In this document: piece after piece, positions 1 to 64,000 of the stretch
Layout of the letters: every line of letters starts with the position of its first letter
Position numbering within the stretch: the first letter of the stretch is position 1
From: Myxosarcina sp. GI1
Lineage (GTDB): Bacteria; Cyanobacteriota; Cyanobacteriia; Cyanobacteriales; Xenococcaceae
Length of the DNA: 64,000 nucleotides
NCBI RefSeq assembly: GCF_000756305.1
Contig: NZ_JRFE01000016.1
Coordinates: forward strand, 170,874 to 234,873
Direction of reading: 5' to 3'
Notes under the pieces: generated by a model
What the model saw: the letters and a program-made list of their open reading frames with translations, nothing else
Database searches by the model: none
Told to the model about the DNA's origin: nothing
Translations under genes and position numbers: made by a program

Positions 1-3000
1 ATTTTAAGCAGATTACCGCAAACTTGGATTTAATTGGTACGACTTTATTCGTGCGAGAGTTTCAAAGCTTGCCTCTATCTGGAGGACAAATAAGGGGAAC
101 TGGAACTTTAGAATTAGACGATAGCCAAGATCTGGCGTTTGGCATTTTTGCCCAAGATGTTGCGGCAAAAAAGATCGCTGATAGCTATAATAATCCCCTA
201 CCGATTGATATTGGCGTAGTATCTGGTCAAACTCAATTATTCGCCCAGGCTGGTAATCTCGAAACATTGCGGTTCGATAATGGTTCGGCAAATTTTGCTT
301 TGGGTAATGGTACGGTTAGGCTGCAAAACCTCAATTCCAGTCAAGGCAACTGGCAACTACAGGTAGAAACTCAAGATGTAGAATTTGGTAGTTTACCTTT
401 TGGTAAGGGCAGCGCGCCGACAATAGCTAAAGGTTTGGTCGATGGCGTATTTAATGTATCTGGTAAAACCGACGGCGATATCGATCGGGTTCGCGCTACG
501 GGTAAAGCCAATCTCGATACGGTAGGGGGACAAATAGCTTTACCACAGGTAAGAATAGCTAACGGCACTTGGCAAGCCGACGCTAATACTGATGATTTAC
601 AACTACGGCGGTTATTTCCCGAAGTTCCTCCAGAATTTAATGACGATCTTAGCGGCGAGTTTTATCTTACGGGCAATATTCCTACCAAACCAGAAGACAC
701 GGCAATTATCAACGGTTTTGGCGATCTCGATCTGGCAAAAGGACGAGTTGAAGTTAGAGACTTAAATATAGTAGATGAAAATTGGAAGGCGATCGCCACA
801 GGAAGTAATTTACAGCTAAAAGAGTTGAGTTCCAGTACACCCGAACAGTTTGCGGGTTTAATCGACGGTACTGTGGAACTGTCGGGAACTACAGATAATA
901 TTACTCCCGAAGCAATTACTGCCAGAGGTAACGGTAGTTTAACCCTGCCCGAAGGCGTATTTGAGGCACAAAATCTGGCAATCGCCAACGGTAAGTTTAA
1001 AACTACGGTTATTCCTCAGAATGTCGATTTGAGTTTGTTTGCCGATCCTAATTCCGACGATATCGAACTTAATGGACAGTTAGGAGGACAGTTAGAAGTA
1101 ACGGGCAATGTCAATAATTTAGATCCTACAGCGATCGCGGCAACGGGGAATGTTACCTTTAGCCAGGGGATCGATCTTTTAGAACAACCTTTTTCTGCCG
1201 CAGTACGTTGGAACGGTAGCCGCCTAGATGTCTTACAGGCAAAGGGAGAAGGACTAGCAGCGACGGGATATATAGATTTAGACGAATCATTTTTTAGCGA
1301 TATTCCCGATAAATTAGCGGCAGTAAACTATTTTGAATTTGATGTCGATCGAGCTGACTGGATCGATATTAGAAAATTACGAGTAACCCTACCGAGTTGG
1401 GCGACTAATTTAGATTATGCAGGCAGAGGCGACTTTTCAGGCAGCATTAGCGGTGTTCCTGCGGCGATAGATATCGACGGTGGCATTAATTTACGTAACT
1501 TTCGAGTTGAAGATATTGCTTTTGCTTCCCTGTTAACTGGCAGCATTCAAACTTCTGTAGATAGCGGTGTCAACTTAGAGTTATCTCAAACCGATGCTGG
1601 CGATCCTCAACCAGATAAGATCGAACTGGTACTAGATCGCGACTTTTTACCCGTCCGACTGGCGATCGTCCGCAACAATATTGCTATTACAGGAACGGGC
1701 GAAGCAGAAATTTTAGAATTAACTACCAATAATGTTCCTTTAGAGTTTCTCAAAACCGTAGCGATAAAAAGCGAAGATATTGAAGTGCCAGAAAATTTTG
1801 CCGTACAGCCAATTGGGGGCAAATTATCGGGCAAGTTTGTTTTTAACCTTAATACCCTGGCAACTTCGGGTGAAAATGTCGTTATCGATTCGCCATCATG
1901 GGCTAGTATCAAAGGCGAGCGACTGACTGGTGACTTTCAATATGGCGATAATTATTTTGCCTTGCAAAACGGGAAGTTTCAGCAGCGCGACAGCGTCTAT
2001 CAGCTAGAAGGTAGCTTTAGACAAACGGCTGACGACATTGAAGTAGATGGTAGAGCATCAATAAGCCAAGGAAAAATTCAAGATATTTTAATCGCTTTGC
2101 AAATTTTTGAATTAAAAGATCTGGCGATGCTATTGGGCGATCGCGACTATGGTAATGCTGAAGATTTGTATCAAAAAGATGCCGCCATTCCTCCTTTGTT
2201 TAGCGTGGGCTTTAAAGATGCTCCGATCCTCGAACAATTGCAGTTATTGGCAGAAATTCAAGCTCGTTTAGACACTATCGAACAAGAGCGTCAACAGGCT
2301 TTTTTACCAAAATTAAAATTTTTACAGGGAACTTTTAACGGCGAGATCGGCGTATCTGGTTCTGCCAAACAGGGAATCGATTCTCAATTTGACTTTTTTG
2401 GTACGAATTGGCAGTGGGGAAATTTAGATGTCAAGCAAGTCGTTGCCAGTGGCAGCTATCAAGAAGGTATCTTAACTCTATTACCTATTAGTATCGAACT
2501 ACAAGACTTTACTCGTAAGCCGAGCAAACAAACTGTATCTCCCCAACTGATCTTTACAGGGACTTTTGGCGGCGAAACCCAGTCGGGACAGTTTCGGTTG
2601 AGACAAGTACCTGTAGAACTAATCGAACAAATGTTTGCCTTTTCGCCAGATATTGCTTTGGGTGGTGAAGTAAATGCGATCGCCAGTATTGCAGGCACTG
2701 GCGACAATCCCCAAGCTAGAGGTGAAATTTCTGTAGACGATGCCACTATCAACCAAACCTCAATCCAATCTACCAAAGGCAGCTTTAACTACGATAATGC
2801 TCGTCTCGACTTTTTCGCCAGTAGTATTATTGCCGATGGTGCCGAGCCTCTAACTATTTCTGGCAACCTTCCCTACCAGTTACCCACCGCTACTGTCGAA
2901 CCAGATAGCGATCGCTTAGAACTCCAGCTTAACGTTCGCGATCGCGGACTGGAACTACTTGATATTTTCTCTAGAGGGGAATTAAGCTGGATTGATGGAC

Positions 3001-4322
3001 AGGGAGAAATTGCTCTAGATGTTACTGGCAAATTAGACCCCGATCGCAGTCTTCCCAGCGAAATAGTTGCTAGAGGAACAGCCGAACTCAGTAATGCAAC
3101 TATTGCTGCCAAAGCACTACCAGATAGCTTACTCACTAATGTCAATAGTAAAATTTTCTTCGACCTCAACAAAGTTCGGGTAGCCAACTTTCGCGGTGAT
3201 TTTGGCGGTGGTGAAATACGTGTAGCTGGTAATTTACCTCTAACTAATAATCTCAATATCTCCGAACCGCTAACTATCGATCTAGATAATATTTTTGTCA
3301 ATTTAAAAGAATTTTACGAAGGCGAAGTAGCAGGAGAACTGCAAATTTTGGGTACGGCGACCGAGCCAGATCTTGCTGGCGATATAACTTTGTATGACGG
3401 TACGATTTTGCTGGCAGATACTACCGCTACCGATACCGAAAACAACTCAATTGACGATTTAACCGACAGCAGTGAAGGCATTGTCGCCCTTACCGAATAT
3501 CGCAATTTAAAACTGAAATTAGGAGAAAATATTGAGATTAGCTTACCGCCTATATTTACTTTTGATGCCAGTGGCACTTTAAATCTTAACGGTACATTCT
3601 TACAGCCTACACCCGAAGGAACGATAAATCTAGAACGCGGACAGGTCAACCTGTTTACCACTCAGCTAGCACTTTCTCGCGACTATAACAATATCGCTCG
3701 TTTTACCGATAAAAATGGACTCGATCCCTATGTTGACGTATTGATGGTTGGTTCGGCATTAGAAACCAACAATAGTCGTATTCCTATCGATCCTCTATCT
3801 AACGAAATTAGCGACGTACCCGAATCTAGTTTCGGCACCCTGGAAACCGTTCGGATTTCCGCTCAAGTAAAAGGACTCGCCAGCCAAATCGCTAATAATA
3901 TCGAGCTTACTAGCAGTCCTCCTCGCAGTCAGACAGAAATTTTTGCTCTCTTAGGAGGTGGTTTAGTTAATACTTTAGGCAGAGGTAACAGTCCTATAGG
4001 TTTGGCTAATTTAGCGGGTTCGGCGTTGTTTGGCAGCTTTAACAGTCAGTTTAATAATGCTTTTCCCATCGGTGAATTACGACTGTTTCCCACGCAAATT
4101 ATTGATGAAGAGCGACCCGATAATACTATTAATGCTCTAGCAGGAGAAATTGCGATCGATCTTTTTAATAACTTTTCTTTTTCTGCTCTCAAGATTCTTA
4201 ACGTTGATATTCCCGCACAATTTGGTTTTCGCTATCGTTTAAATAACAATTTCGTGCTTAGAGGCTCGTCTAATTTTGTCGATGAAACTAGAGGTTTAAT
4301 TGAGTACGAACTGCGGTTTTAA
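1..4322 (+). CDS. tamB: TamB-like translocation and assembly module protein (5' end missing)
   Basis: The frame is open from base 3 through the window edge, so the gene begins outside the window and the TTG at 24 is not a real start. About 1,440 residues are visible. They consist of long runs of short amphipathic beta strands with repeated terms such as ATGN, TITF and GEI, the pattern of the AsmA/TamB superfamily. The last 350 or so residues look like the TamB C-terminal domain and end in alternating beta strands closed by Phe (IEYELRF). TamB-type proteins span the periplasm as hydrophobic grooves and are linked to outer-membrane protein insertion or lipid transport with an Omp85 partner. Such a partner may lie upstream, outside the window. 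Cyanobacterial homologues are usually longer than the part seen here. Family assignment is confident; the cargo is unknown. Confidence 0.85.
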   Translation, partial: FKQITANLDLIGTTLFVREFQSLPLSGGQIRGTGTLELDDSQDLAFGIFAQDVAAKKIADSYNNPLPIDIGVVSGQTQLFAQAGNLETLRFDNGSANFALGNGTVRLQNLNSSQGNWQLQVETQDVEFGSLPFGKGSAPTIAKGLVDGVFNVSGKTDGDIDRVRATGKANLDTVGGQIALPQVRIANGTWQADANTDDLQLRRLFPEVPPEFNDDLSGEFYLTGNIPTKPEDTAIINGFGDLDLAKGRVEVRDLNIVDENWKAIATGSNLQLKELSSSTPEQFAGLIDGTVELSGTTDNITPEAITARGNGSLTLPEGVFEAQNLAIANGKFKTTVIPQNVDLSLFADPNSDDIELNGQLGGQLEVTGNVNNLDPTAIAATGNVTFSQGIDLLEQPFSAAVRWNGSRLDVLQAKGEGLAATGYIDLDESFFSDIPDKLAAVNYFEFDVDRADWIDIRKLRVTLPSWATNLDYAGRGDFSGSISGVPAAIDIDGGINLRNFRVEDIAFASLLTGSIQTSVDSGVNLELSQTDAGDPQPDKIELVLDRDFLPVRLAIVRNNIAITGTGEAEILELTTNNVPLEFLKTVAIKSEDIEVPENFAVQPIGGKLSGKFVFNLNTLATSGENVVIDSPSWASIKGERLTGDFQYGDNYFALQNGKFQQRDSVYQLEGSFRQTADDIEVDGRASISQGKIQDILIALQIFELKDLAMLLGDRDYGNAEDLYQKDAAIPPLFSVGFKDAPILEQLQLLAEIQARLDTIEQERQQAFLPKLKFLQGTFNGEIGVSGSAKQGIDSQFDFFGTNWQWGNLDVKQVVASGSYQEGILTLLPISIELQDFTRKPSKQTVSPQLIFTGTFGGETQSGQFRLRQVPVELIEQMFAFSPDIALGGEVNAIASIAGTGDNPQARGEISVDDATINQTSIQSTKGSFNYDNARLDFFASSIIADGAEPLTISGNLPYQLPTATVEPDSDRLELQLNVRDRGLELLDIFSRGELSWIDGQGEIALDVTGKLDPDRSLPSEIVARGTAELSNATIAAKALPDSLLTNVNSKIFFDLNKVRVANFRGDFGGGEIRVAGNLPLTNNLNISEPLTIDLDNIFVNLKEFYEGEVAGELQILGTATEPDLAGDITLYDGTILLADTTATDTENNSIDDLTDSSEGIVALTEYRNLKLKLGENIEISLPPIFTFDASGTLNLNGTFLQPTPEGTINLERGQVNLFTTQLALSRDYNNIARFTDKNGLDPYVDVLMVGSALETNNSRIPIDPLSNEISDVPESSFGTLETVRISAQVKGLASQIANNIELTSSPPRSQTEIFALLGGGLVNTLGRGNSPIGLANLAGSALFGSFNSQFNNAFPIGELRLFPTQIIDEERPDNTINALAGEIAIDLFNNFSFSALKILNVDIPAQFGFRYRLNNNFVLRGSSNFVDETRGLIEYELRF

Positions 4323-4374
4323 ACATTTATAGTCGTTCTAATTAATTTCCTTATGGTTTAAATTATCGTTTCGA

Positions 4375-4459
4375 GGTAATGGGTAATAGGTAATAGGTAA
4401 TGGGTAATAAGCTGTCACGTATTTAAATTGCTTATTAAGACAGGAGACAGGAGACAGGA
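4375..4459. repeat. Two short heptamer tandem repeats
   Basis: From 4375 to about 4410 the unit GGTAATR (with GGGTAAT variants) is repeated about five times. From 4439 to 4459 GACAGGA is repeated exactly three times. Short heptanucleotide tandem repeats between genes are well known in cyanobacteria (STRR-type repeats). They sit in the 254-base gap between the convergent tamB-like gene and the small gene that follows. Nothing else is seen in this gap. Confidence 0.75.
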
Positions 4460-4576
4460 CAAGAACTCTATCCTTAATTCTTTAACCGAATAATATGCAG
4501 TTTAAATACACATTAGCTTAGGAAGAAAAGACAGTACATATTTTTCTACGGTTTCTATTTGAAATGACTATACATT

Positions 4577-4753
4577 TTATGCTGTTAAGTTGTTAACGCG
4601 GCTTGAATTAGCGACAACTAAAATTAAATTAATGCGATCTTGAAGGAACTGGTTATAGTCAGCAAACTCATCTAAACCTAATAGACCGAGATAAATTTCT
4701 CCGATCAGCCACATGGTCATGCTTGTTAATAATATTTTCCACCTTACCTTCAT
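4577..4753 (-). CDS. Small conserved-looking hypothetical protein, 58 aa
   Basis: The preferred start is the ATG at 4753, which has TAGGAA about nine bases upstream; an in-frame TTG at 4795 has no such site. The product has a basic N-terminus (MKVRWK), one hydrophobic segment at about residues 5-25, and the phrase GLLGLDEFADYNQFL. From memory this resembles a small cyanobacterial family with a GLD-LADYSEF motif. Function unknown. It may be a membrane-associated small protein. Transcribed from the same strand as the LptC-like gene behind it but separated by 174 bases. Confidence 0.55.
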   Translation of the reverse strand: MKVRWKILLTSMTMWLIGEIYLGLLGLDEFADYNQFLQDRINLILVVANSSRVNNLTA

Positions 4754-4927
4754 GGCTACAATTCCTACCAAGTTCGATTTCTTATTCTTCAACAATAAGA
4801 AGCCAAGCTGAGAAATAGGTAAAGCAAAATTGAATTTTAAATAAAGAATTGATGAAATAGAGTAAAGGCAAGGCAGTGCCTTGTCAGTACGGGCTATTTT
4901 TTTATACGAATGAGAAAAATAGAATTA

Positions 4928-6085
4928 TTATAAGTCATCAATTATTGAAGTTACCTGTCCCGATTCATTACCACCAGTAACGACAATGCTGTTATCGGTT
5001 AATTTTCCTTCTGCTTTATTACCAGTTACGTTTAACTGCGGTTTGCTTTGTTGATAGACGACACTGCCGATCGCTTCTACAACTTCTGTGTCCAAATTCC
5101 AGATTAATTCTTGGGCATAGAGTTGTGCTGAATTATTATTGTTGATGCTTTTACTTCCAGCCTTTAAATGAGCTATGTTGCGGCTTAGATCTACTTCGCC
5201 AGAATTTCCCGTAACGCTTAAATTATTATCGCGATCGATAATTTGAATTGGTTCTTCGGTATTAATTATCCGCGTTTGATAATTCCAGTTTAAAGAATTG
5301 GTAGCAATCTGTAACTGAGGATTGGTAGAAATTAATTCTATATTGCTAGCTAAAGTTACGGTGTTGTTTGCCAAATCTACCATACCGCGATCGGCAACCA
5401 GACGATCGCTTACAATTTCATCTTGGTAGCGTACTACTTGCAGGGGAACTTCACTATTAATTATATTTTGAGCAATGTTCCAGGTCAGGCGATCGCTAGT
5501 TAACTGTAATGCTGGTTCTGCTGTAGTTACCACGACTTTATCTTGCAATTCTAAAGTTTCGGAATCGGTGTAATACCTACCTTCGGTTGCCGTTACTCGA
5601 ACTTTGTCGCGATTGCCTCTGAGATTTTGTCGAATTAGCAACAAGTTTTCATTCGGTTGCCATTCTACTACGTCGCTGCTTATGGTTCCACCGTTACGAG
5701 TATCGGTTGCCACTATATTATCGTTGAGTAAAATCAAGTTGCCATTGTCGCGTACTTCTCCTCGTTCGGCACTAAGCTGCAAAATTATTTTGCCATCTTG
5801 CAGTAAATTGCCAGTAACATTTTCTAATTGTGCTGTTTGCTTGTTTTTTCCGTAAACAGCATTTTCTGCGCGAATTTTCCAAACGGTATTCTCTTGTCTG
5901 TTGGACTGTTGCCAGACGGCATTGTTTAAGGTTAACTGTGTATCTTTCCTTTCGGTAGGATCGGCAGCATCGGCAGAGGGAGTTTGAGTTTTTGTCTGCT
6001 GACAAGCCGCCAAACTCAACCAAACGACAATTAATAATAGGCTTTTAGCGACCGAGAGAAAAATTGGCAAATTTAGTTTAATCAT
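4928..6085 (-). CDS. lptC: LptC-like LPS export lipoprotein
   Basis: The 385-residue product starts best at the ATG at 6085; the upstream in-frame TTG at 6121 would put 12 odd residues before the signal. Residues 15-28 form a lipoprotein signal ending in LSLAAC, with Cys28 as the acylation site. The rest is repetitive beta-rich sequence with pairs such as LQLTSDRLTWN, LQIATNSLNWN and VTGNSGEVDL. This is the periplasmic LptC/LptA/OstA fold, which bridges LPS from the inner-membrane LptBFG transporter toward the outer membrane. It is about twice the length of E. coli LptC, as usual in cyanobacteria. It is divergent from the ABC gene at 6177 with about 90 bases between. Confidence 0.82.
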   Translation of the reverse strand: MIKLNLPIFLSVAKSLLLIVVWLSLAACQQTKTQTPSADAADPTERKDTQLTLNNAVWQQSNRQENTVWKIRAENAVYGKNKQTAQLENVTGNLLQDGKIILQLSAERGEVRDNGNLILLNDNIVATDTRNGGTISSDVVEWQPNENLLLIRQNLRGNRDKVRVTATEGRYYTDSETLELQDKVVVTTAEPALQLTSDRLTWNIAQNIINSEVPLQVVRYQDEIVSDRLVADRGMVDLANNTVTLASNIELISTNPQLQIATNSLNWNYQTRIINTEEPIQIIDRDNNLSVTGNSGEVDLSRNIAHLKAGSKSINNNNSAQLYAQELIWNLDTEVVEAIGSVVYQQSKPQLNVTGNKAEGKLTDNSIVVTGGNESGQVTSIIDDL

Positions 6086-6176
6086 TCTCGTATTGTAAAA
6101 ACTCGTAGTCACCAGAGGCAATTTTTCACTTTAGTAATTAAAATGCAGGAGAATTATTATCTTATCTCCAACCGCT

Positions 6177-7829
6177 ATGACTCAAATTACAACTCAAAGT
6201 TTGTTGTCGGTAAAGAATCTCAGAGTGGCATATCCTCGTCTTTCCGAAGCAGAAACTACCTGGGCGGTAAATGATGTTTCTTTTACCCTCAAAGCTGGAG
6301 AAAAAATGGGTTTGGTAGGTGAATCTGGCTGCGGTAAATCTACTTTAGGTAGGGCAATTATGCGCCTGTTACCTACAGGCAGTCAGGTAGAAGGAGAGGT
6401 GATTTTTCAAGATAAGTCGGTTTTTGAACTAAATCCCAGACAGTTACGAGAATTTCGCGGCGAAGTAGTAGCCTTAGTCTTCCAAGATCCGATGACGCGC
6501 CTCGATCCGTTGATGACTATTGGCGAACACTGCTTAGAAACTTTGAAAGCCCATCAGCCAGAGTTATCGCGATCGCAAGCCAAACAAATAGTTGCAGACA
6601 CCTTAGAAACGGTTAAAATACCGCGCGATCGCCACCAACAGTATCCCCATGAGTTTAGCGGTGGTATGCGACAGCGTGTGGCGATCGCCCTGGCTTTGTT
6701 ACTCAATCCCAAAGTCATCGTTGCCGACGAACCGACTACTAGCTTAGATGTTACCGTTTCTGCCGAAATCTTAACCGAACTTACCAGACTGTGTAGCGAC
6801 CGAGACATGGCACTACTATTAATTTCTCACGATCTGGCAATGGTAGGAGAATACTGCGATCGCATTGGGGTAATGTATGACGGCAAGATGGTAGAGACAG
6901 GATTAGTTAAATCGATTCTGCACCATCCCCAACATGAATATACTCAATCTTTGCTAGAGGCAGCATTGCATATTCAACAGCCAACCGCAGCCAAATTAAA
7001 TATTATCGAAACAGAACGGGCGCATCCTATTTTACGAGTTAAAGAACTCAAGCAGCATTTCACTCTAGAAAGCAATCTAATTCAACAGCTATTTTCGTCC
7101 GAAAAAAAAGTCATTAAAGCAGTAGACAATATTAGTTTCGAGCTCTACTCAGGAGAAATTTTGGGTTTGGTAGGGGAATCTGGCTGCGGTAAAAGCACTT
7201 TATCTCGGACGATTTTACAGCTAATCGAGCCTACTTCTGGCAAGGTAGAATTTTTAGGTCAAGACTTGACTCAGCTTAATAACAAACAATTGCGTGCTAC
7301 TCGTCGCCAGCTACAAATGGTGTTTCAAGATCCCCATGCCTGTCTCAATCCGTTAATGATAGTCGGAGATAGTATTGCCGATCCGTTGTCGATTCATAAT
7401 TTGGCAACTGCTAATAAAGCCAGACAACAGGTAAAACAGATGCTAACTAAGGTAGGTTTGACTCCTGCCGAGGAATATTACCGTCGCTATCCGCAAGAAC
7501 TATCGGGAGGACAACAGCAGCGAGTGGCGATCGCACGGGCTTTAATTACTAATCCGCAATTAATAATTTGTGACGAACCAGTTAGTATGCTGGATGCGAC
7601 GGTGCAAACCCAGGTACTAGAATTGATGTTGGCTTTAAAGGCTGAGTTTAACCTCACTTATTTATTTATCACTCACGATCTATGGGTAGCCAGGTTCTTT
7701 TGCGATCGCATTGCGGTAATGAATGCTGGTAAAATTGTCGAACTCGACACCACAGAGAAAATTTTTACTCAGCCAGAACACCCCTACACCAAAAAACTTT
7801 TATCTGCCGCACCTTTGTTAGCATCCTAA
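6177..7829 (+). CDS. Peptide/nickel-type ABC transporter, two fused ATPase domains
   Basis: The 550 residues hold two complete ABC ATPase halves. Walker [10 protein letters not shown] occurs at residues 48-56 and again near 333-341. Signature motifs [12 protein letters not shown] and [14 protein letters not shown] follow, each with a Walker B (VADEP, ICDEP) and an H-loop (ISHD, ITHD). After each ATPase comes the short C-terminal region typical of the oligopeptide (Dpp/Opp) importers. It is therefore a DppD-DppF fusion of the GsiA/YejF type, powering import of peptides, nickel or related substrates. No permease or binding-protein gene is nearby, so the partners must be encoded elsewhere; this is common in cyanobacteria. 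Substrate cannot be read from sequence. Confidence 0.9.
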
Positions 7830-7922
7830 ATTTAAATTTGTTTGCTGGCAAGCGTTAACCAAAAATTTTCAATAATCTAATTAAGATCTTAGTTAAACTT
7901 CTACTAAAAATATATATTTAAA

Positions 7923-8612
7923 ATGAATCAAATTATAAAGTTATCAATAATATTAGGCTTTAGTATTGGCATACAGCCAGTTATAGCAACTGCCAGTAAA
8001 TCTCAACCTGCTCAAACCACTAACCAAATGGTAGAACTATCTACTCAATGGGGTTTCAGTGTTACCGACTGTCAGGGAGATGTGGCAGAAATTAAGCATG
8101 ACGTTACTGGCGAAGTGGCTTGTATAGTTCCCGATGCTAGAATTAGCTCTGGCATGTATATTTACGACTCTACTAATAACCAGATACGACAAATTGCTAG
8201 CGAATCTACAAGTCCGCCTCCAGTTCAAAACAGCAATGAATATGATAATTCCCCAACTGCGATTTTAGATCCTAAAGTAGAACAAATAAAATTTAATTTT
8301 GATAATTCTTATGATTATAGCGTTTGCTTAGATGCTGTTTTATTAGCATACGAGCAAAGAGTTACCGAATTAGAAAAGATGTCTAAAAATGAATGTGCTA
8401 ATAATATTTTTAATCTTTTAGGAACTAATTTATCAAAACCTACTACTCTTGAAATTGTCAAAACTGCTAACAATTATGCAGTTACTGGTTTAGAAGATAA
8501 ACTATATCCATCTTTTGGGTTGAGAAGAAGAATCGCGATCGCTCTAGGTTTTGTTTATGATATCGATAAAAATAATAACGATATTTTAAAATATGTTTCT
8601 GAGAGTAATTAA
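7923..8612 (+). CDS. Secreted hypothetical protein, 229 aa
   Basis: I do not recognise this protein. Residues 1-25 look like a Sec signal peptide, with a probable cut after IATAS. The mature part has four cysteines. Two are spaced about 17 apart in a segment with the phrase TDCQGDVAEIKHDVTGEVAC, and two more lie in the C-terminal helical half (SVCLDA, NECANN). A disulphide-stabilised exported protein is plausible. The C-terminal half is Asn/Asp-rich, with an AT-rich gene sequence compared with neighbours. The TA-rich stretch before the ATG is a likely promoter region. Separated from the ABC gene by 93 bases, so co-transcription is possible. Confidence 0.6.
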   Translation: MNQIIKLSIILGFSIGIQPVIATASKSQPAQTTNQMVELSTQWGFSVTDCQGDVAEIKHDVTGEVACIVPDARISSGMYIYDSTNNQIRQIASESTSPPPVQNSNEYDNSPTAILDPKVEQIKFNFDNSYDYSVCLDAVLLAYEQRVTELEKMSKNECANNIFNLLGTNLSKPTTLEIVKTANNYAVTGLEDKLYPSFGLRRRIAIALGFVYDIDKNNNDILKYVSESN

Positions 8613-8831
8613 AAAAAGCTTTTAGCCTTTAGTAGGAGCTAGAGGTCATACTCTCTCTCGACCCTACCTTATCGTTCTTAATTGCCAACTTAAAAACACA
8701 ATAGCTCACTATGTCTGCTATCGCTCAGACACGGTTAAAAAACTATGAAAAATTAAAGGGTAGTAGTTCTAAAAGTTTAAATCTTGTCGAGGAGTTTCGC
8801 TCTAGTTATTACCAAAAGTATTGAGGAAGCT

Positions 8832-9224
8832 ATGGTTCCCGAACGGCTGTTAATTATAGACGATAATGATGATACTCTTACTTTGGTTAAATTTATTGTA
8901 GAAAATTACACCGACTGGCAAATTTTTACGGCTTCAAGCGGCAAAGTGGGTATTACCAAAGCAATAATAGAACGACCAGATGTCATTTTACTGGATATAG
9001 CAATGCCCGATATTGATGGATTAGATATCTATAAACTGCTGAAATCTAATAAAACTACTCGTTCGATTTCAATTATTTTTCTAACCGCTGTGATGAATGG
9101 TAAAGAAATAGTTAGATCGCAAGTTGGCGAAGAAATAGAAGTAATTACCAAACCTTTCGATATTCTAGAACTACTAAATAAAGTCAATAAAGCCTACAAT
9201 AATTCTCTGGCACTAAGTAGTTAA
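8832..9224 (+). CDS. Response regulator, receiver domain only
   Basis: The chosen start is the ATG at 8832, which has GAGGAAG ending three bases upstream; this gives a 130-residue protein. It is a single CheY-like receiver domain: acidic pocket IDDND near residue 10, phospho-acceptor Asp in LLDIAMPD, Thr in IIFLTA and Lys in VITKPFD. There is no output domain, so it acts by protein contact, as a phosphorelay intermediate or on a partner. No histidine kinase is adjacent. It precedes two Crp/Fnr-type regulators, but a 165-base gap separates them and a functional link is only an inference. Confidence 0.88.
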   Translation: MVPERLLIIDDNDDTLTLVKFIVENYTDWQIFTASSGKVGITKAIIERPDVILLDIAMPDIDGLDIYKLLKSNKTTRSISIIFLTAVMNGKEIVRSQVGEEIEVITKPFDILELLNKVNKAYNNSLALSS

Positions 9225-9389
9225 TCGAACTTTTGGCAATCTTAAATGAAATCGGAGAATATCTATTGCCGTCTTAGTGCAATCCTACTGCCTTTACCAA
9301 AAATATAGTCTCTTAGATCGACTAGAAATATATATCAGTTATTGAAAAATTAACATAAATATCAGTAGGAAAAGTAAGTTTCCTTTATT

Positions 9390-10064
9390 TTGAACGAACC
9401 AAAAAACAATTACATACTGTCAGCACTATTACCCGAAGAATACCAACGACTAAGCGATCGCCTTAAATTAATTAAGCTTGTTCGGGGTCAAACTCTTCTC
9501 AAAGCCAACCGACAGATTGAATCTTTATATTTTCCTATTGAAGGAGTGGTGTCTATAGTCTCGACGATGCAAGATGGTTCGACTACAGAAATTGGAATTA
9601 TCGGTAAAGAAGGAATGGTAGGGACGCATCAATTTCTTGGAGATGGAATATCTAATAGTCTATCTACGGTGCAAATAAACGGTGCCGCAATGCAAATAGA
9701 CGTAAAGTCGCTGCGCGTAGAATACAATCGAGGTGGGAGGCTGCAAACTAACCTACTACGTTATGCTTTAAATTTATTCAACCAGGTGAGCCAATGTAGT
9801 GCCTGTAACAATCATCATACAGTCAAACAGCGAACTGCTCGCTGGCTGCTGATGCTTGGCGATCGCCTTGAGAATGATAGGATTTCGATCGTACAGCAAT
9901 TTATTTCTCGGATGCTAGGAGTACGTCGTACTGGTGTTTCAGAAATTGCTGCGGAACTTCAACGGCAGCAAATTATTGATTATCAAAGAGGTAAGATTAA
10001 AATTTTGAATCGCGAAGCCTTAGAAGAAATTGCTTGCGAGTGCTATCAAGTTGTCGAAATTTAG
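9390..10064 (+). CDS. Crp/Fnr-family transcription regulator (first of tandem pair)
   Basis: The 224 residues have an N-terminal double-stranded beta-helix sensor domain (LYFPIEGVVSIVSTM, STTEIGIIGKEGMVG) and a C-terminal winged helix (about 160-215) with recognition region FISRMLGVRRTGVSEIA. The sensor lacks the RSA phosphate-binding cassette of cAMP receptors, so cAMP binding is doubtful. The start is a TTG with no good ribosome site; the frame closes at a TAA 15 bases upstream, so little alternative exists. It is followed by a paralogue at 10262. Many cyanobacterial and proteobacterial members with the same GxIGxEGMVG phrase are annotated Crp/Fnr without known ligand. Confidence 0.85.
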   Translation: MNEPKNNYILSALLPEEYQRLSDRLKLIKLVRGQTLLKANRQIESLYFPIEGVVSIVSTMQDGSTTEIGIIGKEGMVGTHQFLGDGISNSLSTVQINGAAMQIDVKSLRVEYNRGGRLQTNLLRYALNLFNQVSQCSACNNHHTVKQRTARWLLMLGDRLENDRISIVQQFISRMLGVRRTGVSEIAAELQRQQIIDYQRGKIKILNREALEEIACECYQVVEI

Positions 10065-10261
10065 CTGATTTATGAATATTTGTTAACTTATGTCCGCTAG
10101 GGAACATTGACATCAATCGATTTTTGATACTGTGAGTAAGCTAAGCAAAAAAATTCTAGTTTAGAATTACTCTAATTTTTCTTAAAAGTAAAAAATATTT
10201 TTGCCTATACAACGGGGAACAGGAGGTTTAGCTATAGTGACATTTTTAGCTGAGTCAATGA

Positions 10262-10984
10262 ATGGCAGTTTCCCATCACCACAAACCAATCAATCGTTTA
10301 TTAGCTGCTCTAACTTCAGAAACATATCAAAAACTCGTTCCTTATTTGCAGTCAGTAGAGCTACCCCAACATAAAATTCTCTATCACGCAGGGGAAAGTT
10401 ATGACTATGCCTACTTTCCCTCTCACGCAATTGTTTCTACCGTAGCAATTATGGAAAATGGTTCGACTACCGAGATTGGAGTCATTGGTAATGAAGGCAT
10501 GGTAGGACTGCCAATCATCCTTAATACTACTTATACTAACTCTACAGCTATAGTTCAGGTAGGCGGAACTGGTGTGAGAATTGCTGCTTATCGTCTGCAA
10601 GAAGAGATGGAACACAATAGAGAATTAAAGCAGGCGTTGATGTCCTACGTTCAGGCTCGAATCATTCAACTCGGACAAACTGCTGCCTGCAATCGCTACC
10701 ATACTATCGAACAGCGATTTGCTCGGTGGATGTTAATGGTGCGAGACAGCATCGGGAAAGACGAATTTAAGCTAACTCAAGAATTTATTTCTCAGATGTT
10801 GGGGGTACGCCGCGCGGGAGTAACAACAGTTGCCTCTAAATTTCAAGAGCAAGGCATTATTCATTATGTGCGCGGCTCGATAACTATTACCGATCCAGAA
10901 AAATTAAAAACTTCTGCTTGTGAATGCTATAAGTTAATTGCCAATGAGTTCGATCGCCTGTTGCGATCGCCTTACTATGAGTAA
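10262..10984 (+). CDS. Crp/Fnr-family transcription regulator (second of tandem pair)
   Basis: This 240-residue protein is a clear paralogue of the preceding one. It shares AxFPxxAIVSTVAIMENGSTTEIGVI-type sensor sequence, the GNEGMVG loop, the ACN-YHT-QR-ARW-L linker helix and the winged-helix core QEFISQMLGVRRAGVT. It also lacks the RSA cAMP cassette. The ATG at 10262 is preceded by another ATG four bases upstream in a different frame. The stop codon lies inside a 15-bp perfect hairpin (10962-10994). The 197-base gap to the first copy argues for separate promoters. The pair probably arose by tandem duplication followed by divergence. Confidence 0.85.
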   Translation: MAVSHHHKPINRLLAALTSETYQKLVPYLQSVELPQHKILYHAGESYDYAYFPSHAIVSTVAIMENGSTTEIGVIGNEGMVGLPIILNTTYTNSTAIVQVGGTGVRIAAYRLQEEMEHNRELKQALMSYVQARIIQLGQTAACNRYHTIEQRFARWMLMVRDSIGKDEFKLTQEFISQMLGVRRAGVTTVASKFQEQGIIHYVRGSITITDPEKLKTSACECYKLIANEFDRLLRSPYYE

Positions 10985-10994
10985 GGCGATCGCA
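10962..10994 (+). terminator. 15-bp perfect hairpin spanning a stop codon
   Basis: TGCGATCGCCTTACT (10962-10976) is followed by a three-base loop ATG and its exact complement (10980-10994). Each arm contains one HIP1 octamer. The TAA stop of the second Crp-type gene falls inside the right arm. The following bases are only weakly T-rich (TTTGCTATTT), so efficient intrinsic termination is uncertain, but the fold would protect the mRNA 3' end or terminate. Confidence 0.55.
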
Positions 10995-11104
10995 TTTGCT
11001 ATTTCCGCAAAATATATTAACATCACTTAATTTTCGGGCGATCTAATCAACTAAAATAATTAATACCAAATTTCAACAATGAAATAAAAAATAAAAAACT
11101 TTAA

Positions 11105-13177
11105 ATGGAAAGTTCATCTAGCCCGCTTTTGTCTTCAGAAGTGGAGCTACTGCTATTGTTGCTCATTGCCTGTTTGGGAGCAGTTACCCTTAAAAAATTC
11201 AAAATCCCTTATACAGTAGGATTGGTGGTAATTGGTTTGGGTTTGGGATTTCTCAGCCCTTTGGTTTTTGCAGCCGATCCTCTCGGCTCTCTAACTTTAT
11301 CTCCCGATATTATTCTATTTATTTTCATTCCACCGCTAATTTTTGAATCGTCGATCGCTCTAGATAATCAGCTTTTATTTAAAACCCTGACACCAGCATT
11401 AATGTTAGCAGGGTTAGGACTGTTAGTTTCAGCAGCCATCGTTGGTGGTTTGGTTGCCTGGCTGACACCTTTATCTTTTAGCGGAGCTTTAGTTTTTGGA
11501 GCTTTGATTTCCGCTACCGATCCAGTGGCAGTAATTGCCCTATTCAAAGAATTGGGCGTTCCCAAGCGTCTGACAATGCTGGTAGAAGGGGAAAGTATGC
11601 TCAATGATGCCACAGCAATCGTTCTTTTCGATCTAGTAATGTCGGCGATCGCTTCTGGTAAGGTAGGGGTATTAACAGTAGGAGAAGCCTCAGTTGATTT
11701 TTTAGTTGTGATGCTTGGCGGAATTTTGGTTGGTGTAGTTATTGCCGCCATCATTTTTGGTTATTCTATTACCCAAGCCAAACATAACGCCCTGATTCAA
11801 ACTACAGTAACTATTGTTATTGCCTACGCAGCATTCATTTTTGCCCAACGTTACCTCAAAGTATCGGGAGTAATTGCAGTCATGTCGGCAGGGTTGGTAG
11901 TAGGTTGGTATCTAACCCATCGACTAAAACCAGAAGTACGAATTTATTTGCAAGAGTTTTGGGACTATGGAGCTTTTATCGCCAACAGTTTGATTTTTTT
12001 ATTAGTAGGGCTGACAACCAGCAGTTTTATTACCAGACTCGGAACGGAAAGTTCGACTTTTTGGTTTTCTATTGGCTGGGCAATTATTGTCGTCCTTATT
12101 GCCCGTGCGGTAGCGGTTTTTGGTTTGACACCGCTTTCTAACCTGTTGCAAAGATCGGAGCCAATTAACTGGCGCTATCAACTAGTGACTTTTTGGGGAG
12201 GGCTACGGGGAGCAGTTGCTTTAGCCTTAGCACTAAGTCTCGATCGCGATTTTCCCAACCGCGATCTAATTATCGCCATGACTTTAGGGGTAGCCCTGTT
12301 TACGATCCTGATTGGCGGTACGACTACAGGAAAATTAATTAGCTGGCTCAAAATAGACGAACCGCCTATGTTAGAAAGATTGGGAAAAGCTCAGGCAACT
12401 ATTTTAGCCAAGCGCGAAGCTCTAAAATTACTGCAAAAGCTAGAATCGATGCGACTGTTTAATAATGAAATCATTACTGAAATAGAAAGGGATTATCAAC
12501 AGGTTCTAGATGAAGCAGAAACTACCGTTTCCAAGATTTGGGAAGAACTCAAACTAGATCCTGGAATGGCGCGTAAAATTCTTTGGTTACAGGTACTTAG
12601 AATCGAGCATCAAGCTCATATCGAATTATACGACCGAGGACTTTTGTTAGAAAATGCCATGCACAAATTAGAACTTATGGTTGATGCTAAAAGGGATAGT
12701 GTTTTAGACGGTCAAATTCCACCGCGAATGCCTGCTCTTTGGTCGTTAGAAACTCCTTTAGAAAAGTTAATTTTCAAACAGCTAAAGCATTTCTTTGGCA
12801 ACCGTAAGTTTTTCGGCAAACGTCACGGACAGCTAGCAGCAGTTCGTTATGAATATGATGCTGTAACTGCTTATGTAAGTCAAAAAATCGTCAAGCAAGT
12901 AAAACAATTGGTTGCTGCCCACGCAGTTGAAGAGGCAGTAGCACGAGACTGTATTTCGTTTTACCAGCAAGCAAGTAAAGGAGCATTTAGAAGAGTTGAG
13001 GCAATGGGGACGAGCCGAGAAGAATTGGCAAGCGCACTGCAAAAACAGGTAGCTACTCACGCCGCTCGCATTAGTGAAGGAGAAGTGATCGAGCAACTAG
13101 TTGCCGACGGCGTTATTCCCGAAAAAGCATTAGATCGCATTCAGGATTTAATCGAACGGGAAAATAGATATTTATAG
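11105..13177 (+). CDS. CPA1-family Na+/H+ antiporter with long cytosolic tail
   Basis: The 690-residue protein has about 12 hydrophobic helices in residues 8-410 and a charged, helical cytosolic tail from about 425 on. CPA1 signature motifs are present: ATDPVAVIALF and, after it, VEGESMLNDATA, where the Asn-Asp pair forms the ion site of NhaP/NHE-type exchangers. It would exchange Na+ (or K+) for protons at the plasma or thylakoid membrane, for salt and pH balance. The tail is helix-rich with many Glu/Lys/Gln and no CNMP domain I can identify. A second CPA1 antiporter (47345-48967) is in the same window. The 120-base upstream gap probably holds its own promoter. Confidence 0.9.
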   Translation: MESSSSPLLSSEVELLLLLLIACLGAVTLKKFKIPYTVGLVVIGLGLGFLSPLVFAADPLGSLTLSPDIILFIFIPPLIFESSIALDNQLLFKTLTPALMLAGLGLLVSAAIVGGLVAWLTPLSFSGALVFGALISATDPVAVIALFKELGVPKRLTMLVEGESMLNDATAIVLFDLVMSAIASGKVGVLTVGEASVDFLVVMLGGILVGVVIAAIIFGYSITQAKHNALIQTTVTIVIAYAAFIFAQRYLKVSGVIAVMSAGLVVGWYLTHRLKPEVRIYLQEFWDYGAFIANSLIFLLVGLTTSSFITRLGTESSTFWFSIGWAIIVVLIARAVAVFGLTPLSNLLQRSEPINWRYQLVTFWGGLRGAVALALALSLDRDFPNRDLIIAMTLGVALFTILIGGTTTGKLISWLKIDEPPMLERLGKAQATILAKREALKLLQKLESMRLFNNEIITEIERDYQQVLDEAETTVSKIWEELKLDPGMARKILWLQVLRIEHQAHIELYDRGLLLENAMHKLELMVDAKRDSVLDGQIPPRMPALWSLETPLEKLIFKQLKHFFGNRKFFGKRHGQLAAVRYEYDAVTAYVSQKIVKQVKQLVAAHAVEEAVARDCISFYQQASKGAFRRVEAMGTSREELASALQKQVATHAARISEGEVIEQLVADGVIPEKALDRIQDLIERENRYL

Positions 13178-13201
13178 AGCTATAAATTTTAAGCTAGCTC
13201 T
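13176..13201 (+). terminator. Inverted repeat at the antiporter 3' end
   Basis: AGAGCTA (13176-13182) and TAGCTCT (13195-13201) form a 7-bp stem with a 12-base AT-rich loop, overlapping the stop codon of the antiporter gene. It lacks a T-run. It belongs to a group of AGCT-rich intergenic inverted repeats seen elsewhere in the window. Confidence 0.35.
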
Positions 13202-13494
13202 TGAGAAAGATTTACTACTATTTACATCTATACAAAGTTATAAACGAATAAATATTGCGATCGCGCAATTTCTAAAATTTGATTTTTTTTGTCGCTGACA
13301 TTTAAACAAAAACTATTTTAAAAATCAAAAAAAAGTAACTATATACTCTAAAAAATTGAGCGATCGAATAACAATTAATAATATTTAATTGCTGCGGTCT
13401 GTTTTATCACTTTGGATAGAAAAAATATAAATTTATTTTGCTTAATATGAAGAAGAGTCAACTACTCAGTGACGAAATTATCTATCGTATCATC
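13178..13494. other. Intergenic region before the Hli gene
   Basis: This 317-base AT-rich gap holds the inverted repeat at its start, the HLR1-like element at 13211-13228 and long A/T runs near 13280-13340. In-frame codons reach back to 13438 but the ATG at 13495 is preferred. No RNA gene was recognised. Confidence 0.5.
13211..13228 (+). promoter_or_regulatory. HLR1-like (RpaB-type) site upstream of the Hli gene
   Basis: TTTACTAC, two bases, TTTACATC: two imperfect octamers with the 2-base spacing of the cyanobacterial high-light regulatory element (consensus KTTACAWW-NN-KTTACAWW). The first octamer matches 6 of 8 and the second 7 of 8. It lies about 270 bases upstream of the chosen Hli start, further than typical, so a long 5' leader would be implied. 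RpaB binding is an inference. Confidence 0.4.
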
Positions 13495-13701
13495 ATGACT
13501 AACCCAACTCCTAACACAACACCACACTATGCAGAACAATCAGAACGTAAATACGGCGAATTTGCCACCAAGTTTCAATTTGGTTCTAACCCCAGTGCAG
13601 AAATTTGGAACGGTAGACTGGCAATGATTGGTTTTCTTGCCGCTCTTGTCGTCGAGCTAGCTACAGGACAAGGCTTCTTTCATTGGCTAGGCATTGCATA
13701 A
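13495..13701 (+). CDS. hli: High-light-inducible protein (one-helix CAB-like)
   Basis: The ATG at 13495 gives 68 residues, the usual Hlip size; the frame is open further upstream (ATG at 13447) but that would add a non-conserved extension. The single transmembrane helix carries the chlorophyll-binding signature EIWNGRLAMIGF (about residues 36-47), as in LHC/Hlip proteins. The N-terminus is polar and Thr/Pro-rich. Hlips bind chlorophyll and carotenoid and protect or assist photosystem II and chlorophyll synthesis in thylakoids. A candidate HLR1 site lies upstream and a clear terminator follows, so it is probably monocistronic. Confidence 0.93.
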   Translation: MTNPTPNTTPHYAEQSERKYGEFATKFQFGSNPSAEIWNGRLAMIGFLAALVVELATGQGFFHWLGIA

Positions 13702-13744
13702 ATCGCCGATTGATTTTGCCAGACTAAAAAACTAAATAGATATT

Positions 13745-13785
13745 TAACCCAGGCAACGAAGTAAAAGTTTACCTGGGTTATTTTT
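13745..13785 (+). terminator. Rho-independent terminator of the Hli gene
   Basis: TAACCCAGG (13745-13753) pairs perfectly with CCTGGGTTA (13772-13780) around an 18-base loop and is followed directly by TTTTT. It lies 44 bases after the Hli stop codon. Confidence 0.8.
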
Positions 13786-13990
13786 GCGATTAATTACATA
13801 GCAGTTTAAGAAAATAAATCTATTAACTGTTACGTCACCTGTTGCCTGCTGCCTTTTACCTAAAAAAACCAATTAACTTAATCTAACTAACGTAATGCTA
13901 TATCTTCTGGCACAAGACAAAATAGATCCCTAGTAGCATTGCTTAAAATGAGAATAATTTTGATTTGTGTCTTTGCCCTAGAAAAAACTA

Positions 13991-16249
13991 ATGACTAGCA
14001 AACCTCCCTCTGGCAACTCGCGATCGCCAATTAGTAAAGCCATTACCAAAGCCGTACGCAATGTTCGAGCTAAAGTTAACTTTGAGGCGATCGAACTTCA
14101 GCCAGGAAAACGAGTACCAGAATTGAGAGTTAAAGATGCTAATGCTACCGAACCACAGGTCTATCAGCTAACGGGCGATCGCTATACTATCGGACGTAGT
14201 TCTCGCTGCGATATTAGCATTCGCAATGCTGTCGTCAGTCAAACTCATGTAACTTTAAAAAGAAACCAAAAACACCCCCGCGCTTTTATCGTCCAGGATG
14301 AAGCATCTACCAACGGCATCTATCGGGGCAAACACCGTTTTAAATCATTTTCACTCTATCATGGAGAAAGCTTTACATTAGGACCGCCAGAACTGGCTGC
14401 TGCCGTCGAGCTAAATTATTTTAATCCACCACCTCTATGGCTGTATGCAATTCGCTACGCACTCTACGGCACTAGCGGTATTTTGGGGTTATTAATTTTA
14501 TTATTAGGTATTGAATGGGCAAAAGTTCCCGTATATCCCCTACCTCAAGAATCGACACGACCCATAGTAGTTTATGCTCGCGATGGAGAAACTCCCATTA
14601 ATCCTATCGCTCAAAACACTCACCACGAACTAAAAAGACTATCTGACTTTTCTAAATATCTTCCCCAAGCGGTAATTGCTTCAGAAGATAGCCGCTACTT
14701 CTGGCATTTTGGTGTCGATCCCATAGGCATTACTAGAGCAGTTTTTGTCAATCTGCAATCTTCAGAAGTGCGTCAAGGAGCGAGTACCATTACCCAACAA
14801 TTAGCTCGTAGTTTATTCCCCGAAGTAGGCAGACAAACTACCGCAGGGCGTAAGTTAAGAGAAATGTGGGTGGCTTTAAAGCTAGAAACTCTCTATAGTA
14901 AAAACCAAATTCTTAAAACCTATCTCAATCGCGTCTATTTAGGTGTAGGTAACTATGGCTTTGAAGATGCGGCACAATTTTACTTTGAAAAATCTGCTGC
15001 CGATCTCAATCTTTCTGAAGCTGCTACCCTAGTAGCGGTGCTTCCCGCACCCAATCTTTACAACCCCATAAAAGACTATGAAACTGCGGTAGCTTTGCGG
15101 AATCGCATTATCGATCGCATGGTGGCAATGGGTATGGTTAGTGAAGAAGAAGGAGAGCGAGCCAGGCGATCGCGCATCGAGGTCAGTCCCAAAGCTAGAG
15201 AAACTCTATCTAATACTATTGCACCCTATTTTTACAGCTATGTGTTTGACGAACTGCAAGCTTTATTGGGTTCGGAAGTAGCAAATGAAGGAAACTTTAT
15301 CGTTGAAACAGGTTTAGAACCAGAAATACAGCGAGAAGCAGAAGAAGCACTGCGCTATTCGGTAAATGAAGACGGTTCGCGTTTGGGCTTTTCTCAAGGT
15401 GCGGTAGTGACTCTCGACAGCGAAACGGGAGAAATAGTGGCTTTAGTCGGGGGAGTTGACTACAACCAAAGCCAGTTTAATCGGGTGGTACAGGCACAAA
15501 GACAGCCAGGTTCGACATTTAAAATTTTCACCTATGCTGCGGCACTAGAACAGGGAATAGATCCAGACAAAGAATATTCTTGCGCTCCCGTATTCTGGAA
15601 AGGACAGCGTTATCGAGGTTGCGAACGCAGTAGCGGCGACATCGATATGTATCGCGGTTTGGAACAGTCGGAAAATGCAGTAGCCATTAGAGTAGCTCAG
15701 GATGTAGGGTTAGAGCGAATTATCGATTTAGCAAAGCAGATGGGAATTGAATCTAACCTAACGGCTTCTCCTGGTTTGGTTATTGGCGAGAGTGAAACCA
15801 ACGTTTTAGAGATGACTGGAGCATATACGGCTCTTGCCGACAATGGGGTTTGGCATCGTCCCCATGCAATCAATCGTATTTTAGATGGTAGCGACTGTAA
15901 AGATCCGAGCGATCGCGATACCTGCCGTGAAATCTACTCTATAGGTGAAGACGAGCGATATTCTCGCGAAGTTATCGAAGAACGAACCGCAGATAGATTG
16001 ACTAGAATGCTGCGACGTGCGGTAAAAGACGGTACGGGTAAAGCCGCAAATATTGATAAAGGAGAGGCAGGAAAAACGGGAACTACAGATAACAGCGTCG
16101 ATCTTTGGTTTATCGGTTATTTACCCCGAAAAGACTTAGTAACGGGTGTTTGGCTCGGTAATGACGATAACTCCCCTACCAACGGCAGTAGTTACCAGGC
16201 TGCGGCTCTATGGGGTAGATATATGCAAGCGGTATTGGATAATTCTTAA
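13991..16249 (+). CDS. Class A penicillin-binding protein with N-terminal FHA domain
   Basis: The 752 residues comprise, in order: a basic N-terminus, a phosphothreonine-binding FHA domain at about 45-130 (YTIGRSSRCDI, STNGIYRG), a transmembrane helix at about 153-173, a GT51 glycosyltransferase (EDSRYFWHFGVD, GASTITQQLAR) and a transpeptidase. The transpeptidase has nucleophile Ser508 in PGSTFK, the SEN motif and KTG at 695-697. It polymerises and crosslinks peptidoglycan at the plasma membrane. The FHA domain, typical of cyanobacterial PBP1 homologues, suggests control by a Ser/Thr kinase; one is encoded at 20517 but no link is shown. All catalytic motifs seen are intact. Transcribed alone with a 200-base leader region after the Hli terminator. 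Confidence 0.93.
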   Translation: MTSKPPSGNSRSPISKAITKAVRNVRAKVNFEAIELQPGKRVPELRVKDANATEPQVYQLTGDRYTIGRSSRCDISIRNAVVSQTHVTLKRNQKHPRAFIVQDEASTNGIYRGKHRFKSFSLYHGESFTLGPPELAAAVELNYFNPPPLWLYAIRYALYGTSGILGLLILLLGIEWAKVPVYPLPQESTRPIVVYARDGETPINPIAQNTHHELKRLSDFSKYLPQAVIASEDSRYFWHFGVDPIGITRAVFVNLQSSEVRQGASTITQQLARSLFPEVGRQTTAGRKLREMWVALKLETLYSKNQILKTYLNRVYLGVGNYGFEDAAQFYFEKSAADLNLSEAATLVAVLPAPNLYNPIKDYETAVALRNRIIDRMVAMGMVSEEEGERARRSRIEVSPKARETLSNTIAPYFYSYVFDELQALLGSEVANEGNFIVETGLEPEIQREAEEALRYSVNEDGSRLGFSQGAVVTLDSETGEIVALVGGVDYNQSQFNRVVQAQRQPGSTFKIFTYAAALEQGIDPDKEYSCAPVFWKGQRYRGCERSSGDIDMYRGLEQSENAVAIRVAQDVGLERIIDLAKQMGIESNLTASPGLVIGESETNVLEMTGAYTALADNGVWHRPHAINRILDGSDCKDPSDRDTCREIYSIGEDERYSREVIEERTADRLTRMLRRAVKDGTGKAANIDKGEAGKTGTTDNSVDLWFIGYLPRKDLVTGVWLGNDDNSPTNGSSYQAAALWGRYMQAVLDNS

Positions 16250-16279
16250 TTTAATGGTTGTTAGGTTGTATTTTGCTTA

Positions 16280-16295
16280 ACTGGCAATCGCCAGT
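16280..16295 (+). terminator. Small hairpin after the PBP gene
   Basis: ACTGGC, loop AATC, GCCAGT, located 31 bases after the PBP stop. The stem is only 6 bp and the following sequence (ATTATATTAG) has no T-run, so it is a weak terminator candidate. Confidence 0.3.
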
Positions 16296-16348
16296 ATTAT
16301 ATTAGTACTTTTATACTAGCTAATTGATAACAAATAGAATTATCTAAA

Positions 16349-18139
16349 ATGAACGATCGGCTTTCTTCAGAACAGATAGCTTTAACACAGCATTACAGAG
16401 AAAAATAGACAAAAATAGCTCTCTGTACCGAACGTATAGACTCACAACAGGCGATCGCTGCTATTAAAGCCGCATACTCTGTTAATGGTTTTAAAGAACC
16501 AGAAATCTACATCTGCGAGAGTCCCTACAAAGGAATACAGAAACTAGTCGAACTCGAACAAAGAATTGGAGACTTAGGAGAACGCTTAAATCAAGAGATT
16601 CAGCATCATAATCGTTGGTTTTTTACTAACAATAAGAATGGCTCTCGAACTTTGCAGATTCAACTTCATGAGCATTTCAGTGAACCCTTGAGATATCTTG
16701 GCGAGCTATACCGTTTGATAGAACAAAAGCTTACAAAAAATTTATATTCTACAGAAGAGGAAGAAAACCCAGAACTTCAAGCTTTATCAGAGCGTCTCAC
16801 TACTATGTTTAACGATCCTTCAGTAGATGACGAGCAGAAGCTCACAGAAGGACGGCAAGCTATGGCGTATATAGAAAACATATCTAGAGGAATAATAAGA
16901 CCTCAGCTATTTTACAATAGTATTACTACGAGCAGTCTAGCCGCAGATTATTGTCAGTGGGATTTTTGTTTTTCGGTACTGAAATTGCCTCATCGCCAAG
17001 AAGAATGGGAAACATCTAAAGCTCTACTCAAAACTTGTGGTTGGATTTTTCCTTTTAAAAAAGTTTGCGTAATTTGCGATCGCCCTACCAAAATTTCTTT
17101 AGATGAAAAAAGACAACTACACGCCTCTGGAGAACCCGCCATAGAATTTTCAGACGGTTATTGTGTTTATGCCTATCGGGGAGCTTTGCAGACTGAACCG
17201 CTAAACCCCAAACTAGAGTTGGCTGAAAAATATCAACAAGAAACAAATCCTCGCCTCAGACAAGCGATCGTTGAGAGTTATTCCGTCGAAAACTTAGATG
17301 TGGACTGGCTGTTTATGGAGAGCGATTTTCAAGTTCGAGAAATTCTATTTCAAAAACTAGGTTCAGAGCGAATTATAGCCTCTCTACAGGATTCCGATCC
17401 CTTTGGTTTGCTACCACAAGCCTTAACAGAAGATGCAGGTTCGTTGTTATGGGTAGCTTTTGCCTTGCTGCAAAATCAAGAAGAACCCCGTATTGCTAAA
17501 TTCATTCGCGATTCTTCATCCCCAACCATCAACTTAAAACAGTTGAGAGCTTCTCTGATGAGAGATTCATTAGAAACGATTGTAGCTTGGCTCGAACAAT
17601 ATGCTCCTAACTTCGTTGATGATTTTTTACCTGGTTTAGATGAAGAAGAAATTTCTAGGCGACTCGAACAGCTTCCTTTTAAAGTCCCAAGAGAAGTCTG
17701 TGAACTATATCAATGGCGCAATGGTATAAGTTCCGAACGAATGCTTTTTGTTTATCACGATTTTTTAGAACTAGAGCGTGCCATAGAGCAATCAGAAATG
17801 TTATCCAAGTCTATACCAGAACGCGAACGAGACAACGAGCCTGCTTATCTTTTCCTATTGTTTGAGTTTGAGAGCGAATATTTTGCGGTAGCTGGTGGAG
17901 ACAAGGTTGTAGAGACTGCCCCTGTTTACCACATTAGCGATATTTTTGAAGTAACACTTGTCTTTAACAGCATAACTACAATGATGCTAGCTTTAGCGGA
18001 GAGCTACGAATGTGGATACTATCGAGCAGAAAATCTAGATGAGTTTGGTTCTGTTGATGTCGATTTTAAGCAATTAGCAAGAATTAGACATAAGTATAAT
18101 CCAGGGACAGTTGAGCCTATGTATCTTGAGGGAGAATAA
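16349..18139 (+). pseudogene. SMI1/KNR4-type (DUF6745-like) gene interrupted by an in-frame TAG
   Basis: One continuous frame runs from ATG 16349 to TAA 18137-18139 with a single TAG at codon 20 (16406-16408). The first 19 residues (MNDRLSSEQIALTQHYREK) and the stretch after the stop (TKIALCTERIDSQQAIAAIK) match, from memory, a cyanobacterial family reading REKW-xx-IALSTERID, so the stop sits where Trp is expected. The downstream frame has no ATG, GTG or TTG for about 80 codons, until TTG 16652. The long C-terminal part (about 495 residues) ends in an SMI1/KNR4-like domain (FKVPREVCELYQWRNGI). Such proteins act as immunity or scaffold modules in some bacteria. The remainder is free of frameshifts, so inactivation is recent, or the stop is read through, or a sequencing error exists. 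Confidence 0.75.
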
Positions 18140-18254
18140 CGAGCAACGATTGAATTATTTTGCATTAAAAGAAATTTTTATAGCTGTTGGAACTCATTCA
18201 TAAATAATATATATAAAAAGTATGATTATTTGTATAGAGATACAATAAACACCT

Positions 18255-18521
18255 ATGACTAATAATTCCTCAAAACAACGGATATCAATTACCGTAGATT
18301 CACAGTTGCTTGAAGAAATCGATCGCCTAACCAAAAATCGTTCTGCTGCTGTAGAAGCAGGTTTGCGGTTGTGGCATAAGCAGCAAATTGAGGAACAGTT
18401 AAGAAACTTCTATCAAAATCGTTCCCAGAAAGATATTGAGTTTGAACAAGAGTGGGCGCGATCGACTCAAGAGCAAGCGATCGCCGCTTGGGATGAATTT
18501 TCACAGAAACCTTCTGATTAG
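18255..18521 (+). CDS. Antitoxin, ribbon-helix-helix type
   Basis: The 88-residue protein begins with a short beta strand (QRISITVDSQLLEEIDRL) followed by two helices, as in CopG/MazE-type ribbon-helix-helix DNA-binding antitoxins. The C-terminal half (from about residue 48) is charged and helical (QQIEEQLRNFY, EFEQEWARST) and would bind the toxin. It is three bases upstream of the MazF-like gene, and the toxin ribosome-binding site (GGAA) overlaps its TAG stop. It should neutralise the toxin and repress the operon. Intact. Confidence 0.85.
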   Translation: MTNNSSKQRISITVDSQLLEEIDRLTKNRSAAVEAGLRLWHKQQIEEQLRNFYQNRSQKDIEFEQEWARSTQEQAIAAWDEFSQKPSD

Positions 18522-18524
18522 GAA

Positions 18525-18881
18525 ATGGTTAATAGTGCAAATTTTCCTCGCCAGCGTCAGGTTTATTTATCTAAGGCATTAAAACAATCTGGAGATACAA
18601 AGAAACGTCCTGTAGTAGTAGTGTCAATAGATATTCGCAATCAATATAGTTCAACTGTCTTAGTCGTTCCTTTTTCTAGCAATACTTCTGATGCAGCTAA
18701 TCCCAGTCGTGTCAAGATCGATCGTGGTGAAGGAGGGCTGAATGTAGATTCGGTGGCGATGTGTGATGTTATGACTACTATAGAGAAACGTTACCTAGAA
18801 AGCGATCCTTATGGAGAAATAACTTTGGAATCATTTGCACGTATTCAAAGAGCAATTCAAATAGCGATCGGCATTTTTTAA
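18525..18881 (+). CDS. MazF/PemK-family toxin endoribonuclease
   Basis: The 118-residue protein has the PemK/MazF core: KRPVVVVSIDIRN (beta strand after the first loop), STVLVVPFSS, and DSVAMCDVMTTIEKRYL followed by a C-terminal helix. The family cleaves mRNA at short motifs. The first loop (RQVYLSKALKQSG) is unusual for MazF, which normally opens with GDIYWVxLxP-type sequence; here the start of strand 1 is degenerate (FPRQRQVYLSKALKQ), so specificity or activity may be changed. It pairs with the antitoxin three bases upstream, an intact type II toxin-antitoxin module in a region with decayed genes. Confidence 0.82.
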   Translation: MVNSANFPRQRQVYLSKALKQSGDTKKRPVVVVSIDIRNQYSSTVLVVPFSSNTSDAANPSRVKIDRGEGGLNVDSVAMCDVMTTIEKRYLESDPYGEITLESFARIQRAIQIAIGIF

Positions 18882-18944
18882 TCAATATTATGTTACTGAG
18901 AATTAATGTTGAACTTAGCTAAGTTTAGCTAGGTAATTTGCAAA

Positions 18945-19187
18945 ATGAAAATAGCCAACATTCACGAAGCCAAAACTCAACTATCCAAATTAATTGAGTC
19001 GGCACTGGCAGGAGAAGAAATTATTATTGCCAAGTCGGGAAAACCTTTAGTAAAACTCATACCTTATCAAGAAGAACCAAAACCAAGAATTCCTGGAGGT
19101 TAGGAAGGCAAAGTAACTATGAGCGATGATTTTGATGATGAACTTCCACCCAATCTATTAGCTGCTTTTATGGATGAAGAAGAATAG
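18945..19187 (+). pseudogene. VapB/Phd-like antitoxin split by an in-frame TAG
   Basis: ATG 18945 to TAG 19185-19187 is one frame (80 sense codons) with an internal TAG at 19101-19103. The first part, 52 residues, is a Phd/YefM-type DNA-binding module (MKIANIHEAKTQLSKLIESA). After the stop come EGKVTMSDDFDDELPPNLLAAF and an acidic end, the usual toxin-binding tail. Family members known to me read PGxWxGKV here, so TAG replaces a Trp codon. An ATG at 19119 is in frame and has GGAAGG at 19103-19108, ten bases upstream, so the 22-residue tail could be made separately. The final TAG shares its G with the toxin GTG start. Either it is a broken antitoxin beside a live toxin, or two peptides together act as antitoxin. 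Confidence 0.75.
19119..19187 (+). CDS. Possible reinitiated antitoxin tail peptide, 22 aa
   Basis: The frame from ATG 19119 encodes MSDDFDDELPPNLLAAFMDEEE. A Shine-Dalgarno-like GGAAGG at 19103-19108 begins on the last base of the interrupting TAG. The peptide corresponds to the acidic toxin-binding end of VapB-type antitoxins. Translation from it is an inference. Confidence 0.35.
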   Translation: MSDDFDDELPPNLLAAFMDEEE

Positions 19188-19564
19188 TGCAACTTCTGTT
19201 AGATACTCATGCTCTGATTTGGTGGTTGAGCAAAAATTCCCGACTATCAACACAAGCCTACCAAGAAATTGCCAATCCTCACAATATAGTTTTTGTCTCT
19301 GCTGCCTCTGCTTGGGAGATAGCCATCAAAAAATATTTAAAAAAACTAGAAGCACCTGACGATCTTGCAGAACAAATCGAAAAGAAAAAATTTCGGCAAC
19401 TTCCAATTACTGTCGAACAAGCTCTAACGGTAGAAAAACTACCACTGCATCATCAAGATCCTTTCGATCGCCTACTAATTGCTCAGGCTAAAACGCTCAA
19501 TTTGACAATTGTTACTCGCGATCGCAAATTCGACTCTTATGATGTCGATCTAATTAAATGTTGA
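19187..19564 (+). CDS. vapC: VapC-type PIN-domain toxin ribonuclease
   Basis: The 125 residues start with GTG, whose G overlaps the antitoxin stop (TAGTG), a classic coupling arrangement. PIN acidic residues are visible: LLLDTHALIWW (Asp near residue 6), ASAWEIAIKKYL (Glu near 44), DPFDRLLIAQA (Asp near 91-94) and LTIVTRDRKFDSY (Asp near 112). This is the VapC/type II PIN arrangement for cleaving RNA. The toxin frame is intact although the antitoxin gene is interrupted, which makes its state biologically important. Confidence 0.9.
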   Translation: MQLLLDTHALIWWLSKNSRLSTQAYQEIANPHNIVFVSAASAWEIAIKKYLKKLEAPDDLAEQIEKKKFRQLPITVEQALTVEKLPLHHQDPFDRLLIAQAKTLNLTIVTRDRKFDSYDVDLIKC

Positions 19565-19871
19565 ATCTTCAATATCCTATTCTTATGTAAATAAAAATTT
19601 TTGTGCGATCGCAATAAACATAATAAGAAATCACAAAAATTAAAAAATAAAGCGCGATATAACAATAATTTATTTAATAAAAAAATAAAGTAATTTAACT
19701 GGTAGTTAAGCCTTTTGATAGTTGCTTTTATAATAAATAGCACGAAAAAACACAAATAAATTTGGACATTATTAATATTTGCTAAAGATTGGATTTTAAA
19801 ACTAAAAACTAGTTGGTTGTTATCAAAAAGCTCGCTAAAATAAGCACATAAAAGCTAATAAATCATTTTTT
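19565..19871. other. AT-rich gap without recognised gene
   Basis: These 307 bases are strongly AT-rich with many A-runs and one HIP1 copy. I see no conserved coding, RNA or hairpin signal. The promoter of the following membrane-protein gene is expected here. Confidence 0.4.
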
Positions 19872-20228
19872 ATGCTAGCTCTCGAACCTATTTTTGAATT
19901 TTCACGTAACAATTGTGTAGCTATCTGTGCATTTCTAGTACCAGCTAACTTGTTAGCTACGATCCAAACTATGGTGCTGTTAGGTTTGAGGAAATCGGTA
20001 CTACTAATGCGGTTATCTGTAGCGATCGCCTCAGTTCTTGCTATAACTTTATTTCTGCATATTTCTACCTGGTTTGTTATTGGTGTTGTTACGCCCGTAT
20101 CTTTTATTTTGTTTAGCTTGGGAACAGCCTGCTTGCTAGTCAATCTATCGCTTTTAAAATATCGTCAACCGCTACAGTTATGGTTGTCTAGCTGGACTAG
20201 AAGACAATTAGCTACAGAAAACGACTGA
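19872..20228 (+). CDS. Small membrane protein, 118 aa
   Basis: I do not recognise a named family. Three hydrophobic segments are visible at about residues 14-36, 45-70 and 72-97, with a positively charged end (KYRQPLQLWLSSWTRRQL) that should be cytoplasmic. The sequence has the low-complexity but non-repetitive look of small conserved cyanobacterial membrane proteins. A likely terminator follows at 20257-20292, so it is monocistronic. Function unknown. Confidence 0.6.
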   Translation: MLALEPIFEFSRNNCVAICAFLVPANLLATIQTMVLLGLRKSVLLMRLSVAIASVLAITLFLHISTWFVIGVVTPVSFILFSLGTACLLVNLSLLKYRQPLQLWLSSWTRRQLATEND

Positions 20229-20256
20229 TATTAGGTTTGCTATGTCGCTCAAAGAC

Positions 20257-20292
20257 ATAACTCAGGTTATTCCCTGCAACAGCCTGAGTTAT
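20257..20292 (+). terminator. Terminator-like hairpin
   Basis: ATAACTCAGG (20257-20266) pairs perfectly with CCTGAGTTAT (20283-20292) around a 16-base loop and is followed by TTATC. It lies 28 bases after the stop of the small membrane-protein gene. Confidence 0.65.
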
Positions 20293-20516
20293 TTATCAAA
20301 AAGCTTTTAGCTATAAGAAAAGCTTACAGCTATTGAAAGCGACTTAGTTAAAACAAAAACTGTCACAAGCAAGTATTTTTAATGAGAAACTCAAGTTTAA
20401 ATAGCTAATAGCAGCTAAATAAATATAACGGTTGCCAGTCAAAAAAGTAGAGGGATGGCGATCTAAAAAAGCCTTGTTAAAATAGCTGTGTTTTCTGGAA
20501 ATAGATAAAACTAGGT

Positions 20517-21929
20517 ATGACTCGAAGTTCGGCTTTACTACGAGATGGTACAATTCTCAGCGATCGCTATCGCATTATCAAGCAAATTGGTAGGGGTGGT
20601 TTTGGCAGAACATATCTGGCAGAAGATACCCAACGCTATCGTGAATTATGCGTACTAAAAGAATTTGCTCCCCAAGTAGAAAGCGATCGCGATTTAGAAA
20701 AAGCCGAAGAACTTTTTGAACGTGAAGCAGGAATACTTTATAAGCTACGCCACGATCGCATTCCCAGATTTGAAGCTTTACTCCGAACCCGCATCGAAGA
20801 TAAAAAAGCATTATTTTTGGTTCAAGAATATATCGAAGGCAAAACCTACTGGGAGATTTTAAAACAACAGGGAAAACTAAGCGCAGCAGAAGTAACCGAG
20901 TTGATTATAGAATTGCTGCCCGTACTCGAATATATTCACTCTCAAAATTTAATCCATCGCGATATTTCTCCCGATAATTTGATTCGACGCGACGTTGATG
21001 GGAAGCCCGTTTTAATTGATTTTGGCTGCGTAAAAATAGCTGCTAATGCCGTATCGAGATCTACAGGGAGATCGATTACTTTAATTGGTAAAAAGGGCTA
21101 TTCGCCAGAAGAACAAATGCGAAGCGGACAGGCTTTTCCCTGTAGCGATCTTTATTCTTTGGCGGCGACAGCTTTAGTTTTATTAACTAGAAAACAACCT
21201 CACGAACTTTACGATCCTCAAAAAGGAAAATGGCATTGGGATAAGGAAATAGAACTAAACTCTTCTTGGCAAAAAATTTTAACCAAGATGTTGGCTTACA
21301 ATCCTCGCGATCGCTATCAGTCTGTTACCAAGCTTCGTAACTGCATAGAAACACAAACGGAAACACCTCTAGATCTTCTTATTTCTCAAATTCGTACTTT
21401 AGTGGTAGCACCCAAAAATATTAGTACCGCTAACATTACTGTTCCCCTCAGCCAAGTAGTTTCTCAAGTTCGCTATAGTGTTTCTCAAATTGCATCTAAT
21501 GCCACTAATTTTTCGCGACAAGCAACTAGAATACCTAGTCGTAGTGAGTTAAGACAGATAAAAGCTTGGCAATGGGGTTTAATTGTTTCAGGAGTAGTAT
21601 TAATACCTGGGTTAGTTAGTTTTGCCGTAATTAAAGATAAGCTAATTCAGGCAGATGCTTCACTTATTTCTGACTCTAATTCTAGTAATTTAGCTCTTGA
21701 TAAAAGAGAACAAAAACGCCAACAGGAAATTTATCAGCGAGTTCTAGCTCTGGAGCTAGAACCAGGAGTTTTTTTTAAAAATGTAGACAACGAGTTTCAT
21801 CGTCAGTATCCCGAACTAAGAGGAATACAGCTAAGCGATCGCTCAGAACACAAGCGATATCGCTCGGTTTGGTACGATATTGCAGTCAATTTATTGGAGC
21901 GACGAGAAAGTGAGCGAGACATACAGTAA
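20517..21929 (+). CDS. Ser/Thr protein kinase, membrane-anchored
   Basis: The 470 residues begin with a Hanks-type kinase domain: glycine loop GRGGFGRTYLAED at about 25-37, Lys48, catalytic HRDISPDNL at 147-155 (with Ser where HRDLKP has Lys), DFG at 168-170 and GYSPEEQ in the activation segment. A single transmembrane helix lies at about 351-373 and a short extracytoplasmic tail follows. The HRD-x-S-P variant occurs in cyanobacterial SPK-type kinases with this phrase, but the missing Lys may reduce activity. The substrate is unknown; an FHA-domain PBP 4 kb upstream is one imaginable partner. The gene stands alone. Confidence 0.9.
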   Translation: MTRSSALLRDGTILSDRYRIIKQIGRGGFGRTYLAEDTQRYRELCVLKEFAPQVESDRDLEKAEELFEREAGILYKLRHDRIPRFEALLRTRIEDKKALFLVQEYIEGKTYWEILKQQGKLSAAEVTELIIELLPVLEYIHSQNLIHRDISPDNLIRRDVDGKPVLIDFGCVKIAANAVSRSTGRSITLIGKKGYSPEEQMRSGQAFPCSDLYSLAATALVLLTRKQPHELYDPQKGKWHWDKEIELNSSWQKILTKMLAYNPRDRYQSVTKLRNCIETQTETPLDLLISQIRTLVVAPKNISTANITVPLSQVVSQVRYSVSQIASNATNFSRQATRIPSRSELRQIKAWQWGLIVSGVVLIPGLVSFAVIKDKLIQADASLISDSNSSNLALDKREQKRQQEIYQRVLALELEPGVFFKNVDNEFHRQYPELRGIQLSDRSEHKRYRSVWYDIAVNLLERRESERDIQ

Positions 21930-21990
21930 ATTTTAAAGTATTCCATATAAAGTAGTTTAAAATAAAAGCTAAAAATAGCTGATATCACCA

Positions 21991-22281
21991 ATGCCAAAAA
22001 AAGCTTATTTAGCATCACAACTCAGTAGGTTCGAGCTTAAAAAGCGATATCAACAAAGTAAAAATCCAATTGAATCGAGAAGATGGCATCTACTGTAGAA
22101 AATAGCATAAGGTTAGACGATTAAAAATAGTGCTGTGGCGGTAGGAATTAGCTATGGTTATGCTCAAAGAATTGTCAAAAATTACAATCAAGACGGAGTT
22201 AGAGGAATACGAGTAAAACCAAGAAAAGAGGAAAAACCTACTGGAGGTCAATAGAAAAAAGTCATATTAGACTCGCAATAA
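21991..22281 (+). mobile_element. IS630-type transposase N-terminal remnant
   Basis: ATG 21991 opens a frame reading MPKKAYLASQLSRFELKKRYQ and then SRRWHLL, GISYGYAQRIVKNYNQ and VKPRKEEKPTGGQ. These are the N-terminal HTH region of IS630-family transposases. The frame holds without a single indel for 96 codons but is broken by TAG 22096, TAA 22108, TAG 22114, TAG 22252 and TAA 22279. The catalytic DDE part is absent, and the flanking inverted repeats were not found. It is a decayed fragment between the kinase and FAAL genes. Confidence 0.75.
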
Positions 22282-22327
22282 TTTACAACGATTATTTTTT
22301 CTGAATTTTCAATCTTTGTCAGTTACG

Positions 22328-24193
22328 ATGTCTCAAAAACACGATTCTAATCTAGTAGAAATCTTACAACAGCGAGCCATTTCCCAACCTCAGAAGACGG
22401 CTTATATTTTTCTCAAAGATGGTGAAAACAAAACAATCGAACTGACCTATCGAGACTTAGAGCAAAGTGCCAGAGCGATCGCCGTACGATTACAGCAACT
22501 GACTACTCCTGGCGCGAGAGTTTTACTAATCTATCCCTACGGCGAAGGCTTAAAATTTATCGCTGCTTTTTTTGGCTGCCTGTATGCAGGAGTAGTAGCA
22601 GTTCCTTATAATCCTCCCCTCAATCGTTTGAGAGTGACGGAGATGCAGGCACGTTTGCGTTCTACTGAAGCCGAGGCAATTTTGACCGAATCTAGTTTGC
22701 TAACTAAGCTTCAAGACCAGTTAGTAGATTTAAAACTAGACTTGCATTGGCTCAATACGGATAAAATTAATCTTAAATCAAGCGATCGCCTAAATTTTCC
22801 CGAAATAAATTCCGATAGTCTGGCTTTTCTGCAATACACTTCTGGTTCTACGGGAGAACCAAAAGGAGTGATGGTAACACACCGTAGCCTGATGCAAAGT
22901 CAAGAAATATTGAAACTGTCGTTCGGACACAGTTCGGATTTAGTTGGTGTTGGTTGGTTGCCTTTATTTCACGATATGGGTTTGATCGGCAATGTCATTC
23001 AACCCATCTATGTTGGAGGCTCTTGTGTGATGATGTCTCCTATTAGTTTCGTCCAAAAACCCCTACGTTGGCTACAGGCAATTAGCCGCTATCAGGCTAC
23101 TACCAGCGGCGCACCCAATTTTGCCTACGATTTATTATGCGATCGTGCCAATGACGAGCAGTTAGCCAAACTAGACCTTAGTAGTTGGGAATTAGCCTTT
23201 TGCGGTGCCGAACCTGTGCGACAAAAAACAATAGAGCGATTTAGCCGTAAATTTGCTCCCTGTGGGTTTCGCGAGACGGCTTTTTATCCCTGCTACGGTA
23301 TGGCAGAAGCAACGTTAATGATTACTGGCGGAAGTAAAGCCAAACTACTAGTAGTTAAACATTTAGACAAGGCAGCTTTAGAACAAAATAAAGTAGTAGA
23401 AAGCGATAATCGCCAGGAAGCAGGAGTAACTACCCTCGTTAGTGCTGGTTATCCCTGGCTAGATGGTAAAGTTGCGATCGCCGATCTCCAAACATTGACT
23501 GAGTGCGCGCCAAATCAAATCGGGGAAATCTGGTTTTCTAGTTCCAGCGTTGGTAAAGGTTACTGGAAAATGCCAGAAGTAACTCAAAAAACCTTTCAAG
23601 CTCGTTTTCCAAATGGCGATCGCCAGTTTTTGCGTACTGGTGACCTGGGTTTTATCTCTGATGGCGAACTTTATCTTACGGGACGATTTAAAGATGTTTT
23701 AGTGTTTTGGGGACGCAACCACTATCCACAACATTTAGAACTGACTGTAGAACAGTGTCATCCTGCTTTAAAAGTTAACTCTGGTGCAGCTTTTGCCATT
23801 ACGGTAGCGGGTAAAGAACGGTTAGTTATCGTTCAGGAAATCGAGCGCAGCTATCGTAAGTGTTTGCCAGTTGATGCCATAGTCGAAGCAATTCGCTGGG
23901 CAATTTTTCAACAACATCTTATCGACGTTTATGCGATCGCCTTGCTCAAACCAGGAGGACTACCTAAAACTTCTAGTGGCAAAGTACAACGCAGTGCTTG
24001 CAAAGCTAAATTTCTCGATAATAGTCTGGAGGTTATGGCGCAGTGGCATTTGCCAGAAACTGAAGCCAGCGATATTACTTCTTTGATGCAAAAATACACC
24101 AATCCCATGACTTATGTAAAAATGCTTGCTACTAATGCTAGAGGCAGGTTGAGAAGATATTTTTATTTATTAACTAATAATAAACAGAGTTAA
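22328..24193 (+). CDS. Fatty acyl-AMP ligase (FAAL)
   Basis: From ATG 22328 the product has 621 residues (an in-frame TTG at 22316 adds four). It has the ANL adenylation motifs: YTSGSTGEPKGVMVTH (A3), YGMAEATLMITGG (A5), RTGDLGFISDGELYLTGR (A7-A8) and LPKTSSGKVQRS with the catalytic Lys (A10). The phrase GRFKDVLVFWGRNHYPQ is typical of FAALs rather than CoA ligases. FAALs make acyl-AMP and hand the acyl chain to a carrier protein, for lipopeptide, polyketide or hydrocarbon synthesis. No carrier, PKS or NRPS gene is in the window. The end meets the HAD gene tail to tail, the two stops overlapping in a shared TTAA. Confidence 0.88.
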   Translation: MSQKHDSNLVEILQQRAISQPQKTAYIFLKDGENKTIELTYRDLEQSARAIAVRLQQLTTPGARVLLIYPYGEGLKFIAAFFGCLYAGVVAVPYNPPLNRLRVTEMQARLRSTEAEAILTESSLLTKLQDQLVDLKLDLHWLNTDKINLKSSDRLNFPEINSDSLAFLQYTSGSTGEPKGVMVTHRSLMQSQEILKLSFGHSSDLVGVGWLPLFHDMGLIGNVIQPIYVGGSCVMMSPISFVQKPLRWLQAISRYQATTSGAPNFAYDLLCDRANDEQLAKLDLSSWELAFCGAEPVRQKTIERFSRKFAPCGFRETAFYPCYGMAEATLMITGGSKAKLLVVKHLDKAALEQNKVVESDNRQEAGVTTLVSAGYPWLDGKVAIADLQTLTECAPNQIGEIWFSSSSVGKGYWKMPEVTQKTFQARFPNGDRQFLRTGDLGFISDGELYLTGRFKDVLVFWGRNHYPQHLELTVEQCHPALKVNSGAAFAITVAGKERLVIVQEIERSYRKCLPVDAIVEAIRWAIFQQHLIDVYAIALLKPGGLPKTSSGKVQRSACKAKFLDNSLEVMAQWHLPETEASDITSLMQKYTNPMTYVKMLATNARGRLRRYFYLLTNNKQS

Positions 24194-24852
24194 TTATCAT
24201 TAAGTCGCTGCCAAACCTCTGTATCTAACTCTTGTAAAGAATTTAAAATATAATCGGCGATCGCAAATTTGGGATTATCTCTTTCTTGTGCTTCTGGTAC
24301 GGCTATACACTTCATTTGTGCTGATTTAGCAGCTAAAACACCATTTAAAGAATCTTCAATAGCCAAACAATTAGCAGAAGACACACCAAGTTTCTTAGCT
24401 GTTGTCAGATAGACACCAGGATGGGGTTTACCTAAAGGTTCTAACTCTGCCGAATACACTTCTGCAAAAGTATCGGTCAAATTTAGCTTGTTCAATACCA
24501 CATCGATAATTTTATATGCCGAAGAAGAAGCCAAAGCAATTTTGACATTTTGTTTTTTTACAAACGAAATGGCGCGATCTACTCCCGTCAAGACTTCGCC
24601 CTTAGCATAAATTAACTTAATTAACTCAGCTACGACCGCCTCTTGGACTTCTAACTTAGAAAGATTACTCCAAGGATATTTTCGATACCAATACTCTACT
24701 ACTTCATCGATTCTCAATCCCTTAGTTTGCAAACACATTGACGGCGTAAGAATTATATCTACCTGCTTAAAGATTGCTATTTCTGCTTCTTGCCAAAGGG
24801 GTTCCGAGTCAATTAGCAACCCATCCATATCAAAAATTACCGCTTCAATCAT
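24190..24852 (-). CDS. HAD-superfamily phosphatase, beta-phosphoglucomutase-like
   Basis: The 220 residues show all four HAD motifs: DMDGLLIDSEP (nucleophile Asp8, acid Asp10), LASSSAYK, the Lys in LGKPHPGVY and ED in AIEDSLNG. The helical cap (about 18-85) is type C1. The SEP and LGKPHP motifs place it with sugar-phosphate phosphatases or mutases (2-deoxyglucose-6-phosphatase YniC-like). The substrate is not deducible. It is divergent from the Uma2 gene and overlaps the FAAL gene stop. Confidence 0.85.
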   Translation of the reverse strand: MIEAVIFDMDGLLIDSEPLWQEAEIAIFKQVDIILTPSMCLQTKGLRIDEVVEYWYRKYPWSNLSKLEVQEAVVAELIKLIYAKGEVLTGVDRAISFVKKQNVKIALASSSAYKIIDVVLNKLNLTDTFAEVYSAELEPLGKPHPGVYLTTAKKLGVSSANCLAIEDSLNGVLAAKSAQMKCIAVPEAQERDNPKFAIADYILNSLQELDTEVWQRLNDN

Positions 24853-24912
24853 AAATAACTCAAACTACGTCTAAGTTAAGATTGTAAGGTGGCTCGCGTA
24901 GGAAAGATCGAG

Positions 24913-25590
24913 ATGATAGCCAATCAAACGAATGCTAAGACTTCTATTATTCCCCCTTTGGAAAACGGCGATCGCCTGACACGTAATGAATTTGAACGGC
25001 GTTATGCAGCAATGCCTCATCTCAAAAAAGCCGAACTAATAGAAGGAGTCGTCTACGTGCCAGCAGCTTTACGTTTTAGAAGTCACGGTCAACCTCATGC
25101 CGATCTAATGACATGGTTGGGAGTGTATAAAGTATTTACACCAAGAGTAGAGCTAGGAGATAATCCTACCGTTCGCTTAGATTTAGACAATACTCCTCAA
25201 CCCGATGCAGTTTTGTTAATTGAAGGCGGACAAGCCATAATTAGCGATGATGACTACATTGAAGGCGCACCAGAACTAATCGTCGAAGTGGCTGCAAGTA
25301 GTGCTGCCTATGATTTGCACGATAAAAAACGGGCATACAGACGCAATGGTGTAAAAGAATATTTGGTTTGGCGAGTATACGACAGAGAAATAGATTGGTT
25401 TTGCCTCGAAGCGGGAGAGTATATAAAGTTAGAAGCTGACGAGCGAGGTGTTACTCGTTCTGTAGTCTTTCCTGGCTTGTGGTTAAACATCTCTGCTTTA
25501 TTATCGGGGAAAATGAATGAAGTGTTAGCAGTATTGCAACAGGGATTAGACTCAACCGAGCATCGAGAATTTATTCAGCGTCTTGCGTAG
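24913..25590 (+). CDS. Uma2-family (DUF820) PD-(D/E)XK-like protein
   Basis: The likely start is ATG 24913 (225 residues); an in-frame GTG at 24889 would add eight residues. The core has the Uma2 hallmarks: N-terminal RLTRNEFERRYAAMP, then PQPDAVLLIE, ELIVEVAASSAAYD and KKRAYRRNGVKEYLVWRVYD, in which Asp, Glu and Lys form a restriction-endonuclease-like site. The family is hugely expanded in cyanobacteria; many copies are thought to be mobile or selfish, but the biological role is unclear. The 3' end overlaps the small antisense gene at 25571 by 20 bases. Confidence 0.85.
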   Translation: MIANQTNAKTSIIPPLENGDRLTRNEFERRYAAMPHLKKAELIEGVVYVPAALRFRSHGQPHADLMTWLGVYKVFTPRVELGDNPTVRLDLDNTPQPDAVLLIEGGQAIISDDDYIEGAPELIVEVAASSAAYDLHDKKRAYRRNGVKEYLVWRVYDREIDWFCLEAGEYIKLEADERGVTRSVVFPGLWLNISALLSGKMNEVLAVLQQGLDSTEHREFIQRLA

Positions 25591-25739
25591 ATGCGATCGC
25601 CTCTTCCAAAATATCGATCGCATTAGCTAACTGGTCTGCATAAGCAGATTCTATCTTATTAAAGAAAGCTCTTTCTAATTTTTTAACAATTTGCGATCGC
25701 ATCTTCTAATTCTTGTCGATAATCGATACTAGCCTTCAT
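25571..25739 (-). pseudogene. Small gene, apparently frameshifted (or two overlapping small ORFs)
   Basis: Two short frames follow one another. ATG 25739 (overlapping the K+ channel stop by 11 bases) reads MKASIDYRQELEDAIANC and stops at 25683. ATG 25702, in another frame, reads MRSQIVKKLERAFFNKIESA and on to DILEEAIASTQDAE, stopping at 25571. Joined, they would form one helical protein of about 55 residues starting MKASIDYRQELEDAIA. The change of frame falls near a HIP1 octamer and just before an A6 run. Coding look and placement after the channel suggest a small co-transcribed gene that suffered a one-base indel. Family unknown. Confidence 0.35.
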
Positions 25740-26550
25740 TTTCTTCAGTATCTAACTTCGTGCCGCATTGTTTGCAGAATATAGCATCGGGTTCGTGACG
25801 AGATAAACCACAGTTGTGGCATTTTTCTTCTACTGACGTAGCGGTTTTAACCACTAGTCCAATCAACTCACTAAGCTGCCAGGGAATAAATAATACCCCT
25901 GTAAAAATCATTAGTACGGTCATGGCTCTACCTGCTTCAGACAGCGGAGTAACGTCGCCATAACCTACAGTGGTCATGGTAACTACCACAAAATAAAAAG
26001 CATCGAAAAAGTTTTCTAAGCCACGATCGTTTACCTGATGTTCTACCTGATAAATCAAACCAGCATAGACAAAAATTATCGAAAATAGAGTTAAAAAAAT
26101 TCGAGCAAAAACTATACTATCTTGAGCTTTAATACCAAACAATTCGGTTTCAAATTGCCAAAAACGAATTATTCTTAAAATCCGAAACCAACGAAAAACC
26201 CGAATAAAGCTAATATTGATAAAACCAAACAATAAAGGAGAAATAGCTAATAAATCTATAAAAGAAAAGAAGCTCAAGAAAAATTTAGTTTTATTAGGTG
26301 CAGACCAAAACCGCAAACAATATTCTATAGTAAATATTATTAAAATCAGGCGATCGCAAATTTCTATAATGTTTCTGAGGCGATCGGAAATTGGATATGT
26401 CTCGGCGACAAAAATTGCAGAAGAGAGCAAAATTAAACCGAGAATAATCAAACTAAACCATAAGCCAACAATCGTTCGCGTATCTTCTAAATAAAAAGCG
26501 ACCTTTTCTTGTAAAGAAAGTTTATTAGTTAATGGAGAATCGCTGGACAC
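25729..26550 (-). CDS. Voltage-gated-like K+ channel with C-terminal zinc ribbon
   Basis: The 273-residue protein starts with GTG, two bases after the tyrA stop. Six hydrophobic segments are visible; the S4-like segment is Arg-rich (RVFRWFRILRIIRFW, about 115-129). The pore carries the filter TMTTVGYGDVTP at about 190-201. The tail holds CHNCGLSR and CKQCGTKL, two CxxC knuckles of a zinc ribbon. It passes K+ across the plasma membrane; the zinc ribbon is unusual for the family and may sense metal or redox state. Tight linkage to tyrA suggests an operon of convenience. Confidence 0.88.
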   Translation of the reverse strand: MSSDSPLTNKLSLQEKVAFYLEDTRTIVGLWFSLIILGLILLSSAIFVAETYPISDRLRNIIEICDRLILIIFTIEYCLRFWSAPNKTKFFLSFFSFIDLLAISPLLFGFINISFIRVFRWFRILRIIRFWQFETELFGIKAQDSIVFARIFLTLFSIIFVYAGLIYQVEHQVNDRGLENFFDAFYFVVVTMTTVGYGDVTPLSEAGRAMTVLMIFTGVLFIPWQLSELIGLVVKTATSVEEKCHNCGLSRHEPDAIFCKQCGTKLDTEENEG

Positions 26551-26552
26551 GT

Positions 26553-27392
26553 TTAGTTTAAAAATTTTGGTCTGGCTTGTTGATTGGTTTGCAATATTTG
26601 TTCTAAATTATCCCAATTTTCAGCTTCTATAAGTGTAATAACTTTATCTAAACTCTGACGATACTTTACAAGCGATCGTAATAGTTCTGCACGATTGTAT
26701 TTTGCCATCATTATTCCTAGTTCGGGATTGCCGCCTCCTACCCTGCTAGTATCTCTAAAGCCAGAACTGGCAAGCTGTTTGGCTAATTGCAAGATTTCTG
26801 GTTCGTCAGACAGACAAGATGTAATTAAACTGGTACTTACCATCACTGGTAAATGAGAAATCCAACTGACAGCGCGATCGTGTATCTTAGCATCACAGAT
26901 ATAGGGTACGGCATTTAGAGATAGGGCGATCGCTTTTAATCTTTCTACAGCTTCGGGAGAAGTATTCTTGTCAGGAGTAAAAACATAAGATGCATCCACA
27001 AACAGGTTGGATTGCGCTGCTTCGATGCCGCTTTCAGCCGTCCCTGCCATTGGATGTCCGCCGACAAAGTTAGCCCACAACTGAGAACAGGTTTCTACTA
27101 CGGGCTGTTTTACCGAACCTACATCGGTAATAATGGTTTGAGAATGAAGATGGGGAATTATTTGTTCGATTGTAGGCGCGATCGCTTTTATTGGCGTACA
27201 AACAAAAACAATTTCCGTCTCGTTGAGAATATTTGAGTTCGTACTAGCTAGATCTACTATTTTTCTTTCTAAAGCGATCTTGCAAGTTATTTCTTTACGA
27301 GATATACCAAATATTTGATGTCCCTGCGATCGCAAATCAATTGCCAGAGAACCACCAATCAAACCCAAACCCACAATACCAATTTTCATCAT
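26553..27392 (-). CDS. tyrA: Prephenate/arogenate dehydrogenase
   Basis: The 279 residues open with the Rossmann motif KIGIVGLGLIGGSLA, then DVGSVKQPV, GGHPMAGTAESG and the C-terminal helical dimerisation region (SGFRDTSRVGGGNPELG). TyrA oxidises prephenate or arogenate in tyrosine synthesis; cyanobacterial enzymes usually prefer arogenate and NADP. There is no ACT domain or chorismate mutase fusion. The gene begins 77 bases below the exporter gene end, after a terminator-like hairpin, and reads into the channel gene. Confidence 0.92.
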   Translation of the reverse strand: MMKIGIVGLGLIGGSLAIDLRSQGHQIFGISRKEITCKIALERKIVDLASTNSNILNETEIVFVCTPIKAIAPTIEQIIPHLHSQTIITDVGSVKQPVVETCSQLWANFVGGHPMAGTAESGIEAAQSNLFVDASYVFTPDKNTSPEAVERLKAIALSLNAVPYICDAKIHDRAVSWISHLPVMVSTSLITSCLSDEPEILQLAKQLASSGFRDTSRVGGGNPELGIMMAKYNRAELLRSLVKYRQSLDKVITLIEAENWDNLEQILQTNQQARPKFLN

Positions 27393-27413
27393 TATCCAAA
27401 ATGGCGATTTAAA

Positions 27414-27448
27414 AAGCTATAAGCAAATTAAACCCAAGCTTATAGCTT
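27414..27448 (-). terminator. Terminator-like hairpin after the exporter gene
   Basis: AAGCTATAAGC (27414-27424) and GCTTATAGCTT (27438-27448) pair perfectly over 11 bp. Read on the minus strand the stem ends in CTTTTT, so it can terminate transcription from the exporter gene before tyrA. It belongs to the AGCT-rich repeat group. Confidence 0.6.
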
Positions 27449-27468
27449 ATAGCTACGAACAAAGTGAG

Positions 27469-30400
27469 TTAAACTGTCGATTCTTGTTGCTGATAGAGGA
27501 AATGATAGCGTCCTCTAAGAGCCATTAATTCTTCGTGAGTTCCCTGTTCGACAATCGAACCTGCGTCCATCATCAGAATTGTATCGGCATTTTTAATTGT
27601 TCCCAAACGGTGAGTGATAAAGAACACGGTGCGTCCCTTCAAAGCTTCTTTCAGATTGCGACAGACTTCTTGTTCGGTAGTGAAGTCTAACGCACTGGTA
27701 GCCTCGTCTAAAATCATCATTTGAGGGTTCTGCAAGATCGTACGAGCGATCGCAATTCTCTGTCTTTGTCCCCCAGAAAGGGAAGAACCCCTCTCACCTA
27801 CTTTGGTATTGTAGCCGTTAGGCAAATTCATAATAAATTCGTGAGCGGCAGCAATTTGAGCGGCGGCGATAATTTCTTCGGTAGTAGCATCGGGATTAGT
27901 TAGGGCGATGTTGTCGATAATTGTGCCTTCAAACAATAAAGTATCTTGCGGTACTACTCCAATTTGACGGCGCAGAGAATAAAGTTCGACGCGGTTGATA
28001 TCGTAACCGTCAACGAGAATCCGACCACCTAAAGGTTCGTAAAGCCGCGATAACAGCTTGGTCATGGTACTTTTACCCGCGCCGCTTTCGCCGACAATAG
28101 CCACAAACGTACCAGGAGCAAATTCAACGGTAACGTTATTTAACTGTAAAGGACCTGAATTTTTAAAGCGGAAAGAAAGATTGTCATATTTGACTCTACC
28201 TTCGATTGCTGGCATGGGAATATTGTTGCGGTCTTCTTCTCCTTCTTCTGGATGATCGACAATATCTGCCAAGCGTTCCAAAGATAGAGCGGTTTCCTGG
28301 AAGTTTTGCCACAGTTGCGCTAACCGCATAATTGGCTGCGTTACATAACCAGCAATAATTCTAAAGGCAATTAATTGCCCTAAAGTGAGCTTGCCGTCGA
28401 TGACTAAAAATGCACCCAAACCAATAATCAAGACGCTAGATAGCTTGTTGAGAAACTGACTGGTGGTGCTAGCGATGGTAGAAGTAATTACTGTTTTAAA
28501 ACCCGTAGAAACGTAGCGAGCATAGCGTTCTTGCCATTTCCAGCGCGATCGCAGTTCGATATTCTGGGCTTTTACGGTTTGAATTCCCCCCAGTACTTCT
28601 ACCAAATAAGACTGGGTTTCGGCGTTGCGTTCGGCTTTAACTCTCAACTGGCGGCGAATAGTTGGCGAGAAAATTAAAGTTAAAGCGACAAAGACGGGAA
28701 CGATTGCTAGAGATACTGCTGTAAGTAAGGGACTGTACAGCACCATAACTATGACATACACTACGGAAAATACCGCATCCAAAACCACTGTCAGCGCGGT
28801 TCCTGTCAAAAACTGCCGAATTCTTTCTAGTTCGTTGACGCGAGTAGAAATTTCACCTACAGGTCTGCGCTCGAAATATCGCAATGGTAGTCGCAACAGG
28901 TGATCGATAATCTCCGAACCTAAAGTCAAGTCTACCCGATTGGTAGTATCGACAAATAAGTAAGTACGCAGAGTGGTAAGCAAAGCTTCAAAAATGTTGA
29001 TAACAATCAGGAAAAAGACCAAATAACCCAGAGTATCAACGCTATTTTGGTTAATTACCTTATCGATAATTACCTGAATCATTAACGGGTTAGCTAAGGC
29101 AAATAGCTGTACGAAAAAAGAAGCAACAAAAACTTCGATTAAAATGCGCTTGTATTTAGAAAGAACGGGCAAAAACCAACTCAAACCAAAGCGTTCTTGT
29201 GGGGTTTCTTTGGTTTTTTTCAACAGCAGAATTTCTCCACCCTCGCCCCAACTCTTGGTAAATTCAATCGGTTTTAAACGGCGGATTCCTAATTCTGGTA
29301 CGGCAATAACTAATTCGTTCTCGTTGAGTTCGTAAATTAAAGCCAGGCTATCTTGCCAGCGCACCAAACACGGTCCTTCGATACGAGTAATTGCATTAGC
29401 AGGAATACTAACCAGTTGAGGATTGAGTCCCATCAGTTCTGAAATCGCACCGCACAAGGGAAGAGAAAGACTTCCCGTTCTTTCTAATTGTTCTGAAAGC
29501 ACGCGGCGAATCACTTCCTGACGAAACGGCATTTTAAAATACTTGCTCAACATTTGAAAGCAAGCAACGCCAACATCTAGAGTGGTTTTACCACCAATAA
29601 AAGGATAGTTTTTCGGTTCCGAAGCAGTAGGTTCTGAATATAGAGTTATCGATTTATCTTCTGGCAGAGGACCCTCTGATTCATCAATTTCACCAAAATC
29701 TGGCGCAACTAATTCATAGCTATCTGGTTCTGTTACATTCTCTGCTGTCTCGGTATCTTCTTCTACAAACCATTTACTTTTAGGTATAGAAATCAAGCGA
29801 GCGGGTTTGTCTCCCGCAATGTTAATGGTACGACGCTCTTTAGTAAACTCCAGTCGGCTACCGACAGGAAAATCAGCAATCTCGCCACCACCACTAACTA
29901 ACCAGATGCGCTCGCCATCTCGTAAAGGCGCAATTATCTCGCTACTTAGTTGATGTTCGCCTGGGGGTAAATAGTAAACTTCAGCCCGTGCTGCTATTTC
30001 GTTTGCCAGTTGAGAAAGTTCTACATCTCCCCGCGCCTGGCGTTCTAATTGAATAGCTAACAGATCGAATACTTCAACTTTGGCAGCTTTAGCTCTAAAT
30101 TCTTGCTGTAGGTGAGGGTATTGCGCCAGCAGCTTCAAAAAGTCTTGATTGTCAAGAGCGAGACAAACTACTTCGGTACTCGCCATTGCCGTTTCACAAG
30201 GGACACCTCTAGCTAAATTTACCCAACCAATAATTTCTCCCGGTTTGAGTTTGTCGAGGGTAATAGGCATTTTAGTGTTGGGATCGTAACCTAATACTCT
30301 GACTTCCCCTTCAGAAATAATCGCTACCTGTCCCTGCATTTTTTCGCGCACAATCATTACTTTTCCCATACCAAATCTCATTGGTTTGAGTTTGAGTGCT

Positions 30401-30498
30401 AACTTGGCAAGTGCCTCTTGGGGAAGCTGATTGAACTGAGGAACTAATGACAGAAATTGTTCGACAACTTTGGTATTAGTACTGTTAGTATTTGTCAT
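27469..30498 (-). CDS. Type I secretion-like ABC exporter with CNMP-type and degenerate C39 domains
   Basis: The 1,009 residues comprise a cyclic-nucleotide-binding-type domain at about 20-150, a linker region, a C39-peptidase-like domain at about 295-430, a six-helix membrane domain at about 440-720 and an ATPase. The ATPase has Walker A GESGAGKST near 800, signature LSGGQRQRIAIARTI, LDEATSALD and H-loop ITHR. C39 peptidases have a catalytic Cys in DCGxAC; here LDVGVAC carries Val309 instead and no conserved catalytic His is visible, so it resembles the inactive HlyB-type domain that holds RTX substrates. Homologues (Synechocystis Sll1180 type) export large proteins. It should work with an HlyD and TolC, not present here. 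A parvulin gene lies 12 bases upstream in the same direction. Confidence 0.9.
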   Translation of the reverse strand: MTNTNSTNTKVVEQFLSLVPQFNQLPQEALAKLALKLKPMRFGMGKVMIVREKMQGQVAIISEGEVRVLGYDPNTKMPITLDKLKPGEIIGWVNLARGVPCETAMASTEVVCLALDNQDFLKLLAQYPHLQQEFRAKAAKVEVFDLLAIQLERQARGDVELSQLANEIAARAEVYYLPPGEHQLSSEIIAPLRDGERIWLVSGGGEIADFPVGSRLEFTKERRTINIAGDKPARLISIPKSKWFVEEDTETAENVTEPDSYELVAPDFGEIDESEGPLPEDKSITLYSEPTASEPKNYPFIGGKTTLDVGVACFQMLSKYFKMPFRQEVIRRVLSEQLERTGSLSLPLCGAISELMGLNPQLVSIPANAITRIEGPCLVRWQDSLALIYELNENELVIAVPELGIRRLKPIEFTKSWGEGGEILLLKKTKETPQERFGLSWFLPVLSKYKRILIEVFVASFFVQLFALANPLMIQVIIDKVINQNSVDTLGYLVFFLIVINIFEALLTTLRTYLFVDTTNRVDLTLGSEIIDHLLRLPLRYFERRPVGEISTRVNELERIRQFLTGTALTVVLDAVFSVVYVIVMVLYSPLLTAVSLAIVPVFVALTLIFSPTIRRQLRVKAERNAETQSYLVEVLGGIQTVKAQNIELRSRWKWQERYARYVSTGFKTVITSTIASTTSQFLNKLSSVLIIGLGAFLVIDGKLTLGQLIAFRIIAGYVTQPIMRLAQLWQNFQETALSLERLADIVDHPEEGEEDRNNIPMPAIEGRVKYDNLSFRFKNSGPLQLNNVTVEFAPGTFVAIVGESGAGKSTMTKLLSRLYEPLGGRILVDGYDINRVELYSLRRQIGVVPQDTLLFEGTIIDNIALTNPDATTEEIIAAAQIAAAHEFIMNLPNGYNTKVGERGSSLSGGQRQRIAIARTILQNPQMMILDEATSALDFTTEQEVCRNLKEALKGRTVFFITHRLGTIKNADTILMMDAGSIVEQGTHEELMALRGRYHFLYQQQESTV

Positions 30499-30510
30499 AT
30501 TAATTAAGCC

Positions 30511-31251
30511 TTAACTAGCGACTGCGCTGGGTACAAAAGACACTTTATTTTTAATTTCTTCGTTCAGCCATTGTTGAAATAGTTCGTCTAGCATTCTCTG
30601 CCGCGTGGGTGAGTCGAGTTGGGCAGAAATGTAGTTTTCAAGCCGCAGAATTATAATCCATTCGCCGACGCGTGTAGGGGGAATTAGCTGACCTGGTTGG
30701 GAAGTGGCTAGAATTTGGGCTATTTTAGGATGGGGCGCGTTAATTTCCACAGGACCGATCAATCCTCCTGTTTGGGCTTCCGTTCCCTGAGAATATTTCA
30801 TTGCCAACTCTTGAAGGGTATTATCTCCTTCTTGAATGCGAAAATAGAGTTCTTGAGCAATTTCAGTTTTGTCGATCCTAATTAAAGAGTAAACTACCCG
30901 ATCTAGTTGGGGTTTACGTTTGACAAAATGGGCTTCAACTTTGTTACCCCAGTTAGCTTCTTTAAATTTTTCCAGCCGCAACTTTTTAGTAATTAGCTCT
31001 TCTAACTGTTGGCGATCCATTCCCTGTTTTGCCATCCAAGCTTCTACTTCTTCTTCAGAGGATAGCTGACTTTGTTGGTAAAATCCCTGATATGCCCGCT
31101 CTTTTTCTTCTGGGGTACATTCGACATCAGCGATCGCGCGATCGACTACAATTTCTTGCGCCAATCTCGGTAACATTTGGTATTTTGATAGCAAAGGTGC
31201 TAAATCCTGAGCCGTGTAAACTTTATCGTCTATTTCTAAAATTACGCTCAT
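30511..31251 (-). CDS. Parvulin-type peptidyl-prolyl isomerase without signal peptide
   Basis: The 246-residue protein has an N-terminal SurA-like helical region (residues 1-100: QDLAPLLSKYQML, ECTPEEKERAYQGFYQ) and a PpiC-type rotamase domain at about 115-210 (IAQELYFRIQEGD, QTGGLIGPVEINAPHP, RVGEWIIILRLENY). No signal peptide or membrane segment is present, so it is cytoplasmic. It is 12 bases upstream of the exporter gene. The context suggests a chaperone that prepares substrates for secretion or keeps them unfolded; parvulin genes beside HlyB-like genes recur in cyanobacteria. The start ATG is well placed. Regulation: one transcript with the exporter. Confidence 0.85.
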   Translation of the reverse strand: MSVILEIDDKVYTAQDLAPLLSKYQMLPRLAQEIVVDRAIADVECTPEEKERAYQGFYQQSQLSSEEEVEAWMAKQGMDRQQLEELITKKLRLEKFKEANWGNKVEAHFVKRKPQLDRVVYSLIRIDKTEIAQELYFRIQEGDNTLQELAMKYSQGTEAQTGGLIGPVEINAPHPKIAQILATSQPGQLIPPTRVGEWIIILRLENYISAQLDSPTRQRMLDELFQQWLNEEIKNKVSFVPSAVAS

Positions 31252-31454
31252 ATTTTCATTGAATTTGAGAGAAAATTATGCAATAAAAAAATAATTTTAT
31301 ACTTGTATTATTAAGTGAAAATTAGCAGAATTTTAGTCACATAAATTAAAAATTTATTAATCTTGGTGAATTTCTCTAGCTCGATTCGGCTATACAAACT
31401 TAACCTAATTTGTTAAGAATGACACGCTTCAAACTGCTCTAAGTTTTAAAAAGT

Positions 31455-31940
31455 TTATCCTTGAAAATTACAAAGTAGCACTACAGCATAAACGCAAATA
31501 GCCTCTTCTCTGCCTATGGCATCTAACTTTTCGTTAGTAGTAGCTTTGACGCTTAAGCGATCGACACTGATGTTCAAAGCTGCTGATAGGCGATCGCGCA
31601 TTGCATTAAGGTGAGGTTTTAGTTTGGGACGTTCGGCAACTATAGTCGAATCGATATTATTTATTTGCCATCCTCGAGCATAAACTAAATCAGCAACTTT
31701 TTCTAATAATTTTATGCTGTCTGCACCCGCCCATTGCGGCTCGCTGGGAGGAAAATAATGTCCGATATCTCCCATACTCAAAGCTCCTAACATTGCATCC
31801 ATAATGGCATGGGTTAGCACATCAGCATCGCTATGTCCCAATAAACCTAAATTGTGGGGAATTTTTACTCCACCCAAAATTAAAGGTCGATCCGCTACTA
31901 GTTGATGGAGATCGTAACCATTACCGATCCGAATATTCAT
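31455..31940 (-). CDS. ispF: 2-C-methyl-D-erythritol 2,4-cyclodiphosphate synthase
   Basis: Start chosen at ATG 31940 (161 residues); a TTG nine bases upstream is unlikely. The metal-binding DLH of [10 protein letters not shown] (near residues 8-10), [15 protein letters not shown] with the second His, and [15 protein letters not shown] at the C-terminus define IspF. It makes the cyclic diphosphate of the MEP isoprenoid pathway, feeding chlorophyll, carotenoid and quinone side chains. Full length for the family. Stands alone, divergent from the small gene at 32017. Confidence 0.95.
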
Positions 31941-32016
31941 TTTTCTCAATTATTTTTCAAAGGTATAGGTATAGATTGAATTATCCTAGATTAACTACTA
32001 AGCAAAGATAAAAATT

Positions 32017-32415
32017 ATGCTAAATCGCAAATCTATTTCCAAATTGGCAATTTATTGCGGCGTTGTAACCGCAGGTATCTCTACCGTAAATATTGCACCT
32101 GCCTCAAGTCAACTTTTTCCTCAAGCATGGGTAACATTGGGCGGTAATGAAGGCGATTTCACTTACGGTGCAGGAGCGAGATTTTTAAATGTTGGGGTAG
32201 AAGTCGGTACGGGAAAAGAAGGTGCTACAGGCGGAGATGTTCTAGCTTTTTTGCCCCTACCTGCAATTTCTCCTTACGTAGGATTGGGAATTTACTCTGG
32301 TGACGATACGGTAGCTTATTCTGGAGGAGTACATTTTGGTAAGGGACATTTGGTTTTAGGTGCGGGATATCACTCAATTCGCGGTTTTAACGGCAAAATC
32401 GGTTTTCGGTTTTAA
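32017..32415 (+). CDS. Small secreted beta-rich protein, 132 aa
   Basis: A signal peptide is visible at residues 1-31 (hydrophobic LAIYCGVVTAGISTVNIA, cut near APASS). The mature part of about 100 residues is Gly-rich with alternating hydrophobic strands (FTYGAGARFLNVGVEVG, YVGLGIYSGDD, HLVLGAGYHSIRG) and ends in Phe. That pattern suits a small outer-membrane barrel or a surface beta sandwich, though 100 residues is short for a barrel. I do not recognise the family. No neighbours explain its role. Confidence 0.6.
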   Translation: MLNRKSISKLAIYCGVVTAGISTVNIAPASSQLFPQAWVTLGGNEGDFTYGAGARFLNVGVEVGTGKEGATGGDVLAFLPLPAISPYVGLGIYSGDDTVAYSGGVHFGKGHLVLGAGYHSIRGFNGKIGFRF

Positions 32416-32471
32416 CCCCTAGTTGCGCCGATAAGCAGAAATTGGGAAAACGATAGAATAAATAAAAGCTA

Positions 32472-32535
32472 TTAGCTCTAAGTTTTATCTTTAAAAAGTG
32501 ATTCGTTTTGAAGCTGTTATATAGCTTAGAGCTAA
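32472..32535. repeat. Inverted repeat, AGCT-rich
   Basis: TTAGCTCTAAG (32472-32482) and CTTAGAGCTAA (32525-32535) are perfect complements, 11 bp, 42 bases apart. They lie between the secreted-protein gene and the next gene, and could fold into a long hairpin in RNA. Its core resembles those at 13176 and 27414. Confidence 0.6.
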
Positions 32536-32589
32536 GGATATACAAAATTGGTAAAGCACTACTCGATTATTTAACTTAATTTCAAAAGC

Positions 32590-33894
32590 ATGACTCCCAA
32601 TCCTCAGCTTCTTCAGTCAGTAGAGCAGCTAAATTATCGCGTTACCGTTGGTGATGTAGCAGCCCAGGCGGGAATAGAACTAAATCTGGCACAACAAGGA
32701 CTGTTAGCCTTAGCAACCGATGCAGGAGGACATTTACAAGTTGCCGAGTCGGGAGATGTAGTGTATCTATTTCCGAAAAACTTTCGCTCGATCCTGCGTA
32801 ATAAATACTGGCAAATGCGCTGGCAACAGTGGTGGGGCAAAGTATGGCGGATTTTATTTTATATTATTCGCATTTCTTTTGGCGTTGTTTTAATTGCCTC
32901 GATCGCGCTAATGTTAGCTGCGATCGCCATTATTGTTATTTCGGTTAATTCTAGTCGTGATGAGGATAATCGAGGTGGCGGTAGCTTTGGCGGTGGTAGT
33001 GGCTTTGTCTTTCTGCCTCGTTTTTGGTTTGGACCCGATCTTTTTTGGTTCTTTAGTCCCAACTACAGTTCTCGTCGTCGTCAACGCCGTAGAATATCGC
33101 CTGGAAATAACAACCAAATGAATTTTTTTGAGGCGATCTTTTCCTTTTTATTTGGCGATGGTAATCCTAATGAAGATTTAGAAGCGCAACGCTGGCAAAC
33201 TATTGGTGGAGTAATCCGCAATAATAAAGGCGCAGTAGTAGGCGAACAAATCGCTCCTTATGTCGATGGAACCGACGAATATGAAGACTATATGCTGCCA
33301 GTTCTAAGCCGTTTTAATGGTTATCCTGAAGTTTCGCCCCAGGGAGAAATCATCTATTATTTCCCCGAACTACAGGTGATGGCAAGTCAACGGCAAAAGC
33401 GATCGTCTGTAAGCTATCTGCAAGAGCAACTATGGCGTTTTAGTCAGGCTAGCAGCAATCAAATTATGCTATCGGTTGGCTTGGGCGCGCTAAATTTAGT
33501 TTTAGCTTTGGTATTGGGTTCACTGTTAAGAGATGGGACGATTGCCGCCCAATTAGGAGGTTTGGTCGCTTTTGTGGGTTCTATTTACGGCATCTTATTA
33601 GTTTATGGTGTTGCCTTTTTAACTATTCCTCTAATTCGCTATTTCTGGATTCAAAGGCGCAACCAAAAAATTGCCGCACGCAATCAACTACGCGAACAAA
33701 GAGCGATCGCTTTAAATAATGCCGATACAGCTTTACAGCAGAAGATCGTCTACGCCAGCCAGTTTGCCCAACAAAAAGTAATCGGCGATCGCGATCTGGC
33801 ATATACTACTGAAACCGATCTGTTAGACCAAAATATTGAGAATGCTGACAAAATCGATCGCGAGTGGCAACAAAGATTACAATCTGATTCTTAA
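32590..33894 (+). CDS. Conserved cyanobacterial membrane protein, 434 aa
   Basis: The first 60 residues look like a DNA-binding or regulatory-type helical module (YRVTVGDVAAQAGIELNLAQ). Then come one hydrophobic stretch at about 86-116, a Gly-rich and Phe-rich loop (GGGSFGGGSGFVFLPRFWF), an Arg-rich segment and a conserved-looking central domain. Two further transmembrane helices lie at about 295-360, and a charged coiled tail ends the protein. From memory, homologues occur across cyanobacteria and as plastid proteins in plants, but I know no function. It precedes leuD by 18 bases, so both may share a transcript. Confidence 0.65.
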   Translation: MTPNPQLLQSVEQLNYRVTVGDVAAQAGIELNLAQQGLLALATDAGGHLQVAESGDVVYLFPKNFRSILRNKYWQMRWQQWWGKVWRILFYIIRISFGVVLIASIALMLAAIAIIVISVNSSRDEDNRGGGSFGGGSGFVFLPRFWFGPDLFWFFSPNYSSRRRQRRRISPGNNNQMNFFEAIFSFLFGDGNPNEDLEAQRWQTIGGVIRNNKGAVVGEQIAPYVDGTDEYEDYMLPVLSRFNGYPEVSPQGEIIYYFPELQVMASQRQKRSSVSYLQEQLWRFSQASSNQIMLSVGLGALNLVLALVLGSLLRDGTIAAQLGGLVAFVGSIYGILLVYGVAFLTIPLIRYFWIQRRNQKIAARNQLREQRAIALNNADTALQQKIVYASQFAQQKVIGDRDLAYTTETDLLDQNIENADKIDREWQQRLQSDS

Positions 33895-33912
33895 AGCTTT
33901 TTATTAAATACG

Positions 33913-34509
33913 ATGACTAAAATCAATCATATTTCTGGTAAAGGTATACCCGTAGTAGGTGATGATATTGATACCGATCGCATCATTCCTGCTAGATTTT
34001 TGCGCTGCGTTACCTTTGACGGTTTGGGAAGCCATGCTTTTGAAGACGATCGCGCCTCGTCAGCAGGAAAACATCCTTTCGATTTGCCTCAATATCAAGA
34101 AGCAAATATTTTAGTAGTTAATAACAATTTTGGCTGTGGTTCTTCTAGAGAACACGCACCCCAGGCATTAGCCAAGTGGGGGATTCGGGCGATCGTCGGC
34201 GAGAGCTTTGCCGAAATTTTCTTTGGTAACTGTGTGGCTATAGGCGTACCTTGTGTAGTTGCCTCCTCAAAAATCGTCCAACAGCTACAGGCAAAATTAG
34301 CAGATTACCCCCAGGCAGCTATGACAATAGATCTGGCAGCCAAGCAGGTTACTTGTGACAATTTAACTTTCCCCGTCGAAATGAATGAAGGTTCGCGACA
34401 AATGTTTATCGAAGGAACCTGGGATAATTGCGGTCAACTGATAGCCGATTCTAACAGCATTCGCACTACGGCTAATAAATTACCCTATCTTAATTGGCAA
34501 AGCGCGTAA
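33913..34509 (+). CDS. leuD: 3-isopropylmalate dehydratase small subunit
   Basis: The 198 residues carry the LeuD hallmarks: [17 protein letters not shown] at the start, [20 protein letters not shown] and a C-terminal Gly/Asn-rich swivel. LeuD pairs with the iron-sulfur subunit LeuC (encoded elsewhere) to isomerise 2-isopropylmalate in leucine synthesis. Full length for the family. It follows the membrane-protein gene by 18 bases. Confidence 0.95.
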
Positions 34510-34518
34510 TTTTCAAAT

Positions 34519-34563
34519 AGCTTTTGGCTTTTGGCTTTTGGCTAAAAGCTACCGCGAAGCGGT
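34519..34563 (+). repeat. Tandem CTTTTGG repeat and two hairpins after leuD
   Basis: AGCTTTTGGCTTTTGGCTTTTGGCTAAAAGCT (three CTTTTGG copies with outer AGCTTTT/AAAAGCT stem, 34519-34550) is followed by ACCGC GAA GCGGT (34551-34563). Located ten bases after the leuD stop, it could act as a terminator or mRNA end stabiliser. Confidence 0.55.
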
Positions 34564-34647
34564 TATTAGTCGTTTGTTGTTTTTTATAGAGCGATCGGGA
34601 ACTATATAAGCTGTAGTAAAAATAACAATTTGCGATCGCGATCGATC

Positions 34648-35610
34648 ATGACCAATGAAGAATTACTCGAAAAGTATCAAACGGGAAACAGAGACTTTAG
34701 CCGCAGCGATTTAAGTAGAATACAAATTATTCAAACGAAACTTCAGTATATCGATCTCAGTCGTAGCGAACTCGATTGGGCTAATCTTAGCGGTACCGAT
34801 TTATCCTTTGCTAATTTAAATCGTGTTGACTTGGTAAATGCCAGATTAATTAAAACACAACTGATTGAAGCAAATTTAAACTGCGCCGACTTAACTAACG
34901 CCGATCTTAGCTGGGCAAATTTAGAAGGTGCGATTTTGGTACGGGTAGATTTTAGTGATGCCAATCTCAATCAGTGTTCTTTTAAAAATGCCGATTTGCG
35001 AGACGCTAATCTGAGTGGTGCCAATCTCAGCGGGGTAAATCTCGAAGGGGCTAATCTCAGCCGTGCCGATCTCAGTGATGCCAATCTCAGTGGGGTAAAT
35101 CTCGCTCATGCCAATTTGAGTCGTGCCGATCTCTCTCATGCCAATTTAAGTCAAGCTAACTTAACTAGAGTCAACCTCAATAAGGCAGATTTAAGTGAAA
35201 GCAATTTAAAACAGGCTAACATGCAGCGATCGATTATGAAGGGAGCAAATTTACGCAGTGCTAACCTCAAGGGAGCTAGTTTTTCTGGTGCGGTGTTAAA
35301 AGAAGTAAATAGCAGTCTGGCAACGATATCGGAACTCAATCTACCGGGATTTAACCGTCCGTCTAGATTGGATTTACGCTCGGCAAATCTCACCAATGCC
35401 AATTTGTCTGGAGCTTGCCTTGAAGATGCAAACCTTAGATTTGTCTCATTATATAAAGCAAATTTACAGCAAGCTAATTTTAATAGTGCTAGCCTGATTG
35501 ATGTTTACTTACGAGATGCAGATTTAAGAGGGGCTATTTTGCATCAATGTGTTCTTAGTAATGTTAACTGGAAAGATACGGTGATGCCCGATGGTAGTAT
35601 TCATTTATAG
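34648..35610 (+). CDS. Pentapeptide-repeat protein
   Basis: The best start is ATG 34648 (320 residues; an in-frame upstream codon at 34630 is less likely). Nearly the whole protein is A(D/N)LXX repeats, for example ANLSGANLSGVNLEGANLSR, forming a right-handed quadrilateral beta helix. The central stretch at about 45-200 is nearly perfect; repeat units near 200-240 are weaker and include AVLKEVNSSLATISELNLPG, which interrupts the helix. No signal peptide or other domain is present. Cyanobacteria carry many such proteins and the functions of most are unknown. The DNA repeats produce mutually similar AT-rich blocks around 35010-35160. Confidence 0.92.
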   Translation: MTNEELLEKYQTGNRDFSRSDLSRIQIIQTKLQYIDLSRSELDWANLSGTDLSFANLNRVDLVNARLIKTQLIEANLNCADLTNADLSWANLEGAILVRVDFSDANLNQCSFKNADLRDANLSGANLSGVNLEGANLSRADLSDANLSGVNLAHANLSRADLSHANLSQANLTRVNLNKADLSESNLKQANMQRSIMKGANLRSANLKGASFSGAVLKEVNSSLATISELNLPGFNRPSRLDLRSANLTNANLSGACLEDANLRFVSLYKANLQQANFNSASLIDVYLRDADLRGAILHQCVLSNVNWKDTVMPDGSIHL

Positions 35611-35843
35611 CAGTCCGATCCTTAAATAGTTCAAAATTAAGCCAACTAAATATATATTTGTCAAGATTGTTCGCAACAAAACAGTTTTAAGAATTACTAT
35701 ATAAATATTTCTTATTGCCAAAGCAACTTAAAATAAGATTCCAATTTGAAGAAATCCGCTCTAATTAGGATCGTCTGAGGACAGAATTATTTGGGATTGA
35801 GTTACCGTAGTTAAAAATTAAGTACTAACCTGGGGAAGTAGCA

Positions 35844-37607
35844 ATGAAAAAATTTGTGCTGCTATGTCTATTTATATTGGGAATTGGCTTTGCATTATTT
35901 AATTTTAAAGGTTTGGCTCAAGGAGGAGAATTTGAGTCAATTATTATTGATTTTAAAGAAGATATACCTATAACTAAGATAAGTGAAGATATTCAGGATA
36001 TTTCGCAACAATACGGGCGATCGCTTCGCTTAAACAGCATTTTTTCGATTAATGACCGCGTATATGTCGTTGAAGGAAATAAAGAGTTTTTACGTAAGTT
36101 GAAGCGATCGCCTCTAAAAAAACAAACAGAATATATAGAAGCTAACTATATATACCATCAGTTTGACGCTCCCAACGACCCAGAATATAGCAAACAGTGG
36201 AACTTTCACAACATTAATGTCGAACAGGCTTGGGATGAAACCAAGGGTAATGGCGTTACCGTAGCGGTAATCGATACGGGAGTTACCCAGGTACCAGATT
36301 TAAAATTAACTAAGTTTGTTAAAGGCTATAACTTTGTTAGCGATAAAGTTGATGCTGCTGACGATAACGGTCATGGCACTCACGTAGCGGGAACTATCGC
36401 TCAATCTACCAATAACGGTTATGGAGTTGCGGGAATTGCTTACGAAGCTTCGATCATGCCGTTAAAAGTGCTGTCGAGTAGTGGCGGGGGAACCGTTGCC
36501 GATATTGCCGAGGCAATAAAATTTGCTGCCGACAATAATGCCGATGTAATTAACCTGAGTTTGGGCGGTATAGGTTCTAGCCATTTAATGCAAGAAGCCG
36601 TCGATTATGCCTACGCTAAAGGCGTAACGATTATTGCAGCCGCAGGTAACGAAAACCGAAATTCTGCTTCTTATCCCGCCCGTTACCCCCACGTAATGAG
36701 TGTAGCTGCTACCGATGCTACTGGAGTAAAAGCTCCCTACTCTAACTTTGGTGCGGGAGTTGATATTTCTGCCCCTGGAGGCAGCGAAGCAGGAAAGATT
36801 TTGCAAAATACCGTCGATCCTAGTAGCGGTAAGTCGGTGTTTGTCGGTTTTCAGGGTACGAGTATGGCAGCACCTCACGTTGCAGGTGTAGCAGCTTTGG
36901 TTAGAGCTAGCGGTATAGAAGAACCAGCAGAAGTAGTAAATATTCTCAAGCAATCTTCTCGCAAAATCAAAGAAGATCCCTTAAACCATTTTGGTGCGGG
37001 TCAATTGGATGCTGGTGGCGCGGTAAAACTTGCCCTCAAAGGTCAAATTACCTTTAAAGACTTTTTCCGTTGGTTACGCAATAGCGGCTATCTCAATCCT
37101 GGTTTCTGGCTAGATGGCGGTGCGGTTGCTTTTTTACCAAAACTGGCAATGGTCATCGGTTCTTACCTGCTGGCTTGGTTTTTACGTAACTATTTACCGT
37201 TTACTTTGGGTTTAAATAGCGGTTTAATTTTGGGCAGTTCGGGCTTGTTCTTTTTACAGGGACTATACATTTTCGATCTACCTCAATGGCCTCTACGTCT
37301 GTTTGGTAGTTCGATTCCCGAATTGGGTAATGTCGTTAGAGGAACCGCCAGCCTCAATCCCGTGTTTGCCAGCGTTTTAATTCCTTTTGTTTTAATTGTT
37401 TTGTTACTCGGACACTCTAGTTGGAAATGGTTTGCTATCGGTTCGAGTATTGGTGTAGCTGCTTGTTTGGCAGTTAGCGCGGCGATCGATCCTGCTGTCT
37501 GGGGATTGGGTGCTGGTGTAGCCGCTCGTAGTTTTCTCGGTATTAACGCTATACTCTGCCTTGCTTTGGCTTATGTAGCCAGTCAAAACGAAAAGCAAAG
37601 GGCATAA
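35844..37607 (+). CDS. Subtilisin-like S8 protease with C-terminal membrane domain
   Basis: The 587 residues have a signal peptide (about 1-28), an I9-type propeptide region (about 30-110) and a catalytic domain with Asp144 (AVIDTG), His177 (GHGTHVAGT) and Ser340 (GTSMAAPHVAG). After residue 400 the chain is strongly hydrophobic, with four or five helices (such as FLPKLAMVIGSYLLAWFL and SVLIPFVLIVLLLG) up to the end. The protease would therefore be anchored, with its catalytic part outside the cytoplasm. Most S8 proteases lack this tail; multi-helix tails on S8 peptidases are known in some cyanobacteria and actinobacteria (mycosins have only one). Preceded by a good ribosome site (GGGGAAG); a terminator follows. 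Confidence 0.9.
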   Translation: MKKFVLLCLFILGIGFALFNFKGLAQGGEFESIIIDFKEDIPITKISEDIQDISQQYGRSLRLNSIFSINDRVYVVEGNKEFLRKLKRSPLKKQTEYIEANYIYHQFDAPNDPEYSKQWNFHNINVEQAWDETKGNGVTVAVIDTGVTQVPDLKLTKFVKGYNFVSDKVDAADDNGHGTHVAGTIAQSTNNGYGVAGIAYEASIMPLKVLSSSGGGTVADIAEAIKFAADNNADVINLSLGGIGSSHLMQEAVDYAYAKGVTIIAAAGNENRNSASYPARYPHVMSVAATDATGVKAPYSNFGAGVDISAPGGSEAGKILQNTVDPSSGKSVFVGFQGTSMAAPHVAGVAALVRASGIEEPAEVVNILKQSSRKIKEDPLNHFGAGQLDAGGAVKLALKGQITFKDFFRWLRNSGYLNPGFWLDGGAVAFLPKLAMVIGSYLLAWFLRNYLPFTLGLNSGLILGSSGLFFLQGLYIFDLPQWPLRLFGSSIPELGNVVRGTASLNPVFASVLIPFVLIVLLLGHSSWKWFAIGSSIGVAACLAVSAAIDPAVWGLGAGVAARSFLGINAILCLALAYVASQNEKQRA

Positions 37608-37653
37608 AATTTGTCTTTGCTATGTCGAGCGAATAATTTTTTAGTCTATAAAT

Positions 37654-37677
37654 GGGGAGTTTTTCTCCCCTATTTTT
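37654..37677 (+). terminator. Rho-independent terminator of the subtilase gene
   Basis: GGGGAG, loop TTTTT, CTCCCC (37654-37670), followed by TATTTTTA. It lies 46 bases after the stop codon. Confidence 0.8.
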
Positions 37678-37754
37678 ATAGCTATTGTAGAGTAAGTTAA
37701 CTCACGTTATATTTGCTATTAACTGTCGATCGCTAACTAATACTGTTCGGATAA

Positions 37755-37824
37755 GCCCCCCAACCCCCAAATTTGGGGGAGCTAAATTTGTAAAAGTCCC
37801 CCAGGATTGGGGGATTGAGGGGGC
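37755..37824. repeat. C/G-run composite inverted-repeat element
   Basis: A 70-base element made of nested inverted repeats. GCCCCCCAA (37755-37763) faces TTGAGGGGGC (37815-37824) as an outer stem with one bulge. Inside lie the perfect palindrome CCCCCAAATTTGGGGG (37764-37779) and the hairpin CCCCCA-GGAT-TGGGGG (37798-37813). It ends 28 bases before the ATG of the next gene. It resembles small MITE-like repeats seen between cyanobacterial genes. Confidence 0.7.
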
Positions 37825-37852
37825 GGATAAAATAACTTGATAGATTAGAACT

Positions 37853-38068
37853 ATGACTGTAACAGGAAAAATAGAAAAAAAGGGATTTGGCTTTGGCACT
37901 TGGGCATTAGTAACTGACGATGGTACGACTTACGAACTAAAAGATCCTCCAGAAGAACTCAAGCAAGAGTCAATTAGGGTAGAAATCGAAGGAAAAACCA
38001 GAGAAGACGTAATGACCATTGCCATGATTGGTCCCGTATTAGAAATTGAATCTTATAAAAAACTCTAG
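37853..38068 (+). CDS. Small conserved-looking hypothetical protein, 71 aa
   Basis: The 71 residues read as alternating beta strands (VTGKIEKKGFGFGTWALVTD, TTYELKDPP, IRVEIEGKTREDVMTI, VLEIESY), suggesting a small OB-fold or beta-barrel protein. No cysteines, signal or membrane segment are seen. Comparable 70-residue proteins are common in cyanobacteria, but I know no function. Its ATG follows the C/G-run repeat by 28 bases, so the element may contribute the 5' leader. Convergent with the GatD-like gene. Confidence 0.65.
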   Translation: MTVTGKIEKKGFGFGTWALVTDDGTTYELKDPPEELKQESIRVEIEGKTREDVMTIAMIGPVLEIESYKKL

Positions 38069-38114
38069 GCGCGATCGCTTTTATATACAGCATTTTCCTG
38101 AGCAACAATGAAGT

Positions 38115-38900
38115 CTAAGAGATTTTGGCTAAATTTAATCGTTGAAGCATGGCTTTACGAGCTTCATAAGCCAGAGTATCTGGGAGTTTAATCAAATTGA
38201 TTTCGGTTTGATATTTTCTTTGTAGGGCTTTTTTTATCAACCAGTCGGCAATAAAAGGATTTTTGGGCAATAAAGGTCCGTGGGCGTAAGTAGCGATCGC
38301 ATTACCGTAAAAAGCCCCTTCCCAACCATCTTCACCGTTGTTTCCCAATCCGCTCACTACCTTACCCAAAGGCTGAACGCTATTTAAATAAGTTCTGCCG
38401 CCGTGATTTTCAAAGCCAATGGCAATTGGTTTTTCACCTAACATTGCCTGTAGTTCTTCAGCGAGAGGAGAAGCGGCAATTTCAAAGACTAAATTACCGA
38501 TGCAGCGTTTGGCATTAATACCTGGATGTTTGCTAACCAAATCCAACAAGCCCAAGCCTTCAATTCTCTGTCCTAAAGCAGGTTCGTAATAATGCCCCAA
38601 AAGCTGTGGCGAACCACAGGTAAATACACCAGGCGTATTGGCTTCTAACATGGTGCGTAGAGCATCAGCTTTTGCTCCTCGCAGATCTCGCATTACGATT
38701 TCTTGCTGCCGATCCTGCGCGCCACCACCAACAATCAGATCGACTCGCTTAAATTCTGCGATCGCTGTTTCTCGTTGTAGGGGAACGATTTCGACTTCCA
38801 TATCGCGCCACTGACAGCGTTGCTGCAAGCAAATTACGTTGCCGCGATCGCCATAAGTACTCATTAAGTTTGGATATAGCCAACCGATAGATAATTTCAT
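38115..38900 (-). CDS. gatD: GatD-like class I glutamine amidotransferase
   Basis: The 261 residues form a CobB/CobQ-type amidotransferase: SIGWLYPNLMSTYGDRGN start, VGGGAQDRQQ, nucleophile Cys95 in FTCGSPQLLG and His207 in YAHGPLLPKNP. GatD with MurT amidates the glutamate of lipid II. MurT is not adjacent here, so the partner is elsewhere or the target is different. Full length for the family. It is convergent with the small gene at 37853 and divergent from clpS. Confidence 0.85.
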   Translation of the reverse strand: MKLSIGWLYPNLMSTYGDRGNVICLQQRCQWRDMEVEIVPLQRETAIAEFKRVDLIVGGGAQDRQQEIVMRDLRGAKADALRTMLEANTPGVFTCGSPQLLGHYYEPALGQRIEGLGLLDLVSKHPGINAKRCIGNLVFEIAASPLAEELQAMLGEKPIAIGFENHGGRTYLNSVQPLGKVVSGLGNNGEDGWEGAFYGNAIATYAHGPLLPKNPFIADWLIKKALQRKYQTEINLIKLPDTLAYEARKAMLQRLNLAKIS

Positions 38901-39123
38901 TTTGCTAGTTGTTCGGAATTAATGCGAGCCATGAAGAAAATACAAAATTAGACAATATGAAACTCTTTTATATCTATCTCTGTAAAAAATTGCTAGTTTA
39001 ATTTTGAACAAAATATTAAAAATAGGTAAACTGTTTTAAGGCTCGCTCTTAATAATTTTCAGCACTTTAAGTTTTGTCGAACATTACAATAGAGTTTTAC
39101 CGAATTAACAGGATTTATCGCTC

Positions 39124-39417
39124 ATGACTGCTACGCCTACAACTATTAGAGAACGTGCAGGTCAAACCGTAAAAGAACTTTATCCTAACTATAAAGTAAT
39201 CGTCCTCAATGATGACTTTAATACTTTCAAGCACGTTGCCGAATGTTTGATGAAATATATTCCTGGTATGAATGGCGATCGCGCCTGGGAATTAACCGAG
39301 CAAATACACAATGAAGGACAGGCAATAGTCTGGGTAGGTCCTCAAGAACAAGCCGAACTATATCATCAACAATTAAGAAGAGCGGGTTTGACAATGGCAC
39401 CGTTAGAAAAGGCGTAA
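39124..39417 (+). CDS. clpS: ClpS adaptor protein
   Basis: The 97 residues have the ClpS fold: VIVLNDDFNTFKHVAECLMKYIPG with the NDDxNT motif that binds N-degrons, and EQIHNEGQAIVWVG. ClpS delivers N-end-rule substrates to the Clp protease (ClpC/ClpP in cyanobacteria). The N-terminal 18 residues (TATPTTIRERAGQTVKE) are extended and basic, as usual. It is 42 bases upstream of the DUF2103 gene in the same direction. Confidence 0.93.
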   Translation: MTATPTTIRERAGQTVKELYPNYKVIVLNDDFNTFKHVAECLMKYIPGMNGDRAWELTEQIHNEGQAIVWVGPQEQAELYHQQLRRAGLTMAPLEKA

Positions 39418-39458
39418 AATTAAATAATTTATTAGTTTATGGCGATCGCCCTTTAGTT

Positions 39459-39752
39459 ATGACTGACTCTTCTGACGGTAGGCTAGTTTGGAATCATTCT
39501 ACTCATCTTCCTGGTTTGATTCCCATTCTAGAAAAGCTAGTTGATTGTGAGGGCATAGGTACTGTTACTCCAGGTAGAATAAAAACCGCTAGAGGTCGCT
39601 CTCCTCATCTAAAACTGAGAGTATCCGTACCGATTAGAGGAGGCTATAAAGTTATCGCTCGTCAGGGTAAGACCGTACAGGAAGTTTTTATTCTCACAGT
39701 ACTAGAACAAAAAGCCTTGGAAAAAGCGATCGCCTCTTTATTAGACTCTTAG
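39459..39752 (+). CDS. DUF2103-like protein, 97 aa
   Basis: The 97 residues include WNHSTHLPGLIPILEKLVD, TVTPGRIKTARGRSPHLKLRVSVPIRGGYKVIARQGKTVQEVF, a sequence I associate with DUF2103 in cyanobacteria and archaea. The start His residues could bind metal. Function unknown. It lies between clpS and the oxidoreductase, 10 bases before the latter, so clpS, this gene and the oxidoreductase may be one transcript. Confidence 0.75.
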   Translation: MTDSSDGRLVWNHSTHLPGLIPILEKLVDCEGIGTVTPGRIKTARGRSPHLKLRVSVPIRGGYKVIARQGKTVQEVFILTVLEQKALEKAIASLLDS

Positions 39753-39762
39753 CAATAAATTA

Positions 39763-41307
39763 ATGAACGATTCTCTAGCAGCAGATGTAGTAATTATCGG
39801 CAGTGGCGTTGGCGGTTTGTGCTGTGGGGCCTTACTTGCCAAATACGGTTTTAAAGTAATTGTTTGCGAAAGTCATGCGATCGCTGGTGGTGCGGCACAT
39901 AGTTTCGAGCGCGATGGCTATAAGTTTGATTCTGGTCCCTCGCTCTATTCGGGCATGTCTCGTTCTCCGTCTAATAATCCTTTGCGACAGGTTTTAGATG
40001 TACTCGATGAAGATATTGAGTGGGTCAACTACGATGTTTGGGGTTGTCGGCTACCAGAAGCAGATTTTGATGCTTACATTGGTGCCAATCATTTTACTGA
40101 AACTTTAGCCAAACTGAGGGGTGAAGCTGCCGTAGCCGAGTGGCAACAACTACAGGCAGAAATGAAAATATTTGCCGAAGCAGTTAATGCCCTGCCTCCT
40201 CTAGCAATGCGCTTCGATCTGGGGGCAGCCGTAAGTATGGGTAAGTATCTTCCTTCAATGCTGTGGCATTTACCCAACATTCTCAAACTAACCAGACCGT
40301 TTAGCGAAATTATCGATGGAACCGTCAGCGATCGCTTCATTCGTGACTGGCTCGATCTATTATGCTTTTTGTTGTCTGGTCTACCTGCCAGCGGTACGGT
40401 AGGAGCGGTAATGGCGTTTATGTTTGCCGAATGGTACAAACCAGGGGTAGAGCTAGATTATCCCGTCGGCGGTAGTGGCGCGATCGTCGATGCCTTACTT
40501 AGAGGATTGACTAAAAATGGGGGCGAAATCTTGTATAACTCCCACGTAGCCGAAATTTTAGTTGAAGATAAACAGGCGGTAGGCGTACGGTTAGGTAATG
40601 GCAAAAAGATTGCTGCCTCTAAAGCAGTAGTCTCTAATGCCTCTATTTGGGACACTTTGCCCTTAATACCCCAGGGCGCATTACCTCAAGATTTTGTCAC
40701 CGAACGTCAAGCTATCCCCGAATGCGAAAGCTTTATGCACCTCCATCTAGGTATTGACGGGACGGGACTACCAAAAAACTTACAGTGTCACTATATTGTG
40801 GTAAACGATTGGGAACAAGGCGTTACCGCACCGCAAAACGTAGTAGTAGCTTCTATTCCTTCGGTGTTAGACCCCTCTCTCGCTCCTGCTGGCAAGCACG
40901 TCGTACATGTTTATACACCAGGTAACGAACCTTACGAAATTTGGGCGGGACTCGATCGCCGCAGCGCAGAATACGACCGACTAAAAACAGAACGGGCTGA
41001 AGTTATGTGGCAGGGCTTAGAACGCATCATTCCCGACATTCGCAACCGTTGTGAAGTAACTTTGGTTGGTACGCCTTTAACCCATAAACGCTATCTTCGT
41101 CGCCATTGCGGTACCTATGGACCTGCAATAAAAGCAGGAAATGGTTTGTTTCCTGGTTCTAACACTCCCCTATCCAAATTGTACTGCTGCGGAGATTCTA
41201 CCTTTCCTGGTATCGGCATTCCTGCCGTTGCTGCCAGTGGTGCGATCGCAGCTAATACCATTGCTTCTTTGAAGCAACATTTGCAAATGCTGGAGTTAGT
41301 TACTTAG
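39763..41307 (+). CDS. FAD-dependent oxidoreductase, carotenoid isomerase/desaturase-like
   Basis: The 514 residues start with the dinucleotide motif VVIIGSGVGGLCCGALLAKYG and CESHAIAGGAAHSFERDGYKFDSGPSLY, as in CrtISO/CrtH and related phytoene-dehydrogenase-like enzymes. The C-terminal motif GDSTFPGIGIPAVAASG completes the FAD site. CrtISO-type proteins isomerise poly-cis carotenes; many relatives have no proven substrate, so I do not give a symbol. It sits 10 bases after the DUF2103 gene. Full length for the family. Confidence 0.85.
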   Translation: MNDSLAADVVIIGSGVGGLCCGALLAKYGFKVIVCESHAIAGGAAHSFERDGYKFDSGPSLYSGMSRSPSNNPLRQVLDVLDEDIEWVNYDVWGCRLPEADFDAYIGANHFTETLAKLRGEAAVAEWQQLQAEMKIFAEAVNALPPLAMRFDLGAAVSMGKYLPSMLWHLPNILKLTRPFSEIIDGTVSDRFIRDWLDLLCFLLSGLPASGTVGAVMAFMFAEWYKPGVELDYPVGGSGAIVDALLRGLTKNGGEILYNSHVAEILVEDKQAVGVRLGNGKKIAASKAVVSNASIWDTLPLIPQGALPQDFVTERQAIPECESFMHLHLGIDGTGLPKNLQCHYIVVNDWEQGVTAPQNVVVASIPSVLDPSLAPAGKHVVHVYTPGNEPYEIWAGLDRRSAEYDRLKTERAEVMWQGLERIIPDIRNRCEVTLVGTPLTHKRYLRRHCGTYGPAIKAGNGLFPGSNTPLSKLYCCGDSTFPGIGIPAVAASGAIAANTIASLKQHLQMLELVT

Positions 41308-41414
41308 TGATTACTTAGAATTAAAGATTGGGATAATTCAGTATAACTACGGTATTTCCTGTAAAAACCGCAATTGAGAGCTAAACTAAGAGATGCTATC
41401 GAACGAGTTCGAGT

Positions 41415-42206
41415 ATGACTAACCTCAAATCAGTTCCCAAACCCAGTGAGGAAATTAGTAATTACGAGTGGGATTTAACTCCTCCTGCCGTAAAAATAAT
41501 TATCAATCGTTTTCAACAATCGCTAGATCGACATCAAGAGCGTATCAAACAATTAAAAGCAGAGAACCAGTTGTTGCGCCAACGGCTCGATTTGGAATTG
41601 AATTCGCGCGATCGCGTTTCTTTACCATCTCTACCCGAAGTTTTGTTATGGGCGACTATTGGCTTATTCCTCACAGTAGGCTGTACTTTTATTTCCGCCC
41701 ATACTATTGCCGCACCCTGGTCCTGGCAGCGAGGAATCACTACTTACTCTATAGGTGTTAGTTATCAGGTTGGTGCTGTTTTACTTGTTGGCTGTTTGGG
41801 TGGCAAAAGTGCTGCTGGGCTATCACAATTGGCTTATTTATTATTGGGTTTAACAGGGCTGTCTATTTTCGATCGCGGCGGCGGTTGGCAATATTTTCAG
41901 CAGCCTAATTTTGGTTATTTACTGGGCTTTATTTTTGGTGGTTGGTTGTGTGGCTATTTGGCTTTTCAGTCTAAATCCAGGTTAGATACTCTAGTGCTTA
42001 GTTGTTTGACGGGTTTATTAGTAATTCATTTAACAGGTCTTATCTATCTAACAGGTTTGCATTTTTCTATTGGGTTGGGAGAAGGACTTGATTCTTGGTG
42101 GCAAGCAATTGTAATTTATTCCCTTACGCCCCTTCCAGGTCAATTAGCGGTAATTTGTGCCATAAGTATAATTGCTCTAATTATGCGAAGAATTATGTTT
42201 TCTTAA
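41415..42206 (+). CDS. bioY: BioY-like biotin transporter with coiled-coil N-terminal extension
   Basis: Residues 75-263 form about six membrane helices with the BioY-type sequence GAVLLVGCLGGKSAAGLSQLAYLLLGLTG, then GGGWQYFQQPNFGYLLGFIFGGWLCG. This is the substrate-binding S component of an ECF biotin importer. Residues 1-74 are an extra cytosolic region with a heptad-like coiled coil (IINRFQQSLDRHQERIKQLKAENQLLRQRL); BioY normally has about 190 residues. The EcfA and EcfT partners are not nearby. The extension may hold the partner or a regulator; that is an inference. Confidence 0.75.
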   Translation: MTNLKSVPKPSEEISNYEWDLTPPAVKIIINRFQQSLDRHQERIKQLKAENQLLRQRLDLELNSRDRVSLPSLPEVLLWATIGLFLTVGCTFISAHTIAAPWSWQRGITTYSIGVSYQVGAVLLVGCLGGKSAAGLSQLAYLLLGLTGLSIFDRGGGWQYFQQPNFGYLLGFIFGGWLCGYLAFQSKSRLDTLVLSCLTGLLVIHLTGLIYLTGLHFSIGLGEGLDSWWQAIVIYSLTPLPGQLAVICAISIIALIMRRIMFS

Positions 42207-42287
42207 GCGCGAGCGCTAATTGTTCTCAAGGTTCTGAAAAGTAAGACTCAACATTCTATTTATTAATGTTTGACTATCTGAGATAGT

Positions 42288-42779
42288 TTATAAATCCCCT
42301 TCTCTATTTGAGCTTTGTTTAATCGATGGTTGACAAAGAACGGGAAAGTTAACTGAATTAGCAATAAAACAAAATTTGTGGGCTGTTTGGTGTAACTGTT
42401 TTGCCTTTTTCAAATCGCTTTCAGTAGTAATAGTAGCCTCTGGCTGAAGAACAACTTCGGTAAATTTTCCGCTACCATTTTTCATTTCCTCCATCTTGCC
42501 AATAGCGATATCTCGATAGGCGATCGCAATTATTCCTGCTTCAGAACATAAATGCAGATACCACAGCATATGACAACTAGACAGAGAAGCTACCAATAAT
42601 TCTTCGGGGTTATATTTGGTTTTATCTCCACGAAAAGTAGGATCTGATGAGCCATAAACGATCGGCTTGCCTTTTACTTCTATTTCATAAGTGCGGTCAT
42701 AGGCTTGGTAATTTTCAGTACCTCTATTTCTATTCCCCGTCCATTTGAGAATTGTTTGATACTTATGTTCTTTTGACAT
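42288..42779 (-). CDS. OsmC-family peroxiredoxin-like protein
   Basis: The 163 residues include the OsmC core: NPEELLVASLSSCHMLWYLHLCSEAGI with a candidate redox Cys at SSC near 66, and a C-terminal HKFCFIANSVNFPV. OsmC/YhfA proteins reduce organic hydroperoxides; the second Cys is in CFIANS near 144. It is 17 bases below the SWIM gene in the same direction and probably co-transcribed. The beta-rich N-terminus (YQTILKWTGNRNRGTENYQ) is as expected. Confidence 0.88.
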   Translation of the reverse strand: MSKEHKYQTILKWTGNRNRGTENYQAYDRTYEIEVKGKPIVYGSSDPTFRGDKTKYNPEELLVASLSSCHMLWYLHLCSEAGIIAIAYRDIAIGKMEEMKNGSGKFTEVVLQPEATITTESDLKKAKQLHQTAHKFCFIANSVNFPVLCQPSIKQSSNREGDL

Positions 42780-42796
42780 AATTTATCTGGAACGCT

Positions 42797-43663
42797 TTAT
42801 TTATTTTCATTGCTCAAAGCTGCCATAATCGCCTGTTGAGTAGCTGTTTGATAGGTCTGAGTTAAAAATTGCTCTAAAGCTTCGGTATCGGCAGCTGGCA
42901 ACGGAATTCTGCCTAGTAAATCGAGAACATTTTTATTTTCTAAAGGAGGCGCGATCGCTACTAAGGAAGATTCTAAAGGTTCGTCGTACTGCCAAAAGCG
43001 ATTGACTTGGGTTTCATCGGCTGCTGGCATGGTAGCCTCAGTATTGTTTTCTAATTTATCTGTTGGTTCTTTAGGTAATGATGCTGCCTTTTGAGTACGC
43101 ATCTGCCGCAAACCTTCAAGTATTTGCTCTTTAGTTCTGCCGCGAAGTTGAAAAATAATAAAGGGATCTTCTTTAAAGCGATCGCCCAACTGATAGTAAA
43201 CTGCCGCAATATGTTTGCAAGGATTGGCTTTATCGGGACAGCTACAGCGAGAGCGAACGTCGTTGAGAGTAAAGGGAAATAAACTCAAGCCATTGGCGGT
43301 AAACACGGCTTCAATGTCTTCTGGCATTTCTCCTGCCAGTAATTGGGCAGAAAAGATCGCTTTTTCAGACATAGTTTGAATTACAGCTTCCCAATCTTCA
43401 TCGGTAAAGGGAGGCTGAGACATCTTAGCAATTGCTCGTTCGCGATTTTCACTGGGAAATGGTTCGAGAGAAATTGCCACTCGATAGGGTTCGGCTTCGC
43501 TACCCTGCACTGCCGCTAAAGCTTGCGATCGCTCGAATACAATACTTAAAACGTTTCCTTCTCTGGCATAGTTTCTGCCTCGTTCGAGCCGCTTTTTAAA
43601 CCGATAAGAATCGAGTAATTCCAACCAGCGCCTGACCCACCATTCTTCTGTAGCAAATTCCAT
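42797..43663 (-). CDS. SWIM zinc-finger protein
   Basis: The 288 residues have the SWIM motif CSCPDKANPCKHIAAVYYQLG (C-x-C-x6-C-x-H, near 136-146) after a beta-rich domain. N-terminal WVRRWLELLDSYRFKKRLERGRNYAREG is typical of SWIM proteins found beside SNF2-type helicases. Such a partner is absent here. The C-terminus is Pro/Glu-rich and helical. SWIM domains bind DNA or proteins; function here is unknown. Operon with the OsmC gene is likely. Confidence 0.85.
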   Translation of the reverse strand: MEFATEEWWVRRWLELLDSYRFKKRLERGRNYAREGNVLSIVFERSQALAAVQGSEAEPYRVAISLEPFPSENRERAIAKMSQPPFTDEDWEAVIQTMSEKAIFSAQLLAGEMPEDIEAVFTANGLSLFPFTLNDVRSRCSCPDKANPCKHIAAVYYQLGDRFKEDPFIIFQLRGRTKEQILEGLRQMRTQKAASLPKEPTDKLENNTEATMPAADETQVNRFWQYDEPLESSLVAIAPPLENKNVLDLLGRIPLPAADTEALEQFLTQTYQTATQQAIMAALSNENK

Positions 43664-43971
43664 AATTATAAAACTTTTATCTGTATGCGATTAAAGCAAT
43701 TCTCGATCGAATAAAGTACACTTTGGATTAGTTAGACACTAGGCATTAAGATTTTGGCGACCTTGGTTTGGTTTGAATTTGTATTTAACTTAAGATGAAA
43801 ACTGCTATAAATTTTGGGCGAGCGCCTTTAACAACAGCGAGCGATGCTCGGTCGAAACCAAATCCTTCTAAAGTTAGTTTATCAATAGTAGCAGTAAAGC
43901 TAGAATCGTATAATTGAATACTTATTTATTTGGATTCAGGTTGTTTACAGAATTTTTATTGAGGATTAATA
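43664..43971. other. Intergenic region with possible structured RNA
   Basis: This 308-base gap separates the divergent SWIM gene and the small HMA-like gene. TTTGGTTT (43767-43774) and AAACCAAA (43855-43862) face each other. Between them lie CGAGC-GAT-GCTCG (43838-43850), a strong small hairpin, and GGCGAGCGCC (43817-43826), a near-palindrome. No gene is seen. Whether this is a leader RNA or a repeat is not known. Confidence 0.35.
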
Positions 43972-44166
43972 ATGATTGAATTAAAAGTACCTACCATTAA
44001 TAGTTCCGAAGCTGCTGACAGACTTAAAGAAACTATTCTTACTTCCGAACCAGATGCTAAAGTTGAAATCGATACCAACACTAAAAAAGTAACTGTAGAT
44101 TCAAAAGCATCAGCAGAAACTTTTATCGAGCTAATTGAAGCTGAGGGTCACAAAATAGAAGAATAG
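43972..44166 (+). CDS. Small HMA-like protein without metal-binding cysteines, 64 aa
   Basis: The 64 residues have the beta-alpha-beta-beta-alpha pattern of a heavy-metal-associated domain (IELKVPTINSSEAADRLKET, AKVEIDTNTKKVTVDS, AETFIELIEAEGHKIE). The metal motif GMTCxxC is replaced by PTINSSE and the protein has no cysteine at all. It therefore cannot bind copper like CopZ. It may be a ferredoxin-like fold used for protein contact. The ATG has a GAGG ribosome site (GAGGATTAAT) just upstream. Divergent from the SWIM gene. Confidence 0.72.
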   Translation: MIELKVPTINSSEAADRLKETILTSEPDAKVEIDTNTKKVTVDSKASAETFIELIEAEGHKIEE

Positions 44167-44194
44167 TATTGTTTTTGGTTAATGGGCGGTATTG

Positions 44195-44243
44195 ACAATG
44201 AGCAATGAGCGATCGCCAACGCTCGGTAAACATTGTTCATTGT
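44195..44243. terminator. Long inverted repeat between convergent genes
   Basis: ACAATGAGCAATG (44195-44207) pairs with CATTGTTCATTGT (44231-44243) over 13 positions with one mismatch, 23-base loop containing a HIP1 octamer. Heptameric in nature (CAATGAG/TTGTTCA units). The right arm overlaps the final codons of the M15 gene. It may act as a terminator in both directions. Confidence 0.5.
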
Positions 44244-45046
44244 TCGTTGTTAACTTTATAGAAAGTCTCTAAGCTCTGGCGATCGCCTACATAACGCCAG
44301 TGCCAGGGTTCGTAGCTAATTCCTTGAGAATTATTGAGCGGAAAAGACAACTCAAAGCTATAGCGAGCAGCATTTGCCTGTAACCAGCGAAAAGCAGCAG
44401 TGTTCTCAAATTCTGGTTCTACATTGGCTGCTGGAACCTTACCATCGCCGATGTCAATCGCATATCCCGTATGATGTTCGCTGTATCCAGGCGGCGCGCT
44501 AACTTCTGCTCTTTTTACAGCATCTTGAACTCTTTGTTCTTTAACTCCAAAGAATAACTGTTCTTGAGCTTTAACCGAGCGAAAACCAGAGATTGGAGTC
44601 AAAATAACCCCTTCGGCTCTGGCTGCTGCCTGCATTTCGCGAAATTTGGCTGCTGCTTTAGGATGCAGGCGAACACTACCGTTAGCAGTAATAGATTCTA
44701 AATTTGCTTCTGAAACTTCCTGGTAGGGTAAGTGACCGAGTAAATTTTCTTTATCTGGTCTGGCAGAGTTTGAGTCAAACGAAGACGTGGGTTTGAGTGC
44801 CTGAGCGTTTGCTGGTGGTGACGGACTAGAAACTGCCTCTGTGTTGCTATTATCAGTCTCAACCTTGCTTTTTGCAGGAAGCGAACTTACTGTAGGCTGT
44901 GGCTGTTTGCTGGAAGAAGCTAAAAAAATTGCTAGCGAACCAACGATAACGAGGCAAAGCACACCTCCAGCAACTAAAGTTACAGACGAACGTTTAGTCT
45001 CGTTAATGCTTTCTCTAACTCTTATTGCTTCTGGGATCTCATCCAT
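44237..45046 (-). CDS. M15B D-alanyl-D-alanine carboxypeptidase, VanY/LdcB-like
   Basis: The 269 residues have a short cytosolic start, a transmembrane helix at about 25-45, a Ser/Pro-rich linker and a peptidase domain at about 120-265. Motifs: ISGFRSVKAQEQLFFG, SEHHTGYAIDIGD (zinc His and Asp) and EPWHWRYVG (catalytic Glu and zinc His). It trims peptidoglycan stem peptides outside the plasma membrane. It precedes the malic enzyme gene (45084) on the same strand but 37 bases beyond its end, so the two could be one transcript in the order malic enzyme to peptidase. Confidence 0.9.
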   Translation of the reverse strand: MDEIPEAIRVRESINETKRSSVTLVAGGVLCLVIVGSLAIFLASSSKQPQPTVSSLPAKSKVETDNSNTEAVSSPSPPANAQALKPTSSFDSNSARPDKENLLGHLPYQEVSEANLESITANGSVRLHPKAAAKFREMQAAARAEGVILTPISGFRSVKAQEQLFFGVKEQRVQDAVKRAEVSAPPGYSEHHTGYAIDIGDGKVPAANVEPEFENTAAFRWLQANAARYSFELSFPLNNSQGISYEPWHWRYVGDRQSLETFYKVNNEQ

Positions 45047-45083
45047 TGTCAGTTAAGAATTGTTGGGCTTTGGGCTTCGACAC

Positions 45084-46496
45084 TTATTGTAGTTTTTGTT
45101 GCTGGTACGCTCTAGCAACTCCGTCATGTTCGGCAGCCAAACTAACGGCAGTGGCTACAGCAGTGGCTACTCTAGCATCGAACACAGAGGGAATAATGTG
45201 TTCGCGATCTAAATCTTGAGGAGCAACTAAAGCGGCGATCGCTTTGGCTGCTTCGAGGTACATATTAGTAGTAATTGCCATGCTGCGACAATCTAAAGCA
45301 CCGCGAAAAACACCAGGAAAGGCTAACACATTATTGATCTGATTGGGATAGTCGCTGCGTCCTGTAGCCATTACCCCTACGCGATTGTAAACTAATTCTG
45401 GTTGAATTTCGGGTACGGGATTCGCCATAGCAAAAACAATCGGCTCTTTTGCCATCGATTCGACCATTTCGGGGCTAACTACTCCTGGTGCGCTGACTCC
45501 CAAAAAAACATCGGCTTCCTGCATGGCATCAGCCAAACTACCACTTTGAGCTACAGCAAATGCTAGTTTTTGCTCGTTAAGATTATCGCGCTCTCTAGCA
45601 ATAATTCCTTGCGAATCACATAAAATAATTGTTGTCGCTCCTGCTTTCTGTAACAGAGTAGCGATCGCTACTCCTGCTGCCCCCGCACCATTGATGACAA
45701 TTTTTACTTCAGCTAGAGATTTCCCAACTAAGGTTAGAGCATTATATAAAGCAGCTAAGACTACAATTGCCGTACCGTGCTGATCGTCGTGAAATACGGG
45801 AATATTTAGTTCTGCTCTCAAACGTCGTTCGATTTCAAAACACCGAGGAGCGGCAATATCCTCTAAATTTATGCCGCCAAACACTGGAGCGATATGTTTG
45901 ACAGTTTGAATAATTGCTTCGGTATCTTGAGTATCCAAACAAATGGGAAAAGCATCAATTCCAGCAAATTCCTTAAATAATAAAGCTTTACCTTCCATCA
46001 CTGGTAGAGCCGCACCCGCTCCTAAATTACCCAGACCTAATACGGCACTACCATCGGTAACTACTGCTACGGTATTGCTCTTAATCGTCAGGGAATACAC
46101 CCGTTCGGGATTTTCTGCGATCGCTCTGCAAATCCTGCCAACTCCAGGAGTATAAGCCATCGAAAGATCGGACTGAGATTTTAGAGGAAGTTTGCTCTCG
46201 ATGCTAATCTTGCCTCCCCGATGAATGGCAAAAGTGCGATCGCTGTAGTTAATAACTTTGACGCTAGGTAGAGCTTCGATGGCACTGACAATTTTATCGG
46301 CGTGTTCGCTACTAGAAGCATCTACCGTTAATTCTCGCTGAGTGTATTTGTGATTGTATTGCAGCAGCGAAATGTCTCCCAAACTACCACCCAAAGACGC
46401 GATCGCACTCATGACTGAAGCTAATGCTCCTGGGCGATTAGGAATTTCCAGTTCGATTTTTAAACTAAAACTGGAACTTGGATTTAAATCAACCAT
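45084..46496 (-). CDS. NAD(P)-dependent malic enzyme with N-terminal ACT domain
   Basis: The 470 residues start with an ACT domain (about 10-85: [22 protein letters not shown]) and continue with the malic enzyme: [72 protein letters not shown] and the NAD site [13 protein letters not shown]. It decarboxylates malate to pyruvate. The ACT domain suggests allosteric control by a small ligand such as an amino acid. Compact enzyme length (the family without ACT is about 390). Divergent from the TrkA-type gene. Confidence 0.92.
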
Positions 46497-46667
46497 CTTT
46501 TCTACCTACTTTAAGAATAGACAATTGTAGCTCGTTTTTACTTTTAAGACAGTTTATCCAATCGCGTCAACTTAGATCGTACTTTTTAAACACATGAAAA
46601 TTTAATAGCAGGTTAAAAAATACGAGATACTAAATTTGGAATCAAAATTGATGAGTTAAAAGACAAA

Positions 46668-47348
46668 ATGTACGTTCTTATTGGTGGGGCTGGAATGATG
46701 GGACTGGACTTAGCTAAAACCCTACTACAGAGAGGACATACTATTGCCGTAATAGATACTAATCCTCTTGCTTGTCAATATGCTCGTGAAAAAATTGGCG
46801 TAATGGCTTTTGAAGGAAGTGCGGTCAACACAACCGTACTGCTAGAAGCGGGGATTCGTAAAGCCAATGCAGTTATTGCCACTTTAACAGAAGATGCAAT
46901 CAATCTAGCACTGGTTACTCTGTGCAGACACTACGGCGTATCTCAAATTGTCGTGCGAATGCGCAATCGCGACTTCACCGAACCGTATCAATTGGCGGGT
47001 GCAACCCATATTATCAGCACTACAGAGTTAGCCATTAACAGAGTTGTCAACGCGATTGAATATCCCCAAATAGATGCCATGATGCACTTTGAACAGGGAC
47101 AAATTGAGGTTTTAAAGCTTTCCATTCCCCAAACCTGTTATATAATAGGGCGTAGTGTGGCTGAAATAGCTCGGGATTCTCGGTTTCCTGCAGGCACATT
47201 AATTATTGGCTATCAAGCGCATCCTCACGAAGCTTTAAACATTCCCAATGGTAGCACTATCATAGAAAGCGGATTTACTATTTTAGCGGTAACTAAACCC
47301 GAACTCGTACGACAACTAATTGATTTTATCGGCTTATGTTCTTCTTAG
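46668..47348 (+). CDS. TrkA-type (RCK) potassium-regulating protein
   Basis: The 226 residues hold an RCK/TrkA_N nucleotide-binding domain (YVLIGGAGMMGLDLAKTLLQRGHTIAVIDTNP) and a TrkA_C domain (about 145-220). Such proteins bind NAD(H) or ATP and gate K+ uptake systems or channels. It lies tail to tail with the CPA1 antiporter gene, its stop TAG overlapping the antiporter stop by two bases. The antiporter may be its partner, since RCK proteins regulate some CPA exchangers, but opposite strands make co-regulation uncertain. Confidence 0.88.
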   Translation: MYVLIGGAGMMGLDLAKTLLQRGHTIAVIDTNPLACQYAREKIGVMAFEGSAVNTTVLLEAGIRKANAVIATLTEDAINLALVTLCRHYGVSQIVVRMRNRDFTEPYQLAGATHIISTTELAINRVVNAIEYPQIDAMMHFEQGQIEVLKLSIPQTCYIIGRSVAEIARDSRFPAGTLIIGYQAHPHEALNIPNGSTIIESGFTILAVTKPELVRQLIDFIGLCSS

Positions 47349-48967
47349 TCATCTTTGAGAGATAGTAGTTTTTCGTTAAGTTCTTGAAGATATGACTGAG
47401 CAATACCATCTGGAAGCAATCCATTAAAAATGGCGTCATTAATCGCTCCTTTTTCTGCTAAATAGAGACGACGATATAGACCATCTAAATATTGCCGATC
47501 CTCAAATTTGTTTGATAGATAGGTTATTCTTTGATTATAAAGATCGCGTAGTTCTCGTTCAGATGAAGCAATTCTAGCTTGATAGCTGGCAAATAGCTCT
47601 TCGTAAAGAAATTTTGGTAAACTGCCAGATTGCAAGAGATTTTGTAGTTCTTCCTGAGCAGCTTTAGCTGCAATCAAATTCAGTTGTAAAGTTTCGATTT
47701 TCTGCCCGATCGAGGAGGGTTTTATTAACTGTAGCCGTTTGACCAACCAAGGCAAGCTCAGCCCCTGTCCGATGAGAGACACCAACACAGTGCTAAACAC
47801 CAAGGTAATTACCTGCATTCTTCCAGGCATAGTAAAGGGCAAACTCAAAGCCAGAGCCATTGACAGCGACCCCTTAACATTGCCAAAAATTAAAACGTGC
47901 TGCCATTTTAAAGGAAGTGGACGATCGATAAAACGCAAGAAAGATAGTAAGGGATAGATAGAACAAACGCGCCCAATTTGATAAATTACAATGGCTAAAA
48001 GAGCAGTGGGCAAAGTTTCTAAAAGAATGGGCGGTTGAACTTCAAGACCTACGAATAAAAAAATAAAGGTATTAACCCCAAAGCCAGCATATTCCCAGAA
48101 ATTTAGCAACGTCACTTGAATTGAGGCAGAGGTTTGACGTAAGCCCAAATTACCAATTACTAGACCAGCGATGACAACTGCGATCGCACTAGAAACTCCC
48201 AAGGCTTGACCGATTTGAAATGTTCCTAAAGAGACTGCTACCGTAAGCAAAATATTACTAAAAGCATCATCTAACTGCCGAAATAACCCCACACATAAAT
48301 AACCCAACCCCAAACCGAGAAGACCACCACCCACAAAAGCAATAAAAATTTGTTCGACACTTTCACCAAGAGCAAACGCTCCCTGAAGATGAATTGTCGT
48401 AATTATGCTCAACAACACTAAAGCAATTCCATCGTTAAAAAGACTTTCTCCTTCGACAATGGTGGCTAATCGCCCAGGTACGGGAACGCTTCTGAAGGCA
48501 GCAATCACCGAAACCGTATCGGTAATAGTTAAAATTACTCCTACAGCCGAAGCGGTAATCCATGACAACCCCAACCCATATTTAAGAAGAAAAGCTGTAA
48601 TAACTGCTGATAGAACTACCCCTGGTCCTGCGAGTAAAGCAATGGGCTTAACTGTACTGCGTAAACGGCTAATATCCGTATTAATGGCTGCTTCAAAAAT
48701 CAGAATAGGCAAAAATAAATTCAGAATTACATCGGGATTTAGACCGACAGATTCGGGTAATGCTTGCTTAGAAATTGCCAAACCCGCTAAAACTAAACCC
48801 ACTACATAAGGAATTCGCAGCCATCGGGTAACCAAAGCTACGGCAATTGCGACGAGAAGCAGAATAATTAAGCTATTTACCAACCCAGTGAATTCGACAG
48901 TAGGTAGGGAAGCGGGTTCTTCTAACGGTAAATTACTAAATCGCTCAATAAGCAAAGAGTTAGTCAC
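47345..48967 (-). CDS. CPA1-family Na+/H+ antiporter
   Basis: The 540 residues have about 12 helices up to residue 420 and a charged helical tail. CPA1 motifs: TITDTVSVIAAFRSVPVPGRL and VEGESLFNDGIALVLL, where the Asn-Asp pair forms the exchange site. The start is GTG, sharing its G with the stop TAG of the DUF3124 gene (TAGTG), so translation is coupled. It exchanges Na+ or K+ for H+ at the membrane. It is shorter than the antiporter at 11105 and clearly different in sequence. Confidence 0.9.
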   Translation of the reverse strand: MTNSLLIERFSNLPLEEPASLPTVEFTGLVNSLIILLLVAIAVALVTRWLRIPYVVGLVLAGLAISKQALPESVGLNPDVILNLFLPILIFEAAINTDISRLRSTVKPIALLAGPGVVLSAVITAFLLKYGLGLSWITASAVGVILTITDTVSVIAAFRSVPVPGRLATIVEGESLFNDGIALVLLSIITTIHLQGAFALGESVEQIFIAFVGGGLLGLGLGYLCVGLFRQLDDAFSNILLTVAVSLGTFQIGQALGVSSAIAVVIAGLVIGNLGLRQTSASIQVTLLNFWEYAGFGVNTFIFLFVGLEVQPPILLETLPTALLAIVIYQIGRVCSIYPLLSFLRFIDRPLPLKWQHVLIFGNVKGSLSMALALSLPFTMPGRMQVITLVFSTVLVSLIGQGLSLPWLVKRLQLIKPSSIGQKIETLQLNLIAAKAAQEELQNLLQSGSLPKFLYEELFASYQARIASSERELRDLYNQRITYLSNKFEDRQYLDGLYRRLYLAEKGAINDAIFNGLLPDGIAQSYLQELNEKLLSLKDD

Positions 48968-49530
48968 TAATTTGGGTTTTCAGGTTGAGAATTATGATGA
49001 TTTTCAATAACTTTACCAGGACTAACAAAAGAAATTCCCTGTTGAAAACCAGTACCAATCATAATTGCCTCAACTATCGGTTCGCTCACGTTGGTTTGGG
49101 CTACCCACTCCACAATAAATTTAGCTCCAGAACCACCACTGCGATCGCTAGTATTAATGAAAAAATCTGTAGAAGACAATGCCGCAATCTCAATAGGCTG
49201 CTCTAGATAATTTTTCACCAGTTTGCCATTCCAATCATAATATTTTACCGAAGCGATCGCGATCGCCTCTTTGAAATCGGTATTGCGAATACTCAGAGTA
49301 GCAGCTAAATCGAAAATGTTTTTCTCATCCTGATGAAAAACATGAGAGTAAACGGGAACATAAACAGTCTGACCCATTACTTTTTGGTAATTTTCATCCA
49401 AGGTTATGGTTTTTGGCGATGGAGTTGGGCGATTGGAATCTACTTGTAACTGATTCGGCTTCTCCTGTGCTATGCAGGATGTAAGTAAAACAGCAGCAGT
49501 TACCCAACTAAAAAGTTTATATAGCTTCAT
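48967..49530 (-). CDS. DUF3124-like lipoprotein
   Basis: Start chosen at ATG 49530 (187 residues); the TTG six bases upstream is unlikely. A lipoprotein signal ends at LLTSC with Cys19. The mature part contains GQTVYVPVYSHVFHQDEKNIFDLAATLSIRNT and GSGAKFIVEWVAQ, which match DUF3124. It is periplasmic or outer-membrane facing. Function unknown, but it is translationally coupled (TAGTG) to the CPA1 antiporter, which points to a role in ion or salt stress. Confidence 0.82.
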   Translation of the reverse strand: MKLYKLFSWVTAAVLLTSCIAQEKPNQLQVDSNRPTPSPKTITLDENYQKVMGQTVYVPVYSHVFHQDEKNIFDLAATLSIRNTDFKEAIAIASVKYYDWNGKLVKNYLEQPIEIAALSSTDFFINTSDRSGGSGAKFIVEWVAQTNVSEPIVEAIMIGTGFQQGISFVSPGKVIENHHNSQPENPN

Positions 49531-49795
49531 TAACAATAGATTTTAGGTGCGTTGGCGGTCTGAGTGACGACGTACAAAATATCTTAGAATAGATGATGTT
49601 AGAGCGAAGTGTTACGGTAAATAACACAAAAGTATTATTATTTTTCTCACTTTTAGCGACACGACCCTATTGTCTATTTATGCCTTTTGCCGTTCCCAAG
49701 CTGTTTAATTTTGTGTATATCGCGCTCGCGTTTGTTTGCGTTAGACGCGCTTATAGGTAAACTACTACTACTAAACTATGTTCATCTGGCTGACG

Positions 49796-50383
49796 ATGAT
49801 AATTGCAATTACAGCTTTAAAAGGAGGAGTGGGTAAAACCACAACGGCGGTTCATTTAGCTGCCTATTTTCAAACTATTGCACCGACACTGCTTATCGAT
49901 GCGGATAAAAACCGTTCGGCTTTAGTCTGGTCGAAAGAAGATAAGCTACCTTTTTACGTCGCTTCGCAAGCGGGTTCTCCTGGTTTGATCTCAAAATTCA
50001 CCCACATTATTATCGATACCCAAGCCAGACCAGAACCAGAAGAACTAGAAGATTTAGCAATAGGTAGCGATTTACTAATTTTGCCCACAACACCCAACCA
50101 TTTAGATTTAGATTCTACCGTCAAGGCGATCGAGTTGCTCAAACCTCTCAAGGCTAATTACAAAGTTTTGTTGACCAAAGTAGACTCTCGAACTATCAAT
50201 GGTAGAGAAGCAAGAAAATTTTTGGAAGCAGCCCAACTGCCTCTATTTAAAACCGATATTCCTTTGTTGGTGGCATTTCAAAGATCTCCCAGTCGCGGCG
50301 TAATTGTCAAAGATTTTCCCGACGAGCGATCGCATTTGGGATGGTCTAAATACGTTGCCGTAGGCAAAGAAATTTTGAGATAA
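49796..50383 (+). CDS. Orphan ParA/MinD-family ATPase
   Basis: The start is ATG 49796, giving 195 residues that begin MIIAITALKGGVGKTTTAVHLA, the deviant Walker A motif. LIDADKNRSALVW and IIIDTQARPEP follow (Walker A' and B). It lacks an N-terminal DNA-binding region and no ParB or parS site is nearby, so it is an orphan of the type used for positioning of protein complexes or cargo (such as McdA-like or small ParA). The cargo cannot be deduced. The 5' region between 49537 and 49795 contains an imperfect GCGC-rich palindrome near 49720-49750. Confidence 0.85.
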   Translation: MIIAITALKGGVGKTTTAVHLAAYFQTIAPTLLIDADKNRSALVWSKEDKLPFYVASQAGSPGLISKFTHIIIDTQARPEPEELEDLAIGSDLLILPTTPNHLDLDSTVKAIELLKPLKANYKVLLTKVDSRTINGREARKFLEAAQLPLFKTDIPLLVAFQRSPSRGVIVKDFPDERSHLGWSKYVAVGKEILR

Positions 50384-50406
50384 ACACAGCGTTAGTAAAA
50401 TATTTA

Positions 50407-51147
50407 CTAAACTGTCATCCCTCCATCAATGTTAATTATCGAACCAGTAATGTTAGCTGCTTTAGGACTGGCTAGAAAAGCAGCTAATTCGGCAATTTCT
50501 TCTGGTTTGCCATAGCGTTTAATCGCTGTCATCTCCGTTATGGTTTCTCCAAAAGCACTATCGGCTGGATTCATGTCCGTATCAATTGGACCTGGTTGAA
50601 TTACATTTGCAGTAATTTTTTTACTGCCTAAATCTCTCGCCCAGCTTTTAGTCATCATCTGTACGGCGGCTTTACTCATAGCATAAAGCGAACCACCAGG
50701 AAACGGCATAGAATCTGCATTCACGCTGCCGATAGTAAGAATACGCCCCCCTTCTGGCATAGATTTAACAGCTTCCATCGTGGCGGCAAAAACAGCTTTG
50801 ATATTAACTTTTTCAGTTCTTTCGTAATCTTCTAAGGTACTTTCGGTAATAGATTTAAGCTCGAAAATCCCTGCATTATTGATGAGAATATCTATAGCTC
50901 CAAGTGCCGATACAGCTTTTTGGATTGCCTGCACAACATTGTTTGCTTCCATAGCATCAGCCTGAATTGCTAATCCCCGAACTCCTCTAGCTTCAATTTC
51001 TCTCACCAAAATATCGGCTTTATCCTGAGACTTATGATAAGTGAAGGCAATGTTTGCACCTGCCTCTGCCATTTTTCGGACTATTGCTGCGCCAATTCCG
51101 CGAGTTCCGCCAGTAACAAAGGCGTTTTTTCCTTGTAATTCTGTCAT
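50407..51147 (-). CDS. Short-chain dehydrogenase/reductase
   Basis: The 246 residues show the classical SDR signs: TGGTRGIG (near 11-18), NNAG, Ser in LTIGSVNAD and Tyr-x3-Lys in YAMSKAA. The C-terminus IKRYGKPEEIAELAAFLASP and GSIINIDGG place it with 3-oxoacyl-ACP reductase-like SDRs that use NADP. The substrate is not certain. It is divergent from the LysR remnant at 51169; that regulator probably once controlled it. Confidence 0.88.
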   Translation of the reverse strand: MTELQGKNAFVTGGTRGIGAAIVRKMAEAGANIAFTYHKSQDKADILVREIEARGVRGLAIQADAMEANNVVQAIQKAVSALGAIDILINNAGIFELKSITESTLEDYERTEKVNIKAVFAATMEAVKSMPEGGRILTIGSVNADSMPFPGGSLYAMSKAAVQMMTKSWARDLGSKKITANVIQPGPIDTDMNPADSAFGETITEMTAIKRYGKPEEIAELAAFLASPKAANITGSIINIDGGMTV

Positions 51148-51168
51148 TTCGTTTACCTTATATTTACA

Positions 51169-51505
51169 AAACTTGGTTTTGAGGAAAGCATAATTGATTC
51201 GGCAACTGCCCGTTGGCTAAAGCATACCGTTCCCAGGGTAAAATTTTGGTATCGCTTCGATACCTGTATGGGAATACTAGCAGCAGTAAAGGAACATGCA
51301 GGACTGGCTTTACTACCTTGCTATTTATAAAGATAGCGATCGCGCTTTAGCTCGTGTTTCTCTGCCAATTCCTGAATTAGAAAAAGAGTTATGGATTTTA
51401 ACTCATGAAGATTTAAGATACGTTACTCGCATTCGCACTTTTATCGATTTTGTTGCCACTTTTTTGATTCAAAAAACTGAGCTAATAGAAGGAAAAGCCG
51501 ATTGA
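51169..51505 (+). pseudogene. LysR-type regulator, C-terminal fragment with frameshift
   Basis: From about 51169 one frame reads KLGFEESIIDSATARWL, then YRFDTCMGILAAVKEHAGLALLPCYL, stopping at TAA 51328-51330. The next frame continues as KDSDRALARVSLPIPELEKELWILTHEDLRYVTRIR. Together these are the C-terminal half of the LysR substrate-binding domain (LPCFLGDSD and LWLLTHPDLR in relatives). One extra base at about 51328 breaks the frame. The N-terminal HTH half is missing; the fragment begins near the SDR start codon. It is a deleted, frameshifted divergent regulator. Confidence 0.75.
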
Positions 51506-51517
51506 AAAGGTTGAGTT

Positions 51518-52843
51518 CTAAGTATAGTGAAAAATATTGTCCCAAATATAGTCAATAAGTAATTTAGATTCATCTAAAGACAAAATATGGCAGTTTCCTC
51601 GTTCGTCTTGTTTTAGCAGAGAAATTTCAGGACAATCTGCTTCATTATTATAGGGATAGACAACCTTACCGCGAGTTTGTTTTAAATTATTAATTGGACC
51701 TTTGATATCAAAATCAATTTTCACTTTGAATTTGTCATCCATCCAGGTTTCGATGCGATCGTCTAATTCCGACGCGGTTAGCGGAGTTTTACTAGTTAAA
51801 AGATGATAGTAAACTAAAATAATTTCTTTGCATTCTTCTTCTTCTGCAGCATTAATTAAAGAATAAAAAACGCTGGCGTTATTAGCCTGGTTTTTAAAAA
51901 ACAAAGTATCTGTTACTTTTTTACGAAACTCGATTAGCTTGCTTTTGTATTTACTATATTGCTTAAAAGCATAACCTCCTAAAACCACTACTAAAGATAA
52001 AAGAGCAGTTAGAACGGGCATAAAATTGCGTACATTTTCTTCACTAACTTCAATGCCTAAAATGCTTGTCGAGCCAAAAATTAAAAAAGAAATTGCCCCG
52101 ATAAGTAATGCTAGTTTGGGTAGAGCCTTGAGTATTACAGGAATCGCCGCACCAAAAGCAGGAATTATCAATTTTAATCGGTCTTTCCAGGTCATACTAA
52201 TTTTAATATTGGGAAATAGTAGCTCCAGATCGTATTGAGGGACATTTCGGTAAAAATAAACATACATTTTACCTGGAACAAATTTAAGTAATCCTCCGTC
52301 AGTATCTTGTTTTCTAAAATATTCTTCATCTTTAAACTTGATTAATAAAACTACGCGATCGAGAACTTCAATTTGCTTTGTTTTTTTTCTAAAAAACTTT
52401 TTGTACTCAATAGTTTGCTTGAAGTCACCTCGACGGTAACAAACCATTTGGTCGAAATCATCAAAATCTACTTTCGTTTTGAGTTCGATAACCGATCTAT
52501 TTTTGAAAGCATCTTTTAAAGCAGCTTGCGAGATGGGCTTATAGTTGGCTCTTTCTAAAACTAGTTTGAAGTCTTCTATCAACTTGGTTTCCATCTTAGG
52601 CAAGTCTTCTTTAGTTATCTTATTAGACTTTAAATTGGTATCGGGGTTAAAGGGAGCATAATTATTTTTTAGATGTTCTAAATAAGCTTGAAATTTAAAA
52701 TGATAAAAAGCTGATAAAAGCGAACAAAAATCCTTAAACTTTTGTTTCTCCTCATTATTTAAATGTCCGTCTTCCAAACAAAGTTCGATTAGCTCGGCTT
52801 GCCGATAGGGAATATAAGCTTCTCGATCTTGATACGATGCCAT
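51518..52843 (-). CDS. DUF3754-like (TMEM143-type) membrane protein
   Basis: The ATG at 52843 gives 441 residues (a TTG at 52861 adds six). The N-terminal half has FDDFDQMVCYRRGDF, a phrase of DUF3754/TMEM143 proteins, then two transmembrane helices at about 245-265 and 280-305 (LALLIGAISFLIFG, VLTALLSLVVVLGGYAF). The C-terminal half is helical and charged. Homologues occur in cyanobacteria and plants (also as mitochondrial TMEM143). Function unknown. The gene is somewhat AT-rich. Transcribed toward the LysR remnant. Confidence 0.7.
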   Translation of the reverse strand: MASYQDREAYIPYRQAELIELCLEDGHLNNEEKQKFKDFCSLLSAFYHFKFQAYLEHLKNNYAPFNPDTNLKSNKITKEDLPKMETKLIEDFKLVLERANYKPISQAALKDAFKNRSVIELKTKVDFDDFDQMVCYRRGDFKQTIEYKKFFRKKTKQIEVLDRVVLLIKFKDEEYFRKQDTDGGLLKFVPGKMYVYFYRNVPQYDLELLFPNIKISMTWKDRLKLIIPAFGAAIPVILKALPKLALLIGAISFLIFGSTSILGIEVSEENVRNFMPVLTALLSLVVVLGGYAFKQYSKYKSKLIEFRKKVTDTLFFKNQANNASVFYSLINAAEEEECKEIILVYYHLLTSKTPLTASELDDRIETWMDDKFKVKIDFDIKGPINNLKQTRGKVVYPYNNEADCPEISLLKQDERGNCHILSLDESKLLIDYIWDNIFHYT

Positions 52844-53128
52844 AATTCTACTGTTACTCAAAATTTAATATCTTTATTTATTTTGTGACAAACTAACCGC
52901 TAGATTGCTATAACGAATGTCAAACAGAGCTTCCTTGAATACATTTAAGTTTCTTCCCTAAAAACTTCGATCGCATTTTTAAAGTTGTTATTGATTGTCT
53001 TATGTAGTTGGTAGTTTCATCTATGTTTAAATCATTAAGCATTATTAAATGCTATTGTGCCTGAGTAACTTGCTTAAATTGGCTGTCATATACTGAATGG
53101 TAGGTATATGGATTAGAGTATTCTAGTA

Positions 53129-53866
53129 ATGAAAGATAAGCCTCCTGCTAGAGAAGCTGCGCGACTCGAAGCACTAAGACAATATAGAATTTTAGATACT
53201 CCCTCCGAATCAGCATACAATGACATTGCTACCCTGGCTGCTTTTATTTGTGAGGTACCGATCGCTTTAATTAGTTTTGTCGATTCAGAACGACAATGGT
53301 TTAAGTCCAAAGTAGGACTAAATGTCGCAGAAACTGCTCGTGATGTCTCATTCTGCGCCCATACTATTCTTAGTAAAAGCATAATGGTGGTCAAAGATGC
53401 ACTTCGCGACGAACGCTTCGTAAATAATCCGCTGGTTACTTGTGCTCCAGGCATTCGCTTTTATGCAGGAGTTCCCCTTATTACTCCCGAAGGATACTCT
53501 ATTGGAACGCTTTGTATAATCGACCGTAAGCCTAGAGAAGATTTATCAGAGTCTCAGAAAAAAACTTTAGAGGCACTAGCTCGCCAGGTGGTTATGCAAC
53601 TAGAGTTACGACGAGTCTCGTCTCAACTAGCCGACGCCCTGGAAAAAATCGAAATTATGAAGGGGTTAGTGCCAATTTGTTCTTACTGTAAGGGTATTCG
53701 TAACGACCGAGGTTATTGGTCAACTGTCGAGCAGTTTATCGAGAAATATTCAGACGTAGAATTTACTCACGGTGTATGCGATAGCTGTATGCAAATATAC
53801 TTTCCAGAAGTGGCGGAGGTTTTGCTAACAGAAACAGATGCAGATAGCGAATCTACACTTCAATAA
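53129..53866 (+). CDS. GAF-domain protein with C-terminal CxxC/CxxC module
   Basis: The 245 residues contain a GAF domain at about 25-165 (FICEVPIALISFVDSERQWFKS, FYAGVPLITPEGYSIGTLCI) and a short helix, then VPICSYCKGIRNDRGYW and FTHGVCDSCMQIYFPE. The two CxxC pairs likely bind zinc and form a small module seen at the end of many two-component and GAF proteins. It has no kinase or other output domain, so signalling would go through protein contact. The GAF lacks the Cys of a bilin site I can see as certain, so the ligand is unknown. Confidence 0.83.
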   Translation: MKDKPPAREAARLEALRQYRILDTPSESAYNDIATLAAFICEVPIALISFVDSERQWFKSKVGLNVAETARDVSFCAHTILSKSIMVVKDALRDERFVNNPLVTCAPGIRFYAGVPLITPEGYSIGTLCIIDRKPREDLSESQKKTLEALARQVVMQLELRRVSSQLADALEKIEIMKGLVPICSYCKGIRNDRGYWSTVEQFIEKYSDVEFTHGVCDSCMQIYFPEVAEVLLTETDADSESTLQ

Positions 53867-54042
53867 AGTAATATCGTTCGCTATAAGTCCAGTCTACTGT
53901 CTGAGTCAAAGTTGGATTAGCTTGAAGTTTTGGCAAAGCGATCGCTGCTTTCTTTGGCACCAACAAAAAAAATAGAACATTTTTACTATTACAGATTTAT
54001 CGCGAGATAATTTTAATATAGACAGTTAAAGAACGAAAAAAC

Positions 54043-54525
54043 ATGGAAACAGCTACATTTGGAGCGGGATGTTTTTGGAAAATAGAAGAGGCTTTCCGTC
54101 AACTAAAGGGAGTTAGTGAGACTTCCGTAGGTTATATGGGCGGACATTTTGCCAATCCGAGTTATTTGGACGTACTTTCAAGAATTACGGGTCATGCTGA
54201 AGTAGCCCAGGTCATGTACGATCCTGAAAAAGTTAGTTATTTGGAACTATTAGCTGTTTTTTGGTCGATTCACGACCCCACTCAATTAAATCGCCAAGGA
54301 GCAGACAAAGGAGAACAATATCGCTCGGTAATTTTTTATCATAGTTCCCAACAAGAAAGAGAGGCTAGAGCTTCCAAAGGCAAGCTACAACAATCGGGAC
54401 GATTCGACCGAGAAATTGTCACTCAAATTAAGCCTGCGTCAGAATACTATTTGGCAAGAGAGTCAGACCAGCAGTATTTAGAAAAAAAGAAACGCTCTTT
54501 AATTAATACTTCAAATCAGATCTAA
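54043..54525 (+). CDS. msrA: Peptide-methionine (S)-S-oxide reductase
   Basis: The 160 residues start METATFGAGCFWKIEEAF with catalytic Cys10 in GCFW, then SVGYMGGH, VMYDPEKVSYLELL, FWSIHDPTQLNRQGADKGEQYRS. This is MsrA, reducing methionine S-sulfoxide in proteins. Family members usually read GCFWGVE; KIEE here is a common cyanobacterial variant. A resolving Cys in the C-terminus is not visible, so a one-Cys mechanism with thioredoxin or glutaredoxin is possible. A hairpin follows directly. Confidence 0.94.
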   Translation: METATFGAGCFWKIEEAFRQLKGVSETSVGYMGGHFANPSYLDVLSRITGHAEVAQVMYDPEKVSYLELLAVFWSIHDPTQLNRQGADKGEQYRSVIFYHSSQQEREARASKGKLQQSGRFDREIVTQIKPASEYYLARESDQQYLEKKKRSLINTSNQI

Positions 54526-54526
54526 A

Positions 54527-54565
54527 AAGCTGGCGGAAAGAGACAAATATCTCAGTCGCCAGCTT
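54527..54565. terminator. Long hairpin between convergent msrA and NYN gene
   Basis: AAGCTGGCG (54527-54535) and CGCCAGCTT (54557-54565) pair perfectly over nine bases, with an inner GAGA/TCTC stem. Read on the minus strand the stem is followed by TTT (CTTTTTAG), giving a terminator for the NYN gene; on the plus strand it protects msrA mRNA. Confidence 0.7.
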
Positions 54566-54594
54566 ACAAAAACAAAACTAAATAATTTTTTAAA

Positions 54595-55212
54595 CTATCT
54601 TATTTCAGGACTGGGAGAATTTTCTAAAATACCAAAACCCGAAAAACTGCGATAGGGATCGCTATGTTTGGTAGTTTTTTGAATATCTTCTTTTATTTGA
54701 TCGAGATCGATATAAAGATCGGCAACATTAATCAGACTATCGCTAGTCATCGATCGCAAACTGACGACTTCTACTCTAGCACCGCGATAACTGACGGCAT
54801 CTACAGAATATGCCAAATCGCCATCGCCGCTGACTAAAATTGCCGTGTCGTATGCCCCTACTAACGACATCATATCGACGGCGATTTCCACATCTAAATT
54901 GGCTTTTTTCGAGCCGTCTGGTAGCTGTACTAAATCTTTGGCAATTACCCGATAGCCGTTGCGGCGCATCCAGAGCAAAAACCCCTGCTGTTTTTCATTA
55001 GTGCGATCGACTCCAGTATAAAAAAAGGAGCGCAGCAGTCTCGAACCTCCTGTAAGTCGAGACAGTAGTTTGCTATAGTCAATTTCTATACCTAACTGTA
55101 AAGCGGCATAGAATAAGTTCGAGCCATCTATAAATATTGCCACTCTACCTCTATTTTCCAGAATCTGCTCTGGAGTAAATATCGGATCGCTTCCATAGTA
55201 ATTATCTAACAT
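54595..55212 (-). CDS. NYN-domain (LabA-like) protein
   Basis: The 205 residues have the NYN/PIN-like core: FIDGSNLFYAALQLGIEIDY (Asp near 29), KKANLDVEIAVDMMSL and AILVSGDGDLAYSVDAVSYRG, keeping the acidic residues of DUF88/LabA proteins. NYN domains are predicted nucleases; cyanobacterial LabA takes part in circadian output, but many paralogues have unknown roles. Full length. Convergent with msrA; upstream of it lies metG on the same strand after 100 bases. Confidence 0.88.
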   Translation of the reverse strand: MLDNYYGSDPIFTPEQILENRGRVAIFIDGSNLFYAALQLGIEIDYSKLLSRLTGGSRLLRSFFYTGVDRTNEKQQGFLLWMRRNGYRVIAKDLVQLPDGSKKANLDVEIAVDMMSLVGAYDTAILVSGDGDLAYSVDAVSYRGARVEVVSLRSMTSDSLINVADLYIDLDQIKEDIQKTTKHSDPYRSFSGFGILENSPSPEIR

Positions 55213-55313
55213 TTTTTTTGCCTCATTTTATTAAAATTGTTTTTTGTATGTATTAAATTTGTAGTTAATCGTCAAAGCTAAATTTATTTTGATTATTAAT
55301 TAAAACCGTAATT

Positions 55314-56912
55314 TTACTCGGGTAATTCTAGTTTGGCAAAAATTGGGCTGGCTTTGCCCAAATTTTGATTTGCCGCTAGTTTGCCCCACTGAGAATGAAG
55401 CGCGAATTCAAGCTGTTTCTCGTCTCCTTCGTCGATACGATTAAAATCCCCAGTAAATCCTAACTGCTGGTAAATACTATTACTTAAGTTAGGGATAACT
55501 GGCGATAACAAATAAGCCGTTAATCTAACAGATTCAAGGACTGCATACAAGATTTGCTCGACTTCAGCTTGTTTTCCCTGCTTAAACAGACTCCAGGGCG
55601 CGCTATCATCTATATATTTATTACTAGCGCGAATTAGAGCAAAAATGTCTTCACAAGCTTGAGAGAGTTTAAAACTCATGTAGTTTTGACTGACGCGATC
55701 GCCTAATTCTATCCCGATTTTTTTAAGTGGATGTTCGCGATCGAAATCGGCTTGGCTCAACTGTGGACCATTGCCCTGGCAGTATTTACGCAACATTCCC
55801 AGGGTACGATTGAGCAGGTTGCCCAGATCGTTAGCGAGATCGGCATTGAGCGTATTGATAAAGCGGGTTTCGTTAAAATCTCCGTCTTTACCCAACTCAA
55901 TTTCTTTAATAAAGTAATAGCGTACTGCGTCAGCACCATAGCGATCGACCAAACTAAAGGGATCTAAAGTATTACCCAAACTTTTTCCCATTTTTAGTCC
56001 GTCTTTGGTTAAAAAACCGTGACCGAACACTGTTTTTGGTACGGTCAATTCAGCAGAAGCTAACATAGCGGGCCAGTAAACCGCATGAAAACGTAAAATA
56101 TCTTTACCTATTAAATGCAGATCGATCGGCCACCATTTCGATAGAGCATTAGCTAAAGTTGGTTCTTCTCCTGGTTCTAGTAATGCCGTTACGTACCCTA
56201 AAAGAGCATCAAACCACACATAAATTGTATGTTTGGGATCTACAGGAAGGGGAAACCCCCAATCAACATTGACGCGCGAAATTGAAAAATCTTGTAAACC
56301 TCGATTGACAAAATTTAAAATTTCATTGCGTCTGCTGGTTGGCTGAATAAAATTCGGTCTTTTGCTATAAAGTTCTTCTAAATACTGTTGGTATTTAGAA
56401 AGACGAAAGAAATAGTTTTCCTCGTCTCTCCATTCAACTGGTTTATTTACGTGAATCGAACAGCACTTATCTGTAGTTAGTTCCCTTTCCTCTTTAAATT
56501 CTTCACAAGATACGCAGTACCAGCCCTGTTGACGAGCGAGATAAATATCCCCCTTATCCCAAACACGTTGAAAAAATTCGTTGACGATCGCCTGATGGTT
56601 GTTAGCAGTAGTTCGACTGAAGCGATCGTATTTAATATTTAGCTTGTCCCAGAGAGACTTAAAGCTATCAACGATGCGATCGCAATGAACTTGAGTAGCT
56701 AAACCCGTTTCGGCTGCCGTGCGCTGAATTTTAAGCCCGTGTTCGTCGGTACCAGTAATTAGCAGTACCGATCTGCCCTGCAAACGTTGAAAACGAGCTA
56801 TAACATCCGCCACTATAGTAGTGTAGGCACTACCAATGTGAGGAACATCATTAACATAATAAAGAGGAGTTGTTAGTGTAAATCTGTCAAAGTTAGTTTG
56901 ATAATCGTTCAT
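55314..56912 (-). CDS. metG: Methionyl-tRNA synthetase
   Basis: The 532 residues comprise the class I catalytic core with VNDVPHIGSAYTT (HIGH), a single zinc knuckle (CVSC and CCSIH, about 130-150), VWFDALLGYV, and the KMSKS-equivalent GLKMGKSLGNTL near 300. The anticodon-binding helix bundle fills the C-terminus (about 380-520). No C-terminal EMAP-like dimer domain is present. It charges tRNA-Met. KMGKS in place of KMSKS occurs in other cyanobacterial and bacterial MetRS. Upstream gap is long. Confidence 0.95.
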   Translation of the reverse strand: MNDYQTNFDRFTLTTPLYYVNDVPHIGSAYTTIVADVIARFQRLQGRSVLLITGTDEHGLKIQRTAAETGLATQVHCDRIVDSFKSLWDKLNIKYDRFSRTTANNHQAIVNEFFQRVWDKGDIYLARQQGWYCVSCEEFKEERELTTDKCCSIHVNKPVEWRDEENYFFRLSKYQQYLEELYSKRPNFIQPTSRRNEILNFVNRGLQDFSISRVNVDWGFPLPVDPKHTIYVWFDALLGYVTALLEPGEEPTLANALSKWWPIDLHLIGKDILRFHAVYWPAMLASAELTVPKTVFGHGFLTKDGLKMGKSLGNTLDPFSLVDRYGADAVRYYFIKEIELGKDGDFNETRFINTLNADLANDLGNLLNRTLGMLRKYCQGNGPQLSQADFDREHPLKKIGIELGDRVSQNYMSFKLSQACEDIFALIRASNKYIDDSAPWSLFKQGKQAEVEQILYAVLESVRLTAYLLSPVIPNLSNSIYQQLGFTGDFNRIDEGDEKQLEFALHSQWGKLAANQNLGKASPIFAKLELPE

Positions 56913-57382
56913 TAATTAGTTATTAGAGATATAAATTTAACTCCACAGCCGCAACTTCAGAGTAAATCGTGTTTAATAGCATAGGTTTTTATAGTTTGGT
57001 TGTTATACAAAATTAATTAGCTAACAGGGAATTGCAGGATTTATCGAGTTCGATCGCGCTTAGCGATAGTTTATCGGCAATCTTAGTTTTGTTACGCAAA
57101 ATACAAATTATACTTTTTATAGTTTATAGCTTGACGAGCTTTCACTATCAGTATTATTTACGACATAGATGAATATTGCCACTATGGAAAATACTTAATA
57201 CTTATGCGATTTATTTAACAAAATTCGTAAGATAAATCTACTTTTTCCCTGAATTGACTATTTCCGTCTTAAATATAGCTTTCGTGAGATTGAAAAAAAT
57301 TAAAAATTTGTTAACTATTTTATGTCGGCATACAGTCTTTTTGACTCTCAAATCAAATTACTCCTTAAGTTTAACTACGTAA
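56913..57382. other. 470-base intergenic region
   Basis: This AT-rich gap between divergent metG and plsC contains ATCGC-GCTTA-GCGAT (inverted repeat near 57053-57067), a possible promoter-like TTGACG with a TATTAT 15 bases on near 57130, and a long A/T stretch before plsC. I found no tRNA, RNA gene or coding sequence. A metG leader RNA (T-box) is not expected in cyanobacteria and none is visible. Confidence 0.4.
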
Positions 57383-58099
57383 ATGTATTTCGATCTTTCT
57401 CATTTGACTGCTCGCTCTATTTTGTCAGCAATTAATATTCAGTTATCTATAGAAGGTACGGCTCGTATTCCTCAAGATGTTCCTGTAATTGTCGTCAGTA
57501 ATCACCGCAGCTTTTTAGACGCACCAATTTTAATCGCCAGTTTGCCTTATCCATTGCGGATCGCCTGTCATCACTATATGGGAGAAGCACCAGGGATTCG
57601 ACAGGTGGCAGTCGATTTATTAGGATGCTTTCCCCTGGCAGAATCTGGGCGCAAAAAAAAGCAGTTTTTCGACCGCGCTTCGGAACTTTTAGCAGTCAGG
57701 CAATGGGTTGGTTTGTTTCCCGAAGGAACCAAACCAATGGTCGAACCAACTAAACCCAACCAGTTAGGTAAGTTCGAGCGTGGATTTGCTCATTTAGCCT
57801 GGAGAGTTCCCGTATCTAATCTGGCGGTTTTACCGATTGCCATTGCTGCTTTGGATGAGACGATTTATCCCACAATTCCCATTCGCTGGTTGAAAAGATT
57901 CGATCGAGAAGAACCGTTTTTTGACCGTTCTGGTTCGCACCCAATGATAATTTACCATCGAGTCAGGGTTGCTATCGGTCATCCCTATTGGATTGGCAAT
58001 GAAAAAAAGGAGCAGTATCAGGGCAAGCAGGCAAAAAAACTCGCTCTCGATCTTACTAACCATTGCCATACGCAAATTTCTGAATTACTTAATAAATAA
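57383..58099 (+). CDS. plsC: 1-acyl-sn-glycerol-3-phosphate acyltransferase (PlsC-like)
   Basis: The 238 residues have the LPLAT motifs: VIVVSNHRSFLDAPIL (HX4D), GLFPEGTKPM and a C-terminal ITVAIGHPYW region. It transfers an acyl chain to lysophosphatidic acid (or a related acceptor) in membrane lipid synthesis. The signature lies in the AGPAT range, not the wax-synthase type. It is 65 bases before the alpha/beta hydrolase gene and probably co-transcribed. Confidence 0.88.
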   Translation: MYFDLSHLTARSILSAINIQLSIEGTARIPQDVPVIVVSNHRSFLDAPILIASLPYPLRIACHHYMGEAPGIRQVAVDLLGCFPLAESGRKKKQFFDRASELLAVRQWVGLFPEGTKPMVEPTKPNQLGKFERGFAHLAWRVPVSNLAVLPIAIAALDETIYPTIPIRWLKRFDREEPFFDRSGSHPMIIYHRVRVAIGHPYWIGNEKKEQYQGKQAKKLALDLTNHCHTQISELLNK

Positions 58100-58164
58100 T
58101 ACATACTAGTTAATAAGTATTTTTATTTTTTACTGGCTTCGATCTCTTAACTGCGTTTATTTAA

Positions 58165-58995
58165 ATGAAACATCCCCAACTACATTTTCTGCCAGCGAAA
58201 AAAGGTTTTGGCGATCGCCCTGTAAAGCGAGAAGCTAATCTTCCTTTATTTGTTTACATTCCTGGTATGGATGGGACTGGAGAATTACTACAAATACACG
58301 AAGCCAAACTAGCAGCTAATTTTGCTTTGCGCTGTTTGTCGATCCCTGCTAACCATTTGGGCAATTGGAACATTTTGGCAAGAGAAACTATCGAACTAAT
58401 CGAACGAGAATTAAATTTCAATTCCCAACGTTTGGTATATCTTTGCGGCGAATCTTTTGGGGGCTGTCTGGCAATTAAAGTCGTTCTTACTGCTCCTAAT
58501 TTGATTCAGCGTTTGATCTTAGCCAATCCCGCATCATCTTTCAATCGCAGACCTTTTTTAGGCTGGGGAGTCGATCTAGTCCAGTGGATGCCTCCCTGGC
58601 TACATGGTTACTCTTCTGTAGGATTACTGCCTTTTTTAGCCGAACTATCTCGCATCGAACCTAACGATCGTAGAGCTTTAATTAAAGCGATGAAGCTGCT
58701 TTCACCACAACAGGTAAGTCGCCGTTTGGCACTACTACGAGATTTTGAGGTTTCTCCAGCAGAACTTAGCAGTATCGATATACCCACGTTGATTTTGGCA
58801 GGTGCGGCAGACCGCCTTTTACCCTCTGTCGAAGAAGCACGACGCTTAGTAGCTCTACTATCTCATGCGAAAATGACGATTTTGCCTCATAGCGGGCATG
58901 CTTGTTTGCTGGAAAATCAACTCGATCTTTACGAAATTCTCGCCCGACAAAACTTTTTACCGAGCGAAAACTATGGAGCCAATCTAGCTTCATAA
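58165..58995 (+). CDS. Alpha/beta hydrolase, phytyl-ester-synthase-like hydrolase domain
   Basis: The 276 residues have [21 protein letters not shown], then [16 protein letters not shown] with nucleophile Ser, [17 protein letters not shown] with the acid Asp, and [10 protein letters not shown] with the catalytic His. Sequence around [18 protein letters not shown] and [10 protein letters not shown] reminds me of the N-terminal hydrolase domain of plant phytyl ester synthases (PES). It is 65 bases after plsC; in plants the PES hydrolase is fused to an LPLAT domain, so this pair may be a split equivalent. Overlaps ilvN by six bases at the 3' ends. Confidence 0.8.
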
Positions 58996-59517
58996 TCCAA
59001 CTTTGGCTTCTAAAGACTTGAGATATTCTGTATTGACTTTTGATTCACGAACTAGGGCAATTTTTCCAGTACGAGCAATTTCACGGATGCCAAACTTATT
59101 TAACATTTGAATAATTGCCACCATTTTACCGGGATCGCCTACTACCTCAATTGTTAGACTATCTTCAGACATATCTACAATTCGCGCCCGAAAAATCTGA
59201 GTTACCTGAATTACCTCAGCGCGATTGGAAGAGGTGGCATTTACTTTTACCAACATTAATTCTCTTTCTACACAAGGCTTTTCAGTAATATCTTGTACCT
59301 TAAGTACGCTAATCAATTTGTAAAGCTGTTTGATTAACTGTTCGATAATGCGATCGTCTCCAGGTACCACCATAGTAATCCGCGAGATGCCCATTTGTTC
59401 GGCAGGACCGACGGCCAGACTTTCAATATTAAAACCGCGACGGGCAAATAACCCAGCAATGCGAGTCAAAACTCCCGCTTCGTCTTCTACTAATACAGAA
59501 ATTGTATGTTTCATCAT
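58990..59517 (-). CDS. ilvN: Acetolactate synthase small (regulatory) subunit
   Basis: The 175 residues start with an ACT domain ([47 protein letters not shown]) and continue with the C-terminal ACT-like valine-binding domain ([15 protein letters not shown] end). IlvN gives feedback control to the large subunit of acetolactate synthase in branched-chain amino acid synthesis; the large subunit is elsewhere. Convergent with the hydrolase gene, 3' overlap of six bases. Confidence 0.94.
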
Positions 59518-59698
59518 TAATAATTAGTCATTATGCTCTAGGCACTAGCTACCGAGCACTAAATTTTAGTAAATATTTTTCGCGTTTGGTTTGTACCTCA
59601 TGGCTACAATAAACAAACGCCATCCATCATAGTTTGTAAAGTTAATTAGTATATCATCTAAGTAAGATAACTTACAAGAAGCTAACAGATGTTAAAGC

Positions 59699-60607
59699 TT
59701 ACAACTTTTGTAGCCAACTTAGTAAGAGAGAATTAAAGCGATCGGGACATTCATCGTGGGGACAGTGACCTACATCTTCTAGTTCGACTAACTCTATCTG
59801 AGAATTTAAAGCCGCGATCTCCCTGGCTTGCTGGGGAGGAACCATGCGATCGCGTAGCCCCCAAATCAACAACATAGGCAGATTGAGACGCGGTATGGTT
59901 TCTTTGACTGGGGCAGCAAATCCTGCTTTTCTGACGCTTTTGGATAGAGAATATAAAGTTTTTTCCGAGCCGCGATCGTAGGCAGGATTGGCTAAAATTT
60001 CTACTAATTCGTCAGTAACTGCGGTTTTATCGTGATAGGCTATTCTCGCCCAGCGACGTATTATTCCAGGCTTTCTAAGAAATTTCAATAAATTCTCGAT
60101 TAACAAAGGGGATGCTACTAAGTCTTCTAGTTTAGTAACCACAGGACGAAGGAGACGCGGCAGCATCTCCTGTCGTACCGAAACATCGGGCAGGCTCAAC
60201 ATAACCAAACCAGCAACCATATCGGGATAAGTATCGGCAACGCTGAGACAAACCAAAGAACCAATAGAGTTGCCGACTAAAACTGTCGGTCGAGCGATAA
60301 AAGTCTGCCAAAAATCTCTAATCTGTTCGCGCCATAAATCTGCACTATAGTCAACGCTAGCTTTTCTAGAGGCACCAAATCCTAATAAGTCTAAAGCGTA
60401 TACCGTATAGTATTGACTTATTACGGATAAATTGTTGCGCCAATGCTCGATACTAGCGCCAAAACCGTGAATAAAAATTAGCGGTGGCAGAGATACTTTG
60501 CCTATACTGTGATTGCTGCGAATAAAGCTATAGCGAACTTGCCAGCCTCGCCAAACCCAATCGCGTTGATTGCCAATACGCTGTTGCCAAGAAAGATTTT
60601 CGGTCAC
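59699..60607 (-). CDS. Alpha/beta hydrolase, 302 aa
   Basis: The 302 residues have FIHGFGASIEHWRNNLSVIS with the oxyanion region HGFG, VLVGNSIGSLVCLSVA with nucleophile Ser in GNSIGS, LIWGLRDRMVP with Asp, and EDVGHCPHDECP with the catalytic His. It looks like the cyanobacterial group related to haloperoxidase-like or chlorophyll-metabolism hydrolases, but I cannot name the substrate. Starts with GTG. Alone, between ilvN and infC. Confidence 0.85.
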   Translation of the reverse strand: MTENLSWQQRIGNQRDWVWRGWQVRYSFIRSNHSIGKVSLPPLIFIHGFGASIEHWRNNLSVISQYYTVYALDLLGFGASRKASVDYSADLWREQIRDFWQTFIARPTVLVGNSIGSLVCLSVADTYPDMVAGLVMLSLPDVSVRQEMLPRLLRPVVTKLEDLVASPLLIENLLKFLRKPGIIRRWARIAYHDKTAVTDELVEILANPAYDRGSEKTLYSLSKSVRKAGFAAPVKETIPRLNLPMLLIWGLRDRMVPPQQAREIAALNSQIELVELEDVGHCPHDECPDRFNSLLLSWLQKL

Positions 60608-60822
60608 AATTAATTAATGTGCTTAAAAATTATTTACAGTACGTTAATTTTAAGTCTCAAACACTTTTAAATGCTGAAGCGACGGTTAAAAGGTTAATTT
60701 GCTAAATTAAAAAATAAAAGTTAACATAATGCTCCTTTTAAATCTCGCTCGGTAAAATAGCAAGTAAATAAGATACTTGCTTTAACTATACTCAGATTAC
60801 TAAGGAATAATTAGATACGCCT

Positions 60823-61353
60823 GTGATAGATAAAAGACGCAATAATCGCGATCTAACCAAAACTAACGAAAGAATTCGTTTTCCCAAAATCCGTGTTATC
60901 GATTCTGAAGGTGAGCAATTGGGCATCATTACGCCTAAAGAAGCTTTGACCGTAGCTAGAGAAAAAAATTTAGACCTAGTCCTGGTCAGCGAGACGGCAG
61001 ATCCTCCCGTCTGCAAAATTATGGACTATGGTAAGTACAAATACGAACAAGATAAAAAGCAAAAGGAAGCGAAGAAAAAACAGCATAATGCTGATATCAA
61101 GGAAGTAAAGATGCGCTATAAGATCGAAGAACACGATTACAACGTGCGCGTCAAGAGCGCTCAACGCTTTCTTAAGTCAGGAGATAAGGTCAAAGCTACC
61201 GTAAGTTTTAGAGGTCGCGAAATTCAGCATTCTAACCTGGCAGAAAAGCTGCTGCAGCGAATGGCATCCGATCTTGAAGACGTGGCAGAGATTCAGCAAT
61301 CTCCCAAACGAGAGGGACGTAACATGATGATGATGCTGTCTCCGAAAAAGTAG
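60823..61353 (+). CDS. infC: Translation initiation factor IF-3
   Basis: The 176 residues contain [24 protein letters not shown] at the start, [22 protein letters not shown] linker, and the C-domain [34 protein letters not shown]-3 binds the 30S subunit and checks start codons. The start is GTG; a TAA in the same frame 15 bases upstream blocks other starts, and AAGGA is about 17 bases upstream, far for a ribosome site. A rare start codon (AUU in E. coli) is used in many bacteria for autoregulation; GTG here may do similar. Confidence 0.94.
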
Positions 61354-61378
61354 GAAGAGACAAGCACAAGCTCTAGTT

Positions 61379-63394
61379 TTATTTCTCGTTTAACACCGCT
61401 AATGCCGCCTTAATTAACTGAAAATAAGGCGGCTTAGTAACTTTGACTTTTTGGGTTTCTTTGGTGGTTTTTAACAAACCAAAGCGATCGCCCCTGGCGA
61501 CTACCAAGACTTTACCGCGATCGTTTCTAATGCTTAATTTTTTGGCATCATCGAGCAGACTACAGGTGTAAATCCTGCCATTATGGGTAAAAACTCCTTG
61601 CTCGTTTTGGCGATCGCTAGTTGGGGCTTGGGGAACTCTAACGCCTACTAACTCTAGTTCGATATTGGTAGCGCCTTGCCAATGGTTTTCTTTTAGTTTG
61701 TAGGCAATATCCAAAGGACTCGGTAGGGGAAAATATTCTTTCCAACGCCAGGCGATCGCTTTTATTTCGGATTTAGAACCCTGTTCTTGCAAGACTAGCT
61801 TTAGATGATTTTTACCAATAGTTTTTTGCTCTTTGATAATTACTTTTGGAGTCCAGAAAACGGGGGGAGGATTGCCAATACCCCAAGGTTGTAGACTTTC
61901 GATTTGTTGGTAAAGTTGCAAGTTAATTTCTTCTAGACTAGCAAGAGCATCTATTTTTACTAATGGCTTGAGATGCTCTATTTTTAGCGATTTATGTGCG
62001 AAATCACTAAGTTTTTGTTCGAGTTTATCTAAATTACTGGCTGGAAAACTAAAACCACCTGCGGCTTTATGTCCGCCAAACTTACCTAGTAAATCTCGAC
62101 AATAATTTAAAGCTTCAAAGATATTAAATTCTTCAATACCCCGCGCCGAACCGCGAATCGTGTTTTTTTCAGCGTCTTCGTAAGTTCCGATAAACACGGG
62201 AACCCCATACCGTTCAACTAGTCGAGAAGCAACAATACCAATTACTCCGTGATGCCAGTTTGCCGATACTACAACTAATACTCGCGATTGCTTCCAGGGA
62301 ATGGGAGTTTCTCTTACTAATGCGATCGCCTCACGTTCGATCTGTTCGCATAGCTGCCGCCGCTTGAGGTTAATCTGTTCGCACTGCATGGCTCTTTCTA
62401 ATGCCAAACCTGGTTCGTCGGTAGTCAAAAGTTCGATTACTAGCTGGGGATCGCCAATTCGTCCTACGGCATTAATTCTCGGACCCAATTTAAAACCAAT
62501 ATCGTCTGGTTGCAGCTGTTTCTGTTCTTCTTTGACTCCCGCTACCTGCATTAATGCCTGTATTCCTAACAATTGGGAATTTGGTAAGGCACGCAAACCA
62601 CGTTTTAACCAACGGCGATTTACCCCTACTAATGGGGCGAGATCGGCAATTGTGCCTAATGTAAACAATTCTAAAAGACGTTCGGTCAAACCTTTTAATT
62701 TACCCAAACTTTGAGCGGTAGCTACTGCTAAAATGTACGCCACTCCCACACCTGCCAGTCCTTTGTAGGGAGAAGTATCGGCAAGCAGCTTGGGATTTAG
62801 AATCGCATCAGCAGGAGGTAATTTTGGCGGTAAATCGTGGTGGTCGGTAATAATTACGCTCAGACCCAACTCTACTGCTAGCGCGACTGGTTCGTAAGCA
62901 GAAATGCCGTTATCGACGGTTAAAATCAAACCTACTCCAGAATCAGCAAATTCTTCAACAATGCGCTTGTTGATGCCGTAGCCATCCTTCATGCGGCTGG
63001 GAATAGCATAATCGACATCTGCGCCTAAATGGTTTAAAGCTCTTAGCAGTAAAGCCGTACTAGTCATGCCGTCTGCATCGTAATCACCGCAGATCGCGAT
63101 TTTTTCACCATCGGCGATCGCTCGTTGCAATAGTTTGACACTATTCGCCAAATCGGAAAATTCTGACAGAGGAGAAGGTAACTGTTGAGATTCTGGTTGG
63201 ATATAGATATGAGCTGTCTCTAAAGTTTCTATGCCGCGATTAATAATTACCTGAGCGACTAAAGAAAGTAGTTCGATAGCAATACTTAGTTGCGCGGCTT
63301 TAGCTGGCTGCGCCGGGGCAATTTGCCATCTTTGATTGGGTAAACGCTTATTGGTATGGTGTTGGCTGGCGGCGGCTGAAGATTTATCGCTCAT
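61379..63394 (-). CDS. recJ: Single-stranded-DNA-specific exonuclease RecJ
   Basis: The ATG at 63394 gives 671 residues. DHH phosphoesterase motifs: ICGDYDADGMTSTALLLRAL, VIITDHHDLPPKLP and GLAGVGVAYILAVA, then GKFGGHKAAGGFSF and an OB-fold region near 540. RecJ degrades single-stranded DNA 5' to 3' in recombination and mismatch repair. The C-terminal extension (about 560-671) is longer than in E. coli, with a tail TKPPYFQLIKAALAVLNEK, typical of cyanobacteria. Follows the LCP gene by 54 bases on the same strand. Confidence 0.94.
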   Translation of the reverse strand: MSDKSSAAASQHHTNKRLPNQRWQIAPAQPAKAAQLSIAIELLSLVAQVIINRGIETLETAHIYIQPESQQLPSPLSEFSDLANSVKLLQRAIADGEKIAICGDYDADGMTSTALLLRALNHLGADVDYAIPSRMKDGYGINKRIVEEFADSGVGLILTVDNGISAYEPVALAVELGLSVIITDHHDLPPKLPPADAILNPKLLADTSPYKGLAGVGVAYILAVATAQSLGKLKGLTERLLELFTLGTIADLAPLVGVNRRWLKRGLRALPNSQLLGIQALMQVAGVKEEQKQLQPDDIGFKLGPRINAVGRIGDPQLVIELLTTDEPGLALERAMQCEQINLKRRQLCEQIEREAIALVRETPIPWKQSRVLVVVSANWHHGVIGIVASRLVERYGVPVFIGTYEDAEKNTIRGSARGIEEFNIFEALNYCRDLLGKFGGHKAAGGFSFPASNLDKLEQKLSDFAHKSLKIEHLKPLVKIDALASLEEINLQLYQQIESLQPWGIGNPPPVFWTPKVIIKEQKTIGKNHLKLVLQEQGSKSEIKAIAWRWKEYFPLPSPLDIAYKLKENHWQGATNIELELVGVRVPQAPTSDRQNEQGVFTHNGRIYTCSLLDDAKKLSIRNDRGKVLVVARGDRFGLLKTTKETQKVKVTKPPYFQLIKAALAVLNEK

Positions 63395-63448
63395 TAAAGG
63401 CAATGGAAGACATCTATCTTAAGATATCGAAGTTTGTCTTATTTTCAT

Positions 63449-64000
63449 CTAATAAGCAGTATCTTCTCTAAGAGTATCAATAGTAGAAGTAGAATCTACG
63501 GTGGTTTTTTGTAGCCAATCTTCACCAATTTGGATAGTTATATCGGAACCTAAAACTCCAGTGCTTTCTACCACTACTTCTCCCAACCCTAATACGGCAC
63601 GAACTTGCTTGGCAGCTTCAGCATCTCCCGACTGTGCGATAATTTTAGTTTCTGCTAGCGTGTCTGGCTGGTCATAACCGAAAGAAATTCTTCTATAGCC
63701 AGCTTCGGCTAGAGTTTCCCTTGCTAAATTCGCTGCTTGCGAATTATCGGTGCTATTTTGCAGGTAGATGTTTAACTTGGCAGCGCGAGCGTGAGCTTGT
63801 TCTTCCCAGGAAACATAAGGCTCGTCGGTTTCTAGTTGGTGGGATGGCAGTGCAAAATGCTGGGTCATCATGGTATCGATGCGATCGCTATCTGGCAGCC
63901 AATAGCTAATCCCCGACCTGCCATCGCCGCTAAAGCCTCCTGGTAGCATCATCATATTGACATCAGACCTTTCGGTATTGGCAGCAAAATTAGCCAGAGC
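63449..64000 (-). CDS. LCP-family (LytR-CpsA-Psr) protein, C-terminal part
   Basis: The frame is open to the right window edge (the first visible codons read ALANFAANTERSD), so this is the C-terminal 183 residues of a longer protein. It has GRSGISYWLPDSD, a linker, and ARAAKLNIYLQNSTDNSQAANLARETLAEAGYRRI with AQSGDAEAAKQVRAVLGLGEVVV and SDITIQIGEDW. This is the LytR_C domain found after LCP domains in cyanobacterial cell-wall glycopolymer ligases. The LCP catalytic part must lie beyond 64000. Likely operon with recJ. Confidence 0.75.
   Translation of the reverse strand, partial: ALANFAANTERSDVNMMMLPGGFSGDGRSGISYWLPDSDRIDTMMTQHFALPSHQLETDEPYVSWEEQAHARAAKLNIYLQNSTDNSQAANLARETLAEAGYRRISFGYDQPDTLAETKIIAQSGDAEAAKQVRAVLGLGEVVVESTGVLGSDITIQIGEDWLQKTTVDSTSTIDTLREDTAY

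Follow-up and report, generated by a model that had tools for sequence, protein, structure and literature searches.

Excerpts from one study (PMC7918605) describe in-frame stop codons as widespread in bacterial genes and as tending to last briefly, and report that many of the genes containing them keep dN/dS values below 1, so that such a stop is not in itself proof of loss of function. The gene described here joins two protein families, and for one of these, DUF6745, our literature search found no paper that names it. Members of the other, the SMI1/SUKH-1 domains, elsewhere confer immunity to contact-dependent toxins and serve in regulatory scaffolding in yeast; by analogy with these roles, the intact protein may be an immunity or partner-binding protein.

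The gene is located in a 64,000-nucleotide stretch of the Myxosarcina sp. GI1 genome (the window), at positions 16349–18139 on the forward strand, and is interrupted by an amber codon. The most plausible explanation, to which we assign a probability of about 0.78, is a recent nonsense substitution at codon 20 of a chromosomal accessory DUF6745-SMI1/KNR4 gene of this cyanobacterium. Ribosomes initiating at the ATG at 16349 would undergo RF1-mediated termination at the TAG and release a 19-residue peptide, and with termination at codon 20 the gene is most likely inactive or nearly so; the frame downstream would still be intact because there has been too little time for it to decay. Three elements of this account are inferred: a true TAG in the strain, efficient termination at it, and a dispensable protein.

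The reading frame has 597 codons, counting both the internal TAG and the final TAA, and its translation runs from the ATG through 19 codons to the TAG (16406–16408), followed by 576 open codons and the TAA at 18137–18139. Past the stop there are 81 codons without an in-frame ATG, GTG or TTG, the first usual start codon being the TTG at 16652–16654. A preliminary description had noted a single amber stop in an otherwise clean frame and the lack of a usual start for about 80 codons beyond it, and both statements are borne out. Third-position GC is 0.32 before the stop, 0.32 between the stop and the TTG, and 0.31 after the TTG, as expected of one continuous coding frame. When all six frames of the window were scanned for open frames of at least 120 codons whose first usual start is delayed by at least 40 codons, two were recovered: this gene (576 codons, delay of 81) and a 145-codon frame at 39315–39752. 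The latter was rejected as a second case because an ordinary ATG at 39459 precedes its DUF2103 match, leaving 16349–18139 as the sole frame of its kind of any size in the window. A lone defect among 597 codons, a sense codon in its place in relatives and a draft assembly of 76 contigs are what would be seen if the TAG were a sequencing or assembly error and the living strain carried a sense codon and an intact gene. However, the lesion is a substitution and not an indel in a homopolymer, and substitutions are rare as errors in a short-read consensus. Real in-frame stops are also widespread in bacterial genes (PMC7918605), and we regard an error as unlikely.

The stop falls at a near-invariant tryptophan site of the family. 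BLASTP comparison with 58 loci (L002, L005 and L007–L062; identical local sequences entered once, E-value limit 1, weakest alignment counted 0.053) gave 44 distinct relatives aligned across residue 20, with Trp in 43 and Tyr in one (L015). None of these 44 has a stop at the site, and none is a close orthologue. The gene therefore has a premature stop in place of the sense codon of functional relatives, as is characteristic of pseudogenes formed by nonsense mutation, and the alignment check confirms the earlier proposal that the TAG replaces a Trp found in relatives. In a separate alignment (A1) of 28 members, consisting of the window protein and 27 relatives chosen from the fetched loci, the K19-W20 pair is unbroken in all 23 relatives with letters there, the window protein's own W being assumed; two of 29 candidates (L002 and L036) were left out of A1 for longer or repeated architecture.

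When the stop is read as a residue, the protein has a DUF6745 (PF20530) match at residues 215–314 (16991–17290, forward strand; profile positions 24–125 of 206, E 1.1e-16) that passes the Pfam cut-off with 61.1 bits versus 27, and an SMI1_KNR4 (SUKH-1; PF09346) match at residues 429–546 (17633–17986, forward strand; E 2e-4) that is under the cut-off, with 22.4 bits versus 25.4. The initial label of an SMI1-type gene thus holds for the C-terminal domain, albeit at a sub-threshold score, but the gene as a whole is a fusion of this domain to a DUF6745 module. A further conserved module occupies residues 1–75 (16349–16573, forward strand), as seen both in the BLASTP alignments and in an AlphaFold2 model. 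Only parts of the model are confident (mean pLDDT 59.7), among them a block at residues 1–70 with pLDDT 76–97, and the stop position is inside the first predicted helix (residues 7–24) of this confidently modelled N-terminal module. Foldseek comparison with the PDB returned nothing at E 0.001 or better, with weak matches to yeast Knr4 (best E 1.9), and a PDB sequence search gave nothing convincing (best E 0.18). The protein has no match among NCBIfam profiles, and PADLOC gives one weak match, PDC-M40A (E 0.0029), at residues 404–494 within the SMI1 region.

This domain arrangement bears on whether translation might restart beyond the stop, at TTG 16652 or at a rare start (ATA or ATT), to give a short protein with the DUF6745 core and the SMI1 domain. 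From the TTG, a 495-residue product without residues 1–101 takes in both Pfam matches, and in the model the N-terminal module (residues 1–75) is parted from the core (about 191–280) by a mostly low-confidence stretch. However, the TTG is about 240 nt beyond the stop, and the KW motif is kept in all 23 A1 relatives with the N-terminal part. By eye, no Shine-Dalgarno-like sequence was seen just 5′ of 16652, although such sequences are not always needed in cyanobacteria. We consider a restart improbable, and a little more so than readthrough (see below).

The DUF6745 part is common among relatives, and the fusion is rare. Of the 28 A1 members, 24 match DUF6745 at E 0.01 or better and five match SMI1_KNR4, and there are stand-alone relatives of the SMI1-like domain (L035, L010, L012 and L005). 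Across the order, matches at E 1e-10 or better occur in 144 of 388 genomes, its own among them; these are mostly in the DUF6745 part, with a few confined to the SMI1-like part. Among the matches listed from the 388 genomes, a single match spanning both parts occurs only in its own genome, which has three other matches, two of them near each other on contig C28. The same fusion is absent from plasmids, where six of 72,556 records match and cover 15–56% of the query.

The gene appears to be accessory. The PBP-type gene upstream is kept in all 27 genomes of the family, with 69–77% identity at the best-matching place in the other genomes, and we compared stretches centred on it that extend at most about 1.5 kb beyond the PBP gene. 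In these stretches, fetched for 11 of the 26 relatives, no trace of the interrupted gene was seen, and five of its window neighbours (RHH, PemK, PIN, one more ORF and a kinase) are unmatched in the same 11, which places the gene in a variable stretch by toxin-antitoxin-like genes. Just downstream, window positions 18255–18881 and 19187–19564 encode an RHH/PemK-type toxin-antitoxin pair and a PIN-domain gene; the RHH match is just below the Pfam cut-off. We found no close orthologue in the family genomes or in the 388 genomes of the order, and family matches outside its own genome are all partial and at most 44% identical. The closest relative of the C-terminal half (46–48% identity) is in genome G046 (L034:1501–2223, minus strand), and is a decayed fragment with one TAG and one TAA inside, flanked by two long open frames on the opposite strand. 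Stops are contained in ten of the 149 other matches listed, G046 included, and decay seems common in this family, with the caveat that local matches may overrun a true end.

RF1 is present on contig C25 of this genome in an open frame (524.9 bits versus a curated cut-off of 423.25), and TAG is the terminator in 14 of the window's 46 non-overlapping ORFs with 150 residues or more and in 25 of 99 distinct ORFs from other sampled stretches of the genome, or 39 of 145 overall. Reassignment of TAG is unlikely because RF1 is present and TAG is a common genuine terminator; together with the failure to find a CUA tRNA, these observations led us to reject a genome-wide amber reassignment. Rfam gives 57 tRNA hits, and ARAGORN, applied to loci that include every one of them, called no CUA anticodon; it missed two of the hits (C43:31741–31860 and C43:32104–32220), both of them tRNAs with insertions in the array described below. 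A CUA-loop pattern occurs at 33 places versus 30 for a reversed control, and ARAGORN called no CUA tRNA in 30 of the 33, the other three giving no locus. The predicted RNA structure past the stop is unremarkable (z of -1.30 for 92 nt and -0.22 for 50 nt), and promoter-like and terminator-like matches are near shuffle level.

These data weigh on the proposal that low-level, perhaps regulated, readthrough of the TAG yields some full-length protein. The frame past the TAG is clean, its own genome has a 14-gene tRNA array, and excerpts from PMC7918605 argue that many bacterial in-frame stops, in genes with dN/dS below 1, are not pseudogenes. In Anabaena, deletion of TrcR, a tRNA array repressor, is reported to raise the activity of a lacZ gene with UAG at codon 8, and other stop codons at this position also gave raised activity (PMC10272220, in part). 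In contrast, there is no CUA tRNA among those found, RF1 is present, the structure downstream is not unusual, and a stop at this position is absent from all 44 relatives. None of the three features by which readthrough could be recognised (a conserved stop, a CUA tRNA or reassignment, and a stimulatory RNA structure) was found, and the functional readthrough suggested in the preliminary description has no positive evidence from RF1, TAG usage, tRNAs or RNA structure. Figure legends in PMC11126739 give means of 0.01–0.80% of wild-type signal for E. coli TAG reporters, and mass spectra in the same source show Tyr, Gln and Lys in place of TAG, not Trp, so misreading probably would not restore the Trp. 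Readthrough is therefore doubtful, and ranks somewhat below a sequencing error. As to other routes past the codon, it is conceivable that a Lys tRNA could hop from AAA 16403 to AAA 16412, at a cost of three helix residues; stop hopping by tRNAs is the source of this idea. If the stop were functionally read through, the gene would offer a natural setting in which to test whether tRNA arrays alter translation in cyanobacteria.

The tRNA array is on contig C43 (C43:31230–32527; L093:9230–10527; minus strand) and resembles the tRNA arrays of other cyanobacteria. It has 14 Rfam hits, 12 of which are called by ARAGORN (His, three Leu, Pro, Gln, Tyr, Ser, Glu, Trp, Met and Cys). One of the two remaining tRNAs (C43:32104–32220; L093:10104–10220; minus strand) is of the Asn-GUU type, its anticodon loop interrupted by a 43-nt palindrome. 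As a dispersed repeat, this palindrome is also present in the same genome at C19:135517–135560 (93%) and in several family genomes (81–98%), and an uninterrupted Asn tRNA (query 1–33 beside 77–117) is present in relatives within the order, including G179, G228, G276 and G358. A new class of tRNA intron was therefore rejected in favour of an inserted repeat, as the uninterrupted tRNA and the palindrome each occur elsewhere. The other (C43:31741–31860; L093:9741–9860; minus strand) has about 50 extra nt with hairpins in the anticodon arm; its anticodon resisted assignment, and no CUA loop was seen in it. A suppressor hidden in the array seems unlikely: there is no CUA among the 12 called tRNAs, the thirteenth is of the Asn-GUU type, and a CUA reading is conceivable only in the last, where no CUA loop is seen. 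A single anticodon mismatch separates each of the array's Tyr-GUA, Gln-UUG and Trp-CCA tRNAs from reading UAG. A stress-gated switch, in which the gene would be silent normally and UAG would be misread enough to make the DUF6745-SMI1 protein when the array is on, seems to us highly speculative and the least probable of the schemes considered.

A recent nonsense substitution is favoured because RF1 and TAG terminators are present, no CUA tRNA, downstream structure or stop in a relative was found, and the gene is accessory. The clean remainder of the frame would also be predicted if function were retained through readthrough or downstream initiation, and while a very recent mutation, which the preliminary description listed beside sequencing error and functional readthrough, agrees with the favoured explanation, the clean frame is not proof of it and sets a bound only. 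Among single substitutions in the 576 codons past the TAG, about 4.4–5.6% would create a stop, and the clean frame allows (95%) up to 52–67 neutral substitutions (3.0–3.9%). With frameshifts counted, the bound is 18–31 substitutions (1.1–1.8%), assuming one frameshift per 10–20 substitutions, these indel rates being assumptions. The estimates are upper limits on neutral drift, and 'recent' is thus a bound rather than a measurement. The importance of the locus is small, as one more accessory gene in early decay; its use lies mainly in providing a pseudogene candidate with the correct label and a rare DUF6745-SMI1 fusion.

In comparison with known systems, the gene is similar to the single-nonsense pseudogenes and in-frame stops in the excerpted account of PMC7918605, in having one stop in a conserved frame that is intact elsewhere and in the short life of such states, although it differs in having no close orthologues in which the stop or selection could be compared. 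It shares with the DUF6745 family (PF20530) the N-terminal YREKW..IALSTE..DR module and the DUF6745 core, but matches only profile positions 24–125 of 206 and has a linker and an SMI1-like domain in place of the usual C-terminal part. Compared with the SMI1/KNR4 SUKH-1 family (PF09346), the domain is here fused rather than stand-alone and scores under the curated cut-off, but the 118 residues of this C-terminal domain cover nearly the whole profile (positions 1–123 of 125), and cyanobacteria also have stand-alone relatives of it, one example being L035 with 43% identity.
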